NCBI GenBank assembly: GCA_010093605.1
Contig: MU004198.1
Span: 688,456-752,455, forward strand
Direction: 5' to 3'
Length of the DNA stretch: 64,000 bases
From: Lophium mytilinum
Lineage: Eukaryota > Ascomycota > Dothideomycetes > Mytilinidiales > Mytilinidiaceae
Positions 1 through 64,000 of this stretch are shown piece after piece. Both the position numbers and the translations under genes were made by a program. Position 1 is the first letter of the stretch. The number at the start of each line of letters is the position of its first letter. Under the pieces are notes generated by a model that saw only the letters and a list, made by a program, of their open reading frames with translations, was not told the DNA's origin and ran no database searches.

Positions 1-234
1 GAGGAGGGCTAAGTTCCCGGACTCCCATAGTGGGAGTTTGAAGGAGCGTGTTCCTTCGAACGCGTTGGAGTCGACGCCCTCATCTTCGTAGAGTTCGCGG
101 GGAAAGCTGCGGGGAAGGCTGAGATACCAGATTTCTTCTCGAAGCTCGGATGGAAGCTGTAAGAGGCGGCACTCCAAGTCGCTAGTCTCCGGTGATGTTG
201 AGAGCTTCGATAGAAGCTTGCTTATTGAATTCAT
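1..234 (-). CDS. 5' part of F-box-like/2EXR-type protein, cut by window edge
   Basis: An open frame of 78 codons runs on the minus strand from an ATG at 234 to the window edge without a stop. The N-terminus starts MNSISKLLSK and is followed by the segment LLQLPSELREEIWYLSL (about residues 24-40). That leucine-proline-x-E-L-R-x-x-I-W pattern is the usual opening of fungal F-box-like or 2EXR domains, which are found in large families of poorly characterised proteins. The rest of the protein lies outside the window, so function cannot be stated. It is a partial gene only because of the window, with no break seen. The family call is made from a single short motif and could be wrong. Confidence 0.55.
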   Translation of the reverse strand, partial: MNSISKLLSKLSTSPETSDLECRLLQLPSELREEIWYLSLPRSFPRELYEDEGVDSNAFEGTRSFKLPLWESGNLALL

Positions 235-396
235 TTATATGGTGTAACCTGTGGATGAACCTTTGATGTCACGGCGGCTGGGAATTGTGGGGTGAGCTGG
301 CCTGGAATAAAACAGACGCTAGCGTAAATTACAGTGGTATTCTAAGCTAGATATTTTATTTCAAGGTCTCATCTTCAGCTCCTTTCCATTCGTCTC

Positions 397-1525
397 TCAG
401 AAGAAACCGATCACGTTTCTCGGGATGTACAACTTGTCAATACTCTCAATCTCCTCCTTCGAGAGCTCAAAGTTTACAGCTTCCACAGCCTCCTTGATCC
501 TCTCAACCTTGCTCATGCCCAAAATCGGAGCCGTCATGTAAGGCTTGCTCAAACTCCAAGCGATAGCCACAATCGCCATGCTCGTTCCCCTCTTCTTCGC
601 AATCTCCTAGATCTGCTCGTTGATCTTCTTATCTGTCTCGGTGATCGGGTTACCCAAAAATGCTCCAGCCATCGAACCGCCTCTTTCTGTGTCGCCGAAC
701 TGGTCGTGTGGTCGCACGAGGAACCCCATGTGCACCGGACTCCACGGAATCATCCCCATACCAAACTTTGCGAGCGATGGAACCATCTCCCGCTCTTCTT
801 CTCGGTAGACAGCGTTATGTAGGTTCTGTTGAACCAGATAAGACAAAGACTTAGACTATGTGTATCGAGGAGTATCTCGGAAGAAACTGTGCACTTACCT
901 GCATCGAGATGAACTCGGTCCAGCCGTGAAGGCGGGCCGTGTACTGCATCTCAAGCAGCTGGTGGGCGTACATAGTGCTAGCACCAATGTATCTGACCTT
1001 CCCGCTCTTCACCACATCGTGCAGAGCCTCCATAGTCTCTTTGATTGGCGTGCGAGGATCGAAGCGATGGATTTGGAGCAGATCGATGTAGTCAAGGTCC
1101 AAGCGCTTCAAACTCGCGTCCACGCTGTCGAGGATGTGCTTGCGAGATAGCCCGAAGGCATTGATGTAGCCATTCCGCTCTCTCTCATCGGGAGAAACTG
1201 TCAATGGGTCCTCGTACACATCGCCCTTGCGCAATCCGACAGGCGCCCATACTTTTGTCGCGATGACGATATTGTGGCGGGGCCAATTGCCTTTCTTGAT
1301 GGCCTTTCCGAGGATCTCTTCAGAAACGCCGTTCGAGTAGCCGTTTGCGGTGTCGAAAAAGTTCAGACCAGACTCGTAGCAGGTTTGTAAGAGGGGAATG
1401 GCTTCGGCTTCTTCGATACACCACTTGTATCGTCCCCGGCGGTCTCCATAGGACATGCAGCCAACACAAATGCGGGAGACTCGGAGGCCGCTCTGGCCGA
1501 GGTTGGTGTATTTCATGGTGGCCAT
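397..1525 (-). pseudogene. Aldo-keto reductase (YakC/VrdA-like) with one premature stop
   Basis: Exon 1 is 1525-899 and exon 2 is 825-397, with a 73-nt intron (GTAAGT...CAACAG). The protein is an NADP(H)-dependent aldo-keto reductase. Its catalytic tetrad is visible: D and Y in FFDTANGYSNG, K in IATKVW and H in LLQIHRFD. The closest family I recognise is the fungal YakC / versiconal hemiacetal acetate reductase type. The reading frame is intact except for one in-frame TAG at 607-609, after ...KKINEQI. The same frame then continues for 66 codons (EIAKKRG..., ending NVIGFF) with family-like C-terminal sequence, and no plausible intron removes the stop. The stop deletes the last helices and part of the cofactor-binding end, so the allele is probably inactive, although a sequencing error is possible. 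The ATG at 1525 gives a normal N-terminus (KYTNLGQSGLRVSRICVG). Confidence 0.75.
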
Positions 1526-3482
1526 TTTGGATGGGTCGATTGAAGTGATTATTTTTTGACTTGATGGTTCTGAAGGTCTTTATATTGGTTTACCCTTGTA
1601 CTGACGTAGAATAGTTCGGAGGAGCGGAGTTAAGGATGGTAAACTACGGCAGTTTGGCAATGGTGCTAAGGACACTATCTCCATCTCTGTCTTCACTTCC
1701 GCGGCACCTCCACCATATGCTTCCAGTCTTCACACTCCAGATTAACAATCGAAGTTCAGGTCAGGTTACATTCTGCAGTTTGCCTCCACTCCGCATTGCC
1801 GTATCAATCTCTAGATTGTCAGCTTACGAGGCTCTACCAGACCGATGCGTCATTGCTTTTCAAACGTCGCGTTTCCTGTCCACAATTTTCTACACCCATT
1901 GCATGAGCATTTTCTACTTTGCGACCATGATGGAAGATCATAGTGAATGAGTCGTCAGATTGAGCTTTGAGCTCGGAAATTGACCAGTCTCCCCGTGTAA
2001 GAAGCACGACTAAGGCAGACAGGCCCTTGAAACGTCGGGATAGGTTGAACGGATTAGTAGCTATCCCGACCGACGGAGGCTTGGACTGATTGATTAAATT
2101 TTAGAGATGTTGACATTGGTGTTTCAATAAATCGGCAATCCATCGGATGAGAACTAAACGGCTGATAGACCGCGCTGATGATTGTCTCGAGGACGCCCAA
2201 AGAGAAGGATCGCGGCTACCAATCCAGGCTACTTGCATTCACAAGCTCTTCAGGCTCTCCGTTCATATAGCTTGCTTACAGAACTGGCTCTTGCGGCTGA
2301 CTGGACGATCGGACTTAATGATCAATGGCTAGAACGTATTTGCATAATCTGAAGCTTCCCCTAAACACTTCTTTCCTCTATGAGCTGTACCCTACCGTTA
2401 CTTCTTTAATGAATTCAACAATTGCGGCCGACTCGATCTATTTCTTACCATTGGATAATGTTTTATGTCGTATCAAGGAGTCTTCAGGAGGCAATCCTGC
2501 CTCTGAGTCATCCCTTATCGACATTCATAGTCCCTCGCTTTCGCTCGCCCTCGCTAGCGGCTCAGTCTTGGATCCCAGCCAGAGAAGCTACACGTGGTTG
2601 GTTGAGCATTGTGAGTGGGAACCGTATAGAGGCATCTTGAGATATTTCAAGCTGGAACTCTAGGGAGACTCGAAGTACAGAACGATTCAGTGCAGGAAGC
2701 TGGCTGATATGTTAACGCTCAGGGCACTGTCTTTGCTGGCCTATCGGATCATTGGGCCAGATTCTTCGAATGTGTACCTGGCCGATGGCCCGATGGGAGT
2801 GAGGTTGAGACGCCAATTACCTGATGAGGACTCAATCGCGGTATCACTCTATTTGTCACGTTGCAAACTCGTCATTCTACGGTTCCTGAGATTTTGCTAC
2901 GTTTCTAGAGCACTGTATTTGGGCTCACGTTTACTATAGGCATTTATTTAACCAACACTATTGACTTAATGATCAAACAAACTAGTATTTAGTATCCTAC
3001 AAAGAAGGAGTTTCTTACGATTGTAATGTAGGACACAGGAAGTTTGATATATGAAACTCATGACTATATTACACCAGAAATAGAGGCTACGTATCTTGGT
3101 GAAAAGAAGAGGTTGGAAGGAGGTTGGAAGGGGGCTGGAAGGGGGCTGGAAGGGGGCTGGACGGGGGCTGGGAAGGCGACTATTGCCGATTTAACCAAGT
3201 AAATACTAAGCACTAGTCTAGTCTAGACCTCTTCAGTGGATACTAGCCCTCTATTCTATGCATACTAATTGCTAGCTTTCTTAATTATTTGTTTTGCCCC
3301 TCTTATAATCAATACGCGCTAGTCACTAGCTTCCTTCTAGCAAGTATATAAACCCCCTCTTTCCTTCAACTCCTTTAGTTCCTTATATTATATAGTAGGT
3401 TAAAAATTTAAGAGATAGTATATAGATAGTATCTAATATAGAGTTAAGGAGGATCTAAGATCCGGAGAGCTATATATAAAGC
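1526..3482. other. Intergenic, AT-rich in its second half
   Basis: No convincing gene is seen in this 2-kb stretch between the divergent AKR and DUF6604 genes. Open frames at 1636-1950 and 2325-2663 on the plus strand have no family resemblance that I recognise and no splice context. From about 2940 the sequence becomes TA-rich with repeated CTAGT/TAGTC words, which would fit repeat decay. A G-rich minisatellite sits at 3110-3176. The TATATATAAAG just before the ATG at 3483 is very close to the start codon and is probably leader rather than a TATA box. Confidence 0.5.
3110..3176. repeat. 11-bp G-rich minisatellite
   Basis: About five copies of an 11-bp unit, GGCTGGAAGGG, lie head to tail with small variants (TTGG at the first copies, GGAC in the fourth). 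It is strongly purine/G biased on the plus strand and lies in non-coding AT-rich sequence upstream of the DUF6604 gene. Confidence 0.8.
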
Positions 3483-6062
3483 ATGGCTTCACCCAGAACC
3501 AAAGACTCAGCTTTACTTCCCGACCAGATATTCTACACCTATAAGCAATACAAGTTCGACACAGAGGGCATTGGGGGCTGGATTGCGGACACCTGGAAAG
3601 AGTGCACCAACCGGACAGAAAAAGCACCAACAGAAAGATCTCCAAAGCTGAAGGGCAGAGCCCGAAAGCTTGCCAGAGACAATATCAACCAGAATGGGGC
3701 AGGAATAAAGAAAGAAAGATACATCATCAAGGTGTCTGACTTTGTTCCTATGGCACAAACGATAGTAGCGCATGAGCCAAAAGTCGCTGTGCCGCGGATC
3801 CTGAACAGGATGTTGACGAGAACTATCACGAATCGGCAACATTATGCAAACTGGATCACGGCCTCTGGCCAGCAAGACGAAGACAATTACGACCAACATT
3901 CCTATTTCATCGGCATTTTGGAAGATACGCTGCAGGTCCTTCAGCCCTTGTTCGATGCTCCTAGGCCCCCTCCTACACGCAAGGACAGTGAAGCAGAAAG
4001 CACCAAAGATATCGGATTTAAGCCTTCTGCATTCGACTGTTTGACTTTACACGACACCATCGAAGAAAACGACGATCCGAAGGGCGAGACAGGTGCCTCA
4101 ACTGAAGCCTCTCAATCTACGTTACCACAAGCTGCAATTGAACAGGATGAAAAGGGGGTCAAAGAAGATTTCCTGTTTGCCATTCAAAGCTTCTTGCTGG
4201 ATCTCCACAAGCTTCGAAATCATCTGGGCAAAACATGGGCTGCTTATCGACAAGGTCAAGTTGATCTCATGGCTGCCTCCGTCGTCACAAACTCTGCCAT
4301 TGGCTTGATTCGACAGTCTGAAGCGAAGCTCGAAAACACCATCAAGCGCCCGGAAGAATACCCCATTTCGACTTTCCCTACGTGGAGTTTACCCGCCATT
4401 CTATGCTTCGAGCTTGATCCTACAAAACACTTTAAAGCCCGAGAACGTATCAAGGCTATCCTGCCTTCGGGCAACTATGTTGCATATAAACGCCCGAAGA
4501 TAGAGGAATTCACGTTCTGGAAGGCGTATCAGGTCCTGAAAATTTACTCCTACCATACTGAGAAAGCCCGGCGTTTAAGTGGACAATTTGTTTCTTGTCA
4601 CGACCTCGACAAATGGATCGCGCCCTGCGAATCAGACTCGAACTATACCCGACTGATGAAGTGCCTCCCCGACATAGTCACGGCTGCTATGGGTCTCCAA
4701 CCCACGTATACTGAAGATAACTTCACGCGAGGACTTTTTCATCACATCACCAAAGAGCCAGAGATCCCCATATGGCTCACTTTCGCCGCTCAACTGTTCC
4801 TTGATATACAAGGCTGGCTCGGAGATAAGGTCTGCAATCCCTTCGCTGAACTCCAGAATACTGCTCGCCAGGCTTTGGAAGCTCATGAACAGCAATGCCT
4901 CTATTTCGAATCGCATCCAAAGGAGGACATACGGGTGCTTGAGCACTACCAAGAGATAGCCGCCAACATGAAAGAGCTCCGCGAACTGCTCATTGAAGAT
5001 AGAATCGGCAAGTTGCAAACTGAACTTCTAAAGCCAGCATACAAGAAGTTACGCAAGGCCTCACCCCCAAAGGACGGGCATCAATTCTTCCGCTCTCACC
5101 CACTGATATGCGGCCTCCTAAAGGCCGACATCTACAACCAACAACATCGATTCGGAATATGCCTAGCTACCGCGGACGGATCCACCATACGTATGGCGCA
5201 CCTGTACGTCGCAGCCAAGATCCTCCGGCCTGACACCCCAACGTGGCCAGACATGGAGCTCCTCATCCACTACCAAACCCCAGAATGGCTGTTCGTCGGC
5301 GGCCGGCCCGAAACGCTATCGAAAAGCTACACGAAGTACTTACTAGCAATGGCGACGTCACCTCGCGGCTTCGCAAAGGACAAACGGCCACATCATAGAA
5401 AGCTCAAGGTGGAAAAGATACGCGTGCTATCGAGCCAGAGCCCTGTTGCCGACCTAATACATCTCCACAACTACGAACGCCAAGACAAGAGTACCAAAGA
5501 TGTCGACACCAGCGGCGCCAATTTGAGGAAGATGCTGCTAGATGCTACTTTCCAGAAACGTCTCAAGCGTCAGATGGGATCAAGGGAAAAATCGATACCG
5601 GAGTCAATGTGGCAATCAGAGCCAAACAACCACTCGATGCCCGAGATATGCGACCTCTTGCATGTGGCTATGAAAGCGGAAATGCCCGATCTTTGCTTCG
5701 ACTGGTTCTCGATGCACCGCACTTGCCACGGAGCTATGCATGAGATTCGGGGTATGTGTGACTCTGACCCCAGGACTCTGAACCCGCAGAGAGATTGCGC
5801 AATGGCGATTCTGCAAGAAGCGGAATGGGCAGAGAGATCCACGGCAGCTGAAAAGTCCAAGCTGGCCGGCGCGCCAACGACAGAGATGATGGCACCTTTG
5901 CTGAGCGCTGTTGCGCACTTTATACGAGATATCTGTGAGCGTGGAGACGGTGATGTAGAGATTCGGAAGCTGTGGAATATTGGCCGCAGTGGAATAGGAG
6001 GACGGACGGATTATGGTAACTTTCTGTTTAACGGGGAGAGACTAGCGGAGCTAGTTCGTTAG
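3483..6062 (+). CDS. DUF6604-domain protein, 859 aa
   Basis: A single long uninterrupted frame of 859 codons. The N-terminus (LLPDQIFYTYKQYKFDTEG, residues about 11-29, then a WIADT segment) has the form of the fungal DUF6604 domain, which begins with an L-P-x-x-x-Y-x-x-Y-K-x-D-T pattern and covers roughly the first 250 residues. An acidic low-complexity linker (about 160-220) splits the N-terminal domain. The remainder is mostly helical, with no motif that I can assign. No signal peptide or membrane segment is obvious. Function is unknown; DUF6604 proteins are numerous and variable in ascomycetes. The gene is isolated, with 2 kb of AT-rich sequence upstream and 2.8 kb of repeat-rich sequence downstream, a setting typical of accessory genes. 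No intron is needed, and the start is the first ATG of the frame. Confidence 0.8.
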   Translation: MASPRTKDSALLPDQIFYTYKQYKFDTEGIGGWIADTWKECTNRTEKAPTERSPKLKGRARKLARDNINQNGAGIKKERYIIKVSDFVPMAQTIVAHEPKVAVPRILNRMLTRTITNRQHYANWITASGQQDEDNYDQHSYFIGILEDTLQVLQPLFDAPRPPPTRKDSEAESTKDIGFKPSAFDCLTLHDTIEENDDPKGETGASTEASQSTLPQAAIEQDEKGVKEDFLFAIQSFLLDLHKLRNHLGKTWAAYRQGQVDLMAASVVTNSAIGLIRQSEAKLENTIKRPEEYPISTFPTWSLPAILCFELDPTKHFKARERIKAILPSGNYVAYKRPKIEEFTFWKAYQVLKIYSYHTEKARRLSGQFVSCHDLDKWIAPCESDSNYTRLMKCLPDIVTAAMGLQPTYTEDNFTRGLFHHITKEPEIPIWLTFAAQLFLDIQGWLGDKVCNPFAELQNTARQALEAHEQQCLYFESHPKEDIRVLEHYQEIAANMKELRELLIEDRIGKLQTELLKPAYKKLRKASPPKDGHQFFRSHPLICGLLKADIYNQQHRFGICLATADGSTIRMAHLYVAAKILRPDTPTWPDMELLIHYQTPEWLFVGGRPETLSKSYTKYLLAMATSPRGFAKDKRPHHRKLKVEKIRVLSSQSPVADLIHLHNYERQDKSTKDVDTSGANLRKMLLDATFQKRLKRQMGSREKSIPESMWQSEPNNHSMPEICDLLHVAMKAEMPDLCFDWFSMHRTCHGAMHEIRGMCDSDPRTLNPQRDCAMAILQEAEWAERSTAAEKSKLAGAPTTEMMAPLLSAVAHFIRDICERGDGDVEIRKLWNIGRSGIGGRTDYGNFLFNGERLAELVR

Positions 6063-6840
6063 GATACGTCTTTATCGATTGAACTTCCCCTTTAGACTGC
6101 GCCTGGCATATCTTGCTTACAATTCACTGGGTCAGCCTGTCTCACAGTCAAGAATCACGTGTAAACCACAATCTCACATGACGCCAAGGCGCGCTCCCCA
6201 ATCTCATTTCTCCCTCGAGTACTTAAGAAGCCTCGTACTCCCTTCAAGTTCTTTCTCCACAACCTTCTTCCTATCTTTCATTCCCGCCTTAATATGTCTA
6301 GTCAACTAATGTTCCCAAGTGTGTATTGTCCCCGGAGTACGTTGCCATACAGGATGTGTTCGAAGTCTCAGTTGTCTCCAAGTTATTAGTGTCCATTCGG
6401 AGTTTAGTGTTCCACTCAGTTGTATTCGTATCCAGGAGCAGTTCAAGGTGTAGTTAAGTCTGGTGGGTATGCAGAATGCTAGGCCCACGGACGGATGGGG
6501 CGCCCGTCGCCTGCGCAAGAGGGGGCATCGATCTTCTGGCTTTATGCTGGGGATTGAAGTCTCTTTGGAGTCTGACTCCCGGTTTGATTCTGTCGGACTT
6601 TGTCTATTGATTTGTTGTATCATCACCGACTTCTTGATCTTCTCTCTTTTTTTGTTGATGTTATCTGATGATAGTCATCCTCGTTTGCAAAGGTGAATAT
6701 CATCTACACAAGCCGCGGCTATCTCCTATCGATTTCGAGGTTTGTATCATCATTATTCTCTTGATATGTTGGTCGAAGAGTGAGACATCGTTATCAGACC
6801 GCGGAACAATCGAGAACCCTTCTTATATCATCTAGCTGTA

Positions 6841-7027
6841 CAGTGAAAGGCCACGGCTCTGTGCACACCCGTTTGGCACTGCTTGGGGTAATTCCACGAG
6901 TTACCAAGTCTAGGCGCAATGTCAAATCTTAAGCACTGCAAATGAGAGTGTTCCTTGACTCACTAGCTACCGAACAGCCGTGCTACACCTCTGAGTGGTG
7001 CCCAGTGAGCAAGATCTGGCATTGAGT
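6841..7027 (+). mobile_element. MITE-like element, copy 1 (TA-flanked)
   Basis: This segment aligns by eye along its length with the better preserved copy at 12608-12810. It starts CAGTGAAAGGCCACGG, contains GGCACTGCTTGGGGTA and CGCAATGTCAAATCTTAAGC, and ends near GGCATTGAGT. TA dinucleotides abut both ends (6839-6840, 7028-7029), as expected for a TA target duplication. It is non-coding and diverged. The right border is less certain than the left. Confidence 0.6.
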
Positions 7028-7729
7028 TATTCCAGATTTCACTTGACGCTCATTATCCTCCTCCTCCACATAGATTTACCTGCGCGAGATGATGATAACA
7101 CCGAGGTTTATTTACATAAGATTCTGACAGCTACGGCAAAGGAACAATGATACTTGACCAAATCTTAGAATGGCGAATATCATCACCAACTTTTCGAGAG
7201 GTATCACCCACCTCCTCTCCACTCCATTGTCGGGATGGCAAGTCAATTTTGAACACCCCACCCCTCTCCGCACCATAAACTTCTCACAAGGCCCAATTGA
7301 AGACCGTCCCCAGGACCATATGCTTCATGTTGCTCCAACACTCCGCACCATCGGAGTGAGTCGCTGGCCATTTTGATCCCTCCAAACACCCCTCCCCTCC
7401 TCTCTGGAGAGAAAAGAAACTCCAGCGAGCCCGTGAGGAGAAGTTTTTATACCCTTCCCGCACGTGCCCCAGCCTTGACTCACGTGCTCTATCTCGTGCT
7501 ATCTCTGCCATGGCGAACGCTAAGAAGTAAAGGAAGTCTCACACACGCTAGTTTGAGTTAGGGAGTAAATAGCGTTTTGGAAGGTAAGGTGCGACGACTA
7601 TCTAGTTATTGATGTCTGGAGCCATTAAAGTGTTCGCCGCATTGTTTTGGCTTGGTATTGCCGCACACTGGGACGGCTTCTAACAGCAAAGTCTAAGTCG
7701 TGATTTCTTGTAAGCCGGTTAGGAATGTA

Positions 7730-8430
7730 CATATGCGGGAGAGTAGTACCTAGAAGTAGTAAAGTAACAGTTGTCCACTCCTAGGATTCCCCCACAAAGT
7801 TCAGAACATCTTAGCGCGATGTCAGATCCCAGCCACTGTAGATCAGAAGAAGTTTTTCCTTACTACCTTCTAGGTAGCTGGGCCGCTCCTCTCAGCGGCG
7901 TTAAATAAACAAAATAGACGCCGAGCAGTGCTAACTCCAGGCCGTACAAATTGAACTACTCTTTTCCTCACAGCCTTCTGCCTTGCTAAGCTACTCCATC
8001 CATTGGCGTCCAAAGAGCAAAATAGACGTCAAATAGTAGTAATTCCGTAGGTAAAGTTCTGCGCACCCCGATTCTTACCCCCCAGCGTACTCCTATGCGG
8101 TTTGCAATATCTAGGCATAATATTAAGTTCTAGACAGTGTAAAGGAGACTACCTTTTTCCTTACAACCTATAAACCAGCTAGGCTACTCCCATTAGCGGT
8201 ATCAAGTGCACAAAATAGACACCTAGCAGTACTAATTCCGTATAACTAGTTTTATGCACCTCTAATTCCTAGCCCCCAGCATACCCCCAAGCAGTTTGCA
8301 ATATCTAGGTATAATATTAAGACCTACAGCATATATATTAGACTAATCATTTCCTCACTACCTACTAAGTAACTAAGCTACTCCTGCCAGCGTTCTGAAG
8401 TGCGCAAGTAGACGCTAAACAGCCCTAAGT
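7730..8430 (+). repeat. Degenerate tandem array, about 193-bp unit, MITE-related
   Basis: The word AAAATAGACG (or a one/two-base variant) recurs at 7911, 8019, 8212 and 8406, giving spacings of 108, 193 and 194 bp. Each unit carries a stretch like GCGATGTCAGATCCCAGCC followed by a TTTTTCCTTACTACC-type segment and a GCTRGGCYRCTCC end. These match in order the internal parts of the dispersed element at 12608-12810. The units are heavily diverged and TA-rich. The block is non-coding and looks like a tandem, decayed form of the same family. Confidence 0.6.
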
Positions 8431-8906
8431 TAGATGTATAGCCTAGTACTATACCTCGCCGCTAAGAGCGCTGTTTAACGCGTGTTAGTTGCTTATGTTA
8501 GTATTACCTATAAACGCGTAAATGGGATTAATCTACTAATAGTACTATTCAAGATATAAGTAGGGGGCTTGTGTATTAATAGTACTATCTCAAATATAAG
8601 GTCCTAAAGCGGGACGGATATGTTAAGAAATATATAACAATAATCATGTCAAGTGTGAACAGTTTCAGCAGAAGCACAGAAGTCACGTCAATAAATATAA
8701 GAAGTAAGAGAATCGTGAATTAAAAGGCCGTTTCGTGCCGAAAAGGTCAAAGGAAGCCCCCTCCCCGTACCCACTCCCCCGAGCCTCCACCCACCCGCCC
8801 GCCATGTTTAGGAAGAATAACCTTCCGTTGCAAGAAGTTAACTAGAAGATACACGTAAATGTTAAAAGATTCCCCAACAAAGTTCCCGCATCACCAACCC
8901 ACCCTT

Positions 8907-10942
8907 TTAAAACGCCCACCTCTTGCGATATTTCTCTTCAGCATCCAGCAGCCTCTCAATATCACGTCCCATCCCCTCGTCCACAACACCCTTATTCCGC
9001 TCCTGCAAGCATTCCCTCGCCGCCCTTAAATTATAAAAACAGCAATTCGGCATAATCGGAATCGCCTCGTCATCGTGCCACTCCGCAGCATCGAGCATCA
9101 TTCTACACGCCGCGTCAAGCCCGATCCACGCAATGGCCTTTCTCCGACGATCGGTCTCACTTCTCCGGTATTGAAGAGTATCAAGGACAGATCCATGGAG
9201 AAGGAAAAGCAGCCTATTCAGTGCGACTGTTAGCCACCACCAAAGCCTCGCGCCGTCCGCGATGCTTACCGGGCACAGAGCGCGACGGGAACGCAGCTGA
9301 GTGTTTGCCGCCACTCTGCTTCTCCCATGACTAACTCGAGGAAACTGCGGACTCTGCTGTCGAGCTCCGCTAGTTCTGCAAGCTTGGTGTCCGGGGTGGT
9401 AGCGGTGCGGCGCATGATGAGCAATAGTCGATCTAGAAGGTAGATCGACTGTGCTTGCCGTCCGAACTGGCCAGCGTACGCAGCATCCAGGCTCGATACC
9501 GTAACATGGTTAAAGCCTTGCGAGTCGGGCCCTGGCGTTGAATCAAGCCCTGTCGTTGGCCTTCGATCTGAGGGCAACCGGCAGTCAGGGCCTGGATACT
9601 CGGCCTGCGGTTGTATATCTCTTTGGTCCATCTCGCATAATATAAGCCTGATATGCAACTCTAGTTAACAGTTCTCACTTCGCAGCCTGGCAATTTTGTT
9701 TGTGTTATCACGCGTACCTCTCAAGCATCGCAATCGCCCATGCGAGATTCTCCTTCTCCATCATGTCCAATCGGGAGCCGCTTGCTATTCGTGCGTCTTT
9801 GGTGGTTCTTACCGACTTTATGCCGATTCCTAGAACCCGTGCCATGCCCACACAGGTCATCATGGAGATGTATGCGGCCTCTAAGCGGAGGCCTGTGTAT
9901 TCACGTAGTGCGATGAGGAACGCCGCTTGCACTAGTCGTAGAGATGTGCAGAGAGAGGCTTGAACTTGAGCAAAAGCTGACTTCGTGGTCATGTAGAGGA
10001 ACTCCTGACTTGCACGCGGCGGTAGGAAAGAAGGATCTTGGGGAGGAAGTACGATCAGCAGCATGGCGAGAAGTAGAACCGTGAAATCTGCAGGTGGAAC
10101 ATCTCTTTCTTCTCGATATCGTGACGCTTCTTGGCGGAATGAGTCGGGCGATATTACAGGGAGCGATTTATGGAAGACCTCAAAGTAGCGGTCGGTGATG
10201 TTAACGTTACCGTAGGTGAGCTTGGTAAGCTCGGTCAAGCGTCGGGCTAGCTGGTCTAGCGATTCTTCCACCAAATGCGGGAAGACGTAGAGACTAGAGG
10301 GATGAATAGGAGCGTCATCTTGCTGGCTCTCGGGGGACAGCAGCTGTGGCGTAATAGCTTTAGCCTGAGTAAGGGTGACTCTCGGAGGAGACGGGGACTG
10401 AAGGGCTACAAAGTGTCTGCCTGGGTAATACCTTAAGGTGGCAATAAAGTTAGCAAATCTTTCAAACCCAAAGTAAGGAAATCAATATTAATGGCAGGTT
10501 ATGCTGCGTAAGACACTCCTTTAGGGAATTCTATGACACTACTGTCCAACTTACCCACTCAACACCACTGCTCGGGGTAGCCTGACTGCTGGGCTGGCAA
10601 TTAGTCAAGAGGCAGTCTAATCTACATTGCTTGAACTTTGACATCGCCCTCGAGTCTTCGAAACCTGTGGGGGTACCCCAAGCAGTGGCGTACCAGTGGA
10701 CAGTAGTTGCCTCGGAACACTCCTTGAGTAGTTTTTTAAACAAAAAATGGCTAAGAAACTTTTTATCTGTATCGGGGGCTTACGTACGTCCGCCGGTCTT
10801 TACTCTTGGGCGCCGAAACATCGTATCTGCAGAGCAGCCGGCGGCTGGCGCAGAAAGCACAGGTAGGCAAGGCTTTGTTGCATGCCTTTTTCCGTAACAT
10901 GCAGGCATGACAGACGTTCGGAGCGTGCTTCGTGTCGGCCAT
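8907..10942 (-). CDS. Zn2Cys6 fungal transcription factor, four exons
   Basis: Exons read as 10942-10788, about 10458 (or 10431)-9718, 9647-9270 and 9213-8907, giving about 526 (or 517) residues. Exon 1 encodes a perfect binuclear zinc cluster: C11-x2-C14-x6-C21-x6-C28-x2-C31-x6-C38, with the basic run RKKAC. Exons 2-4 encode the middle-homology region typical of fungal regulators (FPHLVEESLDQLARR, FHKSLPVISPDSF, YISMMTCVGMARVLG). Introns 2 and 3 are 70 and 56 nt with good GTACGC/GTAAGC and CTAAC signals, and the phases join. Intron 1 is about 330-356 nt because it contains a MITE-like element (10513-10731). The exon 2 acceptor is ambiguous (two AGs in the correct phase). It probably acts in the nucleus. 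The MDR reductase gene is divergent across a 438-bp promoter and is a plausible but unproven target. A TATATA box candidate lies about 100 bp upstream of the ATG. Confidence 0.75.
10513..10731 (-). mobile_element. MITE-like element, copy 2, inside intron 1 of the Zn2Cys6 gene
   Basis: On the minus strand it contains ACTGGTACGCCACTGCTTGG, CGATGTCAAAGTTCAAGC and GACTGCCTCTTGACTAATTG, which match copy 3 (12608-12810) almost base for base. The two ends form an imperfect inverted repeat (GGACAGTAGT at one end, ACTACTGTCC at the other). The 9-mer ACACTCCTT occurs in direct orientation on both sides (10513-10521 and 10717-10725). This is either a target duplication or part of the ends, so the true borders are uncertain. 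It lies wholly between the zinc-cluster exon and the next exon. Confidence 0.7.
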
Positions 10943-11380
10943 TGTCGCTGTCCGGCAGATTCATAATCACACTGACGGATTGTACTTGATACCCGCAAGG
11001 AATAGCAATATAAGTCTCTGAGGCGGCCGCCCCTAGCCATATATAAGGAAGCGCCCGCTGCTTACCCGCGCTTGCCCAGGTGGTGAGGTTGGAGGCCAGC
11101 CACTAGGAATAGAGCCAAGGTAAAGCCCCTGCATTCTGTGGGCCGCCGCTGACTCGATCAGGACCATGATCTTCATATCTCCAACGACGGGCCGATGAGC
11201 TTATTGAACTCGATAGTATGAAGAGGATATAGTGACAAATTAACGGCCCATACAGGCAGCCTGTATGGCTATATATTGGGATGCTGTGCGCCACTGACTT
11301 GCATCAACCTTCACTCCAAGCCCGACCAAGCAAGAAAGAACGTTACTTCTACATTAGCATCTACAACAACTACCGCCAAC
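10943..11380. promoter_or_regulatory. Divergent promoter between Zn2Cys6 gene and MDR reductase
   Basis: These 438 bp separate two start codons facing away from each other. A TATATA element at 11039-11045 sits about 100 bp upstream of the regulator's ATG (minus strand), and TATATATT at 11269-11276 sits about 105 bp upstream of the reductase ATG (plus strand). No inverted CGG pair that would mark a clear Zn2Cys6 site was pinned down. Confidence 0.45.
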
Positions 11381-12482
11381 ATGACTTCCACAACGACAGA
11401 GACAACCGCTCAGCTCCAGTACATTGAAAAGGGCGGTGCCTTCAAGATCGTGCAAGTACCCAAGCCTACGCTGGCTCCCGGAGAGGTGCTGATCCGGCAG
11501 CGCGTGGCTGCTCTCAACCTGGTGGATGTGAAGCAGCGCGACCTGGGTCTAATGATACCAAGCTGGCCAACCGTGTTGGGAATCGAGGGTGCCGGCGTGG
11601 TCGAAGCCGTGGGCTCGGAAGTGCGCGACCTGCAGCCCGGCGATGAGGTCGCTGGCTTGGAGGGAGGCGGAGCCCACGATGTCGCTTGGGGCGGTGCGTT
11701 CCAGGAGTGCGTCGCGGTACCAGCGACCTTGTTAGCCAAGAAGCCCAAGAATATAAGCCTTGTGGAGGCTGCATCACTGCCGTAAGTCTGTTCGGATTGA
11801 GGCATGCGGTTTTCGTACGAGAGCTGACCTGGCGTTGAACAGCGTCGGCTTCATCACCGCCGTCTGTGGGATCGTCTACAGCCTCAAGATCCCGCTGCCG
11901 TTCCTGCACGGCCTCTCGACCAAGGGAGAAGCGCCCTCTTCCGTTCTTGTCCTGGGTGGGAGCTCCGTAACGGGCGCCGCGGTGATCCAACTCCTGCGAA
12001 AAGCCTACCCAGCGCTGCCGATTCTCGCAACGAGCTCGCCAAAGCATAACGCGCGACTGTACGACCTTGGTGCAACATCTGTCGTCGATTACAAGTCTCC
12101 CTCCGTCGTAACCGATATTAAAGCCGCATCGCCAGGAGCCGCCGGAGTCGACGTGATTTTCGACTGCGTGTCGGCTGGCGCCAGCCAGACTGATATCAGC
12201 GACGTGTTCGATTCGGCCGGCTCGAAGAGGTACGCTGCTGTCGTCACCAGCGTGACAGTTCCAGTACCGGAGGGAGTCACCAAGCTCGACGTCGGCGGGT
12301 GGAATATTGTCGACTTGCAAGGTGGCATGCAGCTCATTTCGTCGCTCACCAAGCTTGTAGAGGAGGGCACGTACAGGGTGCCGCTTCCGGTGAGGGTTGT
12401 TGGGCATGGATTGGAAGAGCTGCCCAAGGTTCTGGATGAGGTGAAGACTGTCAGCGGAGAGAAAGTAGTTGTGACGCTGTAA
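11381..12482 (+). CDS. Zinc-free MDR reductase (ToxD/enoyl-reductase-like)
   Basis: Exons 11381-11781 and 11843-12482 (61-nt intron, GTAAGT...AACAG) give 346 residues. It is a medium-chain dehydrogenase/reductase with an N-terminal GroES-like fold (LAPGEVLIRQRVAALNLVDV) and a Rossmann fold (VLVLGGSSVTGAAVIQLL, about residues 190-207). The catalytic-zinc signature GHE is replaced by GIEGAGVV and no structural-zinc cysteine cluster is present. It therefore belongs to the zinc-independent branch, which includes ToxD-like and trans-acting enoyl reductases and quinone oxidoreductases. The substrate cannot be told, and no polyketide synthase is nearby, so a biosynthetic-cluster role is not supported here. 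The chosen ATG (MTSTTTETTAQLQYIEKGG) follows a CA-rich leader; an upstream in-frame ATG at 11276 lies close to the TATA-like sequence and is unlikely. Confidence 0.85.
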
Positions 12483-12605
12483 TTTGATTTGCCCCAGGCA
12501 GAATTGCAGAGCGATGTGCGAAGAGGAGGTGGCTGTAAAATGTTTAGAAGCTTTTCATGGGTTACGAACTATCTCCTCAGTGGTTCTAAGTTGTAGCAAC
12601 GAGAA

Positions 12606-12812
12606 TACAGTGACAGGCCGCAAGTCTGGGCACACTGGTATGCCACTGCCTGGGGTACCCCCACAGGGTTTCGAAGGCTCAAGGGCAATGTTAAGCTTCA
12701 AGCAGTGCAGATCAGACTGCCTTTTGACTAATTGCCTGCTTAGTAGCCAGGCTACCTCCAACAGTGGGCAAGTTGGAGCCGAGTGTGCCCGGACTTGTGG
12801 CCTAGGACTGTA
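12606..12812 (+). mobile_element. MITE-like element, copy 3 (best preserved; TA target sites included)
   Basis: Element 12608-12810 (203 bp) is flanked by TA at 12606-12607 and 12811-12812. Its ends are long imperfect inverted repeats: CAGTGACAGGCCGCAAGTC then GGGCACACT at the left, against AGTGTGCCCGGACTTGTGG then CCTAGGACTG at the right. The inner part continues as a weaker inverted repeat (CCACTGCCTGGGGTA versus TACCTCCAACAGTGG). It has no coding capacity. The TA flanks and short length suggest a Tc1/mariner-type MITE. The CAGTG terminus would also fit hAT, but no 8-bp duplication is seen. It lies 124 bp after the MDR reductase stop. Confidence 0.75.
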
Positions 12813-13061
12813 ACTCAATCTGTCTGTATATCGCCAAGAATATAAATTAAAAAAAAGTTGTGTTCTATTACGAGGTGACGATTGATTCCTCAAGTGAAGT
12901 CGTCTTTAGTATTTGTCGGTTGCAGGCCAACCTGACTCCGATAGATCCATACCTGTATACCTGTATACCCCAATGCATACGTTAATTTCATATATTTGTA
13001 AACTTACAATCGTCATCCATTATTTTCCATCAGATCGATTCCATCTCTTCCCCAAGTTCGT

Positions 13062-14927
13062 TCACGTCACACACGCCGTCGAGCTCCAACCCACCGTCCA
13101 TCTCACACTACCCATGATAACGACGAGAACACCAAGCCCGCCCAGCACGCTCGCACTTCCGTAGAAGTAGGCGTGCTTCCGCCTCAGCCCATTTAATTCC
13201 GCAACCCACGTGCTCACGGTGGTAAGACACCCGCAAAAGCCATCCATGAGGCCTTGGAAAATCTGACAGCCGACGCGACCACCGCCCATCGCCGATCCCT
13301 CGAGACGCACATGCTGAAGGTCGTACGCCATGCCGAGTACTGCGGTGCCAAAGATGTTGACAGCGAAAGTACCCAGAGGGAAAGATGGGGAGATTCCGTT
13401 AAGCTTCAAGCTGGCATAGAATCGCAATAAACATCCAAGAGGCGCGAACACTAGGGCGAATATTGCTTGCCCACGCCATGTCTCGTTGCTCCAGCTTCCT
13501 TTACTATCGGGACCGGAGGGCCGGTCTGGCGGCCATATAGCCATGAAGACTGCACCTAACCAAGCAGCCCATGCAATGACGACAACGGCGCGGTCAAGAA
13601 TTTTTCGAAGTAGGACGAAGGAAAAAGTAGGGGTGAAGGGGTCAAGAAGTATAGCTATGTGAGCCCCAACCTTGAGAGCCGACATGCAGAGGGTAACGGT
13701 AAGAATGATAACGGCTAACAGAGCCATAAAGCTATAACCCCCATTTCGGGATACGGTGGAGGATGTTGAGATTGGGCCAGCACCAGTGTATGGGTGATTG
13801 ATGGGCGTTGGAAGGTCATTGGATAGCGCGAAAAAGGCGTCTCTTATGAATGACGAGAAGGATGTGAAAGACCCGCATAATCCAGTCGTAAGGCCAATGT
13901 AAAGTGGTATAGTCTTCTTGAGCTTGGAATGAGCCGCTTTGGCTGCTTCTGGATCAGAACCAGATTCGGCATCGTTCAAACTCTTCCCACTTCCGCTACC
14001 ATTGTGTCGTTCATCGCGGAATAGGCGACGGTCCTCCGATAAAAATCCCATAATCAGAGAGCCAGCGAAATTAGCCCACAAAACACCCATCACTTCTGGC
14101 GCTCCAGGGTAGAAGGTCAGCCATTGAAGACCCAAACGCGCCAACGTGCCCAGTAACGAGAACAGTATTAGGTATGATATGGTATACAGTTCGGTGGCAA
14201 ACAGCGAAGCCTTTCGCTTCTGCGGCGACAACGGTTTCCCATTGGAAAGATTGGACGAGGAAGCCCCTGGCACTTTTTCATCTGAAAGAGCAGGTGAAAA
14301 TCGATTGTCTCGTATAGGTGGCGGTTCAGCATCGCCGAGGCTGTGGCCTCGTCCAAAGTGATCAAAATCGAATGCGGCAGCATCCTGACTGTTTATCGGT
14401 CCTTGTTGCGTGCTCCCTCTTCTTGACCGCCGTGGATCCCTTGACTTTGATCTTTCGCCCTCTAGGGTGTGATGCCTGTATAGCCGATCCTCGTTTGGAT
14501 TTTCCACGGGCGATGGGGCCGCAGCCTCGTCGAGGTTTCCGTAGTTATCCGGGATTGTATATTCATCGCCCCGATCTCGTTGTTTTCTCGCACTCTGTGA
14601 CCGCGGCCGCTCTCCCGTAGTCTTTCGGCTGACCGAGCTCCCACTGCTCCTGTGTTTCTCACGCCGTCTATTCTTGTCTTCTAGGCTCCTGTGTCTGTAA
14701 GACGATGCTTCCATGGGGTTCTGATCCGGAGCAGGCCCAGTCTCGGTGAGGTTGTCGTAATTCTGCGGTAATGCATATTCGCTGTAGTCGCTGGCCAATT
14801 GCTCTCGCGCTGGTGGTCCTGACCGCCGCGACCTGATTGACCGATCGGATCGAAGAGAGGAGCGCTGCTGGTTGTAGTGGCCCTCGCGATGGGACGGCAA
14901 AGCCTCATCGCTGTCGTTGTTGTCCAT
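13062..14927 (-). CDS. FEX1: Fluoride export channel, duplicated CrcB-type
   Basis: A 621-codon single-exon gene. Residues 1 to about 240 are a hydrophilic, Arg/Ser-rich disordered tail with a repeated short motif (Y-x-LPQNYDNLTE, YTIPDNYGNLDE). The rest is a membrane domain made of two CrcB-like halves in one chain, as in eukaryotic FEX proteins. The first half has LARLGLQWLTFYPG, LWANFAGSLIMGFL and GLCGSFTSFSSF; the second has CLLRFYASLKLNG, GTFAVNIFGTAVLG and GFCGCLTTVSTW. The paired Asn in the N-x-x-G segments and the T/S-x-x-S-x-F/W boxes are the pore-lining positions of this family. The expected role is fluoride efflux across the plasma membrane. The long N-terminal tail exceeds that of yeast FEX1. 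The start at 14927 is the first ATG in frame. It shares a 338-bp divergent promoter with FUR1. Confidence 0.93.
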   Translation of the reverse strand: MDNNDSDEALPSHREGHYNQQRSSLRSDRSIRSRRSGPPAREQLASDYSEYALPQNYDNLTETGPAPDQNPMEASSYRHRSLEDKNRRREKHRSSGSSVSRKTTGERPRSQSARKQRDRGDEYTIPDNYGNLDEAAAPSPVENPNEDRLYRHHTLEGERSKSRDPRRSRRGSTQQGPINSQDAAAFDFDHFGRGHSLGDAEPPPIRDNRFSPALSDEKVPGASSSNLSNGKPLSPQKRKASLFATELYTISYLILFSLLGTLARLGLQWLTFYPGAPEVMGVLWANFAGSLIMGFLSEDRRLFRDERHNGSGSGKSLNDAESGSDPEAAKAAHSKLKKTIPLYIGLTTGLCGSFTSFSSFIRDAFFALSNDLPTPINHPYTGAGPISTSSTVSRNGGYSFMALLAVIILTVTLCMSALKVGAHIAILLDPFTPTFSFVLLRKILDRAVVVIAWAAWLGAVFMAIWPPDRPSGPDSKGSWSNETWRGQAIFALVFAPLGCLLRFYASLKLNGISPSFPLGTFAVNIFGTAVLGMAYDLQHVRLEGSAMGGGRVGCQIFQGLMDGFCGCLTTVSTWVAELNGLRRKHAYFYGSASVLGGLGVLVVIMGSVRWTVGWSSTACVT

Positions 14928-15265
14928 GACGTACCGGATGCTATTCGAATCGCGACCTCTCAGCCCAGCTTCCGCAGTATGTTATATGGAAGGGAAAGGC
15001 GCAACGGCCTTGCTCGAGAAAAGGGGCATTGTAGTACGTGGACAGGTGCAGAATCGAACATGCAGAGAGACGTGGACTGCATCATTGACCTGGCACGAAT
15101 GGCCCTCTTCGTCCCACCACAAAGAAGATCGGCGCCAGGGTCCCATGCGTCGGCCAGTGCCGCCTCAGATATGTAGCTGCTGCACCACCACCTTCCCTTC
15201 TGCATTCTCACTCCCACACACACCCGCTCAGCTTCAAAAATACCCTCCTAAACTCGATTCCCGCC
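14928..15265. promoter_or_regulatory. Shared divergent promoter of FEX1 and FUR1
   Basis: 338 bp between the two start codons. The FUR1-proximal part (15180-15265) is CT/CA-rich in the usual style of fungal leaders. No TATA box or specific operator was identified. Confidence 0.4.
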
Positions 15266-16135
15266 ATGGCTTCCGCACTCCCCGCCAACGTCCACGTCTC
15301 GCAGCATCCATGCCTCAAGGCCAAGCTCTCCCAGCTCCGCTCACAGTCAACGGGGACCCGCGATGTACAGTCGCTCGTCCACGAAATCGCGTCTATGGTA
15401 GGATATGAAGCTCTAGCCAGTGGCTTAGAGACAAAAGAAGACGGAACCGTAAGCCCAATCCTCTCCATACCCGCTCCAATTCGCTTAGAATACATCCCAT
15501 CCATCATCCTCACCTACCCCACCCCCACTGTTCCCAACACCCCCTTATACTCTCTCTCTACAGAAACCCCCACTAACATGCCCCAGGACACTTCCCCCCT
15601 CAACTACACCTACACGCGCACCACCATCTCACCCACCCTCATCTCCCTCGTCCCCATCCTCCGCTCCGGCCTCAGCATGGTCCCCGCCCTCTCCTCGCTC
15701 CTCCCCTTCCCCGTCCCCGTGCACCACCTCGGGCTATACCGCGAGAAAACCACGCTGCAGCCCGTCGAATACTACAACAACCTGCCCTACCACTCGCAGT
15801 CCTCGACCGCGCCGTCCGCCACCAACACGCCCAACCCGCTGAACCCCTCGCACCACGCCCCCGGCCCCGCCGAGCTCGCGATTATCGTGGATCCGATTAT
15901 CGCGACGGGCGCGACGGCGTGCGCGGCGATTGAGACGCTGCGGGATTGGGGGGTCAAGCGGATTATTATGGTGAGTGTGCTGGGGAGCGAGGCGGGGTTG
16001 AAGAGGGCGGCGGGGGAGTGGGAGGGGGTGGAGATTTGGGTGGGTGGGGTGGATCAGGAGGTGGATGCGCGGGGGATGATTAAGCCAGGGTTGGGGGATG
16101 TGGGGGATAGGCTGTACTTGACTATTGGGAAGTAG
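15266..16135 (+). CDS. FUR1: Uracil phosphoribosyltransferase
   Basis: Single exon, 289 residues. The enzyme converts uracil and PRPP to UMP in pyrimidine salvage in the cytosol, and also activates 5-fluorouracil in fungi. Visible family marks are the N-terminal VHVSQHPCLKAKLSQLR (about residues 9-25), the LVPILRSGLSMV loop, the HHLGLYREK segment, and the PRPP-binding loop IIVDPIIATGATACAAI (about 208-224; the usual form is VDPMLATGGSA). The C-terminus has GLGDVGDRLYLTIGK, as expected. The PRPP loop has A-T-G-A-T in place of the more common A-T-G-G-S. A Ser/Thr/Asn/Pro-rich insertion (about 185-205) lies just before the PRPP loop, and another short Thr/Pro-rich insertion lies near residues 98-110. 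The open frame needs no intron. Confidence 0.92.
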   Translation: MASALPANVHVSQHPCLKAKLSQLRSQSTGTRDVQSLVHEIASMVGYEALASGLETKEDGTVSPILSIPAPIRLEYIPSIILTYPTPTVPNTPLYSLSTETPTNMPQDTSPLNYTYTRTTISPTLISLVPILRSGLSMVPALSSLLPFPVPVHHLGLYREKTTLQPVEYYNNLPYHSQSSTAPSATNTPNPLNPSHHAPGPAELAIIVDPIIATGATACAAIETLRDWGVKRIIMVSVLGSEAGLKRAAGEWEGVEIWVGGVDQEVDARGMIKPGLGDVGDRLYLTIGK

Positions 16136-16574
16136 GGGTGAGGAGGGTGGTTACGCGGTGTCGAGTGTGCTGGTGGGCTCTCCGTGCATTGAAGGTGGCA
16201 TATGTGAGATGAGGTCAAGGTGTGGGGCGCATGGACTGTTGTAGGTCATGTAGAGCGAGAGGTTGCTTTGGTGCATGCATCAGTTGGGATTCTCGATACC
16301 ACAAATGCGATATGCTTGAACGATATAGATGCAATTCTTTAGATAAATACGTTGGCTCACCCCTATCGTTGAGCCGAGATGAACGCCAATTGTATGCCCA
16401 TAGCCGCAAATGCTGTGCTGTGTAAGCCGCCCTCCCATACTGTCCATGCCTCGTAAAATATCCAGATCTGTATGCCGGTAAAATGTAGCACAGCTGTCGG
16501 TTTTGGGCCAAGGTCTTCTGAAAGACCCTGGCACTCTAGATCCCCATCCTCGCCCAACATTCATCCTCCATGCC
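16136..16574. other. Convergent 3' spacer between FUR1 and ELG1
   Basis: 439 bp between two stop codons on opposite strands. It will hold both 3' UTRs. No gene or repeat is seen. Confidence 0.4.
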
Positions 16575-19500
16575 TCATTCCTCATCCTCACTAATGATAG
16601 TCCTCACACTCCCACTCCTCCTCGACTCCGACGCCAAACTCTCGACCTCCGTGCCCATCCCCGCCCAACTCTTCCCGCCAGTCGCCATAACAAGCTCCAT
16701 GTTCAGCTCTTTCGTAAACCACCTCTCCCTCCTCTTCTCTTCCCTCTTGCCACCCTCCAGCGCCGAGCGGGATGCCCTACTCATCCGCTGTCTTTTCGCC
16801 CGCCCGCCTTCCGATAGCAGGTTACTCATCCGCACCCGGGCAATCTCCAGTTTCTGCTCATGCTTCACGATGCTGCGCGCGTACGGGGCGAGATCTTCAA
16901 CAATAACGCGAAACTCGCGATCAAAGGACGAAGCGATAAGAGACGACGGCATAGCGTGCGTGAGGGCATTGGTGGGTGGGACGGCGAGGGGATCCAGAGC
17001 TTCTGCGAAATCCCAACGGGTGAGATCGTTGGTAGTCCGGGCCGATGCTTTGTGTGCCAAGATCGCGCCCGTGTAAGTTTCAAGCGCGGACGGGTCTGAG
17101 TAGTATGTTGTGCGAATGTCTTCGAAGTAGGAGAGGGAGTATGAGGCGGCGGCTCGTTGGGCGGCGAGGTGGGTTCGCACATATAGCTTTTCGGCAAAAG
17201 CTGTGGGGTCCTCTAGGGGGTCGGCTTGAAGCAAGGTATGGACGTCTGTGAAATTCAGTGCACCGTTGCGCGGCATGAGTGGTTGAGTTGGATCCATGGG
17301 GTCCTGATAGGATGTCAGTACTTCTATATGCCAGACAAGGATGGAACAACTAACCATGTCGTTGAAAGGCAGCCCAACCCTACAATAGATGTCGGCTGCA
17401 CTGACACATTCCAGCAGACCTTCCAGCTGCTGAAGTGTTTTGATGTTGCGTCGGACTGCTGAACCACTAGGCATCGGCTGGACGTCGAGTGGTGGATGAG
17501 CCCAGCATTCTGGACTGATTCCCCACATACCCCAGGCTTCCGTTAACAGCTCTTCTTCCTTATCAAAAGCAAGACAGTCATTGGACTGTATCACGTCGTG
17601 TGAAAGCCATCCCATGCCAGACTGATAGGTGCCTTTGCTAGCAACACGGAGAATCCGGCCGTGCTCGTCGAACTCTTTTCCAGGCGGCCATCGCTGATAT
17701 ATCCACTCAAGCCCTCCTTTCCTATCTCCAACCGACATCTGACACCAGAAATCCAGTTCAGTAATGCTAGCACGTAGATCGTGGTCTTTGGATCTGTAAA
17801 GATCACTGGCAGCCTTTCGTTCTAGCAAGTGGCCTTCTTTAGCGGCCAGGAGAAGCAGATAGTCTGCGGCAAGATCCACTGGCGGAGGGTAGAGACGCAG
17901 GATCGCATGGAGAGGCAAGGCTTGAAGAGCGACGAGGCTTTCGTTGCTACAAGTCATGATGATCGGCCGCTTGGATTGAGTGGCCAGTTTGATGACGGTG
18001 GCCCAGAACGACTCGTCTTCTTTGAATAAAATGTCTACCTCTTCCAGCAGGATCAAGGATTGCTTCTGGTTCTGGGACTGGTTTTGCGGTTTCGAGATTG
18101 TAGATTGAATATTTGCAGAGGCTTTCGTGCTCTTCGGCGCCTTCGTGGCGATTGGTTTTACCTTCGGCTTGGCTTGGGTCTTGACTTGCGCTTTTGGCAT
18201 GAAGAAAGAGGTCATGGTACCCTGCCGACCGCTCTCGAGGTCCTTCTGAAGGGCTTCAGCCATTCGATCTTGCTCGGGATCAACTACTTCGGTAGGTATT
18301 GGTGCTAGTTTATGTTCGCCTGACTTGTGGTTGACAAGATGGTTTTCCGACATGTCGCCCACCTTGTCGAGTATATCTTTGCCGCTGCGTCGAGTTCCGG
18401 GATTGAGTTCGAATACCTCGAATCCGAGTTCCTTCGCAACAGCATACACAGTCGCCGTTTTGCCGCAACCATGTGGCCCACTGAGGATGATTGCGTTCTT
18501 TCGCTTCGACCGAGGATCATCTGAATTATCGTGTCTGCCAGCCCGAACGACGGATCTCCTCATACCAAGCCTCGAATTAGAAGCTGTGGCGTCTTCAGGA
18601 TCCGTCAACTCGTCCATATCTTCATTGTTACTGTCATCTCCTTCCGAAACAATGAAATCGTCCAGATCCTTTTTCCTCTTCTTTTTGGGAACTTTTTGCT
18701 TTGAATCAGGGCGGGTCTTCAGCTTTCCAGAGACCTCAACGCTCGAAACAGTCAGGCTCTTCAACCAGTCGCGGATAACCCCAGCTTCTTTTCCTGGCGA
18801 CAGAACTTCGGCTGCGGTCGTTGGGGCGTACTTTTGAGTCCAAGCTAAAGGCTCGCACTCCCCCTTGTCGAACGGAGTAAGTGTGTTCTCGATGCTTGAG
18901 AAGAGGGCCATCAACGCCGGGTGCACTTTTTGGGCAGCAGCATCCTCTCTCCCAGGGCCAAGAATCTGGGTATGCAGCTCTTGACATACCATCTTTGCCA
19001 CATCAACACCAGTGGTGAGCAGTCGCTCAGGAACGCGGAACGCCTCTAAGTGCTCGCGTTCAGCCGAGGAATCGTCAGAACGTTGACTTTGATGCTGCGA
19101 CGCCCTCAAAAGAATGTTCTCGTCATTGGAGACCGCCGCTAGAGCGCTTTTCAGTTTTCTAACTCGGGGAAAACTCTCTGATCCTGAGTCTATTGACTGT
19201 GACCATAAGACACCCTCCTTCTCGCCACCTTCTAGGCCTCGCACATGAGAAGTTAGCTTTGACGGCCAGGGCGCATCGACTTGGCCGGGGTATTTAGTAA
19301 CTTTTGATTCGCCTGGAATAGGTCCGAATGCTACGGTCTTCGACGGCGAACGGTTGGCTTGCGCTTCGGCCCTTAGCTTGCCTGGAGTCACGGCACTCCT
19401 CCTGGGGGTCTTCGGCGGCTGCAATAGTGCTTGCTGAGTGGGTTCTTTTATAGGTGTCTGCTCTTCTTTCTTCTCAAGGGCCTGACCAAGAAAGAAAGGG

Positions 19501-20619
19501 TGCGTAGGTTTAGGAGAGCCTTTGGGTTTCCTTGGGTTGGCTTTCGGTTTAGGGGATTCGTTTTCACCTCCCTTCTTACTATCCAGAATCTGATTGATCT
19601 TATTGCCGAAAGAAATTCGACTTTCAAGATCGGCTCCATATTTCAGAATCGTAGCTGTGGTTTGCTGGCTCTTCCTAGCGGCCTTTCTTCTGAGTGGCCT
19701 TTTAGGACCAGTGGCTTCTTTCGTGTCTTTCGATACAGGCGAGCTGAATCTACCCTTGCTGTTGATTCTCAACTGTTTTTTCTTCGGCGAAATTGCTTTC
19801 GGCCTAGCCTCCTTCTCGCTTTCATTCTCCTTCTCGCCTCCAGGTGTAGTCTCAATATCCAGCGTGCGGGGTATATCCAATGGCTGTGCCGAGGGCAGCG
19901 GTGGAGAAGATGGAATGACCGCGTCGTCATCGACTATCTTTGGCGTGTTCGGGACAGCTTCTTCCTGTCGTGGAAGAAGTCGAGGGGGTTCATAACGTGG
20001 ACTTGAGGTCTCGACTAGTACTGTATCTGACTTTGTCGCCTCCGCAATAAGCTGTTCGTGCCATGGAGGTAGGGACGGTTCGGTAATATCGTGCGCGTTG
20101 GGTTCCAGACCGACAGCGGAGGGTTCGGACAAATGTATAGCCTTTGGTGGAGGAGAGGCGGTCTTCCTTCGTTTCCGACGGTCTGCATTTGGGTCTTCTA
20201 CCAGAGAAGGCTCATACCCTGCTACAGAGGCTGTAATCGTTGGCTTGTTGTCTCCTGACGCGTTCGAAATGCCGGGTTCTTTCTCGGAACTGACGATCTT
20301 AGGCCTCTGCGTGAAGCTTTCTAGAGACGCCTGTTTCGACTTCACCGATCCGTTGCAGCCGCTCTCCTTGGGCTTGCTGCTCTTCCTTCCCCTCTTCTTC
20401 TTGTTTCCGGGTGGTGCATCGATATTGTTCGGTTCACCCTCGTGGGTTTGCTCCGTTTCAGGCGCGAATGCCGTCTGCTCAGGTTCGATTCGCTGCTCGT
20501 TTTTCTCTGGAGATGGAATTCCTGGACAACTTTAGTCAACTGAAAGACAGAAGTCTACAATACATACGTTTGGTTTTGGAAAAGAATGGATGCAGCGTCT
20601 TATGCTCCCCAAAGTTCAT
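16575..20619 (-). CDS. ELG1: Elg1/ATAD5-like PCNA unloader, AAA+ ATPase
   Basis: Exons 20619-20568, 20521-17355 and 17303-16575, giving about 1,298 residues. Intron 1 is 46 nt. Intron 2 (17354-17304; GTTAGT, CTGAC, CAG) is exactly 51 nt and stop-free, so it looks like coding sequence if left in. The protein is the large subunit of the alternative RFC complex that removes PCNA from chromatin. Evidence: the Walker A loop GPHGCGKTATVYAVAKELG, an acidic Walker B variant LILLEEVDILF, a sensor-like IIMTCSNESL, and upstream WTQKYAPTTAAEVL, the typical start of the Elg1/RFC ATPase core. The first exon carries KTLHPFFSK, resembling a PCNA-interacting box. The N-terminal half is long, charged and disordered. 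Choosing the ATG at 20619 rather than an internal start adds this motif and keeps phase. It shares a divergent promoter with UTP8. Confidence 0.85.
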
Positions 20620-21428
20620 GGCCGACTGCACTTCGGCGAGAGCCATTCGAGAGGTGATGGACTACCTCATCCCCCAAGCTAGCGGCGGTGCGATGGAATT
20701 TGAGCAGCGGTGTTGTAGTGAGGGCTTCAAAACCGAGCGAGCTGAATAACAGACGATACGGCGTAGTATAATGAGGTGAGTGAGTTTCGCGTTGGTGAAC
20801 ACGAATCGACGCGCTCGCATTAACGAAACCCATCGGGCCGTTTATTGGTCACAGCGCGCGGTCATGTTGGGCAGGGGAAAAGTGGCACACTTAAGCAGTT
20901 CTGCACCGTCTGAAGTGGCCCGTAGAGCTATCAGTCTTTGCCAAAGCTAATATTTAATTAATAGCCGTAGCATACTGGGGGACATCAGGCGGTGTTCAAT
21001 GAAGGTGTACAACCACGAGAATATTTGATTAACTATACAATTCATAGATTGCCAATTTCTACTGCCACTTATCTGCTACGCTGCCTTACCGTATGGCTAC
21101 TTTATCTAATAGGTAAGTGCAACTGTCTGCCACTGCTTGAAGTGCTTCAAGAAGTTCTAACAGAATCTGCATCAAAGAATTTCTGTCTTGTTTATAGCTT
21201 TGGAAATGCATGGAAGCACCACAAGCAGCAGCAGACGGATATACAGAACACCTAGATAGAGTGCCACTTTGATTATGCCCCGCTGGCGGCCCACTTTAAT
21301 TTGTACGGCGCCAAGACTTACGAAAAAGTTCACGCCCGCAGTTGAGCTCGACCCTTCACCAAACGGCACCAATTCCCTTACTTCACGACCCACGCGAGCG
21401 CCGGAACGACGCATTCTCCGATACTACA
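20620..21428. promoter_or_regulatory. Divergent promoter between ELG1 and UTP8
   Basis: 809 bp between start codons. A TA-rich stretch at 20948-21090 separates two more GC-balanced promoter halves. No coding sequence or repeat is recognised, and no specific operator was identified. Confidence 0.4.
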
Positions 21429-24400
21429 ATGTCGGCCGCCAGGGAGCTCGACGCCCCGCACACATTGGCTTCGCTGCCTCAGCCTTTCGATTCGAGCAAT
21501 GGCCGCACTGTCGCTGCTGGAGTGCATAGCTTGAGTGGCTCCAAGAAGAGGAAGAGGACTGAAATTGCTACTGGGGTTGATGGAGAGGGTGTCAGTATAT
21601 ACAGTGTAAGTTGCAATATCTTAGCGCGCGTGTGTAGTTGAGGATTGGGATAGTCAAGAGGTTGAACCTTGAATTGAGTTGGAGTGTACGCTATATTGGA
21701 TCCATTAGGGCTTGGGATAGCAGACTGGCTTATGGCCGTAAACTCTGATGGTATACTTGGGATATAGAGTGGATTTGGTTTGCTGGGGACATCGATAATT
21801 TGGGTGGGAATATTAGCTGACGAAAATCCTATCCAGGTCCACTCGCCGCAGCTTGTAACCTCCTACGCTCTCCCACCGCATACGTACTTAACGGCAGCGC
21901 CCTGCTCTGTGTACCGGAAAGGATCAAAAACACGAACTTCTCAGCGCTTTACTTACGCGCCTGTCGCACAATCGCTGGCGGGGTCAGACGCTCAAGTAAT
22001 TTGCTTCGCTGAGGACGTCCGGAAAGGCGATACGAACACTTTAAGAAAGTCTACTTTCAGCATACCCAAGGGCGCGAGCAAAGTCGTTGCACTTGAAGTC
22101 ATCCCTCTCGTGGGTACGGATGAAAACCCTGCTCTAGATCACGATGTCATCAGCATTCACGAGGGTGGTGAAGTCTATTGCTTTTCCGCGGACCTCAAAA
22201 CCACGCGGTGGGTTTGTGACGCTAGCGACCTTGCTACCGCCCATACCGGAAAGAAAAGCAGCATGCTCATTGAGTACGTCTGCTTGACCACCGCCAAAGC
22301 GGTCCGCCAAGGACTATTGAAAAGCCGTAACGACGTGTTGACCGTCCTAGACCCATCCCTGGGTACTCAAGAGGAGTCTTTAGATGCGACACTTATCCTA
22401 TGCTTAGTTGCACGCGACGCGCATTTGCTGGAGGACAATCATCGAACCCTGCAGATTCTTGCCATTCCGCCCCGATCTTCTGACGCCATCACCAGCCGCC
22501 GCCCAAGGATACAGCATATACTAGCTTGGCAACTCCCCAGTATCGCTCCTCTTACCGGCTCAAGTTCACAAGATAGCCCCGTTTATTCGCTTAACTCCAA
22601 GTTTGGCATCCTGCATCAACTCATCCAAGGCGTGATAATTACATACGACTTGTCCGGCACCGTTCCTCGAATTTCATCGAAATTAGAGGTTCCGGGAACT
22701 TCGTTGCAATCCTTCGTACAGCTGTCCTCAAGCCTTTTGTTTGCGACCTCCGAGAAATACTGTGGCATATTTGATGTCAAATACAACTCCCTCCAAGCCC
22801 TTTGTACGTTGACATCGGGTTGGGGCATTCCGGCAGACTCTAAGAAGAGAAAAGCGTCTTCGAATTTTGGTCCTAGATCGGCTCCCAAGCTCTTGGCCTA
22901 TTTCTCAGACATCGACATGGTGGTAGGGTTGGCCAACGGAGAACTGATTGGAATCCAGTTAGGAATCGAAACGACCACATCGAGAGGAAGAAAAGACGTA
23001 GAAGCTCTTCTTATCGACTCCATCGGCAAGGGACTTCGGCCCAAGCGGCAGAAACCGGAGCTTCCCAAGCACTGTACTGAGCCGCTTGACAAATGTGTCG
23101 CGAATCTTCCTAACGACTCCCAACAATCTAAGCGCGATGCCAAACGCGAGGCAAAAATGAACAAACATGCGGAACATGGCAATGTGATTGAGTTTGAGAA
23201 AGTTTTCACCGCCACCGTGGGTGCTGAAGTCGTAAAGAAAAAGGTCGAGTCAAAGTCTCTTGTGAACGGAGGAGATTCAGCCTCACAGAAGCTTTCGAAT
23301 GGCACGAAGACCGATCATGTGACCAACGGATTTAGAGTATCCAACAACGAGGACAACGCAAAAACCAAAGTTGCTGAGACGTCGCGAGACGAGTGGAAGC
23401 TTCCAAGGACAATTTCAGACTCATCCCGACACCTGTACCGGCGCCACGCAATCTACGCACTTGGAAAGATATTTTCCTGGACCCCGTCCGTGAATGGAGA
23501 AAGCCACTCTAAATCAAGTCGGACCATTCCCTCGTCAATCGTCCTTTCATTTTACCCCCCAAAGGTTTTCAAATGGCTTTTGCGGGGTGGGTATCTCACG
23601 AAGCAACTGGTGGAGCGCGCTCTGCAAGAGCAGTCGTCTCACGATCCCACCGAGGTCAAGTCTATTGCCGACGGAGATCTCATCGCAGCAATTTTCAACT
23701 TCGATCCGGAACTGCAAACACTCCAGTTGGTCTTGAGCCAGCCAACCTTCCTACCAATTGCCGAAGTTGTTCAGGCCGTTAAGCTCGTAATACAAAGTTT
23801 TGACGATGATCGTGCTCCTCAGTCTACACCCCGGCTACTCACCAACGGCGCGACATCCAATGACGACGAGGATGGGATGGACATCGACTACGAAATCGAG
23901 GCAGCATCCCAAGCCCTGGACCACGCACAATCGCTTCTCAAAGAAGATAGTCTTGTTACTCGCGGCCAAGCAATTCAGCACACTCTTACCAGATTGCATT
24001 CTTTTCCTCCTCCGCTAATCACCTCTGCGCTGCGCAACAATTTGACGCACCATGAGATAGGTATATTGACGGGCCTACTGCAAATCCAGCTTCGTAACGG
24101 CGGGTGGTCATCCTACTATATGGAGTCTGGCGCGGATGAAGGAACTGATGAGCTGTACGATCACTCGATCAAGATTATCGTCGCGCTGCTCACCTGCGCG
24201 CTCGATGCCATTGGCATTGGTGGTTGGCTCGCAGCCGCCAACGCGCCAAATGTGGAGGACTCAACGGCCAATTTACTTGAGACACTAAGCCAGGAAGTCA
24301 CAGACACGCTGACGGGTGTCTGGGAGACTGTTTGCTTGAAAGGCTTTGTGAGCGATTTCTTGAGGCATGCATGGAAAAGTGACAGGCAAGAAAGCAAGCG

Positions 24401-24635
24401 ACGAGAACACATGGCACGGAAGGATCATAAGCCAATTCTGGTATCTCGACGAGACGACGAAGATCCCGACGTGATGCTTCAGGAGAATATGCTGCCTCTG
24501 GGTTCGGGCGAGCCCGCGCTTCAGGGCACTAAGATTGGGAGCAACGGCGTGGTGGCGGTGAGAAGCAAGCGAGAGATGGGTACACTGATCAGTCGGCGAG
24601 TGCCCAAGTATAGCGTTGAGCGGATCGTGATATAG
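21429..24635 (+). CDS. UTP8: Utp8-like small-subunit processome protein
   Basis: Exons 21429-21605 and 21837-24635 (231-nt intron ending CTATCCAG, branch GCTGAC) give about 991 residues. Utp8 is part of the t-UTP subcomplex of the U3 snoRNP that supports rDNA transcription and 18S pre-rRNA processing in the nucleolus. Supporting features are a long N-terminal beta-propeller-like region (LVTSYALPPHTYLTAAPCS onward), a Lys-rich stretch KKRKRTE in exon 1, and a helical C-terminal part with LLKEDSLVTRGQAIQHTL and a basic tail. The match is to overall family pattern rather than to a catalytic motif, so the assignment is good but not certain. The intron is longer than its neighbours. Exon 1 start ATGTCGGCC and phase 0 joining were checked. 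Confidence 0.72.
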
Positions 24636-25395
24636 ATATCCTGGATCAGGTTCAACAAATGCGAAAAGGAAAATCACTACAGTTGTTCTTGATACATACG
24701 TATTCGATAGCATTGTAGGTTTTTCTCGGTTTACCATGTAGGGGTTAAGTAATACGGGCAGCATGCGTACACTCATTTGCCACTGTTCAAGGTTCTTCCA
24801 CAGAGCCTAAAACACAACTCGGATGTGCTACTGCCGCATACATATTTGTGCAGAATTCAATCCTGATAGCTGTTCTTCTATTGGATCGGGCCTCTTTTGG
24901 AAATAGTGTCTTGGTGTCTTGGGCACAGACTAAAGGCTTGGTATCGTAAGGTTGTCATTGTAACTGACTAGATTTCCTGAGGCCCATGACACTATTAGAC
25001 GGGAGCCGGACACGAATCATTACCGCGTGCTGCTGCGAGGTCGCTCGTATCGCCACAATCTGTAACTCAACACCGCTCGAATTGCCTATTCAGATACTGG
25101 AGATAGAGCACGGTCCATCCTCGATTGCGGTGATCTGCGGTATGATGCAGGTGGCGCGAAGCTCGGCTTGACGCCCCATTTTCTGTTCCGCGATCCGTGC
25201 TGACTGACACGAAAATAACCCTGTGCCCAGCTTACCAGTGCGTTTCAGGGGAACCAATACGAGCTAAAACACCTTCCGCTTGGTGCCAGCCCTAGCTAGT
25301 GGTTGATTTCATCCCGGCGAGCCGATCCCTCCGTCCAACATCGGCCAACTCACAACACCGAACGCGCTCCACTGCCCTCAACTTTTTCTTTGCCA
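24636..25395. other. Intergenic, promoter of the ArAE_2 gene
   Basis: 760 bp with no gene. It contains the UTP8 3' UTR and, from about 25180, the upstream region of the next gene. No repeat is recognised. Confidence 0.4.
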
Positions 25396-28300
25396 ATGGC
25401 TTCTCCAGAGCCCTCACCTGGCGAACAGGCGAAAGCCTCTACTGCCTCCAAGATGTCGACATCGAGCACAGAGGGCGCTGACCAGCCGAATGCGAGCGCC
25501 GCCGTGACCAAGAAGCCATCGAAGGTTAAGCAGTTATGGGGCAAGGTGGACCTGGATGTCGGGACTACTCTGATTATGATGAAGTATGTTCCAGCCTTCT
25601 GGTGTACGTTTTGTCGGTAACTCACGTGTTCATAGGGCTGCGCTTCCTCCTACAATTGCTCTAGCAATGTAATACTCTACTGTCATTACTTCAATTCACG
25701 CTCACAGCTCTCTAGGTATCAATCCGATGCTGTTGCCACTCAGTACGGCACACTCGGGTATCTCGTGGCCATTATCTCGATTCTTGGATTTTGCATTATG
25801 CCTCGCGCCAAGTTCATCCAGACAATGCTCATGAATATCATCGCTACCTGTATTGGCGCTGCCGTTGCGCTTCTTATGATCTGGAGCTCCATACAAGCCC
25901 GGAAACACACCACTCCCGCTGGTGCTCCATTGGCCGGATACAATTCGTCCCAATCCGCCGTTTGTGCTATCTGGCTGTTCTTCCAAATCTATATCATCAA
26001 CTCCATCAAAGCAAAGTTCCCTCAATTCGCTTTCCCGACCATCATCTACTCCATCTTCGTCAACGTTGCAGCTACGTATGGTCCCATGTTTGGCACCATG
26101 ACCCAAGGAATTTCTTTTGCGAAACGCCTTCTGGAAGCTTTCCTGACAGGATTTGCCCTCTCCACCGGAGTGTCTCTATTCGTAGTTCCGATGAGCTGCA
26201 GACTGGTCGTATTCAAAGAGATGACTGGTTACATCGGTGTATTGAGGGGAACGCTGCAAGCACATAAAGGCTACATGCTGAGTCTCGAGACTACTGACAT
26301 GTTTTTGCCAGACGTCACAAACACCAGCGAAGACAAGAAAGGCCACAAAGTAAAGAAGCCCAAGGAGAGACCAGAAGTCGCCGCCGTCAAGAAGAGTATC
26401 GCTGCGCTCACCGAGTTGCACGGGAAGCTCAATAGTGACCTCCCATTCGCAAAACGCGAAATCGCATTTGGCAAACTAGGTCCAGACCAATTGGAGGAGA
26501 TGTTCAAGAAGCTACGTGCCATCATGGTTCCTACGTTGGGTTTGGGATCATTGGTAGATATCTTCGGCCGATATGCGGAGATGAACCATTGGGACGCCTC
26601 GCCTGAATCGAAGCAGCAGGATCCTGAGACACAGGCGCGTAAAAACAAGGCCGTTAAAGAGTGGAATGAGATCATGAAGTCTGTCCACGAGCCATTCTCA
26701 GCCATCATTCAGGTCATGGACGACGGACTTGAACATGCTCTTTTGACGCTCGAATTAAAGAAGGCTCCGAAGAAAAAGAAGAACGCAGCACAAGACGTTG
26801 AGGCTAAGGGCGATACTGTGAAACCGGGAGAAGCAGGATTCGCGGATTATCTAGACGGCCAAACAGAACGATTCTACCAAGGCAAAGAACTCGCGCTCAG
26901 GGAATGGTGTAATCGCAAAGGCATCAACTTACCCAACGACTTTTTCGAACATCCTTCACACTACAAAGATGTCCCGTCGGACGACGTGGCTGATGACGAT
27001 GACGGCGAATATAACCGAAATTCAAAGCAGCTTTACCTCCTACTCTTCGTAAGCTCTCCTCGTCCAATCCCGTCCGTGGAAACACAGTTCAATGGGAAAT
27101 GAACATCATACGCGCTTCCATTATCTCCCGGTATAATCTGTTAACTAATGCCCTTGTGTAGATGGAGTTCTTACTCTATTCCGTCAGCCGTGCCATTCTC
27201 GACCTCGTCCGTTATGCAGATGAGCAAGTTTCGAACGGCAAAATGAAGAAGTCGAAGCTTCTTATGCCAGGCAACAGGCGTCTAAAGAAATGGCTGGTTA
27301 ACATTTTCAAGGTTGAGGATTCTACCGCTGAGGACACCACTACAACTGGCGACGTCGACGGAAACAAGTCCACCATATATATGGGCGAGGCTTACAGTGC
27401 CCGAAAGGATCCGGAACATCTTCCGCCGCAGACTGCATGGGAGCATATTGGAGACTTCATCCGAATCTTCCCAAGATTTCTTCGATCATCCGAGTCAGCC
27501 TTTGGATTCCGTGCTGCCTGTGCTACAATGTCCATCGCCATCGTTGCATACCTTCATGATACTCAAGCCTTCTTTGTGAAGCAACGGCTTGTATGGGCAA
27601 TGATCATGGTGGCCATCAGTATGACACCCAGCGCTGGTCAGAGTGCATCAACATTCTTCCTCAGACTCATCGGAACCGTCCTGGCCATGGTCTTGTCGTT
27701 CCTCATGTGGTATATCCCCGACGAAAAGACTCCTGGCGTCATAGTCTTCCTGTTTATTTTTGTGTCTCTTGGCTTCTACGTTCCGATCAAGAAGCCGAAG
27801 TTCATCATCGTTGGACTCATCAGCGTCGTCACCGCTACCATGATCATTGGATACGAACTTGAGGTCAGGAAAATCGGTAAACCCGCAGCAAGCTCCAACG
27901 GCCAGCCATACTATCCGATTTACACACTAGCACCGTACCGGCTCGCAACAGTTGCAGGAGGCCTTTTCGTAGCATTCGTCTGGACGTTTTTCCCATACCC
28001 AATCTCCGAGCACTCCATTATCCGACAGAGCCTCGGGTGTGCTCTTTATTTGTCTGCAAATTACTACTCTATCGTTCACGAGACCGTCCGTGCTCGGATT
28101 CGCGGTGATGAGGGTGACTTAATGACGAAAGGCAGCCCTGGAAAGAAACTTGAGAAGGCTCGCCTTAAGGTGTTCTCAAAGCAGATGCTAGTGCTCGAAG
28201 GTCTGAAGATGAACACTGCTTTCCAGAAATGGGAAGTGCCCCTTGGCGGCAAATTTCCAAAGAAAGAATACGATACCATCATCCAATGCGTTACCAAGTA

Positions 28301-28883
28301 AGCTATCCACACCCATTAGATGCGAGAGGACATCTGCTAACGCATACCATCAGCATCGTACAATACATGTCCCTGGTTGGATACGCTTCTCACACCTTCA
28401 CGGACATGAACTCAAATCATAGCGACCCTTCAGAGAACGAGTGGTTTGAAGACTTCCGACGGCTGATCAGTTCAGTCAATGTTACGTCACATGAGATCAC
28501 TTCACTTCTTGCTCTGCTCTCCTCGGCTATTACGAATGGCCAACCACTGCCCCCCTATCTTACGACCCCCAAGCCTTACCAACTCTCTGCTAGGGTCCGG
28601 GCTCTTGATAGAGACATATTGAGCGTTCGAAACATCGCCGAGCCTGGCTATGCGGCTTTTGCAGTCATGCAAATATCTACACGTTGCATTGTCGGGGACC
28701 TCGAGAAGCTCCTAAAGTAAGCACAATATCTATTTTTGACCGTTGAATCCGTCTAATGATGTCCTCAGAAGTGTAAGAGTGTTAGTGGGAGTTCTCGATT
28801 TCTCATTCCACACCGTCAGCACAAATAGCTCAACCGCGAGCTCTTCCAGCACGACGCTCTTTAAACCGAGCAAGCAAGAGTAA
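25396..28883 (+). CDS. ArAE_2/FUSC-type membrane protein (BRE4-like), six exons
   Basis: Exons 25396-25583, 25636-25668, 25716-27048, 27162-28297, 28354-28716 and 28769-28883 sum to 1,055 codons in phase. The last join matters: a TAA follows AAG at 28718, but AA|GTAAGC...CTAATG...CTCAG restores a frame that ends SSTTLFKPSKQE. The protein has two blocks of transmembrane helices. The first is LGYLVAIISILGFCIM, MNIIATCIGAAVALLMIW and AVCAIWLFFQIYI; the second is CATMSIAIVAYL, TFFLRLIGTVLAMVLSFLM and FLFIFVSLGFYV. Each is followed by long cytosolic helical regions. This is the architecture of the ArAE_2_N / FUSC / DUF2421 families (yeast Bre4-like, linked to brefeldin A sensitivity), annotated as putative ER or aromatic-acid exporters. 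The transported substrate is not known. It ends 48 bp from the convergent gene at 28932. Confidence 0.87.
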
Positions 28884-28931
28884 ACCGCCACATCTTTCCT
28901 TATCGCCTCTCCGCCTATATACATCACGATA

Positions 28932-30131
28932 TCAATCCGTCTGCAACTCGCCATCGCAAAAGATCCTCCCATCCTTCGTATACCTCACGTTGACCTCCCC
29001 TGCTCTCTCCCTATCCATCGCCTCCTTGCACTCCCTCTTTCTCTGCTCTACCGTTCGCGGCAGCACGGCTCTCGTCTGTACTCTCAACATGTGCACCTCG
29101 TTCTCAACTTCGACCACGCGCTCATATAACTTCGTCGCCTTATTTCTCGCCGTCGCCATACAAACCTGCACCCACCCCTCAAACTCCACAATATCTTTCT
29201 CTAGCAGCCGCGCTGGGTATACTTCGTCATGCCACCAACCTTGGAGGTACACTCGATCAGCTTCCCGCTTGTACAAGAGCTTTCCTGTTGCCCTCACTAC
29301 CTGTCCGAGTTTCGCTCCATCCTCTACGCAGGCCCATGCTATCGCGTGGAAGTCTGGCTTCGGGTTCTTGAGCGACGTGATAGGTGTCAGGTCCAGCAGT
29401 AGCTCGTGGAGTCCGTCTATCACAGTCTCCGCCCGCTTGTATGCCGTGACGGTGATCTGGAGGAGGAGAATCTTGGCGCGGATCTCCCGGGGACGGTTGG
29501 GGGTCAGCAGGGCGATGTCGTCGGTGCCTGTTGGGCGGGGATCGAAGAGGAGGGGAAGTCCGCTGCGAAGGGTGGTTGGTTGGAGGCGGCGGTGCTTGGG
29601 GACTACGGTAATGTAGGAGTTCGTCCGGCTAGGGACAAGAGAGCTGGATGGCGGGATGCGGCGTCTTGAGATTGAGGTTGCAACAGCCCTATTATCTCCG
29701 CGCGTATTCCGCGGTACGTTTGGATTGCAAGGTACGGTTAAAAAGGCACGGCGTCGCGAGGCTTGCGCTTGGGTTAGAGGAGCCCTAGCAGTTGAGTGTG
29801 CCTCTCGTGAACCTACTACCGCGGGCAACTCTGGTGAAGATGGCGGCATCGAGCTAGGTCTAGAGCTATCTCCCTTGGGTATGTGTGTGCTCGGGATCGC
29901 GTATTGTTGGACACCCCTAGCCTTCAGGATCCGTATAGTTATGCCGAATCCGAAATCGAACACTCTTCCTTCCTGGTTCGCATTCGCATATTTTTCCGGC
30001 CAACAGTAATGGTCCAACCCCGTGAACACGAGATGTCCGAGGAGCATCCAAAGGGTCCTGCACACGAGGTAGAGGAGCCAGCTCCATATCCATACTACGC
30101 AAACCACCGGGAGAGCAAGAAAACTGTCCAT
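28932..30131 (-). CDS. Hypothetical protein with N-terminal membrane anchor, 399 aa
   Basis: A single-exon frame. Residues about 4-38 form one long or two close hydrophobic helices rich in Trp, Leu and Val (VVCVVWIWSWLLYLVC), suggesting a membrane anchor. A Pro/Ser/Arg-rich disordered region follows (about 85-190), then a mostly helical, charged C-terminal domain (about 230-385) with a probable coiled coil (KLYERVVEVENEVHMLR) and the ending KDGRIFCDGELQTD. I do not recognise the family and assign no function. It lies tail to tail with the ArAE_2 gene. Codon use is like that of neighbouring genes and supports real coding. Confidence 0.65.
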   Translation of the reverse strand: MDSFLALPVVCVVWIWSWLLYLVCRTLWMLLGHLVFTGLDHYCWPEKYANANQEGRVFDFGFGITIRILKARGVQQYAIPSTHIPKGDSSRPSSMPPSSPELPAVVGSREAHSTARAPLTQAQASRRRAFLTVPCNPNVPRNTRGDNRAVATSISRRRIPPSSSLVPSRTNSYITVVPKHRRLQPTTLRSGLPLLFDPRPTGTDDIALLTPNRPREIRAKILLLQITVTAYKRAETVIDGLHELLLDLTPITSLKNPKPDFHAIAWACVEDGAKLGQVVRATGKLLYKREADRVYLQGWWHDEVYPARLLEKDIVEFEGWVQVCMATARNKATKLYERVVEVENEVHMLRVQTRAVLPRTVEQRKRECKEAMDRERAGEVNVRYTKDGRIFCDGELQTD

Positions 30132-30687
30132 GAGATCTCAATGCTTGAGGCGAAGTCAGGTGGTTGCTGTAGGATCTGCAAGTTGCTTGCTTCTCCATCT
30201 CCGTTTCCCAAGCGACCCTTTTATCCCCAAGACCGTCTCTACACAGGTGAATCTTCCAGAAGCTCCCAAGTCGCCAGGCCGCGGATGCAAACCGCTCCCT
30301 AGCTCCTCACTCACAACTCCCGGGACCGCGCACCGTGCGCGCATCCACTCCCATGGCCGACGATCTCACTCCTCACCCTTCCTATTGTCGCGGGCCGACA
30401 ATAAGAACCCATCAATAGCCAACCTTCCTATTGTTCCGAAATTCTTCTTATAAGCTCCTCCTCCACCCTTCCCTCCTCTCCATCTTCACAACCTCAACCG
30501 CGCTCACAACCAACCTCAAACCCACAACCAGCGCCTTACCATCCACTCTCTGCGCGTCTTCTCACAACCTCACCGCACCACAACCCACTCTCAACCCCGT
30601 CAAACCCGGTCGAAGTGTCTTCTCACACCCTCACCGCACCTCAACCCACCCAACACGCCGTCAAAACCTCTCTCAACCAGCCTCAAA
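30132..30687. promoter_or_regulatory. Promoter and leader of the 30688 gene, with a duplicated leader segment
   Basis: A TTATAAG box at 30448-30454 lies about 240 bp before the ATG. The following 230 bp are CA/CT-rich leader. Within it a segment starting GTCTTCTCACAACCTCACCG (30556) recurs 61 bp later (30617) as GTCTTCTCACACCCTCACCG. Confidence 0.45.
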
Positions 30688-31155
30688 ATGCGCGCCCGCT
30701 CCATCGCCATCACCGCCCCCTCCGGCTTCACGCCCCTCCGCAACCAGCTCCTCTCGCCGACTTGGTTCGCGCCGCGTTGGAACCGGCGGAGTGCGCCTTC
30801 GCCCACCACACCGACGTTCGCTCAAACCAACTTCTGTCTCGCCGCGACCTTCACTCAGGCCACCTTCACCGAGCCCGCCTTCACCACCGAACCAGGCCGA
30901 AGCGCCATTGACGCGCGGATGATGGCGTTCCAGGCCCCGAAGCGTCGCAAGCTCAGCACCAGGGAGTTTGTGGAGGTGTTCCCAGCCGTGGAGGAGAGGG
31001 GGGATGCCGCTGGCACTGGAGTTTTGGTGGCGGAGGCACTTTCGGGATCTGGGGTGGTGGGGAAGGGGAAGGGGAAGGAGAAGGAGGAGGGGTGGGGATC
31101 GGGGAGTGAGGAGGGGAGTGAGGATAGTATGGAGATTGTGGGGGTGGATGTTTGA
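30688..31155 (+). CDS. Small hypothetical protein, 155 aa
   Basis: A 155-codon frame starting at an ATG in a good context (CAAAATG) after a TATA box and a CA-rich leader, which is why I accept it. The N-terminal half is rich in Thr, Ala, Phe and Pro (TFTQATFTEPAFTTEP). The middle has a basic patch (KRRKLSTREFVEVF) that could be a nuclear signal, and the C-terminus is highly acidic/Gly/Ser-rich (GSGSEEGSEDSMEIVGV). The family is not recognised. The tail is low complexity and ends right where the downstream repeats begin. It may be a nuclear protein, but this is only inference. Confidence 0.45.
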   Translation: MRARSIAITAPSGFTPLRNQLLSPTWFAPRWNRRSAPSPTTPTFAQTNFCLAATFTQATFTEPAFTTEPGRSAIDARMMAFQAPKRRKLSTREFVEVFPAVEERGDAAGTGVLVAEALSGSGVVGKGKGKEKEEGWGSGSEEGSEDSMEIVGVDV

Positions 31156-31250
31156 GCTGGTCTTGGCATGGGAATCAGTCTCTGAATATGAATCGAGCTA
31201 CTATGGATATGGATATGAGCTACTACTGCCTACGGTTTTGATGCTGGGTT

Positions 31251-31720
31251 GACACTGTGTGAGGTGGCTTAGTGAGGATTTCGGGGCGTGATATGTGTGG
31301 TTTGGAGGAGCTGGTGGGCTGGTTGGGGTACTTCTGACGGTGGTGGAGAGGTGTAGGTAGATGGCTAAGCTGGACGCGGTATGAATGTGAAGTATTAGTT
31401 GCTGCTGCTTGCACTCGTTTGATACTGCGTGAGGTGCCCTGGTGAGCTTGTAGGAATGTAATATATGTCGTTTTGACGACCTAGAAAGATAGCTGGGCCA
31501 CCTCAGACGGTGGTAAAGGGGTGTGTGCAGATGGCTGAGCTAGATGCAGCATCAGAATACAAACTACTTCCGTTTATTGCTTACACCTGTTTGATACTAT
31601 ATGAGGTACCCTGATGAGCTTCTAGGAATGTAATATACAACGTTTTGACAAGCTGGAAAAGTAGCTGGGTCACCTCAGACGTTGGTGGAGAAGTGCACAC
31701 AGATACTAAGTAAAGAACGG
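31251..31720 (+). repeat. Three degenerate tandem units of about 170 bp
   Basis: The motif GACACTGTGTGAGGTG and its variants GATACTGCGTGAGGTG and GATACTATATGAGGTA occur at 31251, 31421 and 31594, 170 and 173 bp apart. Each unit continues with GGAATGTAATATA-like and AGCTGGGYCACCTCAGACG-like segments. The block is non-coding and starts just after the small gene's 3' end. Confidence 0.7.
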
Positions 31721-32161
31721 ACATTTCTCTTCCTCGCGCATCACCTCAAATTACGTGTATTGTATCGCCATTTTGCAGTATAGGTTGCTACTAAAAGCGC
31801 TCCACGCATATGCAGATTTGAGCTACAGTCGATGTTATCTTTAGAGCTCGTGTATTAGTTACGCGCGTTCCGGAGTAAGAATTCTCTCCTCTTTATATAA
31901 GTAGCCTAGATTAAAACTATCCTTTCATCTATTTGGTAGTGTATGCAGGTATTTAAGACACCTCATACGTAACTAGCTTTAGGATAGGCCGATGTCATTT
32001 CCAGAGCTTGTGAATTGGATCCCTTTCTAGTGAGGCTAGATTTCCTTCCTATTCAATTAGGTAGCCTAAACTAGACCTATCATAGGGTTGTTTTAACGGT
32101 GTATGCATATATTTGAAGTACCCCATGCGTAATCCGCTTTGGAAGAAGGCCGATGTAATTC

Positions 32162-32353
32162 GTGCACGCCGATGCCCGTGGCCGTCGGCTTTTCGTCGCT
32201 CTCCAAGTCCGCCTAACGGATCCGAACGCTGTCGATACCGTTAGGCCTGCGATGACGAACGGATGCCTCGTCAATATAGATACTAGGCCTCTCGTGAGCG
32301 CTGGCTTAGCGGCGGAGATTAAGACGGCTATAGAGAACGAGGCGGTTGGATAA
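32162..32353 (+). other. GC-rich open segment inserted in the 161-bp array
   Basis: A 63-codon frame (starting MHADARGRRLFVALQV, ending IENEAVG) with much higher GC than the repeats around it. It begins exactly where the repeat unit at 32152 loses similarity after nine bases and ends where AAGTAGAGCTATTAGAGACC resumes repeat-like sequence. It is not recognised. It could be a gene fragment carried in, or chance coding potential. Confidence 0.3.
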
Positions 32354-33621
32354 GTAGAGCTATTAGAGACCATTCTCCATTTCAGCCTAGCTAAACATCG
32401 TGATTTTTATAGTTAGGATGGAAACACTACTCGATTGCGAGCACCCCCTTCGGCAGCGACCAGTTTTACTCTCCCTGCATAAGCCTATTAGAGAGGGCAA
32501 TAGTGCGTATGTACACATTTGAATTCAAAGACCTCAACGACGTTGTGGCGAGGTTAGAGACCTCAGAAATGTCTAAGCCTCGCGAATAAGATACCTGTGT
32601 TATAGAACTAGATTTTCTTCCCCTTTGGTTTAGCGGCTGAGATTAGTACTGAGCTCTTATCGTTCTGACGGCATATGCATGTGTTTGAAGTGCCTCACAC
32701 GTTACTAGCTTCAGGAGAAGGCCGATGTCATTTCCAGGGCTTGCGAATCAGAGTGCCCTTTTCCTAGATTTCGATTTCTTTCCTCTTTACTAGAAAGTTG
32801 AAATCAGATCCATCTAGTTATGTTTTCAACGTGTTTAATAGCTGCCCAATATGCGCTGTGCATAACCAGCTCCAGAACACAAGATATGTCATTTCCGGGG
32901 CTCGTGAATCAGATACCTGCTTTGCAGACGTGGATTCTCATCCTCCCTAGCTAAGTAGCGTAGATTAAGAGCACATTCTTATTTTTTTAATCTCCTAAAC
33001 AGCTACCTAGATCACTTCATGCATGACCAGCTTCCAAAAACAAAGTATGTTATTTCCAGGGCCTGTGAATCTAATGATCGTTTTACAGACCCGTCTTTCT
33101 GGTCTCTTTAGCTATATGACACATATCGTGAACACATCGTTATTGTCTTGATCTCCTGCACAGCTATCTAGACCACTTCATGCATAATCAGCTCTCAAAA
33201 ATAGAGCATGTGATTTCCAGGGCTGGTATATTAGACAGCTGCTGCGTGGGACCCTATTCCCTTCCTCTTTGGCTAAGTAGCCTAGATTAGAAGCATATCG
33301 TCATCGTTCTAACATCTTATGAAGCTATCTAGACCTCTTCATGCCTAGCCAGCCTTTAAAAATGGGGGATGTCATTTCCAGGGCTTGTATATCAGACACC
33401 CGCTATGCGGGGCCCGATTCCCTTCCTCTCTAGCCAAATGCCCTATATCAAATCTATCTCATTCCTATTTTGACAGCCTACACAGGTATTCAAGACCCCC
33501 CTTGCATTACTAGCTTCAACAAAGGCGCGATGTCATTTCCACTGATTGCATATTGGGTAGCGCTCATCTGAAGACCATTGCGGGACGCTGTAGTCTTCAA
33601 CCACCCCCCTCCCTCCCTCCA

Positions 33622-34124
33622 CCCTCTGCAGCCCTGAGTCTCAGCGTAAGCAATCTCTCCTCTTACGGTCAGCATATTCCGAGGATACGAGCGGTGCACG
33701 TCGAAAGAAAGCAAGACTGCCACCCGCCCCCAACCCAACAAGCCACTACCGGTTCAACGCTCCAGAACGCAAGTTCACGCCACTGAACTCGAAGACTCAT
33801 AAAATCGTGTCGAAGAGTCAGAAGTACAAGTCCCTGGTCAACAAAGCTGACGAGATAAAGCGAAGGGTCTTCGAGTTGAGGATGGTGTCTGCTCCGTCAT
33901 CCACAACACAAAAGAAGTAGAGGCTCGTCGAAAACAGTGACGAAGTCCGCAGCCATCGGTCCAAGGAGCACGAGGAGCAGATAGCGGTCTGGGAAGAAGG
34001 CCTGGAAGCCCATTACCAGGCGGTAAACGCTGCTGTAAATAGATTGAACGATTTCCATGCGAAGGAGGAGAGATCAGCCGGATATGCCTTAGATCAAAAC
34101 AGCTCGGCGGCGCCTCCTGGTTAG
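33622..34124 (+). pseudogene. Broken coding fragment (coiled-coil protein) inside the 161-bp array
   Basis: One frame reads from about 33622 (beginning near PSTLCSPESQRKQ) to a TAG at 34122 and is interrupted by an in-frame TAG at 33918-33920. Before the stop it encodes a basic part (ARRKKARLPPAPNPTSHYRF, then SKSQKYKSLVNKADEIKRRV). After the stop it encodes a heptad-like helix (SKEHEEQIAVWEEGLEAHYQ, then AVNRLNDFHAKEERSAG). Composition and heptads look like ancestral protein-coding sequence, unlike the flanking repeats. No start codon or splice sites were assigned and the family is not recognised. It separates repeat units anchored at 33529 and 34287. Confidence 0.5.
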
Positions 34125-34931
34125 ACGTTTGAAGGTTGCCACGAGGATTGGTTAGGTCGGGAGTATCTCAAAGCGTCCGGAGGTTGCAGTCTTCTACTTC
34201 AACGCAGTATCGGGAATCGGACGTGATGAGTTGCTGTTTTGATAGCGCGAGGAACCGCCTGGCTTCTCAGGCCCATCCATCTTCTTAATGCTATTTCCAA
34301 GGCTCGCAAATCAGGCTATTGCTTTTACTAGACCAGTCTCTCTTCCCTCTGGCTTACTAGCGGAGATTAAACGTGTCGAGTTGACGTTTTGACAGCGTTG
34401 TTCTATGTCTGTGGCTTCTCTGACTCACGCATGTTCTGGATGCTGACGATGTCATTTCCGAGGCTCGTAATTCAGGCTTGTGCCTGTTACATATCAGTTT
34501 CTCTTCCCTCTAGCCTAGTAGAGAAAATCAGACGTGCCGAGCTGGTCCCTTGACAGCGTTGGTAGATGTCTGTGGTTTCCCCAGCCCAGCAATCCTCTCG
34601 ATGCCTGCGATATCCATTCCCGAGGCTCGTGAATCTAGCTTTTGCTCTATGTATGCCAGTTTCGCGTCGCTCTGGCCCACTAGCGGGAATCAAGCGTGTC
34701 GACTTGCCATTTTGATAGCGTGGGTAACTATCCGTGGCTTCTCAGGCTCATCCGTCTTTCGAATGCTTACAATGTCAATCGCCGAAGCTCGTAAAACAGG
34801 CATTCGCAAGAGCTCGAACTCCTTCCCACACAAGGCGAGTTCATACCGGAAGGTTGTAGCATTCGCTCGCGTGGCCGCTCCAGAGATCCCAATAAATCAC
34901 CAATAATGCTCCTGTAGTCTTTCGGGCGCAT

Positions 34932-37305
34932 TTATGGATGAAGCGGCGAAGTAGATCTGCTCCTGGGACCTGGCCCCGGAACTCTCGGTGGATGATAGCC
35001 CTGCTGGATCAGGGCCCTGACTCTAGCAGTCGCATCCAAATTCCCCGCATTCGCTGCTTTACTGTACCACTCCACCGCTTGGTAAATATCGACGTCAACG
35101 TGCACACCAATCTCGTAGAAGTATCCCACGGCAAAAAGCGCCGTAGGAAGGTCCTGGTCAGCCGCTCTTTTCGCACGTGTGAAAGCGATTTCCTTATTGG
35201 CTTCAAAGACGCCCTCGTAGCCGACGAGAAACCATCTTGATAGGCTCATGTCTGCCTCTGGCTCCCCTTGGAGGGAGGCAAGCTCTAAGTAGTGCATCGA
35301 TAATGCTGGGTCGAACGGACAGCCTAAAGTGCACAGCTCGTAGGCCGATCCCATCTTTAGCTGAGCTTTCGCAAAACCAAGATATGCAGCTTTTTCTATG
35401 TTTTTACGGGCGGAAGCCAGGTCTTTAAGCTCCGGGGTCCTGAAGTGCGGTAAATCGTCCGCTTGGAGTAGACCAAGAACCTGGCCAAAGTATGAGCTTT
35501 CGAATACAGTTTTGGATCTCGAGCTTGCTTACATAGGCGGCTTGGGGAGCATACTCGTCGGCTCTCTGGGCAGCAGTCTTGATCAGCGGTATAGCCTTCG
35601 CGAAGTCTACCTTTTGATCGTGTTGCCCTAGAAACGCTATCATAGCCAGACGCTGAGAGATTGTCAGCAGGGTGGCAAAAGAATCGAAATGAATTGACCT
35701 TACGTAGCAGCACGCAGCGTCATTTTCCTTTCTGCCTCTCTCGTAGTATTCAATCGCTTTGGTCGGGTCGTTGCTGCTCTCATACATCATACCCATACGG
35801 TAAGCGGCTCGCATATATCCTTCTGATAGAGCATCTCTGTACAGGTGGAAAGCAGACCTTTTATTGACCCTATGGCCAAAGTGGCCAAACTCAAGCCATT
35901 TCCCTTTCTCGAAGTTTGCGTGGGGGTGTCCTTGTGCAACCAAAAAGTCGATGATATTCTTAGCATCAATCTCGAGCTGTGAACCCTCCACTGAGCTCTG
36001 GAAAGACGAATTCTTGGTGTCGCATACATTTCTTTCGCGCGAGTAACAAACAAGAAGCCAGTTTAAGGCATCACTAGCCCAGGCCAGCTGCATATCAGGG
36101 TCCACTGAGTACAGCACGAGTTCCCGTGCCCTCTCAATGACCCTGCCCTTTTCTTCGTGGGTAAGGGGCACATTTGGCGAGACTGGATCCGGTAGTTTTG
36201 GAAAAGAAGAGGGAAGTTCGTATATTTCTAAGCCGACAGGGGTGACACGGATCTCTGGCAGTGCTTCGGTCTTTTCATGGTATGTTGACGAAGGTGAATC
36301 CGGAGAGCTTCTAGTATGTGATCTTAGTTGAGCGGAAGCCTCTACTAATGTTTTCGGTACATCTTTCCTCCTTACGTTGAAAGTAGGTGTCACGGCTCGA
36401 CGATCGGAAGGCTCGCCGCCATCAGCCACATACTTGGGGCTTAATTGGAGACTTCCCATGCTTCTTTCAGCTTCAGAAATGCCATAGACATCCCTACCGC
36501 CTCGTGTCTCAGTTCGCTCTGGGTCTGGTGATCTCTGCGAGACCTTCTGCTGTGCAGCAACCAAGGCTCGTCTGTAGGCCTTCGAATTGACAATGATATC
36601 ATCGAACTCGAATTCCCTGCCATCAATTGTTGAAGTTGTATCCGCGACGTCACCGAATATGCTGTCTGGTGCACGCCTGCCCGAGAATATGGACTCAGCG
36701 ACGTTAAGTTTGGGGTTTGTTGCTCGTAGAGAGCGTGTGTCATCGGCGACGCGGTTCAGAACAGCGCTGTTCTGTTGTAATAGTCGCGTGATATCAGTCA
36801 AAGATTGCCTAAAGTAAGGGTTAGTAGGACGGCGTGAGGGGTTCAGATCAACTTACATTTGCAGACCCTGGATGAGTAACGTTAGAGCTGCCTGCTGTCC
36901 TCGTATCTGAGCGAGGTATTCCTTCATATTATCCTCATTCCCAGCAGCCTGCCTCTGGTCCTCCATCCAGGTCTTTGCGCAAAGTCTGATGGATCGACGT
37001 CGAGCTTCTGGATTTCATCGTCGAGACAGGCGTAGACGACGGCGCAGCCAGTCAAGGCGATATCCAAAGCAGAAACAAGCTCAGGCCTGGACCGCAGATA
37101 CACAGTCAGAGCATCCGTTATTCTGGAGAAAGAGGCCCTGGATGTTGGAGAGAGCAGCGCTGATTAGTATAGACTCAGAACACAAGGCTGCAATCGTAAT
37201 GTGAGCGTTTTTGAACTTGTGGCGCAACGTATCGAGAGTCTTGACTGTCTTAAGACATGCTGTCGTGATTTGAAGGACGCTCGCGGTCACCGAAAGAGGA
37301 TCCAT
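34932..37305 (-). CDS. Sel1-repeat protein with STAND-type fungal N-terminal domain; N-terminal frame disturbed
   Basis: The C-terminal two thirds contain Sel1-like helical repeats (AAYRMGMMYESSNDPTKAIEYY, AQLKMGSAYELCTLGCPFDP, ALFAVGYFYEIGVH then VDIYQAVEWYSKAANAGN), as in SKT5/Chs4-type scaffold proteins, after a disordered Ser-rich region. The N-terminus, MDPLSVTASVLQITTACLK, is the typical fungal N-terminal domain of STAND/NACHT proteins. Introns fit after LQ in IQGLQM, after DAACCY (51 nt, stop-free) and after QAAY (ends TTTGGCCAG). Between about 37,120 and 36,975 the family-like sequence (RSRPELVSALDIALTGC) is in the +1 frame relative to both sides. Two small compensating indels therefore seem to have hit the N-terminal domain, leaving stops in the main frame. 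Either the N-terminal domain is dead, or there are assembly errors, or translation starts downstream (MTDITRLLQQ in the next exon is unlikely). Confidence 0.6.
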
Positions 37306-37853
37306 TGGTGTCTGTTAGCACCTGTCAATGGCAGTTGAGAGTAGATCCATCGCTGAGTTGTGAGAAGGCTGAAGTCGGCGGGCTTCCAAGGCTCAGCCCC
37401 CACTTCATGCATGGCATCTTCGTTAACACAGTCGCCATTGACCAGACTCGGGACTGTGAACTATCTTGTCGTCGTTCACGGTGTCGCGCAGATGACGGCT
37501 TGGGAGCAAATGGTAATCAAGGGACTAGCCATCGTCTACTTTCGTAGATGAAGTTGCAGGAAGGTTGGCAGAGTCGGCTTTGTCGGAGATAATCCCCAGG
37601 GTCATCCCAGGAGCCAATATTACGGGACACAATGCCAGTGGTGATGTCTGAATTAAAGTAGCCATTCTGACCAATTACAATATTGTACATAATTAAATCC
37701 CAAGCCCATTCAATATCATGGAACTTGTCATGAATCATCTCCGTCATGTTCGCTAAAACGCAAGAAGAATAATCAGTGTGTCTCCTGAATAGGAATAATT
37801 AGTAGCCTGGCAAGGTAGACTGTGTCGTGACGTTAAGAAGCACCATTAAGGGC
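37306..37853. other. Intergenic between Sel1-type gene and PH-domain gene
   Basis: 548 bp with no supported gene. Short frames on the plus strand (37305-37551) have no family similarity and sit in the promoter of the Sel1-type gene. Confidence 0.4.
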
Positions 37854-39225
37854 CTATCGCTGCGCAGACGATGTAGCTGCAGCAGTCGAGCTAGGCTGAG
37901 CAGTCCGCTGGATCTCAGCCTCTTTGCGCTTTGCGAATAAGCTCTTGAAGGCACCGAGCCATCTCGCCAGATTGTCTTCGCTGAGTGCACAAAATCGGTA
38001 GTTTCGCTCATCGGAGATAATCTGCATGCAATAGGGTTTCGACCTCGATACAGGATCAATTTCAACGGCGTTAATGATGTTTGCTAGCGGGATGATAAGA
38101 TTCGCAGAGTACTCCTAGCTGTAAATCAGTATGAGATGCACAATGTGAGATTTGACGAGCGTACCTCTTCGTTCTTATACAGTCCAAGCGATTTCGGTCG
38201 TAGAACCACCCATAACTTTTTCCACTGCCGGACACCTCCTTTGGATTTCAGGATGTAAAGCCAGCCGTGGTAGATCACTCTCTCGTCGTCTGGTGTAGTA
38301 CCAAGTCCGCTGGCTTGACTAATATTGCGCATCGCGTCCGATCGACTGTCGCCGGGCAGCACGTCGGCGGCTGATCTATCTCGGGTCTTGGGGTTGTTCA
38401 ACGATATAGATGATTCGCGGAAGCGTGTGGGTGCCGTTGTATCTGAAAAGTCGGAGAATGACCCTGCCTCGTTGCCAGAGTAATTTATCAGTGCGTGAGA
38501 AGGCCGCCGCAAGCTATGCATATTCCCTGCTTCAGCAGAAGAGCCTGGTCTCGGAAAGGGATCAGCTTCCGAAGAGCTGGAACCCACTCCTTCCCTCTTC
38601 CCAAATTTTCCGAAGCCCTGAAACGTACCACGAGCACCTCCAGGGCTCATCAGTATCATCTCCTCTTCCTCTTCATCGATCCGAGCCTCGGTCCTTATCA
38701 GTTCCACCCATTCCTGCGCATCCTTTTCGCTCGGTGCTCCGATGTGGAAGTTCCTTGAGGGAGAAAAAAGGCCAAACACATGGTCCATCTTGCGCTTAGG
38801 GTCCTTCTGGCGCGCGACCGCTGTGACTTCAGACAAGTTGATCTGATGCCGCAATTTCGTTTCATCCTTGTCCTTGTAAATTGAAAGTAGGTTCGGCCGT
38901 AGAACGAGGTGAATTGGTTTCCAGGACTGGAGAAGTTCAAGCATTAGTACGTGTGTCCGTGTGATATACTCAATCTTGTAGAAGTTACCTTTGTCTTGCG
39001 CGTGCGCTTCAGGACGGTGCCCGACTTGAGGACTCTGTCAAACTCGAAGCTCCCATTCTGATTCACCGGCGACAGTATCTCGGACGGCTGCTTGTTTGTC
39101 TTGTCGTGGACAGTGTTCACGCGCATGGACAGGTTGGGTGGCTCGATTCTCATACCCATCGAGGGCTTCTGGCGAGTCGCGACTGGAATTGGAATTGGGA
39201 GAGTTTGTGTGGTGTTTTCCGGCAT
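37854..39225 (-). CDS. Tandem PH-domain protein (Opy1-like)
   Basis: Three exons: 39225 to about 38994, about 38929-38163, and about 38114-37854. They are joined by GTAACT...TACTAAT...CTCCAG and GTACGC...CAGCTAG introns. The first PH domain begins with SGTVLKRTRKTK, continues SWKPIHLVLRPNLLSIYKD and reaches AQEWVELI. The second begins VIYHGWLYILKSKGGVRQWK, continues LWVVLRPKSLGLYKN and ends LARWLGAFKSLFAKRK. They are separated by a disordered Ser/Gly-rich linker. Two PH domains in one small protein is the layout of fungal Opy1-like phosphoinositide sensors. A membrane-lipid binding role is likely by family, but the exact lipid is not visible. The tail is Gln/Thr/Ala-rich and ends AATSSAQR. 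It is divergent from RIA1 across 614 bp. Confidence 0.75.
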
Positions 39226-39839
39226 CTTGACTTATATCATTCGAGGGCGGACAATGCGAAGACGCCCAGGGCTACGTGCTCATGGTGTATAAGGGGCAGA
39301 AGTCCGTAGCCACGGATCTGAATTGTAGGAGCAGCGTGATGCAGGAGACACAGCGAATGAGGGAAGCTAGCGCGGCAGGGAGGCATGTGCAGACGCAGAC
39401 AAGGGTGCTCAGGACCGCAATGCTGTGGCGAGAGTGAATGGCGATATAGTCCTGAGACGGCTGGGCAGCGCCCTGGGCGGGTGGTGTTGCGGAGGGGTGT
39501 ATGACGAGGTGAGAGAGCAGCGGCGTGAGCTTGACGTCGGGCGGGAGCCACAGCAGCGCGGGGTCTCGAAACTGTTTCGACTCATTTCGACTAACTCAGC
39601 CTCAACTTTTCTCGACAACCGACCACCAACCATCTGTCGAAGAGGCTCTGGTCCTCGTTCTTCTATTCTGAGATACCCGGCGCCGTTGAAACTATTTAAC
39701 GCGCGTCAAGCCCTTTAAACACCTGCTTTCATTCTTTCACGTCCAATATTCCCGAAGCCAGTAGCCTATAGAATTTTATAGGCGCCCTCCTCCGAAACCC
39801 AGCGCAAACCTCCATATCGCCTCTAGGCGCATAGCTAGT
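39226..39839. promoter_or_regulatory. Divergent promoter between PH-domain gene and RIA1
   Basis: 614 bp between start codons, GC-rich at 39430-39560. No gene is supported. Open frames on both strands here (39237-39718) look like chance frames of GC-rich promoter sequence. Confidence 0.4.
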
Positions 39840-42800
39840 ATGCCTGTTGTTAGCCCAGAAAAGCTGGTGTCGCTGCAGCATGCGGCCGCAGACGTCCGAA
39901 ATGTATACCCTCTGAAGAGCCCTCATAGCGGTTTACACGGACTAACTTTTCTTTTAGATATGCATCCTGGCTCACGTAGTATGTAGGACTGGTCTAATTT
40001 GCACTCTTTCCAACTGACGATGGTGCTAAGGACCATGGAAAAACCTCCCTCACCGATGCCCTCATCGCCACCAACGGCATCATCTCCCCGAAGTTGGCGG
40101 GAAAGATACGATACCTCGACTCAAGGCCAGACGAACAACTACGGGGCATCACGATGGAATCCTCAGCTATCTCACTATACTTCTCCCTATCACGGAAGAC
40201 CGCCCCAGACACGAGCCCAGAGCAGAAGGAATACTTAATAAATCTGATAGACTCGCCCGGCCATATTGACTTCAGCAGCGAAGTCTCCACCGCGTCGCGG
40301 CTATGTGACGGCGCAGTAGTGCTTGTAGATGCCGTTGAAGGCGTGTGTAGTCAGACGGTGACCGTATTGCGGCAGACATGGATCGAAAAACTCAAGCCAA
40401 TACTTGTCATTAACAAAATGGACCGACTAATCACAGAACTGAAGATGAGTCCGGGTGAGGCGTATACTCATCTCAGCAAGCTACTCGAACAAGTCAATGC
40501 CGTAATGGGCAGCTTCTTCCAAGGCGACCGAATGGAAGATGACCTCAAATGGAGAGAGAAAATGGAAGAGAAGATCAATGCCGCGGCCGAAAAAGCGCAA
40601 GAGAGAACTGACGGTATTAGCTCGTCCGTATTGGAGAATGGCGATGGCATCGACACTACCAACACGCCCGCTGAGTATGAGGAAAGGGATGACGAAGACA
40701 TTTACTTCTCCCCAGAAAACAATAACGTTATCTTTAGCAGTGCCATCGACGGATGGGCATTCACCGTCAAGCAATTCGCTGGTCTCTATGAGAAGAAGCT
40801 CGGAATCAAACGATCGGTACTCGAGAAGGTGCTCTGGGGCGACTTCTATCTAGATCCAAAGAACAAACGTGTATTGGGGTCGAAGCACCTCAAAGGCAGG
40901 AACTTAAAGCCGATGTTTGTCCAACTAGTCCTAGACAACATATGGGCTGTATACGACGCTACCACGGGCGGTGATCAAGGGAAGGGGTGCGTGGATCTCC
41001 TTATTCTTCTACAAGTCCTTGTTAAACATGTACATACACGATACGATCAGATACTTATTACTCCTCAACAGAGATCCTACCAAAGTAGAGAAAATCACCA
41101 AATCCCTATCCATAAAGCTCCCACCACACGTTCTCCGCTCTCGAGACCCAAGAGCCCTATTGACGACACTCTTCGCTGCTTGGCTCCCTCTGTCAACAGC
41201 GCTCCTAGTCTCAGTCATCGAATACCTCCCATCGCCACCCAAAGCGCAAGCTGCACGAATGACCGAACTTATCGACAACTCCCCCGGCTCCGACTTTGTC
41301 AGTCCAGAAGTTCGAAGCGCAATGACCAGCTTCAAAGCCTCAAAAGACGACCCAGTTGTCGCCTACGTGAGCAAAATGGTTGCCATCCCGGCCAGCGAGC
41401 TCCCCGAAAACAAGAGGCGCGGCGGTGGTGCACTCAGCGCCGAAGAAGCCCGCGAGCTCGGCCGCAAGAAACGTGCTGAGCTCGCACGCGTGCAAGCAGC
41501 TGCCAACGGCGGGAATTCTGTCGACCATCTCACCCAGGCCATCAGCAGCACCGCGATTGGAGAGCAAGAAAAAACAACCGAGTCCGAGTCCGCAGATTCA
41601 GCGGAAGAGGAGCATCTCATTGGCTTCGCACGCCTCTATTCTGGCACTCTCTCCGTTGGTGACGAGATCTACGTCCTTCCGCCCAAGTTCTCCCCAGCGA
41701 AACCGCACGCTCAACCTGAACCACCAAAAGTTACCATCACAGCACTCTATCTGCTTATGGGCCGCGGTCTAGAACCTCTCACCCACGTTCCCGCTGGTGT
41801 CGTCTTCGGTATTGGTGGTCTGGCAGGACACGTCCTGAAATCCGGGACACTTTGTTCGCAACTCGACGGCTCCGTCAATTTGGCTGGCATAAACATGGGC
41901 ACACAGCCTATTGTGCGGGTTGCTCTCGAACCAACGAACCCATCGGATCTAGGAAAGATGATCACTGGGCTGAAGCTGCTCGAGCAGAGCGATCCATGTG
42001 CTGAGTACGAGGTTTTGCAGAGCGGAGAGCATGTCATTCTCACGGCGGGCGAGCTGCATCTGGAGAGGTGTCTTAAGGACCTGAGGGAGAGATTTGCAAA
42101 GTGTGATATTCAAGCCGGAGCGCCCATCGTACCATACAGGGAGAGTATTGTCAGGGCAGAGGAGATGAATCCGCCCAGGGACAGGGACCTACCTAGAGGC
42201 ACGGTGATCGGTGTCACGACGTCTAAGCAGGTCACCCTCAAGCTGAGAGTGAGACCACTACCAGCAGCCGTGACCGAGTTCCTCGGGAACAACGCTGGCG
42301 CGATCAAGCGGCTATATTCTGAGAGCCGGGCTAAAGAAGAGCGAGAGCGGACCGGTGGTGATGACACACCTCCTGAGCAGGATGGAATGGAGGAGGCCGA
42401 GCCGCTGGAGACCGGCCACATTCTGAGCTTGGCAGACTTCAAAACGGAGCTGAAGAAAGCTTTTGCAGAGGCTAAGGGCGAGAAAGAGATTTGGAACGGG
42501 GTGATCGACAAGATAACAGCGTTTGGCCCACGAAGAGTCGGTCCTAACATCCTCATCGACGCAACCGCGCAGGGCATATGCGGCAAAGTGTAAGATTCTA
42601 CTCTATACTTTTCCAATCTCAATGCACAACACTAATTCTCCCAGTCTCCGCGACTCTTCTTCCCCAACTTCAGATTTGTCAACACCGTCAGACAACGCAG
42701 CCCTCACCGACAAAATCGCTTACGCCTTCCAACTCACCACCGCCGCCGGCCCCCTGTGCGCTGAGCCCGTCCAAGGCATCGCCGTCTTCCTCGAAGACCT

Positions 42801-43371
42801 CACCGTCGCCGTCCCCGAGCTCGACACGACCTCCGCCTCGCACGACCGGCTCGGTCGCTTAACCGGCGAAGTCATCAAAACCGTCCGCGACTCCATCCGG
42901 CTCGGCTTCCTCGACTGGTCCCCGCGCATCCTGCTCGCCATGTACACGTGCGAGATCCAAGCCTCCACCGACGTGCTCGGGAAGGTCTACGCCGTGCTGA
43001 ACGGCCGTCGCGGGACCATTCTTTCAGAAACACTGTCAGCAAACTTCTCGGCTTCCACGACTGGGAACTCGACGTTCACGATTGATGCGCTGTTACCGGT
43101 GGCGGAAAGCTTCGGGTTTAGCGATGAGATTCGGAAGAAGAGTAGTGGGAGTGCGAGCCCGCAGTTGCGGTTTGCGGGGTATAAGATGCTGGATGAGGAT
43201 CCGTTCTGGGTGCCGTTTACGGAAGACGAGCTGGAGGATTTGGGGGAGAAGGGGGATCGGGAGAATGTGGCGAAGAGGTATGTGGATGGGGTGAGGGGGC
43301 GGAAGGGGTTGCTGGTGCAGGGGAAGAAGCTGGTTATGGATGCGGAGAAGCAGAAGACGTTGAAGCGGTAG
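39840..43371 (+). CDS. RIA1: Ribosome assembly GTPase Ria1/EFL1
   Basis: Exons 39840-39902, 39958-39978 (only 21 nt), 40031-40986, 41072-42589 and 42645-43371 give 1,094 residues in phase. It is an EF-2-like GTPase that, with Sdo1/SBDS, releases Tif6/eIF6 from late 60S subunits in the cytoplasm. GTPase motifs: AHVDHGKTSLTDAL (G1, split over the micro-exon and exon 3), RGITMESSAISL (switch I), DSPGHIDFSSEV (G3) and VINKMDRL (G4). The domain II barrel (LIGFARLYSGTLSVGDEIYV), the EF-G III/IV regions (EHVILTAGELHLERCLKDL) and the EFL1-specific insertions (acidic EYEERDDEDIYFSPE; KLPPHVLRSRDPRALLTTLF) follow. The C-terminal domain V is intact (GKVYAVLNGRRGTILSE). The 21-nt exon encodes ICILAHV and is needed to complete G1. 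Confidence 0.93.
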
Positions 43372-44136
43372 GTGGCGGGGTGAGAGGGGATTGGCATAGG
43401 GCGTTAGAGTAGATGGGGCGGTGCAAAAAGCAGCGAGATGTAAAGAGTAATGATTGTGTTATTCAAGTTTGAGAGATTACATACTCTCGGGAGCTTCACA
43501 GAGACCTTTTCCACTTCCCAACGTGCTCGATCTAGATGCAATTTGAAATGAGCGTGAAAGAAGTCTTGCAGCGATTAAAGCAAGCTTCCGTCCAGTCCCA
43601 TTCCGATGAAAATGGGACTATTGGAATCACGAACACCTTCGTACCCGATTGCCGTGTCTATGATCCGGAAAAATCGTTTTGCATACCGAACTTAGCAGTG
43701 TCGTCGTAAATGCGGCGTTGGACTCTGCGGCGCCGAAAAACGAGCAAACTCCTCCAAATCTTTACTGAATTTCTTCAAATATATTAGATTTAAAGTCTCT
43801 GAAGATATCTCTCAAGTGTGCCTGTTTCAGAATTTTATTTAGTGTAGAGTTGGTGGAGTTTTGTTTGTTTTGGTGTTGTGCCCACGGTGCTGCATTCCGG
43901 CCTCGTTTTTCGGCGTCGCAGAGGTTGGGTTGAGTGCAGAAGGTCACGTGGAGAAAATAGCTCGGCCTCGCTTGTTTGACTAGCGTGGCGCACTTTCTTG
44001 GCGCGGCCATCCAACTTTGCGGATTCTCGATTTCCTTACGACACGACGACATATTCGCGATCCACCACAACACACCGTCAAGGTACGCCCGAAAGCACGC
44101 TGGATACACGGCAACTCAACTAACGATTCTCTCTAG
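43372..44136. promoter_or_regulatory. Intergenic, RPL32 promoter with a 5' UTR intron
   Basis: 765 bp. AG|GTACGC at 44093 and CTAACGATTCTCTCTAG ending at 44136 define a 44-nt intron whose acceptor directly abuts the RPL32 start codon. Further upstream is TA-rich sequence (43740-43850) without genes. Confidence 0.5.
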
Positions 44137-44742
44137 ATGGTCGCCTCTAAGAAGCATGTCCCGATCGTCAAGAAGCGTACGTCGAACCTCGAATACTGGC
44201 GCTCGCAGCCTCCTCCGCCGCCTGCGTTCTCTACAACAATGGTATCATACTGATTTCGCGATTCTTGTGCAGACACCAAGCGGTTCAACCGCCACCAGAG
44301 CGACAGGTTCATGTGTGTGGACCCTAGCTGGAGAAAGCCCAAGGGTATCGACAACCGCGTGAGGAGGCGTTTCAAGGGCCAGGCTGCTATGCCCAAGGTG
44401 AGGAGCATCAACGGACACTCAAAAACAAGGCTGACTAGATTTCTACTGCTAGATTGGTTACGGATCCAACAAGAAGACGAGGCATTTGATGCCCAGCGGC
44501 CACAAGGCCTTCCTCGTGCACAACATCCGCGAGTGCGTATCACCAACCCGATAGTCACAGCCAGTGGATCGCTAACATAATCAATTATCAGTGTCGACCT
44601 GCTCCTGATGCAGAACCGCACCTTCGCCGCAGAAATCTCCCACTCGGTCTCGGCACGCAAGCGAATTGAAATCGTTGCCCGGGCGAAGCAGCTGAGCGTC
44701 AAGGTCACGAACGGCAAGGCCAGAGTCAAGACGGAGTCGTAG
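44137..44742 (+). CDS. RPL32: 60S ribosomal protein L32 (eL32)
   Basis: Four exons, 44137-44176, 44273-44397, 44453-44532 and 44592-44742, give 131 residues, the normal size. Sequence landmarks: [91 protein letters not shown] and [19 protein letters not shown]. All splice sites are GT...AG with phases 1, 0 and 2 that join correctly. This is a structural protein of the large subunit. Intron richness at the 5' end of the gene is usual for ribosomal protein genes in filamentous fungi, and a further intron sits in the 5' UTR. Confidence 0.95.
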
Positions 44743-46227
44743 GGTATCTCGGTTCGGCGGGAGGCGCTCGATAGTCCAGTGGTGGAATCCCTTTTGGCAG
44801 ACTGGGGACTTTTCTTCGGAGCAGCGTGTATCCAACTTTACGGTCCAATGGAACTGAATGCTTTCCGTCTGTGACTTGGCACTGCGGCGCCAGCATGTGA
44901 GTGGATGTGGTGACCAGGTGGATGGGTGGCACAGCGGTATCGGCACAGCGGTTATCAAAACGGATATCAATGGGAATCATGACATCAATGTCAACACCAA
45001 CTGGGCTCTACGGGATAACTTCATGTTCTGCATGATGCGGCGGGCTGAGCTATTCATTCAGCCTGTTTCAGGCCCGATCCTCCCCGAATGATGTGACGGA
45101 TCACACCCTCGACGTGCGCAAGCTCGAGGCGGTGCAGAGCGCACGCTACCTCGCCGGGAGTGCGGTGCATTAGAGCCTGCAACATGCAGGCGGGTCGAGA
45201 TCTGAAGTGCAGTGAGCATCTATCATCTTGGCATGTGAATATCAAATTGGTCTTTGCTCGCCTATTGAGCCGGGAGTCTGTACAACGACCACGCTCGGCA
45301 TGCATGAGTCCAATCACGCCGTCCCATTCTCAACGTCGGGAGACATCACGATACTTACGATTAGCTACGATTACCTGCGATTACCAGTGAATTTGGGAAA
45401 ACCTCCAACCTCCAGAGCTAGAAGCTACACGAGTGACATACCCATTTCGAATTGACTGCGCGAGAATTCACCGAGTCAGACTGGCTCAGTTTATCTCTCC
45501 AGCTCGTTGGGCTCAGGGGATCTTCAGCGTGCTAACTTCGCACCCGCTTACCCGTCCGAATCATGCATGCTAAGCGTGGTTCCTTTAACAGGCCCCGTTG
45601 GATGGCAAAAGCACGCGATCACGTCCACTCAACACCACGGCCAGCTATCTCGGAGGCTACACCGCCAGAGATGGCACCGGCACCATGCATACGACATACG
45701 GTCGCACGTCAGCAGCATTATCTTGCTCTGCGGCTTCACCCGAGCCACGGGTCCCCGAGTTGGCCGTTGATTGGCCCTCGCGACCGCTATCGACGAATGC
45801 AGGCCTGAGGGAGGCTCCTGTACGTCTCTGCAAGTAGCAGCGCTAGATGTTTGATGCTGGATCAGGTCTCACGGACAGAGTCAGTCGCAGCCGGGGCAGC
45901 TCAGGTAATGGTCGCATAATCGAGTAATCGAGTGTGCTCTGGCCTGTGACGAGCCATGGGCGGGCTGGCGGGAGGCGCCCCTAAAGGAGGACCGCACGGA
46001 ATCAGACACCAAGGGAAAAAAAATATGTTGCCCATGCGACCTGTTCCCACCGAGGCGGCCCTGCTAATTTGGCTCCCGCCTATATAGCGCTCTCCCGCCC
46101 TCTAGCCGCGTGCTTCTTTTCTCTGCTCCCCAGATCTCACCACCAAAGCTCCGCCTGCGACTGCGTGCTCGTCTCGCCAGCGTCCTCACGCTTAGCGGCG
46201 GCTGTCTCGCCACCACCGGCCCACCAA
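44743..46227. other. Intergenic with promoter of the 46228 gene
   Basis: 1.5 kb without a supported gene. Overlapping short frames (45507-45837 plus) have no family similarity. A TATATAG box at 46081 lies about 147 bp before the next ATG and is followed by a CT-rich leader. Confidence 0.4.
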
Positions 46228-46968
46228 ATGACGCCGAATCTCTACCTCGCAACGCAGACTCTGTTTTCGCCGCACAAATGGTTTGTCCGGAGGCAGTCGG
46301 AAAAGCCTCGACGCCAGACTGAGCACTGGGAGCATCCCATCTCCGGCACGTACGAGTACATCCCCGGCCGAGGCTGGTACCTCGTAGCCACCGACTACCC
46401 GGACGAACGCCTCGCGCAGCCGATCCACGTCAAGTACTCCAAGGTGCTGAAGCGGTACATGCTGCAGCCCGACTACGACACGCGCAAGCGCCACGCCAAC
46501 ATCAAGGACGACAAGGGCAAGACGAAGAACGTGTGCTTCTTCCGCCTCGACGACGGCGTCGCCTGGGTGCATTGCTGGGACAATGAGGGCCACTTCATCC
46601 CCGGCCCGTATAAGATGTGGTGCGTCGACAAGGAGACCAACCAGTTCCGCCATATGCTGAAGGGCGACGACCCGTACTACACCAGCCGCTCCAACAGCCG
46701 GGCTGATGACCAGCCGCCGACGTCTAGGAGGAGCCAGGAGAGCCGCTCGACGCAGTATCGTGGAGAGGGTAGTAATAGTCGCACGCCGAATACCTCCCAG
46801 CCAAGCACCCGCTCGAACAGCGTGCGCGGCCTCTCCGCGCCTCCCACCCGCCCAGGCAGCCCGAGAGGGAGCTCTCTGTCGCAGGCCCCGATTCTGCCCA
46901 CGGCCGCGGCGATTGAGAAGGGGCTGATGCAGAATCCTCCGAGCTCGCAGCCAGCAACGACGGACTGA
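46228..46968 (+). CDS. Hypothetical basic protein, 246 aa
   Basis: The ATG at 46228 follows a TATATAG box and opens a 246-codon frame. Residues about 15-150 look like a compact domain: PHKWFVRRQSEK, SGTYEYIPGRGWYLVATDYP, HVKYSKVLKRYMLQPDYDTR, CFFRLDDGVAWVHCWDNEGH and FIPGPYKMWCVDKETNQF. It is rich in aromatic residues and Lys/Arg with several conserved-looking Trp. The C-terminal 95 residues are a Ser/Arg/Pro-rich disordered tail. I do not recognise the family. An upstream extension of the same frame lacks an ATG, and the antisense 265-codon frame covering the gene is a shadow of its GC-rich codons. No function is proposed. Confidence 0.6.
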   Translation: MTPNLYLATQTLFSPHKWFVRRQSEKPRRQTEHWEHPISGTYEYIPGRGWYLVATDYPDERLAQPIHVKYSKVLKRYMLQPDYDTRKRHANIKDDKGKTKNVCFFRLDDGVAWVHCWDNEGHFIPGPYKMWCVDKETNQFRHMLKGDDPYYTSRSNSRADDQPPTSRRSQESRSTQYRGEGSNSRTPNTSQPSTRSNSVRGLSAPPTRPGSPRGSSLSQAPILPTAAAIEKGLMQNPPSSQPATTD

Positions 46969-48344
46969 GCCCGACTCCTGGGCTGGCACTTGCTCAATCC
47001 GTTCGCTGCAAGGCTTTTTCTACCATTCTCGTTCACCCGCTACTTCGAAACGCATCGTTACGACTTCCTAAATTCCGGATGACTTTTTAATTTGGTACGG
47101 AAGATGTCGGCATTGGTCTCGCAAAGCCTTTGAAAGACGTGCTTCCTCCTCGAATCACCCAAGAGCCGGCCGCAAGCACGCGAGACAGGTCAACCCATCG
47201 AGACGCTTCAGACTCCTACCTACTTCCAAGCATCTCGCCAAGACCATATCTCTCCACCTCTGCGCTCTTGTCCCGGCCCTCTCTTTTAATTACCCTAGAC
47301 TTCCTTTCTTCGACTAATTTCGTTTTTGGAGTTTCGGGCGTTATGGCAACTATGGACGGGGGCGGACCGTTGGAAAAGTAAAACCTTTGTAATCATTCTC
47401 TCCCTATCGCTGGCGTCTTCGCGTTTGCCCAGCTTACGGACTTCTACACTTCGTTTATTTGCTCGGCCGTGCGGTTTCGAAGGTTCGGCGGTTCTTAGAT
47501 AGCACGCATGAAAGGGTTTCCGGGCTTGGGCGTGAGCTTTGCGTGCAACGTGTCTGCGTTATACCCCATACTGCGTATCTCGGAAATATAGATCTGTTCG
47601 TTCGTTTTGCGCTTATCGAATTTTTTGGATGACGTTGATTGATATGCGTGCTATTGGCTGATTTACTGCTGACCATTCACTACTATTTAGAATAGAATGT
47701 CAGACAGATAGACTAGTGCGGTTTGGGTCGTTTGGGAATTTTATGTACGCCTCTCTACTACCATCCGCTCTGATTAGGTGGATTTACTACCTACTCATGC
47801 GTTTGGGTTGAGTAGGGCAGGTAAGGCATGCGCCAGTGAAATGACGCAAAAACAGGGCGTTTTTGCAAGCTGGTGTCTGAGACCACCAACCGCAGTCAAT
47901 GGGGGGCTTAAAGGTAGGGTTTGGATGACGCCTGCTCTGAGATTCGAACGTTCATCTCGTTATAGACGACGCGAACACGGGCGGAGTTCATGAAGGAATT
48001 TAACGGTGCGCCGACTAGGCAGCTGATGATGTTTCTTCTTCAGAAAGACTAGGAATGTTAGCGGTTTTGCGTGTGTTGTAGAGGTGTTTGCAACGAAAGC
48101 CAGAACGTTGATGATTGCGATTGCGGAGCTTAGTTTGCCTGGTTGGCTTGGGCTGCTGTGAGAAGGTGATATTGGAAGCAGGTAGGTTTCCCAGCTGACG
48201 CTGGCAGCTTTCTTAGATCGCACATCGGTTGAAAAACGGGAGGCGGTTTCTAGATCTCCGCCCTCGGTTCCTTCTATACCATTTAGTTCGACTATAGAAT
48301 CAATGATACCATTCAACCGTCTAGCCAGTGTATTCACACCGAAC

Positions 48345-48420
48345 TCCCCCATCCCCAAACCCTCCCATCCCCAAACCCTCCCATCCCCAAACCCTCCCAT
48401 CCCCAAGCCCTCCCATCCCC
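48345..48420. repeat. 16-bp C-rich minisatellite
   Basis: Unit CCTCCCATCCCCAAAC at 48361, 48377 and 48393 (last with AAGC), with partial units on each side starting at 48345 and 48409. The copies are nearly identical, so this looks young compared with the 161-bp array. Confidence 0.85.
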
Positions 48421-49369
48421 CCGCCCCTCCATCCACCTCCCCACCCCTCTCCGCCACCTACTCGTATCTGCGTGACCCCCGCACTACCTTCCCGCCTCCG
48501 TCTCGTGGGCCTCGCGATCCCGACTATCCCCGCGCGGTATCCGTGGGTTTCGAGCTGTCTTGCTGGGAGGGGAGGTGTTGGTAGCACAGGCGTTGGGTGC
48601 AAGATCAGTCCCAGTGCTGGATATGCAAGGAAGGGTAGTCGTCGCTGGACTGGGCGCGGAGCGGCTGAAGGCATTACTACATTAAGTGCAGTGCTGTATA
48701 GGTGCTGCTGTAACCAAGCTGGGGGTTTCGTATGCGAAGGGGGCTGCGGGCGGTAGGGTTGGATTGGCGTGGAGGCGACATCGGGGTGTGCGACCCGGGT
48801 CCGAGGAGGTGGTGGGGGTGTTGCTGCCTGCCTTCAGGACGATGCAGGGTATGAAGAAGTGGTGGGAGGTGCGCGTCGGTTGTGGGAGGAGAGTGTGGCT
48901 GGCTTGTGCGCTTTGTTGAGGGCTTCCTTAGAAGTGGGTTGAGGCGGTCGCTGGTTTGAAGATGATGGTTTCGGTCTGCTTGTTTGGGATGTTGGCGACC
49001 GGGAAGGTGGATTGGGCATGGCGGGTAGAGTGGCGGTTTGGCTGGGTTGAGGGGGAGAAGAGGAGCGGAAATAGCGAGCGAAGCACGTAGGAGGAGCTGG
49101 AGATCGGAAGTCGTGGGCTATTGGCACGCGAAAGGAGCACGCGGATCGATAGAGGATAGAGATGTCAGCGGCTCGCTAGGGGGGAGGAGGTTCAGAAGGC
49201 TTGCAAAACTCGAGCTCTCGGAGGAGGCTTCGATGCGACAGAAAGATCGAAAGCATCATTCAGGAACCACGGGATTACAAGCAAAAAGGTTCATACTACA
49301 ACCTCTTCCAAAGCGAATTAATAAAAAGAGTGAGATACTAAAGAGGGTGAAAGTGCAAAAGTGCAAAAA

Positions 49370-49512
49370 AGCATACCCACGCGCACTGAGAATCGAACCT
49401 CAGCTAGCAAAAAGTGACAAAAAGATGAGCTTCGCCAGGGGTTGATCAGGCCTGTCTGACAGCCGTAGTGGTCGCCATCCGGCACGGGACAATGTCCTAC
49501 CACTACACAATG
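49370..49512 (-). tRNA. tRNA-like pol III candidate, anticodon not assignable
   Basis: On the minus strand, GTGTAGTGGTAGG resembles a tRNA D-arm/A box, and about 100 nt later GGTTCGATTCTC is a perfect B box within a stem-loop (CTGAG...CTCAG). A T6 run follows at once, as a pol III terminator would. The A-to-B distance would need a long intron. The T stem is followed by about 11 extra bases before a possible acceptor match (AAGCAT/ATGCTT). An 8-bp inverted repeat (GTAGTGGT/ACCACTAC) competes with the D-arm. It may be a tRNA pseudogene or another pol III gene. Low confidence. Confidence 0.3.
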
Positions 49513-50309
49513 CTTACTCATGGAAGGCCGACGAAATTTTCGAAATATAAGGTTGGGTTGAGTGAGAAGTGAGATGTCATTTGTTTAAGCGAGGTCGGTC
49601 GGGGAACTGGCAGGTGCCGGAGTGAGCCGTTCCCACAGCTTGCTCTTATGATGTGAGTGCGCGTTTGCGTGGAAGCTGGTGAGCCGCCTTCGTGAGGCGT
49701 TGCTGTTGTTGTTTTTGTCGCCGTCTCGGCGGGCGTGTTTGCCTGCGCTGGTCACATTCTAGTGGGTCTTCACCGTCAGCGCTCGCGCTCGCGGCACAGA
49801 TAGAGCTTGAGTGTCTTTACGATCATCGAGACGTGGATAAATTCGAAACGAAAAAGTGTATTCGTTCAAGCAAAAAGGAAGCGTTACACACCGCCCCACC
49901 TAGACCTTGCAATCTTAAGCTCACCCTCCTAGTCTCCGCGTTGGCTCGACCAGCGAGACAGCGCTTACGCCCGTATAGCCCAAATATGGAGGCTACCTCA
50001 AGCTTCGCGGAACCCAAACAGCACCAGAGCCAGCCCCATTCCAACACAAGCGAGAGCGCTCAAGGGCATCCCTGGGGCCCGGTATAGGGAGCCAGTCCGG
50101 AGATATTGGTGATGGAGGAACAACCTGCTTTTGGCTCACACAATCTCGTTTCTTGATGAGGCCGCGAGCTGTATGTACAGATGCATCCCTCGCGAACCCC
50201 TTTAACTACCGGAGCATCAGAACACTTCGGGGCGCCAAAATCGGTGGGAGCCATGAGTGGATCGGTTTGACCCTTTAGGACAGCGACTAGGTTGAATTCC
50301 TAGATACGG

Positions 50310-50990
50310 TTAATTTTGGAACGAACGAAGGCAGGAGATAATCTGAAAAGTAGAACAGGTAGCAACGAAAGAATGAAATGAGCTCATCGGGAGATCTAGG
50401 GATATACGTACACCGCAGAAGTAATAAGATAAACTCCCACCAATTTGTTGAGTATCGGGGGATCCGTCGAAACACTGATATTGTTACTCGGTTTCCATTA
50501 CCGGGAGAAGGACACTTACGCCATCGATGGCCTTGTTGAACTGAGTGTTACCATCCATGATCTTGTTGAACTGAGTGACACAATCCCCAATCTTCTCGGC
50601 GTCCGTAGACCCAGTGAATATGGTGGAGACTATCATTCCTTCTGCGTAATCATCACCAGCTGAGAGTGTGAGACCAACAAGTAGATTGCTATTCCCTCCG
50701 TCGATGGGTATTACGTCGTGAATCTGGAGGGCTTGAGGGTTCCCCTTTATAGTCTTGTCTCCAACGAACTCGATAGGAAGAGTTAGCCTGGTATCCAGGT
50801 ATGTCTTGTTGTTGCAGAACTGCTGAATCGCGTTCTGACCGTCTGTCTTGGTAAATACACTAAAGCCTTTCTTCAGTGGCTTAGATTGGCATTTCAAAAT
50901 ATATTCTGAAGGATCATCACGGCGGGATGCGGACGTGGGTTTGGAGCGAACAACGGCAGCGATACACAGGAAGAGATAAAAGAGTAGCAT
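50310..50990 (-). CDS. Small secreted protein with Kex2-like site
   Basis: Exon 1 is 50990-50520 and exon 2 is 50474-50310, with a 45-nt intron (GTAAGT...TATCAG). The ATG at 50990 gives a clear signal peptide (MLLFYLFLCIAAVV), soon followed by SRRDD, a dibasic Kex2-type cleavage site at residues 23-24. The mature part (about 185 residues) carries cysteines in KCQSKP, QFCNNKT, GDCVTQF and CFDGSPDTQQ, suggesting disulfides. The ending SPDTQQIGGSLSYY resembles the C-terminus of many small secreted ascomycete proteins. A 30-bp tandem duplication (TQFNKIMDGN / TQFNKAIDG) lies directly before the intron. The exact C-terminus is uncertain because a second intron could start at GTGTACGT after FCG. 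Extracellular; function unknown; an effector-like role is conjecture. Confidence 0.6.
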
Positions 50991-52572
50991 AGTGACAGAA
51001 CAATGTAGAAGGGTGTAAGGGGCCTCGATAAATAGCGAGAGTGGGAGGTACTTATAAGACAGCTCAGGTGCCGCAATCAGTATATGCCAGATATCATCGA
51101 GCGCTCGCCTACAGGACTGGGGCAGCAGAACTGTCCAGATCACAGCTTGCGAGGAATTGTAGAAGAAGCCTCAATGGATCGAAAATGTGGCCTTTTTGAA
51201 ACAAGAATCCTCTGCGCCTTCCACCAACGTCTTGATCCTACATAGACAGCATCCGTAGATGTTGGTGACGCACGCAAGCTGTGATGAAAATCATAGTGAT
51301 GCTAGTGAGTTTCTTACCCATACTTATAGCGGGCCTGATCTTTTTAGAGGCTTACAAGGTCGTTCCGTCTTAAAGAGATCATAGATCGCAGGCGTCTAGG
51401 ATTACTATCGAACGGAGTAGAGCTTTATAGAAAGGCAGACACGTATACTATCCGCGCAGCCCCGATCCGGTGCCGCTATTGAGACAAGAAGAGACCAGGA
51501 ATCTAGAAGGAGTGGAGAGGATCAGTATTGCGGCTTTGCCGCATTCAACGCTTTGAGGGGCGTAGCAGCGAGGTTCTCGAACGGAGAACGGCATGTCGAA
51601 GGCAATAGGGCAATCATCAACGTATTCGTCTCAAAGGGACAAAGCGGTTACGAAGACATGAAAATGATGGCTAGTTAGATGAATCAGTGGTGATAGAGGA
51701 TGGAGGACGTGACGTCTAGAGGGGTAGCCCAGAAATGGGATCCCTGAAAGTCCATAGAGTACTAGACCGCATTGTGTCTAGTAGAATTAGGCTCACATTC
51801 TCTTACCTTTGTACGAACAACATCTTCTTGCAACAATCACAGCGAAAGATATGCGATCAACATTTCCTCCATCGTAGGTTTTCGAGGCATTTGGCGTCAA
51901 TTATCTTATCCCCTTCTGGATACTAGTATTGCTCGTGCTATACCATTTCATAAATTAGATACGTAGGAGCACAACCCTCTGTATCCATCCTCCAGATGCC
52001 TCCGGTGGACTAGCGCGGATATCAAGCCACGAAAGCAAGTTACAAAAGGGGAAGAATTTGAAATTAACGCCTTGCGGTATCATGCTTTTCGCATTCTTCG
52101 AAACGTATCTGCAGTCACATTAAAGCGTCTCCGCAAGATTTACCCCCCAATATAGATATGCAACGTCTTCCGCCCGGAATTATCTAGACTGACTTCCGAC
52201 ACGCTAAAACGAGACTCAACCCCTCAACCCACGCATGAAAAAGCTCTCTCGGTTGCTGTCATCGGATCTGAGTGTGATATCAGGGGACAACCGCGGGGGA
52301 GGCAATGGTCAGCTTGGGAGTGGTTCAGGGAGTGTGGTCCAATCACGTGCATCCTATCTACACTGGCTTACTGTGCACATCCAGATCGCCGAGGGCTACC
52401 ATCCGAACTACCATAGAGAATATACCCAGGTTCCCCGCAGTGTCCGTAGCATATATGAATAACCGAAAATCATCAATCGAAGATCTGATCTATTTCATAT
52501 CCGTATATACGTCAAACTAAACTATCCTCCTTCACCCATCCCCAACCTCAACCCCAACCCCATCCCCAAACC
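50991..52572. other. Intergenic, nothing recognised
   Basis: 1.6 kb upstream of both the secreted-protein gene and the alcohol dehydrogenase gene. The frame at 51735-51966 has no similarity that I recognise. The last 60 bp before 52573 are a C-rich leader. Confidence 0.4.
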
Positions 52573-53757
52573 ATGCCCTCCTACGAAATCCCAACCACCT
52601 GCCCCGCCGGCGTCGTCACCAACGCCGGCCCCAACTTCACCCTTTCCATCGCCACCGTCCCTGTCCCGACCCCGGGCCCCACCGACCTCCTCATCCGCCT
52701 CAACGCCACCGGCATCTGCTACTCCGACATCCACTACATGCTCGAAGACCTCCCCATGATGCCCTCCATGTCACGCTTCGGCGTGCGCTCCCCGGGCCAC
52801 GAAGGCGCCGGCGTCGTCGTCGCCCTCGGCAGCGCCGTCACGAACTGGTCCCTCGGCGACCGCGCCGGCATCAAGCCCGGCTACGACGTCTGCTTCGCGT
52901 GCGAGCTATGCTGGGGCGGGCTAGAGACGTATTGCGCCGAGGGCACGCAGACGGGGCTGCAGCATGCGGGGACGTATCAGCAGTATATCGTGAGCCCGGC
53001 GCGGTACACGACGCGGATTCCGGAGGGGGTGAGTGATTTTGAGGCTGCGCCGGTGATGTGTGCCGGGGCGACGATTTATAATAGTTTGAAGCAGAGCGGG
53101 TTGGGCCCGGGCGATTGGGCGGTTTTTGTGGGTGCGGGCGGTGGGGTGGGGCATATGGGGGTGCAGTTGGCGAAGGCGATGGGGATGAGGGTTGTTGGGG
53201 TGGATGGGGGGAGGGATAAGAGGGAGTTGTGTGTGAAGCTGGGTTGTGAGGCGTTTGTGGATTTTTTGGAGACGAAGGAGGTGGCGAAGGAGGTGGTGAG
53301 GATTACGGACGGGAAGGGGGCGCATGGGGTGTTTGTGACGGCGACAAGTAAGCAGGCGTATGAGACGGCGCCGTTTATGGTGAGGGTGGCGGGACGGGTG
53401 ATGTGTGTTGGGCTTCGTAAGTGGACTTTGGAGATGAGTGATTTGATACTGGCTAATTCTGTGATTCAGCTCCGGGTGGGGTTGTCGCGGGAGCAGATCC
53501 ATTGTGGTTTGTCGCGAAGAACTTGCATATTATGGGGACTGCCGTGGGGTCGATGCTGGATACGCAGGAGGCATTAAGCTATGCAGCGAGGGTAAGCAGA
53601 TTTCCGCAGCCACTAAGAAGTATTAGATTGACGAAATCTCTAGGGATTGCTCAAACCCTCATATGAGAAGTTCTCATTAGCTCAACTCCCAGAAGCAGTA
53701 GACAAACTTCGCAAAGGTCAGGTGGCTGGAAGGCTTGTTGTTGACTTCAATTCATGA
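52573..53757 (+). CDS. Zinc alcohol dehydrogenase (AdhP-type)
   Basis: Exons 52573-53416, 53470-53591 and 53644-53757 give 359 residues. It is an NAD(P)-dependent medium-chain alcohol dehydrogenase. Catalytic zinc ligands are visible at C49 (ATGICYSD) and H76-E77 (PGHEGAG). The structural zinc cysteines C107, C110, C113 and C121 have the classical spacing. The cofactor fold follows at VFVGAGGGVGHMGVQLAKAM. The C-terminal exons restore GGVVAGADPLWFVAKNL and end RLVVDFNS, which shows that the splicing is right. It oxidises primary alcohols or reduces aldehydes in the cytosol; the true substrate is not visible. Codons in the 5' half strongly prefer C and those in the 3' half prefer G, a local composition switch at about 52,950. 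Confidence 0.9.
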
Positions 53758-54211
53758 TATGACGAAGCCGGCCGTCCTCTGTAGGTCGAAGCCTCTGGAG
53801 AGACCTGGAGAGGTACTAAATTAGTCGAGCCGGTGAGTATTGGTCCCGGTACAGGGGTTTGAGAATGCATCGAAACGCTTCCAGTAGTACTAGGCCGGTG
53901 TACGTATGTTTGTAACTCGGCAATTCTACTATCAAGGAACCGAGATCTCTAAGGGCTTCTCGGGTACATTTGACAACCTTCTGCTCACCGGTGATATTCA
54001 TACACTACCCTGTGCACATGATCATCTGGGGTAAGGGCTCGATAGTGTGCATTTCGACCTCCTACAGGCGCTATTTGCTGTGCCCCAACAAGCGACTATG
54101 TTGTCAAAAGTCCCGGACCCACCGAGTGTTTATCCCCTAGACTCCTAACTCCGGTGAGCATGAGATCGGCCTAGATTCTTTCCTGTCCATTGGAATCCAG
54201 CGTGGGCCCTT
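53758..54211. other. Convergent 3' spacer between ADH and translin genes
   Basis: 454 bp between convergent stop codons. A short minus-strand frame (53816-54001) has no similarity. Nothing else is seen. Confidence 0.4.
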
Positions 54212-55225
54212 TTACCAGGCCCCCGGCTGCTCGACGACGACACCACCAGTTTCTTCCTTTTCGTCCTTTTCGTCCTTCGGAATCAAGTTCCGTAGGGAGA
54301 GGTCATACACGACGTCCTCGACTTCCTTCACTCTGTATTTTATGCCATCGCTACGGCGCCGGAGGGAGTCGTTCTTCAGATTGAGAATCTGGAAGCCAGC
54401 GTGGAGATCCTTGATGAATTGGCTTATGAGGAGGGGTATAAGATAATCGCCGAGGGTGACGGAGTTGCGCGCAAGGCGGGCCAGCTCATCCACGAGAGAG
54501 ATCAACGCTTGGAGGTATTCTTCGATCGTAAGGTGGAAGGCGTCGCGGTCTTTGAGATTGACAGGCACTATGTAATGTCGTTGTTAGCTTGGATAGAGTA
54601 TGCGAAGGGTGTGACCCTTACCTTTCATGATGCCGCCCACCTCTTCAATGGTCAGCAGGCGGCCAGGCTTGGAGTCGCTGCCGTTTCCACCTAGCCAGCC
54701 GCAGAGGAGAATTCCGAATGTCTAGAGTATGTTCAGCTTATGCCAGACCGGCTACACTGGGCGGCCATACCGCATCCTGAATTTGCCTGGACCACATCGT
54801 GTTCCATTTGTAGTAGGGGAGCTTCGAGGCAGCTTGCGAGAGCTTGGAGATGATAGCGACTTGGTCTTCAACAGCGACCGAAGCATCAGAGATAACCTTT
54901 GAGACTGGAGTCGTTAGTTGCGCGCTCCGGTAGAGGGTAGAAGTCCCGAACGTACAGGCATAGGCGGGGGTGGAGTGGGCTCTGGCGAGGATGAATTGGA
55001 CAGCTTTGTCTGGAAATGTCAGCGATTGTAGATGTTGGAAAGGCGGGGAACATACTTTGTTTCTCCAGACTCTGGACGATCTCGCGGAGCTCCTGTGGTA
55101 TGTTAGATGTGCTGCATGGGGGAGAGCTTGAGCTGCCTCACCTCCCGGACGGTGGTCTCCTCGTCGATGCGGGCTTGGAGATCTTCAAAGATGGCGGGAT
55201 CGACCATTCCAGAGCGGTCCGCCAT
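54212..55225 (-). CDS. tsn1: Translin
   Basis: Six exons, 55225-55142, 55092-55056, 55009-54956, 54904-54771, 54721-54622 and 54567-54212, give 254 residues with all phases consistent. Translin is an octamer-forming nucleic-acid-binding protein that with TRAX acts in RNA degradation (C3PO-like RNase) and tRNA processing. The family signature is in the last exon: LTIEEYLQALISLVDELARL, NSVTLGDYLIP, GFQILNLKNDSLRRRSDGIK and VEDVVYDLSLRNL. The N-terminus (MVDPAIFEDLQARIDEETTV then LREIVQSLEKQ) is the typical first helix. The ATG at 55225 precedes MADRSGMVDP. A short acidic C-terminal tail (DEKDEKEETGG) resembles other fungal translins. Confidence 0.88.
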
Positions 55226-56654
55226 GATGAAGATTGTAGGGAAAATGAGCTTCACGGGTGGAGAGAGCTACATTTTTGTTTGTCGCGCGTGGGCAACCCG
55301 CCAGGTGAGGGTCACGCTGCAGGCGGGCGGTCTCTTGAGGCCGCACAATCGACCTCGAAATTCCGAGATCTCAGTAATTTCAGCATTTAATCGTGATGAT
55401 CATCGCATTCAGAGGCTACCGAAACAGCTCAGCAGGCTGGTTAAACTAAATAAGTCACTGCAGGCAACAGATGGTGCAACCCGACAACGAAAGCGAGAAG
55501 ACCATCACCCCCAAGAGCCAGCGACGATATGCTTCCCAACACCGCGATGATCCTGCGGCCCCAAAAGGCAGGCGAAAGAGAATTTCTTCTTCGAAGCCCC
55601 AGACAAGCTGAGAAGTTCAATGAAAAAAGAAGCAAACAGAAGAGTTCGCGTCGGCCCGAGGCAGTGCAATACGAGCGACACTGTGTTCCTGAACATAGGC
55701 AAGCCCAGCGGCCCAGGAACAGTTTCCAAAGACTGGATTAATCTTGAGAGATCCCGTAGGATCGTTTCAGAGATTAAACTGAAAAGAACAGATACTACAC
55801 TTGATCTAAGCCAAAAGGCACTGGAATATTTGTTAGCAAAGGCACAGAATTTTGGGGGGAGGGGTCCACGAACAAGAGAGCTAAGAAAAAGAAGGAAGGA
55901 CCGGGGCCAGGCTGGTTCATGTACTCGAAAAAAATTCTCGGCTTGGCGCTTACTCATCAGCGCTAGGCCGTTTAACGGAGGACATTTTAATCGGGGCTAC
56001 AGGGCCCCACAGCTGCTGCCTACTATGTAAAGTGAGGCTAGGTAATGGAATGTCCGTGGAACTGCGCACGCTCTTTACACGTGACTACTTCTTAGAAAGC
56101 TCAATTTATCTATTTCACTTTAGTCCCAATATGCAAATGGGATTCTATGGTATTGGAAGTTCTGCCATCAAATTTTCGAATCCCAAACGTTATGGTTCTT
56201 CCCAATGCCATTTACGCGAATACTAATGCTATCCACCGTGCAAAAGCAGTGTTCAGATGCATAAAATCTTAATTAGATCTTAAAGAATCGGGAACAGTTC
56301 AAGGTCTTCTATATTCCACCCTTTGGCGATCTAGATACTATCTAAGTCGAGATTGAATGCTGATTGTCATGTGCCTGATTTAAAATCCAGAGCTCTGATT
56401 TACGCGCTTTAAAATATCACATCGTCGCTTCGAAGCCTTGCACCTTTCCATGTCATACTTTGGCCGCGGCCCTGTTCTCTTTGATGGTTTGGGACATCGC
56501 GTTAAAGTATACACGACATGCCGGCCCAGATCTATCTTGCAAGAGAAGTTTTACGACCTCTCTACCGAATCCGTACCTTCGCCTCCGCAGAAAACCGTAG
56601 GAATTTTTACTGCGCAATTCGAGTTCTTCATGACGTGCCCAAACGTTATACTTC
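55226..56654. other. Intergenic with weak open frames
   Basis: 1.4 kb. A plus-strand frame at 55620-56030 has fairly protein-like sequence (VSKDWINLERSRRIVSEIKL, LSQKALEYLLAKAQNF), but overlapping frames exist on both strands, no family is recognised and no promoter features are clear. I do not call it a gene. From 56,040 the sequence is TA-rich and non-coding. Confidence 0.35.
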
Positions 56655-58677
56655 TCAAGGATACGCCGGCCCAAACAAAGCCTGGTCCTCCGAAAAATTG
56701 GATTCCCTCCAACTCTTCCAGGACGGCCGACGACCATGTACTTCATGGGAATCATCGCTGAGCGTATTATCCTGGACCGGAGGAAAATTGAAGAATAACT
56801 CCTTCCCAAGCGGAAAAGTCTTCCACGTCCCAGGCCGGGGCCCAGGCCGCCTTACCACTTCAGCCCTTACGGTACCCTCCGGTCCCAGGATAAACCACTC
56901 AACCCAGACCCTCTCCTCTCGCTTCCACGAGAAATTGTCGACTTGGAACCCGGTGCTGAAGCGGGCAGAGAAGCGCCCGTTACCATCCATGTTCCCGTCG
57001 ATGACAACGCTGTAGAGCCGCGTTTTGTCGACAGGCCATCCTGTCGTGGGATCGACTTCGCTCTCTTCGATCTCCATGGCGCGTTCCGCGATGACGACGT
57101 TTTGCTGCGGGTCCCAGAGGCCCTCCCGGGGTGGGTTTAGAGCAAGAAGGGCGATGGCCTCGCGGCGGGTGACGGGGCAGCGACAGCGGTTTGCGCAGAA
57201 GAAAAGTGGTGGGACAATAGACACTTCAAAGGTGAAGTTGGCTGCAGGGCGATAGAAGGTCGAAGACGTGACGTTGGAGCCAACGGAAGAGGGCGATGCG
57301 GACGGCGACGCGAGGCCCATGGATTCGAGCACGAGTCTTGCGTGATAACACAGAGCCTTGAAGCTTCGAAGATGCTGGTCGTACGGCATTTGGCTGGTCT
57401 CGGTGACGCAGGCGATGAAGATGAGGGTGGCGTAGTAGGAGACTTTGAGTTGGCTTGCTATTAGCCTGTCTTCCTTTGATAGGCGTCCATCGCGTTCGAG
57501 GGTTTGGAGACTATCCAGCCAAGAGTAATGGCAGTCTAGAAGGTAGTTTTGATGGTGGACATTCTTTTCTGTGATTCTGTCCCCTTCGAAAATCCTCTTC
57601 CCCCAGTCGCGGATGAAGAGGAGAGACAGGTTCCGAAGTTCGTGGCTAGAAGCTTGCGCCTCCAAGATCGTAGGGAAGGGTCGCATCTCGAAGTCGGCGG
57701 GAAGATGGTCGGATACCTTCTCAACCGGGACACCGTACATGAGTGCGGCCGTAATCGATCGAACATAGATAGGCACCAACTTTTCCTCGATCAAAGACTC
57801 CGAGCTGGAAAAGCTACCCGTACTTCCCGGAGAAGACTGCGGAGACACGAAACCACTCGACGAGCTGATCGCATGTGTCTTTCTCCACGCCGCTATGATG
57901 TTCAGTCCGTTAGTCAAGTGCATAAATGCCGTCGCCCAGTTTCCGCGCATGTATTCAATGCAAATGAACAGCACGCACGTGACGAGCCCAACCTCTGCGG
58001 TATAAGAGGGCTCAATCATGCGGTCAGCTAGATGCTTGACAGCTTTGTTGTAATTTAGAAGAAGGATCTTGCTTTCAGATCGAGCCGCAAACCTCGTGCG
58101 CGCATCTCGCAAGTTGCCGGACTGGGTTTTATACAGATAGCCCAGAGCGATCAAGGCGTGACGAATGGCAGGTTCGGATTGGGCTAGCTGAAGGGAAATC
58201 CGGGACCAAAACTCGTTGTCAAAGTGGCTAGATAGTGTTGATCGGGCGCAAGAATGATAAAACTCTAGATATTGGACATTGTCGCCAAGACCTGACAACA
58301 TCGATAGTCCAGGTCGATGGCTTGATAGTTGCTGAAATACCGTAACCTTGAATTGCAGATCTCTGGTATCTTGGGGGTACCCATCGCATTTCCGGCCTGT
58401 ACTGGTACACCTGTATGGGTTAGAAAGCTCATGATTGAAACACGAGTCATGCATAGCGTACCTGGAACAGCAAGGTTTTTTTTCATCGCATTTGACGCGT
58501 CGGATCCTATCACTTGCAGATTAGCGGTTATTCTCTACGGACCTTGGCTGTCCCGGTATCTAGTTGCATTAGAGATACCTACTTGCAGGTCAAACATCCC
58601 GTCCGCACTTTGCTACCGGCCCTGCGGGTCCTCTTTGGCAGCTCGACGCGGAATACATCTGATGATTCCGTGACCAT
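56655..58677 (-). CDS. Zn2Cys6 fungal transcription factor, 631 aa
   Basis: Exons 58677-58583, 58506-58462 and 58410-56655 (phases checked). The zinc cluster is assembled across all three exons: C28-x2-C31-x6-C38-x6-C45-x2-C48-x6-C55, with the basic GCLTCKIRRVKCDEKKP stretch. The following segment (LGDNVQYLEFYHSCARSTLS) and the helical region (AIRHALIALGYLYKTQSGNL; LVTCVLFICIEYMRGNWATA) match the C6 regulators with a fungal_trans_2-like middle region. The C-terminus after about residue 480 (PVTRREAIALLAL, EGLWDPQQNVVIAERAMEIE) contains a usual ending, but the last 130 residues are low in recognisable structure. Probably nuclear; targets unknown. It is the nearest gene downstream of the NACHT-ankyrin gene, in the same orientation. 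Confidence 0.87.
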
Positions 58678-58996
58678 ATCGATGAAGTCTCCAATGATGC
58701 TTTTGTCTTGATGCGTGCCATAGCTGTGGGAGTGGAATACTCAGGAGAAGTTCGGATAGGGTTGGAGAAGAACCTTGGAGGTGTAAGAGCCTAATCTGAC
58801 TAAGGTATAGCCTGGGATTCAAGTATCACGTGCTTGTTACGAGCGGCCCAATCATAATCGTCAGCAGAGTATGCATTCGAAATGCATGAACGGTACTGGG
58901 ATGCTATTTGGTTGCAATGTAATTTGATACCACCAAAGGTCTCCATGCATCATAGTATGCAACTACGACCATATCGAAACATCTCCGAGTACGATT
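58678..58996. promoter_or_regulatory. Promoter of the second Zn2Cys6 gene
   Basis: 319 bp between the NACHT-ankyrin stop and the regulator's start. No repeat or specific site is recognised. Confidence 0.35.
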
Positions 58997-61900
58997 TTAG
59001 GAGCCAGCTCCATATTGCCGCATCAGTTCGATCGCCGCCGGATTTCCCCAGCGCTGGACTTCCTCAAAAATGGTTTTCTGACCAGGGCAGGTCGGAGGGT
59101 CGATATTAGCTCCTGCTTCGAGTAAGATGCGCATTACCGTCACACGTCTGGCCCTCAGAGCGAGTCTCAGTGCAGTGTCGAAGGTATCAGATTGGGCATT
59201 TACATCGGCTCCGTAATCAAGTAGCAGTCTAGTAATGCGTTCTGCATCTTCAATCGTGAACTTGAACTGGCCTATACTTCCAGCGATGAGATGTAGAGCG
59301 AATCTAGGCGGTTGCCAGATATGGGGGTAGTCATCCTTGGGGCTTTCAGGTATGTTCGGATCAGCTCCTAGCTCCAGCAGGGTACGAACTACGGGTTCAT
59401 TTCGGTCGGCTACCGCCCAATGCAATGGGGTACGGTTGAAATACTGGCCATGGATATCCGCACCAGCTTTTACTAATGTACGTACAACTTCTGGACGGCC
59501 AAGACACGCCAGAATCGGTATGGAGGACGCAATTTGGCTGTTTGGATCAGCGCCAAGATCAATAAGCTTGTTGATCCACTGGACATCACTCCCGAGATCT
59601 TGAACAGCAAAACCAAGGGCAAAATTTCGAGCTGCTGGCGATAATAGGTCGGGCGACCACCAAGTGGATACTGACAGCCAGAGATTATGGCGGCAGATTA
59701 CCTCGCACAGGATGAAGGTTCCGCAGTCCGGCGCCAGCTCGGAGGTTTCCTTGACGCATTTTCGACGATTCCAGAATTCATAGGGTTCTTGGCAGCGGAT
59801 CATGGACAAAAGATACAGCTTCAAGAGGTGTATGAGTCGGCTATCTCGTACTTTTAGACCATTGCTGAAATGAAGATGTTCTCCCCAGTAATATCTGCAA
59901 TAATCTCGAATCTTCGTTCGTGAGCGAGGATCTTTCTCCCGTGCTTCGGACCTGTAACTCGCATGCGTGCATGGCTTCCTCAAGATAGGTTCTTCCCACG
60001 GGATTAGGACAAGCATGCAAATTTTCGAGGCGAAATGAACGTGGTCTGCCTTTGGCCAAAATCCCAAAAAATATTCTTGCGCAGACAGATGGCAGAAACG
60101 ATAGACGTTTCCATCCAAGACCACGAGATTACGGCATGCGTCTAGAATAAACTTCCAACTGACGTCCGGATCTGGAGTAGTAAACCCATCGGTCTCCGTA
60201 TCCTGGCATACTACGGCAGCAAGGACGTCTAGTGTTGGCGGTTCGTAACAAGACGCGAGCCACTGGAGGGCCCTCAAAGCGACGTCTCGTTTGCTGTCGT
60301 CCAGCTCTTGTGTGTCGTTGTATATTTCGCGATACGCGTCCGGTAGACCTTCTGGAAGTTTGCGTAAACGGTCTTGGATGTCTTGAACTCGATAACTCTT
60401 TAGGAGTCGCTTTATTTGCAGGCTGGCATACTGGAACCTAGAACAATATGAGCCCGACAGAACTACCATAGCCACAAAGAAAAAGACTAAAACTCACATA
60501 TCATGGGACTTTCGTATGATAGTGTCTTTTATGTCGTTTCGTAGTGAGCCAGCTACGATCTTCTGCCATTCTTCGTCACTTTTATCCATTACCTCGTCTA
60601 GAAACGTTGCGATATCGTTCTTGTTATCTTTGGCACTGATACCGATGTTTCCGGTCCTCCCAAGTCGTATTTGGATATCTGTGTTCTCTCTACTCGCAAT
60701 CAGAATCTTTAGAGGCCTGGTTGATCCATTGGCCAGAGCGTCTAGTACTCTCATGATTTTTAGTCGGGACTCTTGTTCACATTCATCCAAAGCGTCTAGG
60801 ATAAGAGTAACCGTTGAGAACGTGTTGATGACGTGGCTCAAAAGTTCTTGCGTTTCTTCCATTCGAGGGCCAGATTGGCTACATTCAACAGCGTCCCGGT
60901 CTTTTCTCTTCGTATATGCTTCTAAGATTACTCTTTGAATAGCGTGGCCGGATCGGCTGATAGATAGCTGTCGTAGTAGGCTATTCAAAACTGAGGCTGG
61001 GTCTCTCCTACTCTCTTCTGCATTGTTGCAATAGAAATACGCGAGTCTTTCATCTTCAGGCATCGCCTTTAGTTCTTCGATCGCATTTGCCACAACATTG
61101 GTTTTCCCCGCGCCAGCTAAAGAAAGCATTAGATCAAAATGTATCAACTAAGGCTTGGCTGAAGACTTACGGATGCCGTGAAGCCAAAGTGTAGTACTTG
61201 CTGTTGATTCTCTCCACTCGCGGTACTCAGCTCGACTCAGAAACCATTTCCCAGTCCCTTTCGCTCGTTTTTCTTGTACATAGGAATGATGATCAGCATG
61301 AGGGACTACAGAAATCCAATCAAGGATTTTTTTGTTCTCATGGCGCTCGGATCGAGCCCACAGCAAAGAAACCTGCTCTTGTACGACGGCTATAGGCTTG
61401 GCCAGCTCATCCAGTTGCATTTGAACCCTTTGCTGGTGATCAGCTGTGCAAGTTCCGTGGTAAATCCTAGCCTCAATATCAACGTCCTGGGTGGCTTGTC
61501 GAAGCTTGTCGATAAGATCCGTGATCTTGTCTGAGTTGAGCATTGCATGAGCTGCTCTAGCGACAGTGCGGCGGTCATAAAGTAACAACGTTGCAGCAAT
61601 AAAGCGAAGAGTCTCGTAATATGAGTTAACGAGACAATTCAGGAGGTTTGCTCTGGCCTGATCTGAAGATCTGCTCATGCCGTCAAGGTAACTGCTTTCG
61701 TAAACCTTGCATCGATTCACAAGCATGCATACTATCTCTAAACCGATGAGCAGGTAGCCTGCTTGCTCGCTCTCGACGACAACAGTCTATTTTAGAGTTA
61801 GTAAATATCTCAGTGAGAAGAAGCTCATGCAAGCTCACCTGAAGTAGAAATCGGACGGCAGCCCATGGTAGAGCTACATGGACAGGATCACAAGTGGCGG

Positions 61901-62426
61901 CGAGGTCGCCAACGGCTTTCAGTTTCTGGACATAGCCGATGATGCTATCGGCTACATTTCGCAACACAAATTCTTTACCGCCAAATGTGACTTTCCATTG
62001 TGATTGCTCGCTCTTAATTTTCTTATCCGTCGCAATTCGGCAAAGCTGATCAAGCTGCTGTACTACTGACTCGTTGGATTGAGATTGAGGTGAGCGATAT
62101 TGAGAGATGATCTCCTGTTCACGGTCCGATAGTTTTTGAATAGCGCGATCCCAGAGATTGGACGGGTTCAAGATGCCGCCTGGAATTCCGGACTGCGGAG
62201 CACTGGGCTGGTTCTGGAGAGTTGTCTCTTCGACACAGATAGCTGATGCTTTGGATTGTTCTGGGGGAGCTGATACGGCGACGCTGGATTTTGGAGGAGA
62301 AGAGGAACGTCTTCGAGCGGGGGCTGGGAGGAGTCCGGCGGGTGTGGCTGTTCTGTCGTGGCGTTCCTCCGCGGACCTCGATTTTCCTCTCCCGAACCAC
62401 CAACATCGTCTTCGTCCATCAACCAT
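58997..62426 (-). CDS. STAND NTPase: NACHT_N - NACHT - ankyrin repeats
   Basis: Exons 62426-61839, 61796-61172, 61116-60498 and 60437-58997 give 1,090 residues in phase. This is the layout of fungal NLR-like proteins. After a disordered basic start comes an N-terminal helical domain (LWDRAIQKLSDREQEII to WAAVRFLLQ, and YYETLRFIAATLLLYDR) of the NWD/NACHT_N type. The NACHT domain has Walker A GIPGAGKTNVVANAI (about 404-418, split by an intron), Walker B LILDALDECEQ and a sensor-like ILIASREN. A winged-helix-like part (LRKLPEGLPDAYREIYN, RALQWLASCYEPPTLDVLAA) follows. About five ankyrin repeats end the protein (LIDLGADPNSQIASSIPILA, TPLHWAVADRNEPVVRTLLE, LLLDYGADVNAQS, ILLEAGANID). Such proteins act in non-self recognition or programmed cell death. 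The gene appears intact and its ligand is unknown. Confidence 0.88.
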
Positions 62427-64000
62427 CTTTACTGCGCTTATCAACACGTCTTGTTAGGCTTTGATCTTGAATCTCAACTCGCAAAGGATTGATTTTTCTG
62501 CGCAGAGTAGCAACTCTGCGGCACTTCACAAGCTCTGAGGGGTAGTCGCACATAGGGGCACGAGGAGGCATTGCCAACTCAGCGCGTACGACTGGATGCA
62601 ACGAGACACTAACGTTCGTTGCCTACCGTGGAAGGAGCGAAACGATGTTGCATAGGACTGTCATACTCCCACAAGCGCTGCATCGGATCCGTTGCATTCA
62701 CGAATAGCTGATAGGCAATTTCGAAAGGGCCCCTCTTACGAACTCAGATTGAAAACCTCATCATTGGATTCTGGTGTAGGACAGAGTAACCATGTGCTAG
62801 ACCTAAAGACTCTCAGGGATGCGACTTTACCCGGTAGTATCCCCCCCTCAGGCGCATTTCGAGGCCACGTCAATCAATATCGGAGGTAGATGTATTTCAC
62901 ATTGTTCGCTGTGTTGATAAGCACAATAGTCGTGGCTTAATCTGTCTTGCGGTAATGGGCTATAATATGTTATTGAGTACGAATCAGCCGAGTCGAGCCA
63001 ATCGTTTCCTGGGTGCGAGGACGGTACTACAGCGTCCCGCAGGCTCTCAAACAGTTTTTTGCCTTCATTTATTCATCTCGATACAAATTGAATCGCTATG
63101 TCGCTCATTATACTGCTCCCTTGAAGTCTTGGAAATGCTATACTCTTTTTCAATATACCATCATCTCTATATTTCTCCAACGGTTTTCGGGAGCTCCTCA
63201 ATCACGGTTCTTGACGGTCCGACTTTCTCCAGGCAATCGGGCCTCAACTTTAGCCACAAAGAATGCCGCTATACTCATTTATTCTATGTTTAAAAAAGAG
63301 ACAACTGGAAAAGAGTGTCAAACATCACTCGATATGGTAAGAGCTGGGTAGTAGGACTTCGACGAGAACCTTCATGACCAATGAGCAAGGATATGTTTGG
63401 ACGGAAAGGAAGAGCTGCACACGAATTATTGATCGGCAGTCTGAAAGAATGTCGGTAACTCGTTCCCATCCACGCGTATGAAATGGGGAACTCCTCAGTC
63501 GGCGCTCTGTGGCCCGCAGAACTGGAAATCAAGATGGCAAACATCGATATGAGACCGGCCTTAGGACAAATCATGGCGTAAACAACAAGGCAAACGTGGA
63601 GCAAGCATCTCGAAAGCTATATCTGGGCCGATGGAGCCCTTGTTGGACTCCTGACACGATTCTCAGACGGAGGTGAGGGTCGATCTGGTATAAACAAAAC
63701 ACCGAAATAGTTTACTGCTTGCACAATGCACCAGAACCCCTACGAAGACCCCCGCTGGGAAGTTCCCTGCCCCGTCAAACCTACCGGTGCCATCGCCGTC
63801 CCCGTTACCTGGAGAACTCAGATTCACTGGAAAAGAGCAGATTTTGGAAAGAGAGAGGCATATAAATACCCCTTTCTACCGCAGGACCACCAGGACATCT
63901 TTCCTAACACTCACAAACACCACCACACCCACCACTACACCTATCACAACGCCCAACCTAGTCTCAACTTTGTCTGTGACATTTCGGTCCTCCCACTGAG
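62427..64000. other. Intergenic up to window end, likely promoter of a rightward gene
   Basis: No gene is supported in 1.57 kb. At the right edge a TATAAATA box (63861-63868) is followed by a CA-rich leader (ACTCACAAACACCACCACAC), the classic look of a strong fungal promoter. The gene itself would start beyond the window. Confidence 0.45.
63861..63868 (+). promoter_or_regulatory. TATA box of a gene beyond the right edge
   Basis: TATAAATA followed within 30-40 bp by a CT- then CA-rich stretch lasting to the window end, as in highly expressed fungal genes. The downstream start codon is not in the window. Confidence 0.45.

Follow-up and report, generated by a model that had tools for sequence, protein, structure and literature searches.

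The repeats between 31706 and 34808 of this stretch of the Lophium mytilinum genome are probably an old, non-coding tandem array confined to a single locus, whose units are no longer homogenised and have been diverging through ordinary point mutation. The window we analysed is 64,000 nucleotides long (C18:688456-752455) and lies on a 1.52-Mb contig of a genome of 43.18 Mb in 24 contigs. The array within it runs head to tail at a constant period beyond chance. A 161-bp period had been proposed from the letters of the DNA, and autocorrelation confirmed it: over 31745-34830 the top value was at lag 161 (z 16.3), with z 9.8 at lag 322, and over 32600-33560 lag 161 reached z 22.0 at 60% identity. 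In 37 other 3-kb windows used as a control, the highest z at lags 5-399 was 8.3, at lag 21. Tandem Repeats Finder at its default score did not report the array. The anatomy of the locus was obtained from a cyclic profile path through 30900-35300, and the features are listed below with the evidence on which they were placed.

30688-31155, plus strand: left flank, a putative gene (ORF of 155 aa) with no Pfam match.
31236-31704, plus strand: diverged left relative of the array, three units with a period of 170 and then 172 bp (repeat search, alignment A2, autocorrelation, profile score).
31706-32160, plus strand: first 161-bp block, comprising one partial unit, whole units at 31813 and 31974, and the first 27 positions of a third (profile path, profile matches).
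31831-31859, plus strand: first clear copy of a conserved 29-bp core (core matches of at least 16/29, conservation clustering); later copies start, also on the plus strand, at 31991, 32563, 32724, 32885, 33046, 33207, 33368, 33529, 34287, 34448 and 34610.
32161-32555, no strand: non-repeat stretch 1, 395 bp, inside a unit (profile path; break between model positions 27 and 12).
32556-33577, plus strand: central 161-bp block, in register and with no indel detected (autocorrelation, profile matches, path, offset windows).
33578-34189, no strand: non-repeat stretch 2, 612 bp, inside a unit (profile path; break between model positions 67 and 72).
34190-34808, plus strand: right 161-bp block, a separate clade of units with a period of 161-162 bp (repeat search, profile matches, path, offset windows; tree support 100).
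34932-36801, minus strand: right flank, an open stretch at 34932-35528 that overlaps another at 35425-36801, the latter with a Sel1 match below the cut-off.

Together, the 161-bp and 170/172-bp arrays occupy most of the gap between the end of the left ORF (31155) and the end of the putative Sel1-like gene (34932). The Sel1 match on 35425-36801 scored 25.3 bits, under the Pfam cut-off of 30.7; the Pfam scan covered that stretch, and the resemblance of 34932-35528 to Sel1 repeats was seen by eye only. Both right-flank stretches may belong to one spliced Sel1-repeat gene that ends at 34932. The surroundings of the array look gene-rich, with Pfam domains in 12 of the 17 ORFs scanned within the window, a fungal transcription-factor domain among them. 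The window also holds a U2 spliceosomal RNA gene (55640-55831, minus strand, 133.8 bits) and an ORF at 40094-41479 (plus strand) whose top PDB match is elongation factor Tu GTP-binding domain-containing protein 1 (E 1.1e-87).

The register of the units was measured without alignment, by seeking within 12 bases the preferred offset of overlapping 50-bp windows. In the central block 76 of 81 windows had their best offset at exactly 161, and the counts at exactly 322 and 483 were 61 of 65 and 47 of 49; at random places, lag 161 was preferred in 28 of 400. The right block is shifted by +1, with 161 preferred in 15 of 32 windows and 322 in 0 of 16. A profile built from 11 units gave 18 matches at E<=10, namely the 11 source units, which score 82-103 bits as their part in its construction dictates, and seven weaker matches, four of them with E<0.01. 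The sequence-only reading had counted fourteen anchors of a common motif spaced by 160-162 bp, mostly 161. Its spacing is borne out within blocks (160 once, 161 seven times, 162 once), and its count comes down to 12 at a cut-off of at least 16/29: on the plus strand of 31700-34830 there are 13 such starts, one of which, at 31717, is out of register. As background at this cut-off, the plus strand beyond the array has 33 matches in ~60000 positions, and the minus strand has 44 over its full length. The same reading took indels to be absent. This holds in 32556-33577, but the whole path contains six small gaps: -1 at 31776, -1 at 31987, -2 at 34261, -9 at 34288, +1 at 34614 and +1 at 34777, of which the -2 and the -9 fall in badly aligned sequence.

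The left relative shows that unit length at this locus is not always 161, since a related array that adjoins the first block has a period of 170/172. Autocorrelation over 31160-31740 gave z 8.8 at lag 172, none of 27 offset windows in 31236-31704 fitted 161 and most of them preferred +9, and the two outer units share 66% and 79% of their letters with the middle one. One of these units matches positions 114-156 of the 161-bp profile at 14.6 bits and another matches positions 115-158 at 8.4 bits, and the profile path likewise reaches into the block at 31466-31509. Among 1000 Markov shuffles the top score against the same profile was 6.7 bits. The two arrays thus have ~43 bp in common, and their subfamilies differ in unit length. 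The left block has fewer units, yet it holds gaps (170 against 172; alignment A2).

Divergence was followed in an alignment of eleven units whose ends were set manually according to the register (A1, 162 columns), in which the first ~20 columns of u3 and u9 align poorly. Adjacent units, in eight pairs, are 44-68% identical, and all pairs 40-68%. Of the 506 differences between adjacent units, transitions make up 306 and transversions 200. Under K2P+G4 the branches of the best tree sum to 4.43 substitutions per site, equivalent to ~714 across the 161 positions. The units of the right block group as a clade (support 100) and are closest to one another; four left branches have support of 32-58.

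Decay by point mutation only had been proposed earlier, with repeat-induced point mutation (RIP) as an example. The first part is supported, with very few indels; the second is not, the spectrum being symmetric and without CpA preference. Rates of change from the consensus were 0.174 for C>T and 0.148 for T>C, 0.145 for G>A and 0.136 for A>G, and C>T by next base was 18/88 at CA, 22/121 at CT and 6/44 at CC. The central units taken alone lean slightly towards C>T (0.20, with T>C at 0.129) and G>A (0.15, with A>G at 0.132), and CpA is again not favoured (CA 11/70, CT 14/95, CC 10/50, CG 4/20). We consider it extremely unlikely that the units decayed, free of indels, through RIP or some other C-to-T process directed at repeats. 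The genome does have matches to the DNA-methylase domain (PF00145, four at three places), which together with one AT-rich contig end (28.7% GC, L020) means that RIP may act in this fungus, and CpG observed/expected at 32545-33560 is 0.59, against 0.94 in the window. Against it stand the similar rates of C>T and T>C, the lack of a CpA context, the 200 transversions in 506 adjacent differences, and a base composition without strong AT enrichment (GC 0.44-0.50 and TA/AT index 0.76-1.01 in the 161-bp blocks; 0.51 and 0.77 in the window). CpG observed/expected in the left block is 0.61. At 32545-33560 the CA+TG index is 1.48, against 1.19 in the window, yet the changes between units have no CpG direction.

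The decay is uneven along the unit. Twenty columns from position 20 have a mean majority share of 0.84, against 0.66 overall, a value that none of 5000 column permutations reached. Identity in the 29-bp core exceeds that of the rest within left units (0.72 against 0.51), within right units (0.76 against 0.64) and between left and right (0.66 against 0.40). Giving the 29 core columns and the rest separate rates, instead of equal branch lengths, raises the fit by 12.5 log units; this was computed for a single topology, with the core picked on the same data. These observations bear on a functional alternative, in which a protein would bind the core, the 161-bp spacing would set one nucleosome (or protein) per unit, and selection would remove indels and tolerate substitutions outside the core. 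The sequence-only reading had put 161 bp close to one nucleosome repeat of fungi and suggested that the array might phase nucleosomes or seed heterochromatin. We regard such a functional phased array as unlikely. It accounts for the higher identity of the core in all three comparisons and for the few indels, and a window picked on the left units also stood out when tested in the right units (0.77 against 0.64, rank 5 of 161). That last test is marginal (permutation p 0.049), though, and over all columns identity among left units shows no correlation with identity among right units (r 0.05, p 0.24). Columns differ only mildly in rate (gamma shape ~5, gain 3.6 log units), the sister block has a period of 170-172, and the array occurs at one locus only. 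The 10-bp periodicity of A/T (WW) dinucleotides is also absent from 31745-33560, stretch 1 included (the value at 10.4 bp is 2.04, and the window's 95th percentile is 5.2). The case for a constrained 29-bp core is thus moderate, and we see none for constraint across the whole unit. Pol III B-box and A-box elements were considered as counterparts of the core and a second conserved patch, and were set aside on account of the wrong order and spacing and the absence of a tRNA call.

How few indels should be expected was judged from yeast. According to the accessible part of PMC4704713, diploid S. cerevisiae has an indel rate of 0.05e-10 and an implied substitution rate near 1.7e-10 (~1:34), the two rates are about equal in S. 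pombe, and yeast indels fall mostly in low-complexity sequence. At a ratio of 1:33, 714 substitutions would bring ~22 indels, and seven or fewer has a Poisson probability of 2.5e-4, in a comparison that counts substitutions on 11 units and gaps on the whole path and takes its ratio from a different species. The array seems poor in low-complexity sequence, so the yeast-based expectation may be too high, and compensating indels within a unit, or units out of register, could go unseen in the count. With six small gaps against ~714 substitutions, gaps are scarcer than the lowest yeast ratio seen predicts, which is suggestive, and selection on unit length is possible. The uneven decay at the core and the fewer gaps than the yeast ratio predicts point to some constraint, and to that extent argue against a plain relic. 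A single-locus intergenic phasing element, in which some 15 complete or partial units would all carry a putative protein-binding 29-bp core and keep a selected spacing near one fungal nucleosome repeat, with most of the sequence drifting, is nonetheless quite unlikely.

The units of the array are non-coding. A period of 161 is not a multiple of 3, and conservation has no 3-base pattern, either overall (p 0.45) or in sliding windows (p 0.99). The longest open frames are shorter than the shuffle means in the first block (36 against 58.5 codons) and in the central block (60 against 85.5), and a coding origin was rejected for the central block. Descent from a repeated gene (protein repeats, or an exon and intron repeated together) or from non-coding RNA genes in tandem is very unlikely; the observation in its favour is an open stretch of 130 codons in the right block (34514-34906), which has p 0.10 against shuffles. 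Pfam was searched with six translations, of which three came from the interrupting stretches, two from the right block and one from sequence that crosses into the central block; the lowest E value was 0.071, and every match fell under the cut-off. As to RNA genes, Rfam at gathering score found only U2 in the window and nothing at E<=2 in 31-35 kb, no tRNA was found, and the consensus RNA fold of the units consists of six weak pairs (-0.64 kcal/mol), two of which show two-sided change. A coding tandem repeat and an array of structured ncRNA genes were both discarded on these results.

The array also appears to stand alone in the genome. DNA queries made from the first, central, right and left (170-172) blocks and from a typed composite matched nothing but the array in the 43-Mb genome, in a search that scored the best candidates only and skipped common words, so that very diverged relatives may be missed. 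The core pattern with up to three mismatches has four matches in the genome, all in the array (a backward control gave 0), and a profile search of 20 sampled regions (198 kb, of which 23 kb are N) returned two matches, with E 4.2 and 4.8. The four contig starts that were fetched (L010, L020, L024, L029) contain 6455, 0, 6367 and 10000 N in 10000 bases, and three of them are AT-rich, with GC of 33.9, 28.7 (L020) and 36.9%. One sampled region (L026, C2:2000001-2010000) shows autocorrelation periods of 216 and 150, multiples of 3, at 2000-4500; by eye it looks like a repetitive protein gene, with no long simple ORF listed there.

In another alternative the array would be the internal tandem repeats of a decayed mobile element. 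Some elements do carry such repeats, the Helentron-borne repeats of oyster being an example in the available portion of PMC7492417. This origin is highly improbable here: no dispersed copy of the array, nor a second copy of either stretch, was found with the genome DNA queries, and the six scanned pieces had no domain match. Protein pieces of the stretches found no second copy either, apart from one match at 30% identity (E 0.27) that was set aside. Terminal inverted repeats on the stretches are not significant (p 0.17 and 0.98), nor is a direct repeat at the ends of stretch 1 (p 0.95). An imperfect direct repeat of ~36 bp does lie near the ends of stretch 2 (33566-33601 and ~34164-34197; 0 of 1000 shuffles), and it may simply represent the unit that stretch 2 splits, one half on either side. 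A gene-fragment origin of the stretches found no support, as their longest open frames do not exceed those of shuffles (p 0.29 for stretch 1, p 0.41 for stretch 2) and the searches above gave no second copy.

Under the preferred reading of an old array in decay, a unit of ~161 bp, with its 170-172-bp relative beside it, would have been amplified between two genes, by unequal exchange or replication slippage in all likelihood. Exchange between copies would then have ceased and each unit diverged singly by ordinary point mutation, as the symmetric, transition-leaning changes and the right-block clade show. The register lasted with small indels rare relative to substitutions, a rarity that could stem from low mutational supply and chance or from weak constraint on the 29-bp core and its spacing. 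Two unrelated stretches of DNA now lie within units. If the array is only a relic, it documents clearly the ageing of tandem repeats after exchange ends, with substitutions accumulating, the register persisting and a standard repeat finder blind to the result. If the spacing is selected, it would be a natural case of DNA length, more than sequence, as a conserved trait.

No fungal array of this kind, nor the phrase '161-bp tandem repeat', was found in the open-licence literature as far as its text was available, which is weak evidence. Among known systems, alpha satellite is a nucleosome-length satellite DNA. The array resembles such DNA, as portrayed in the accessible part of PMC8122249, in its head-to-tail non-coding units of roughly nucleosomal length and in subfamilies that occupy separate blocks; satellites are described there as abundant repeats of centromeric, pericentromeric or telomeric regions. 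In contrast, the array measures ~3 kb, sits, as far as the genome queries reach, at one locus among genes (12 of 17 scanned ORFs with Pfam domains) and has units that are 40-68% identical and without homogenisation, and it is therefore not classical satellite DNA with its abundant homogenised copies. RIP-mutated repeats of filamentous ascomycetes are marked by directional C:G to T:A change, usually at CpA. The array shares with them its occurrence in a fungus and an excess of transitions over transversions, but it lacks the C-to-T direction, the CpA context and the strong AT enrichment, and spectrum and context together exclude it from that class. Degenerate intergenic tandem repeats are a general class of short, old, few-copy arrays between genes, and the array is like them in all of these respects; it differs in its register over ~six units, in neighbours that are 44-68% identical and in its more conserved core. 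The type is thus known in general, as a tandem array that is no longer homogenised, and what is unusual in this example is the persistence of the register together with the more conserved core.
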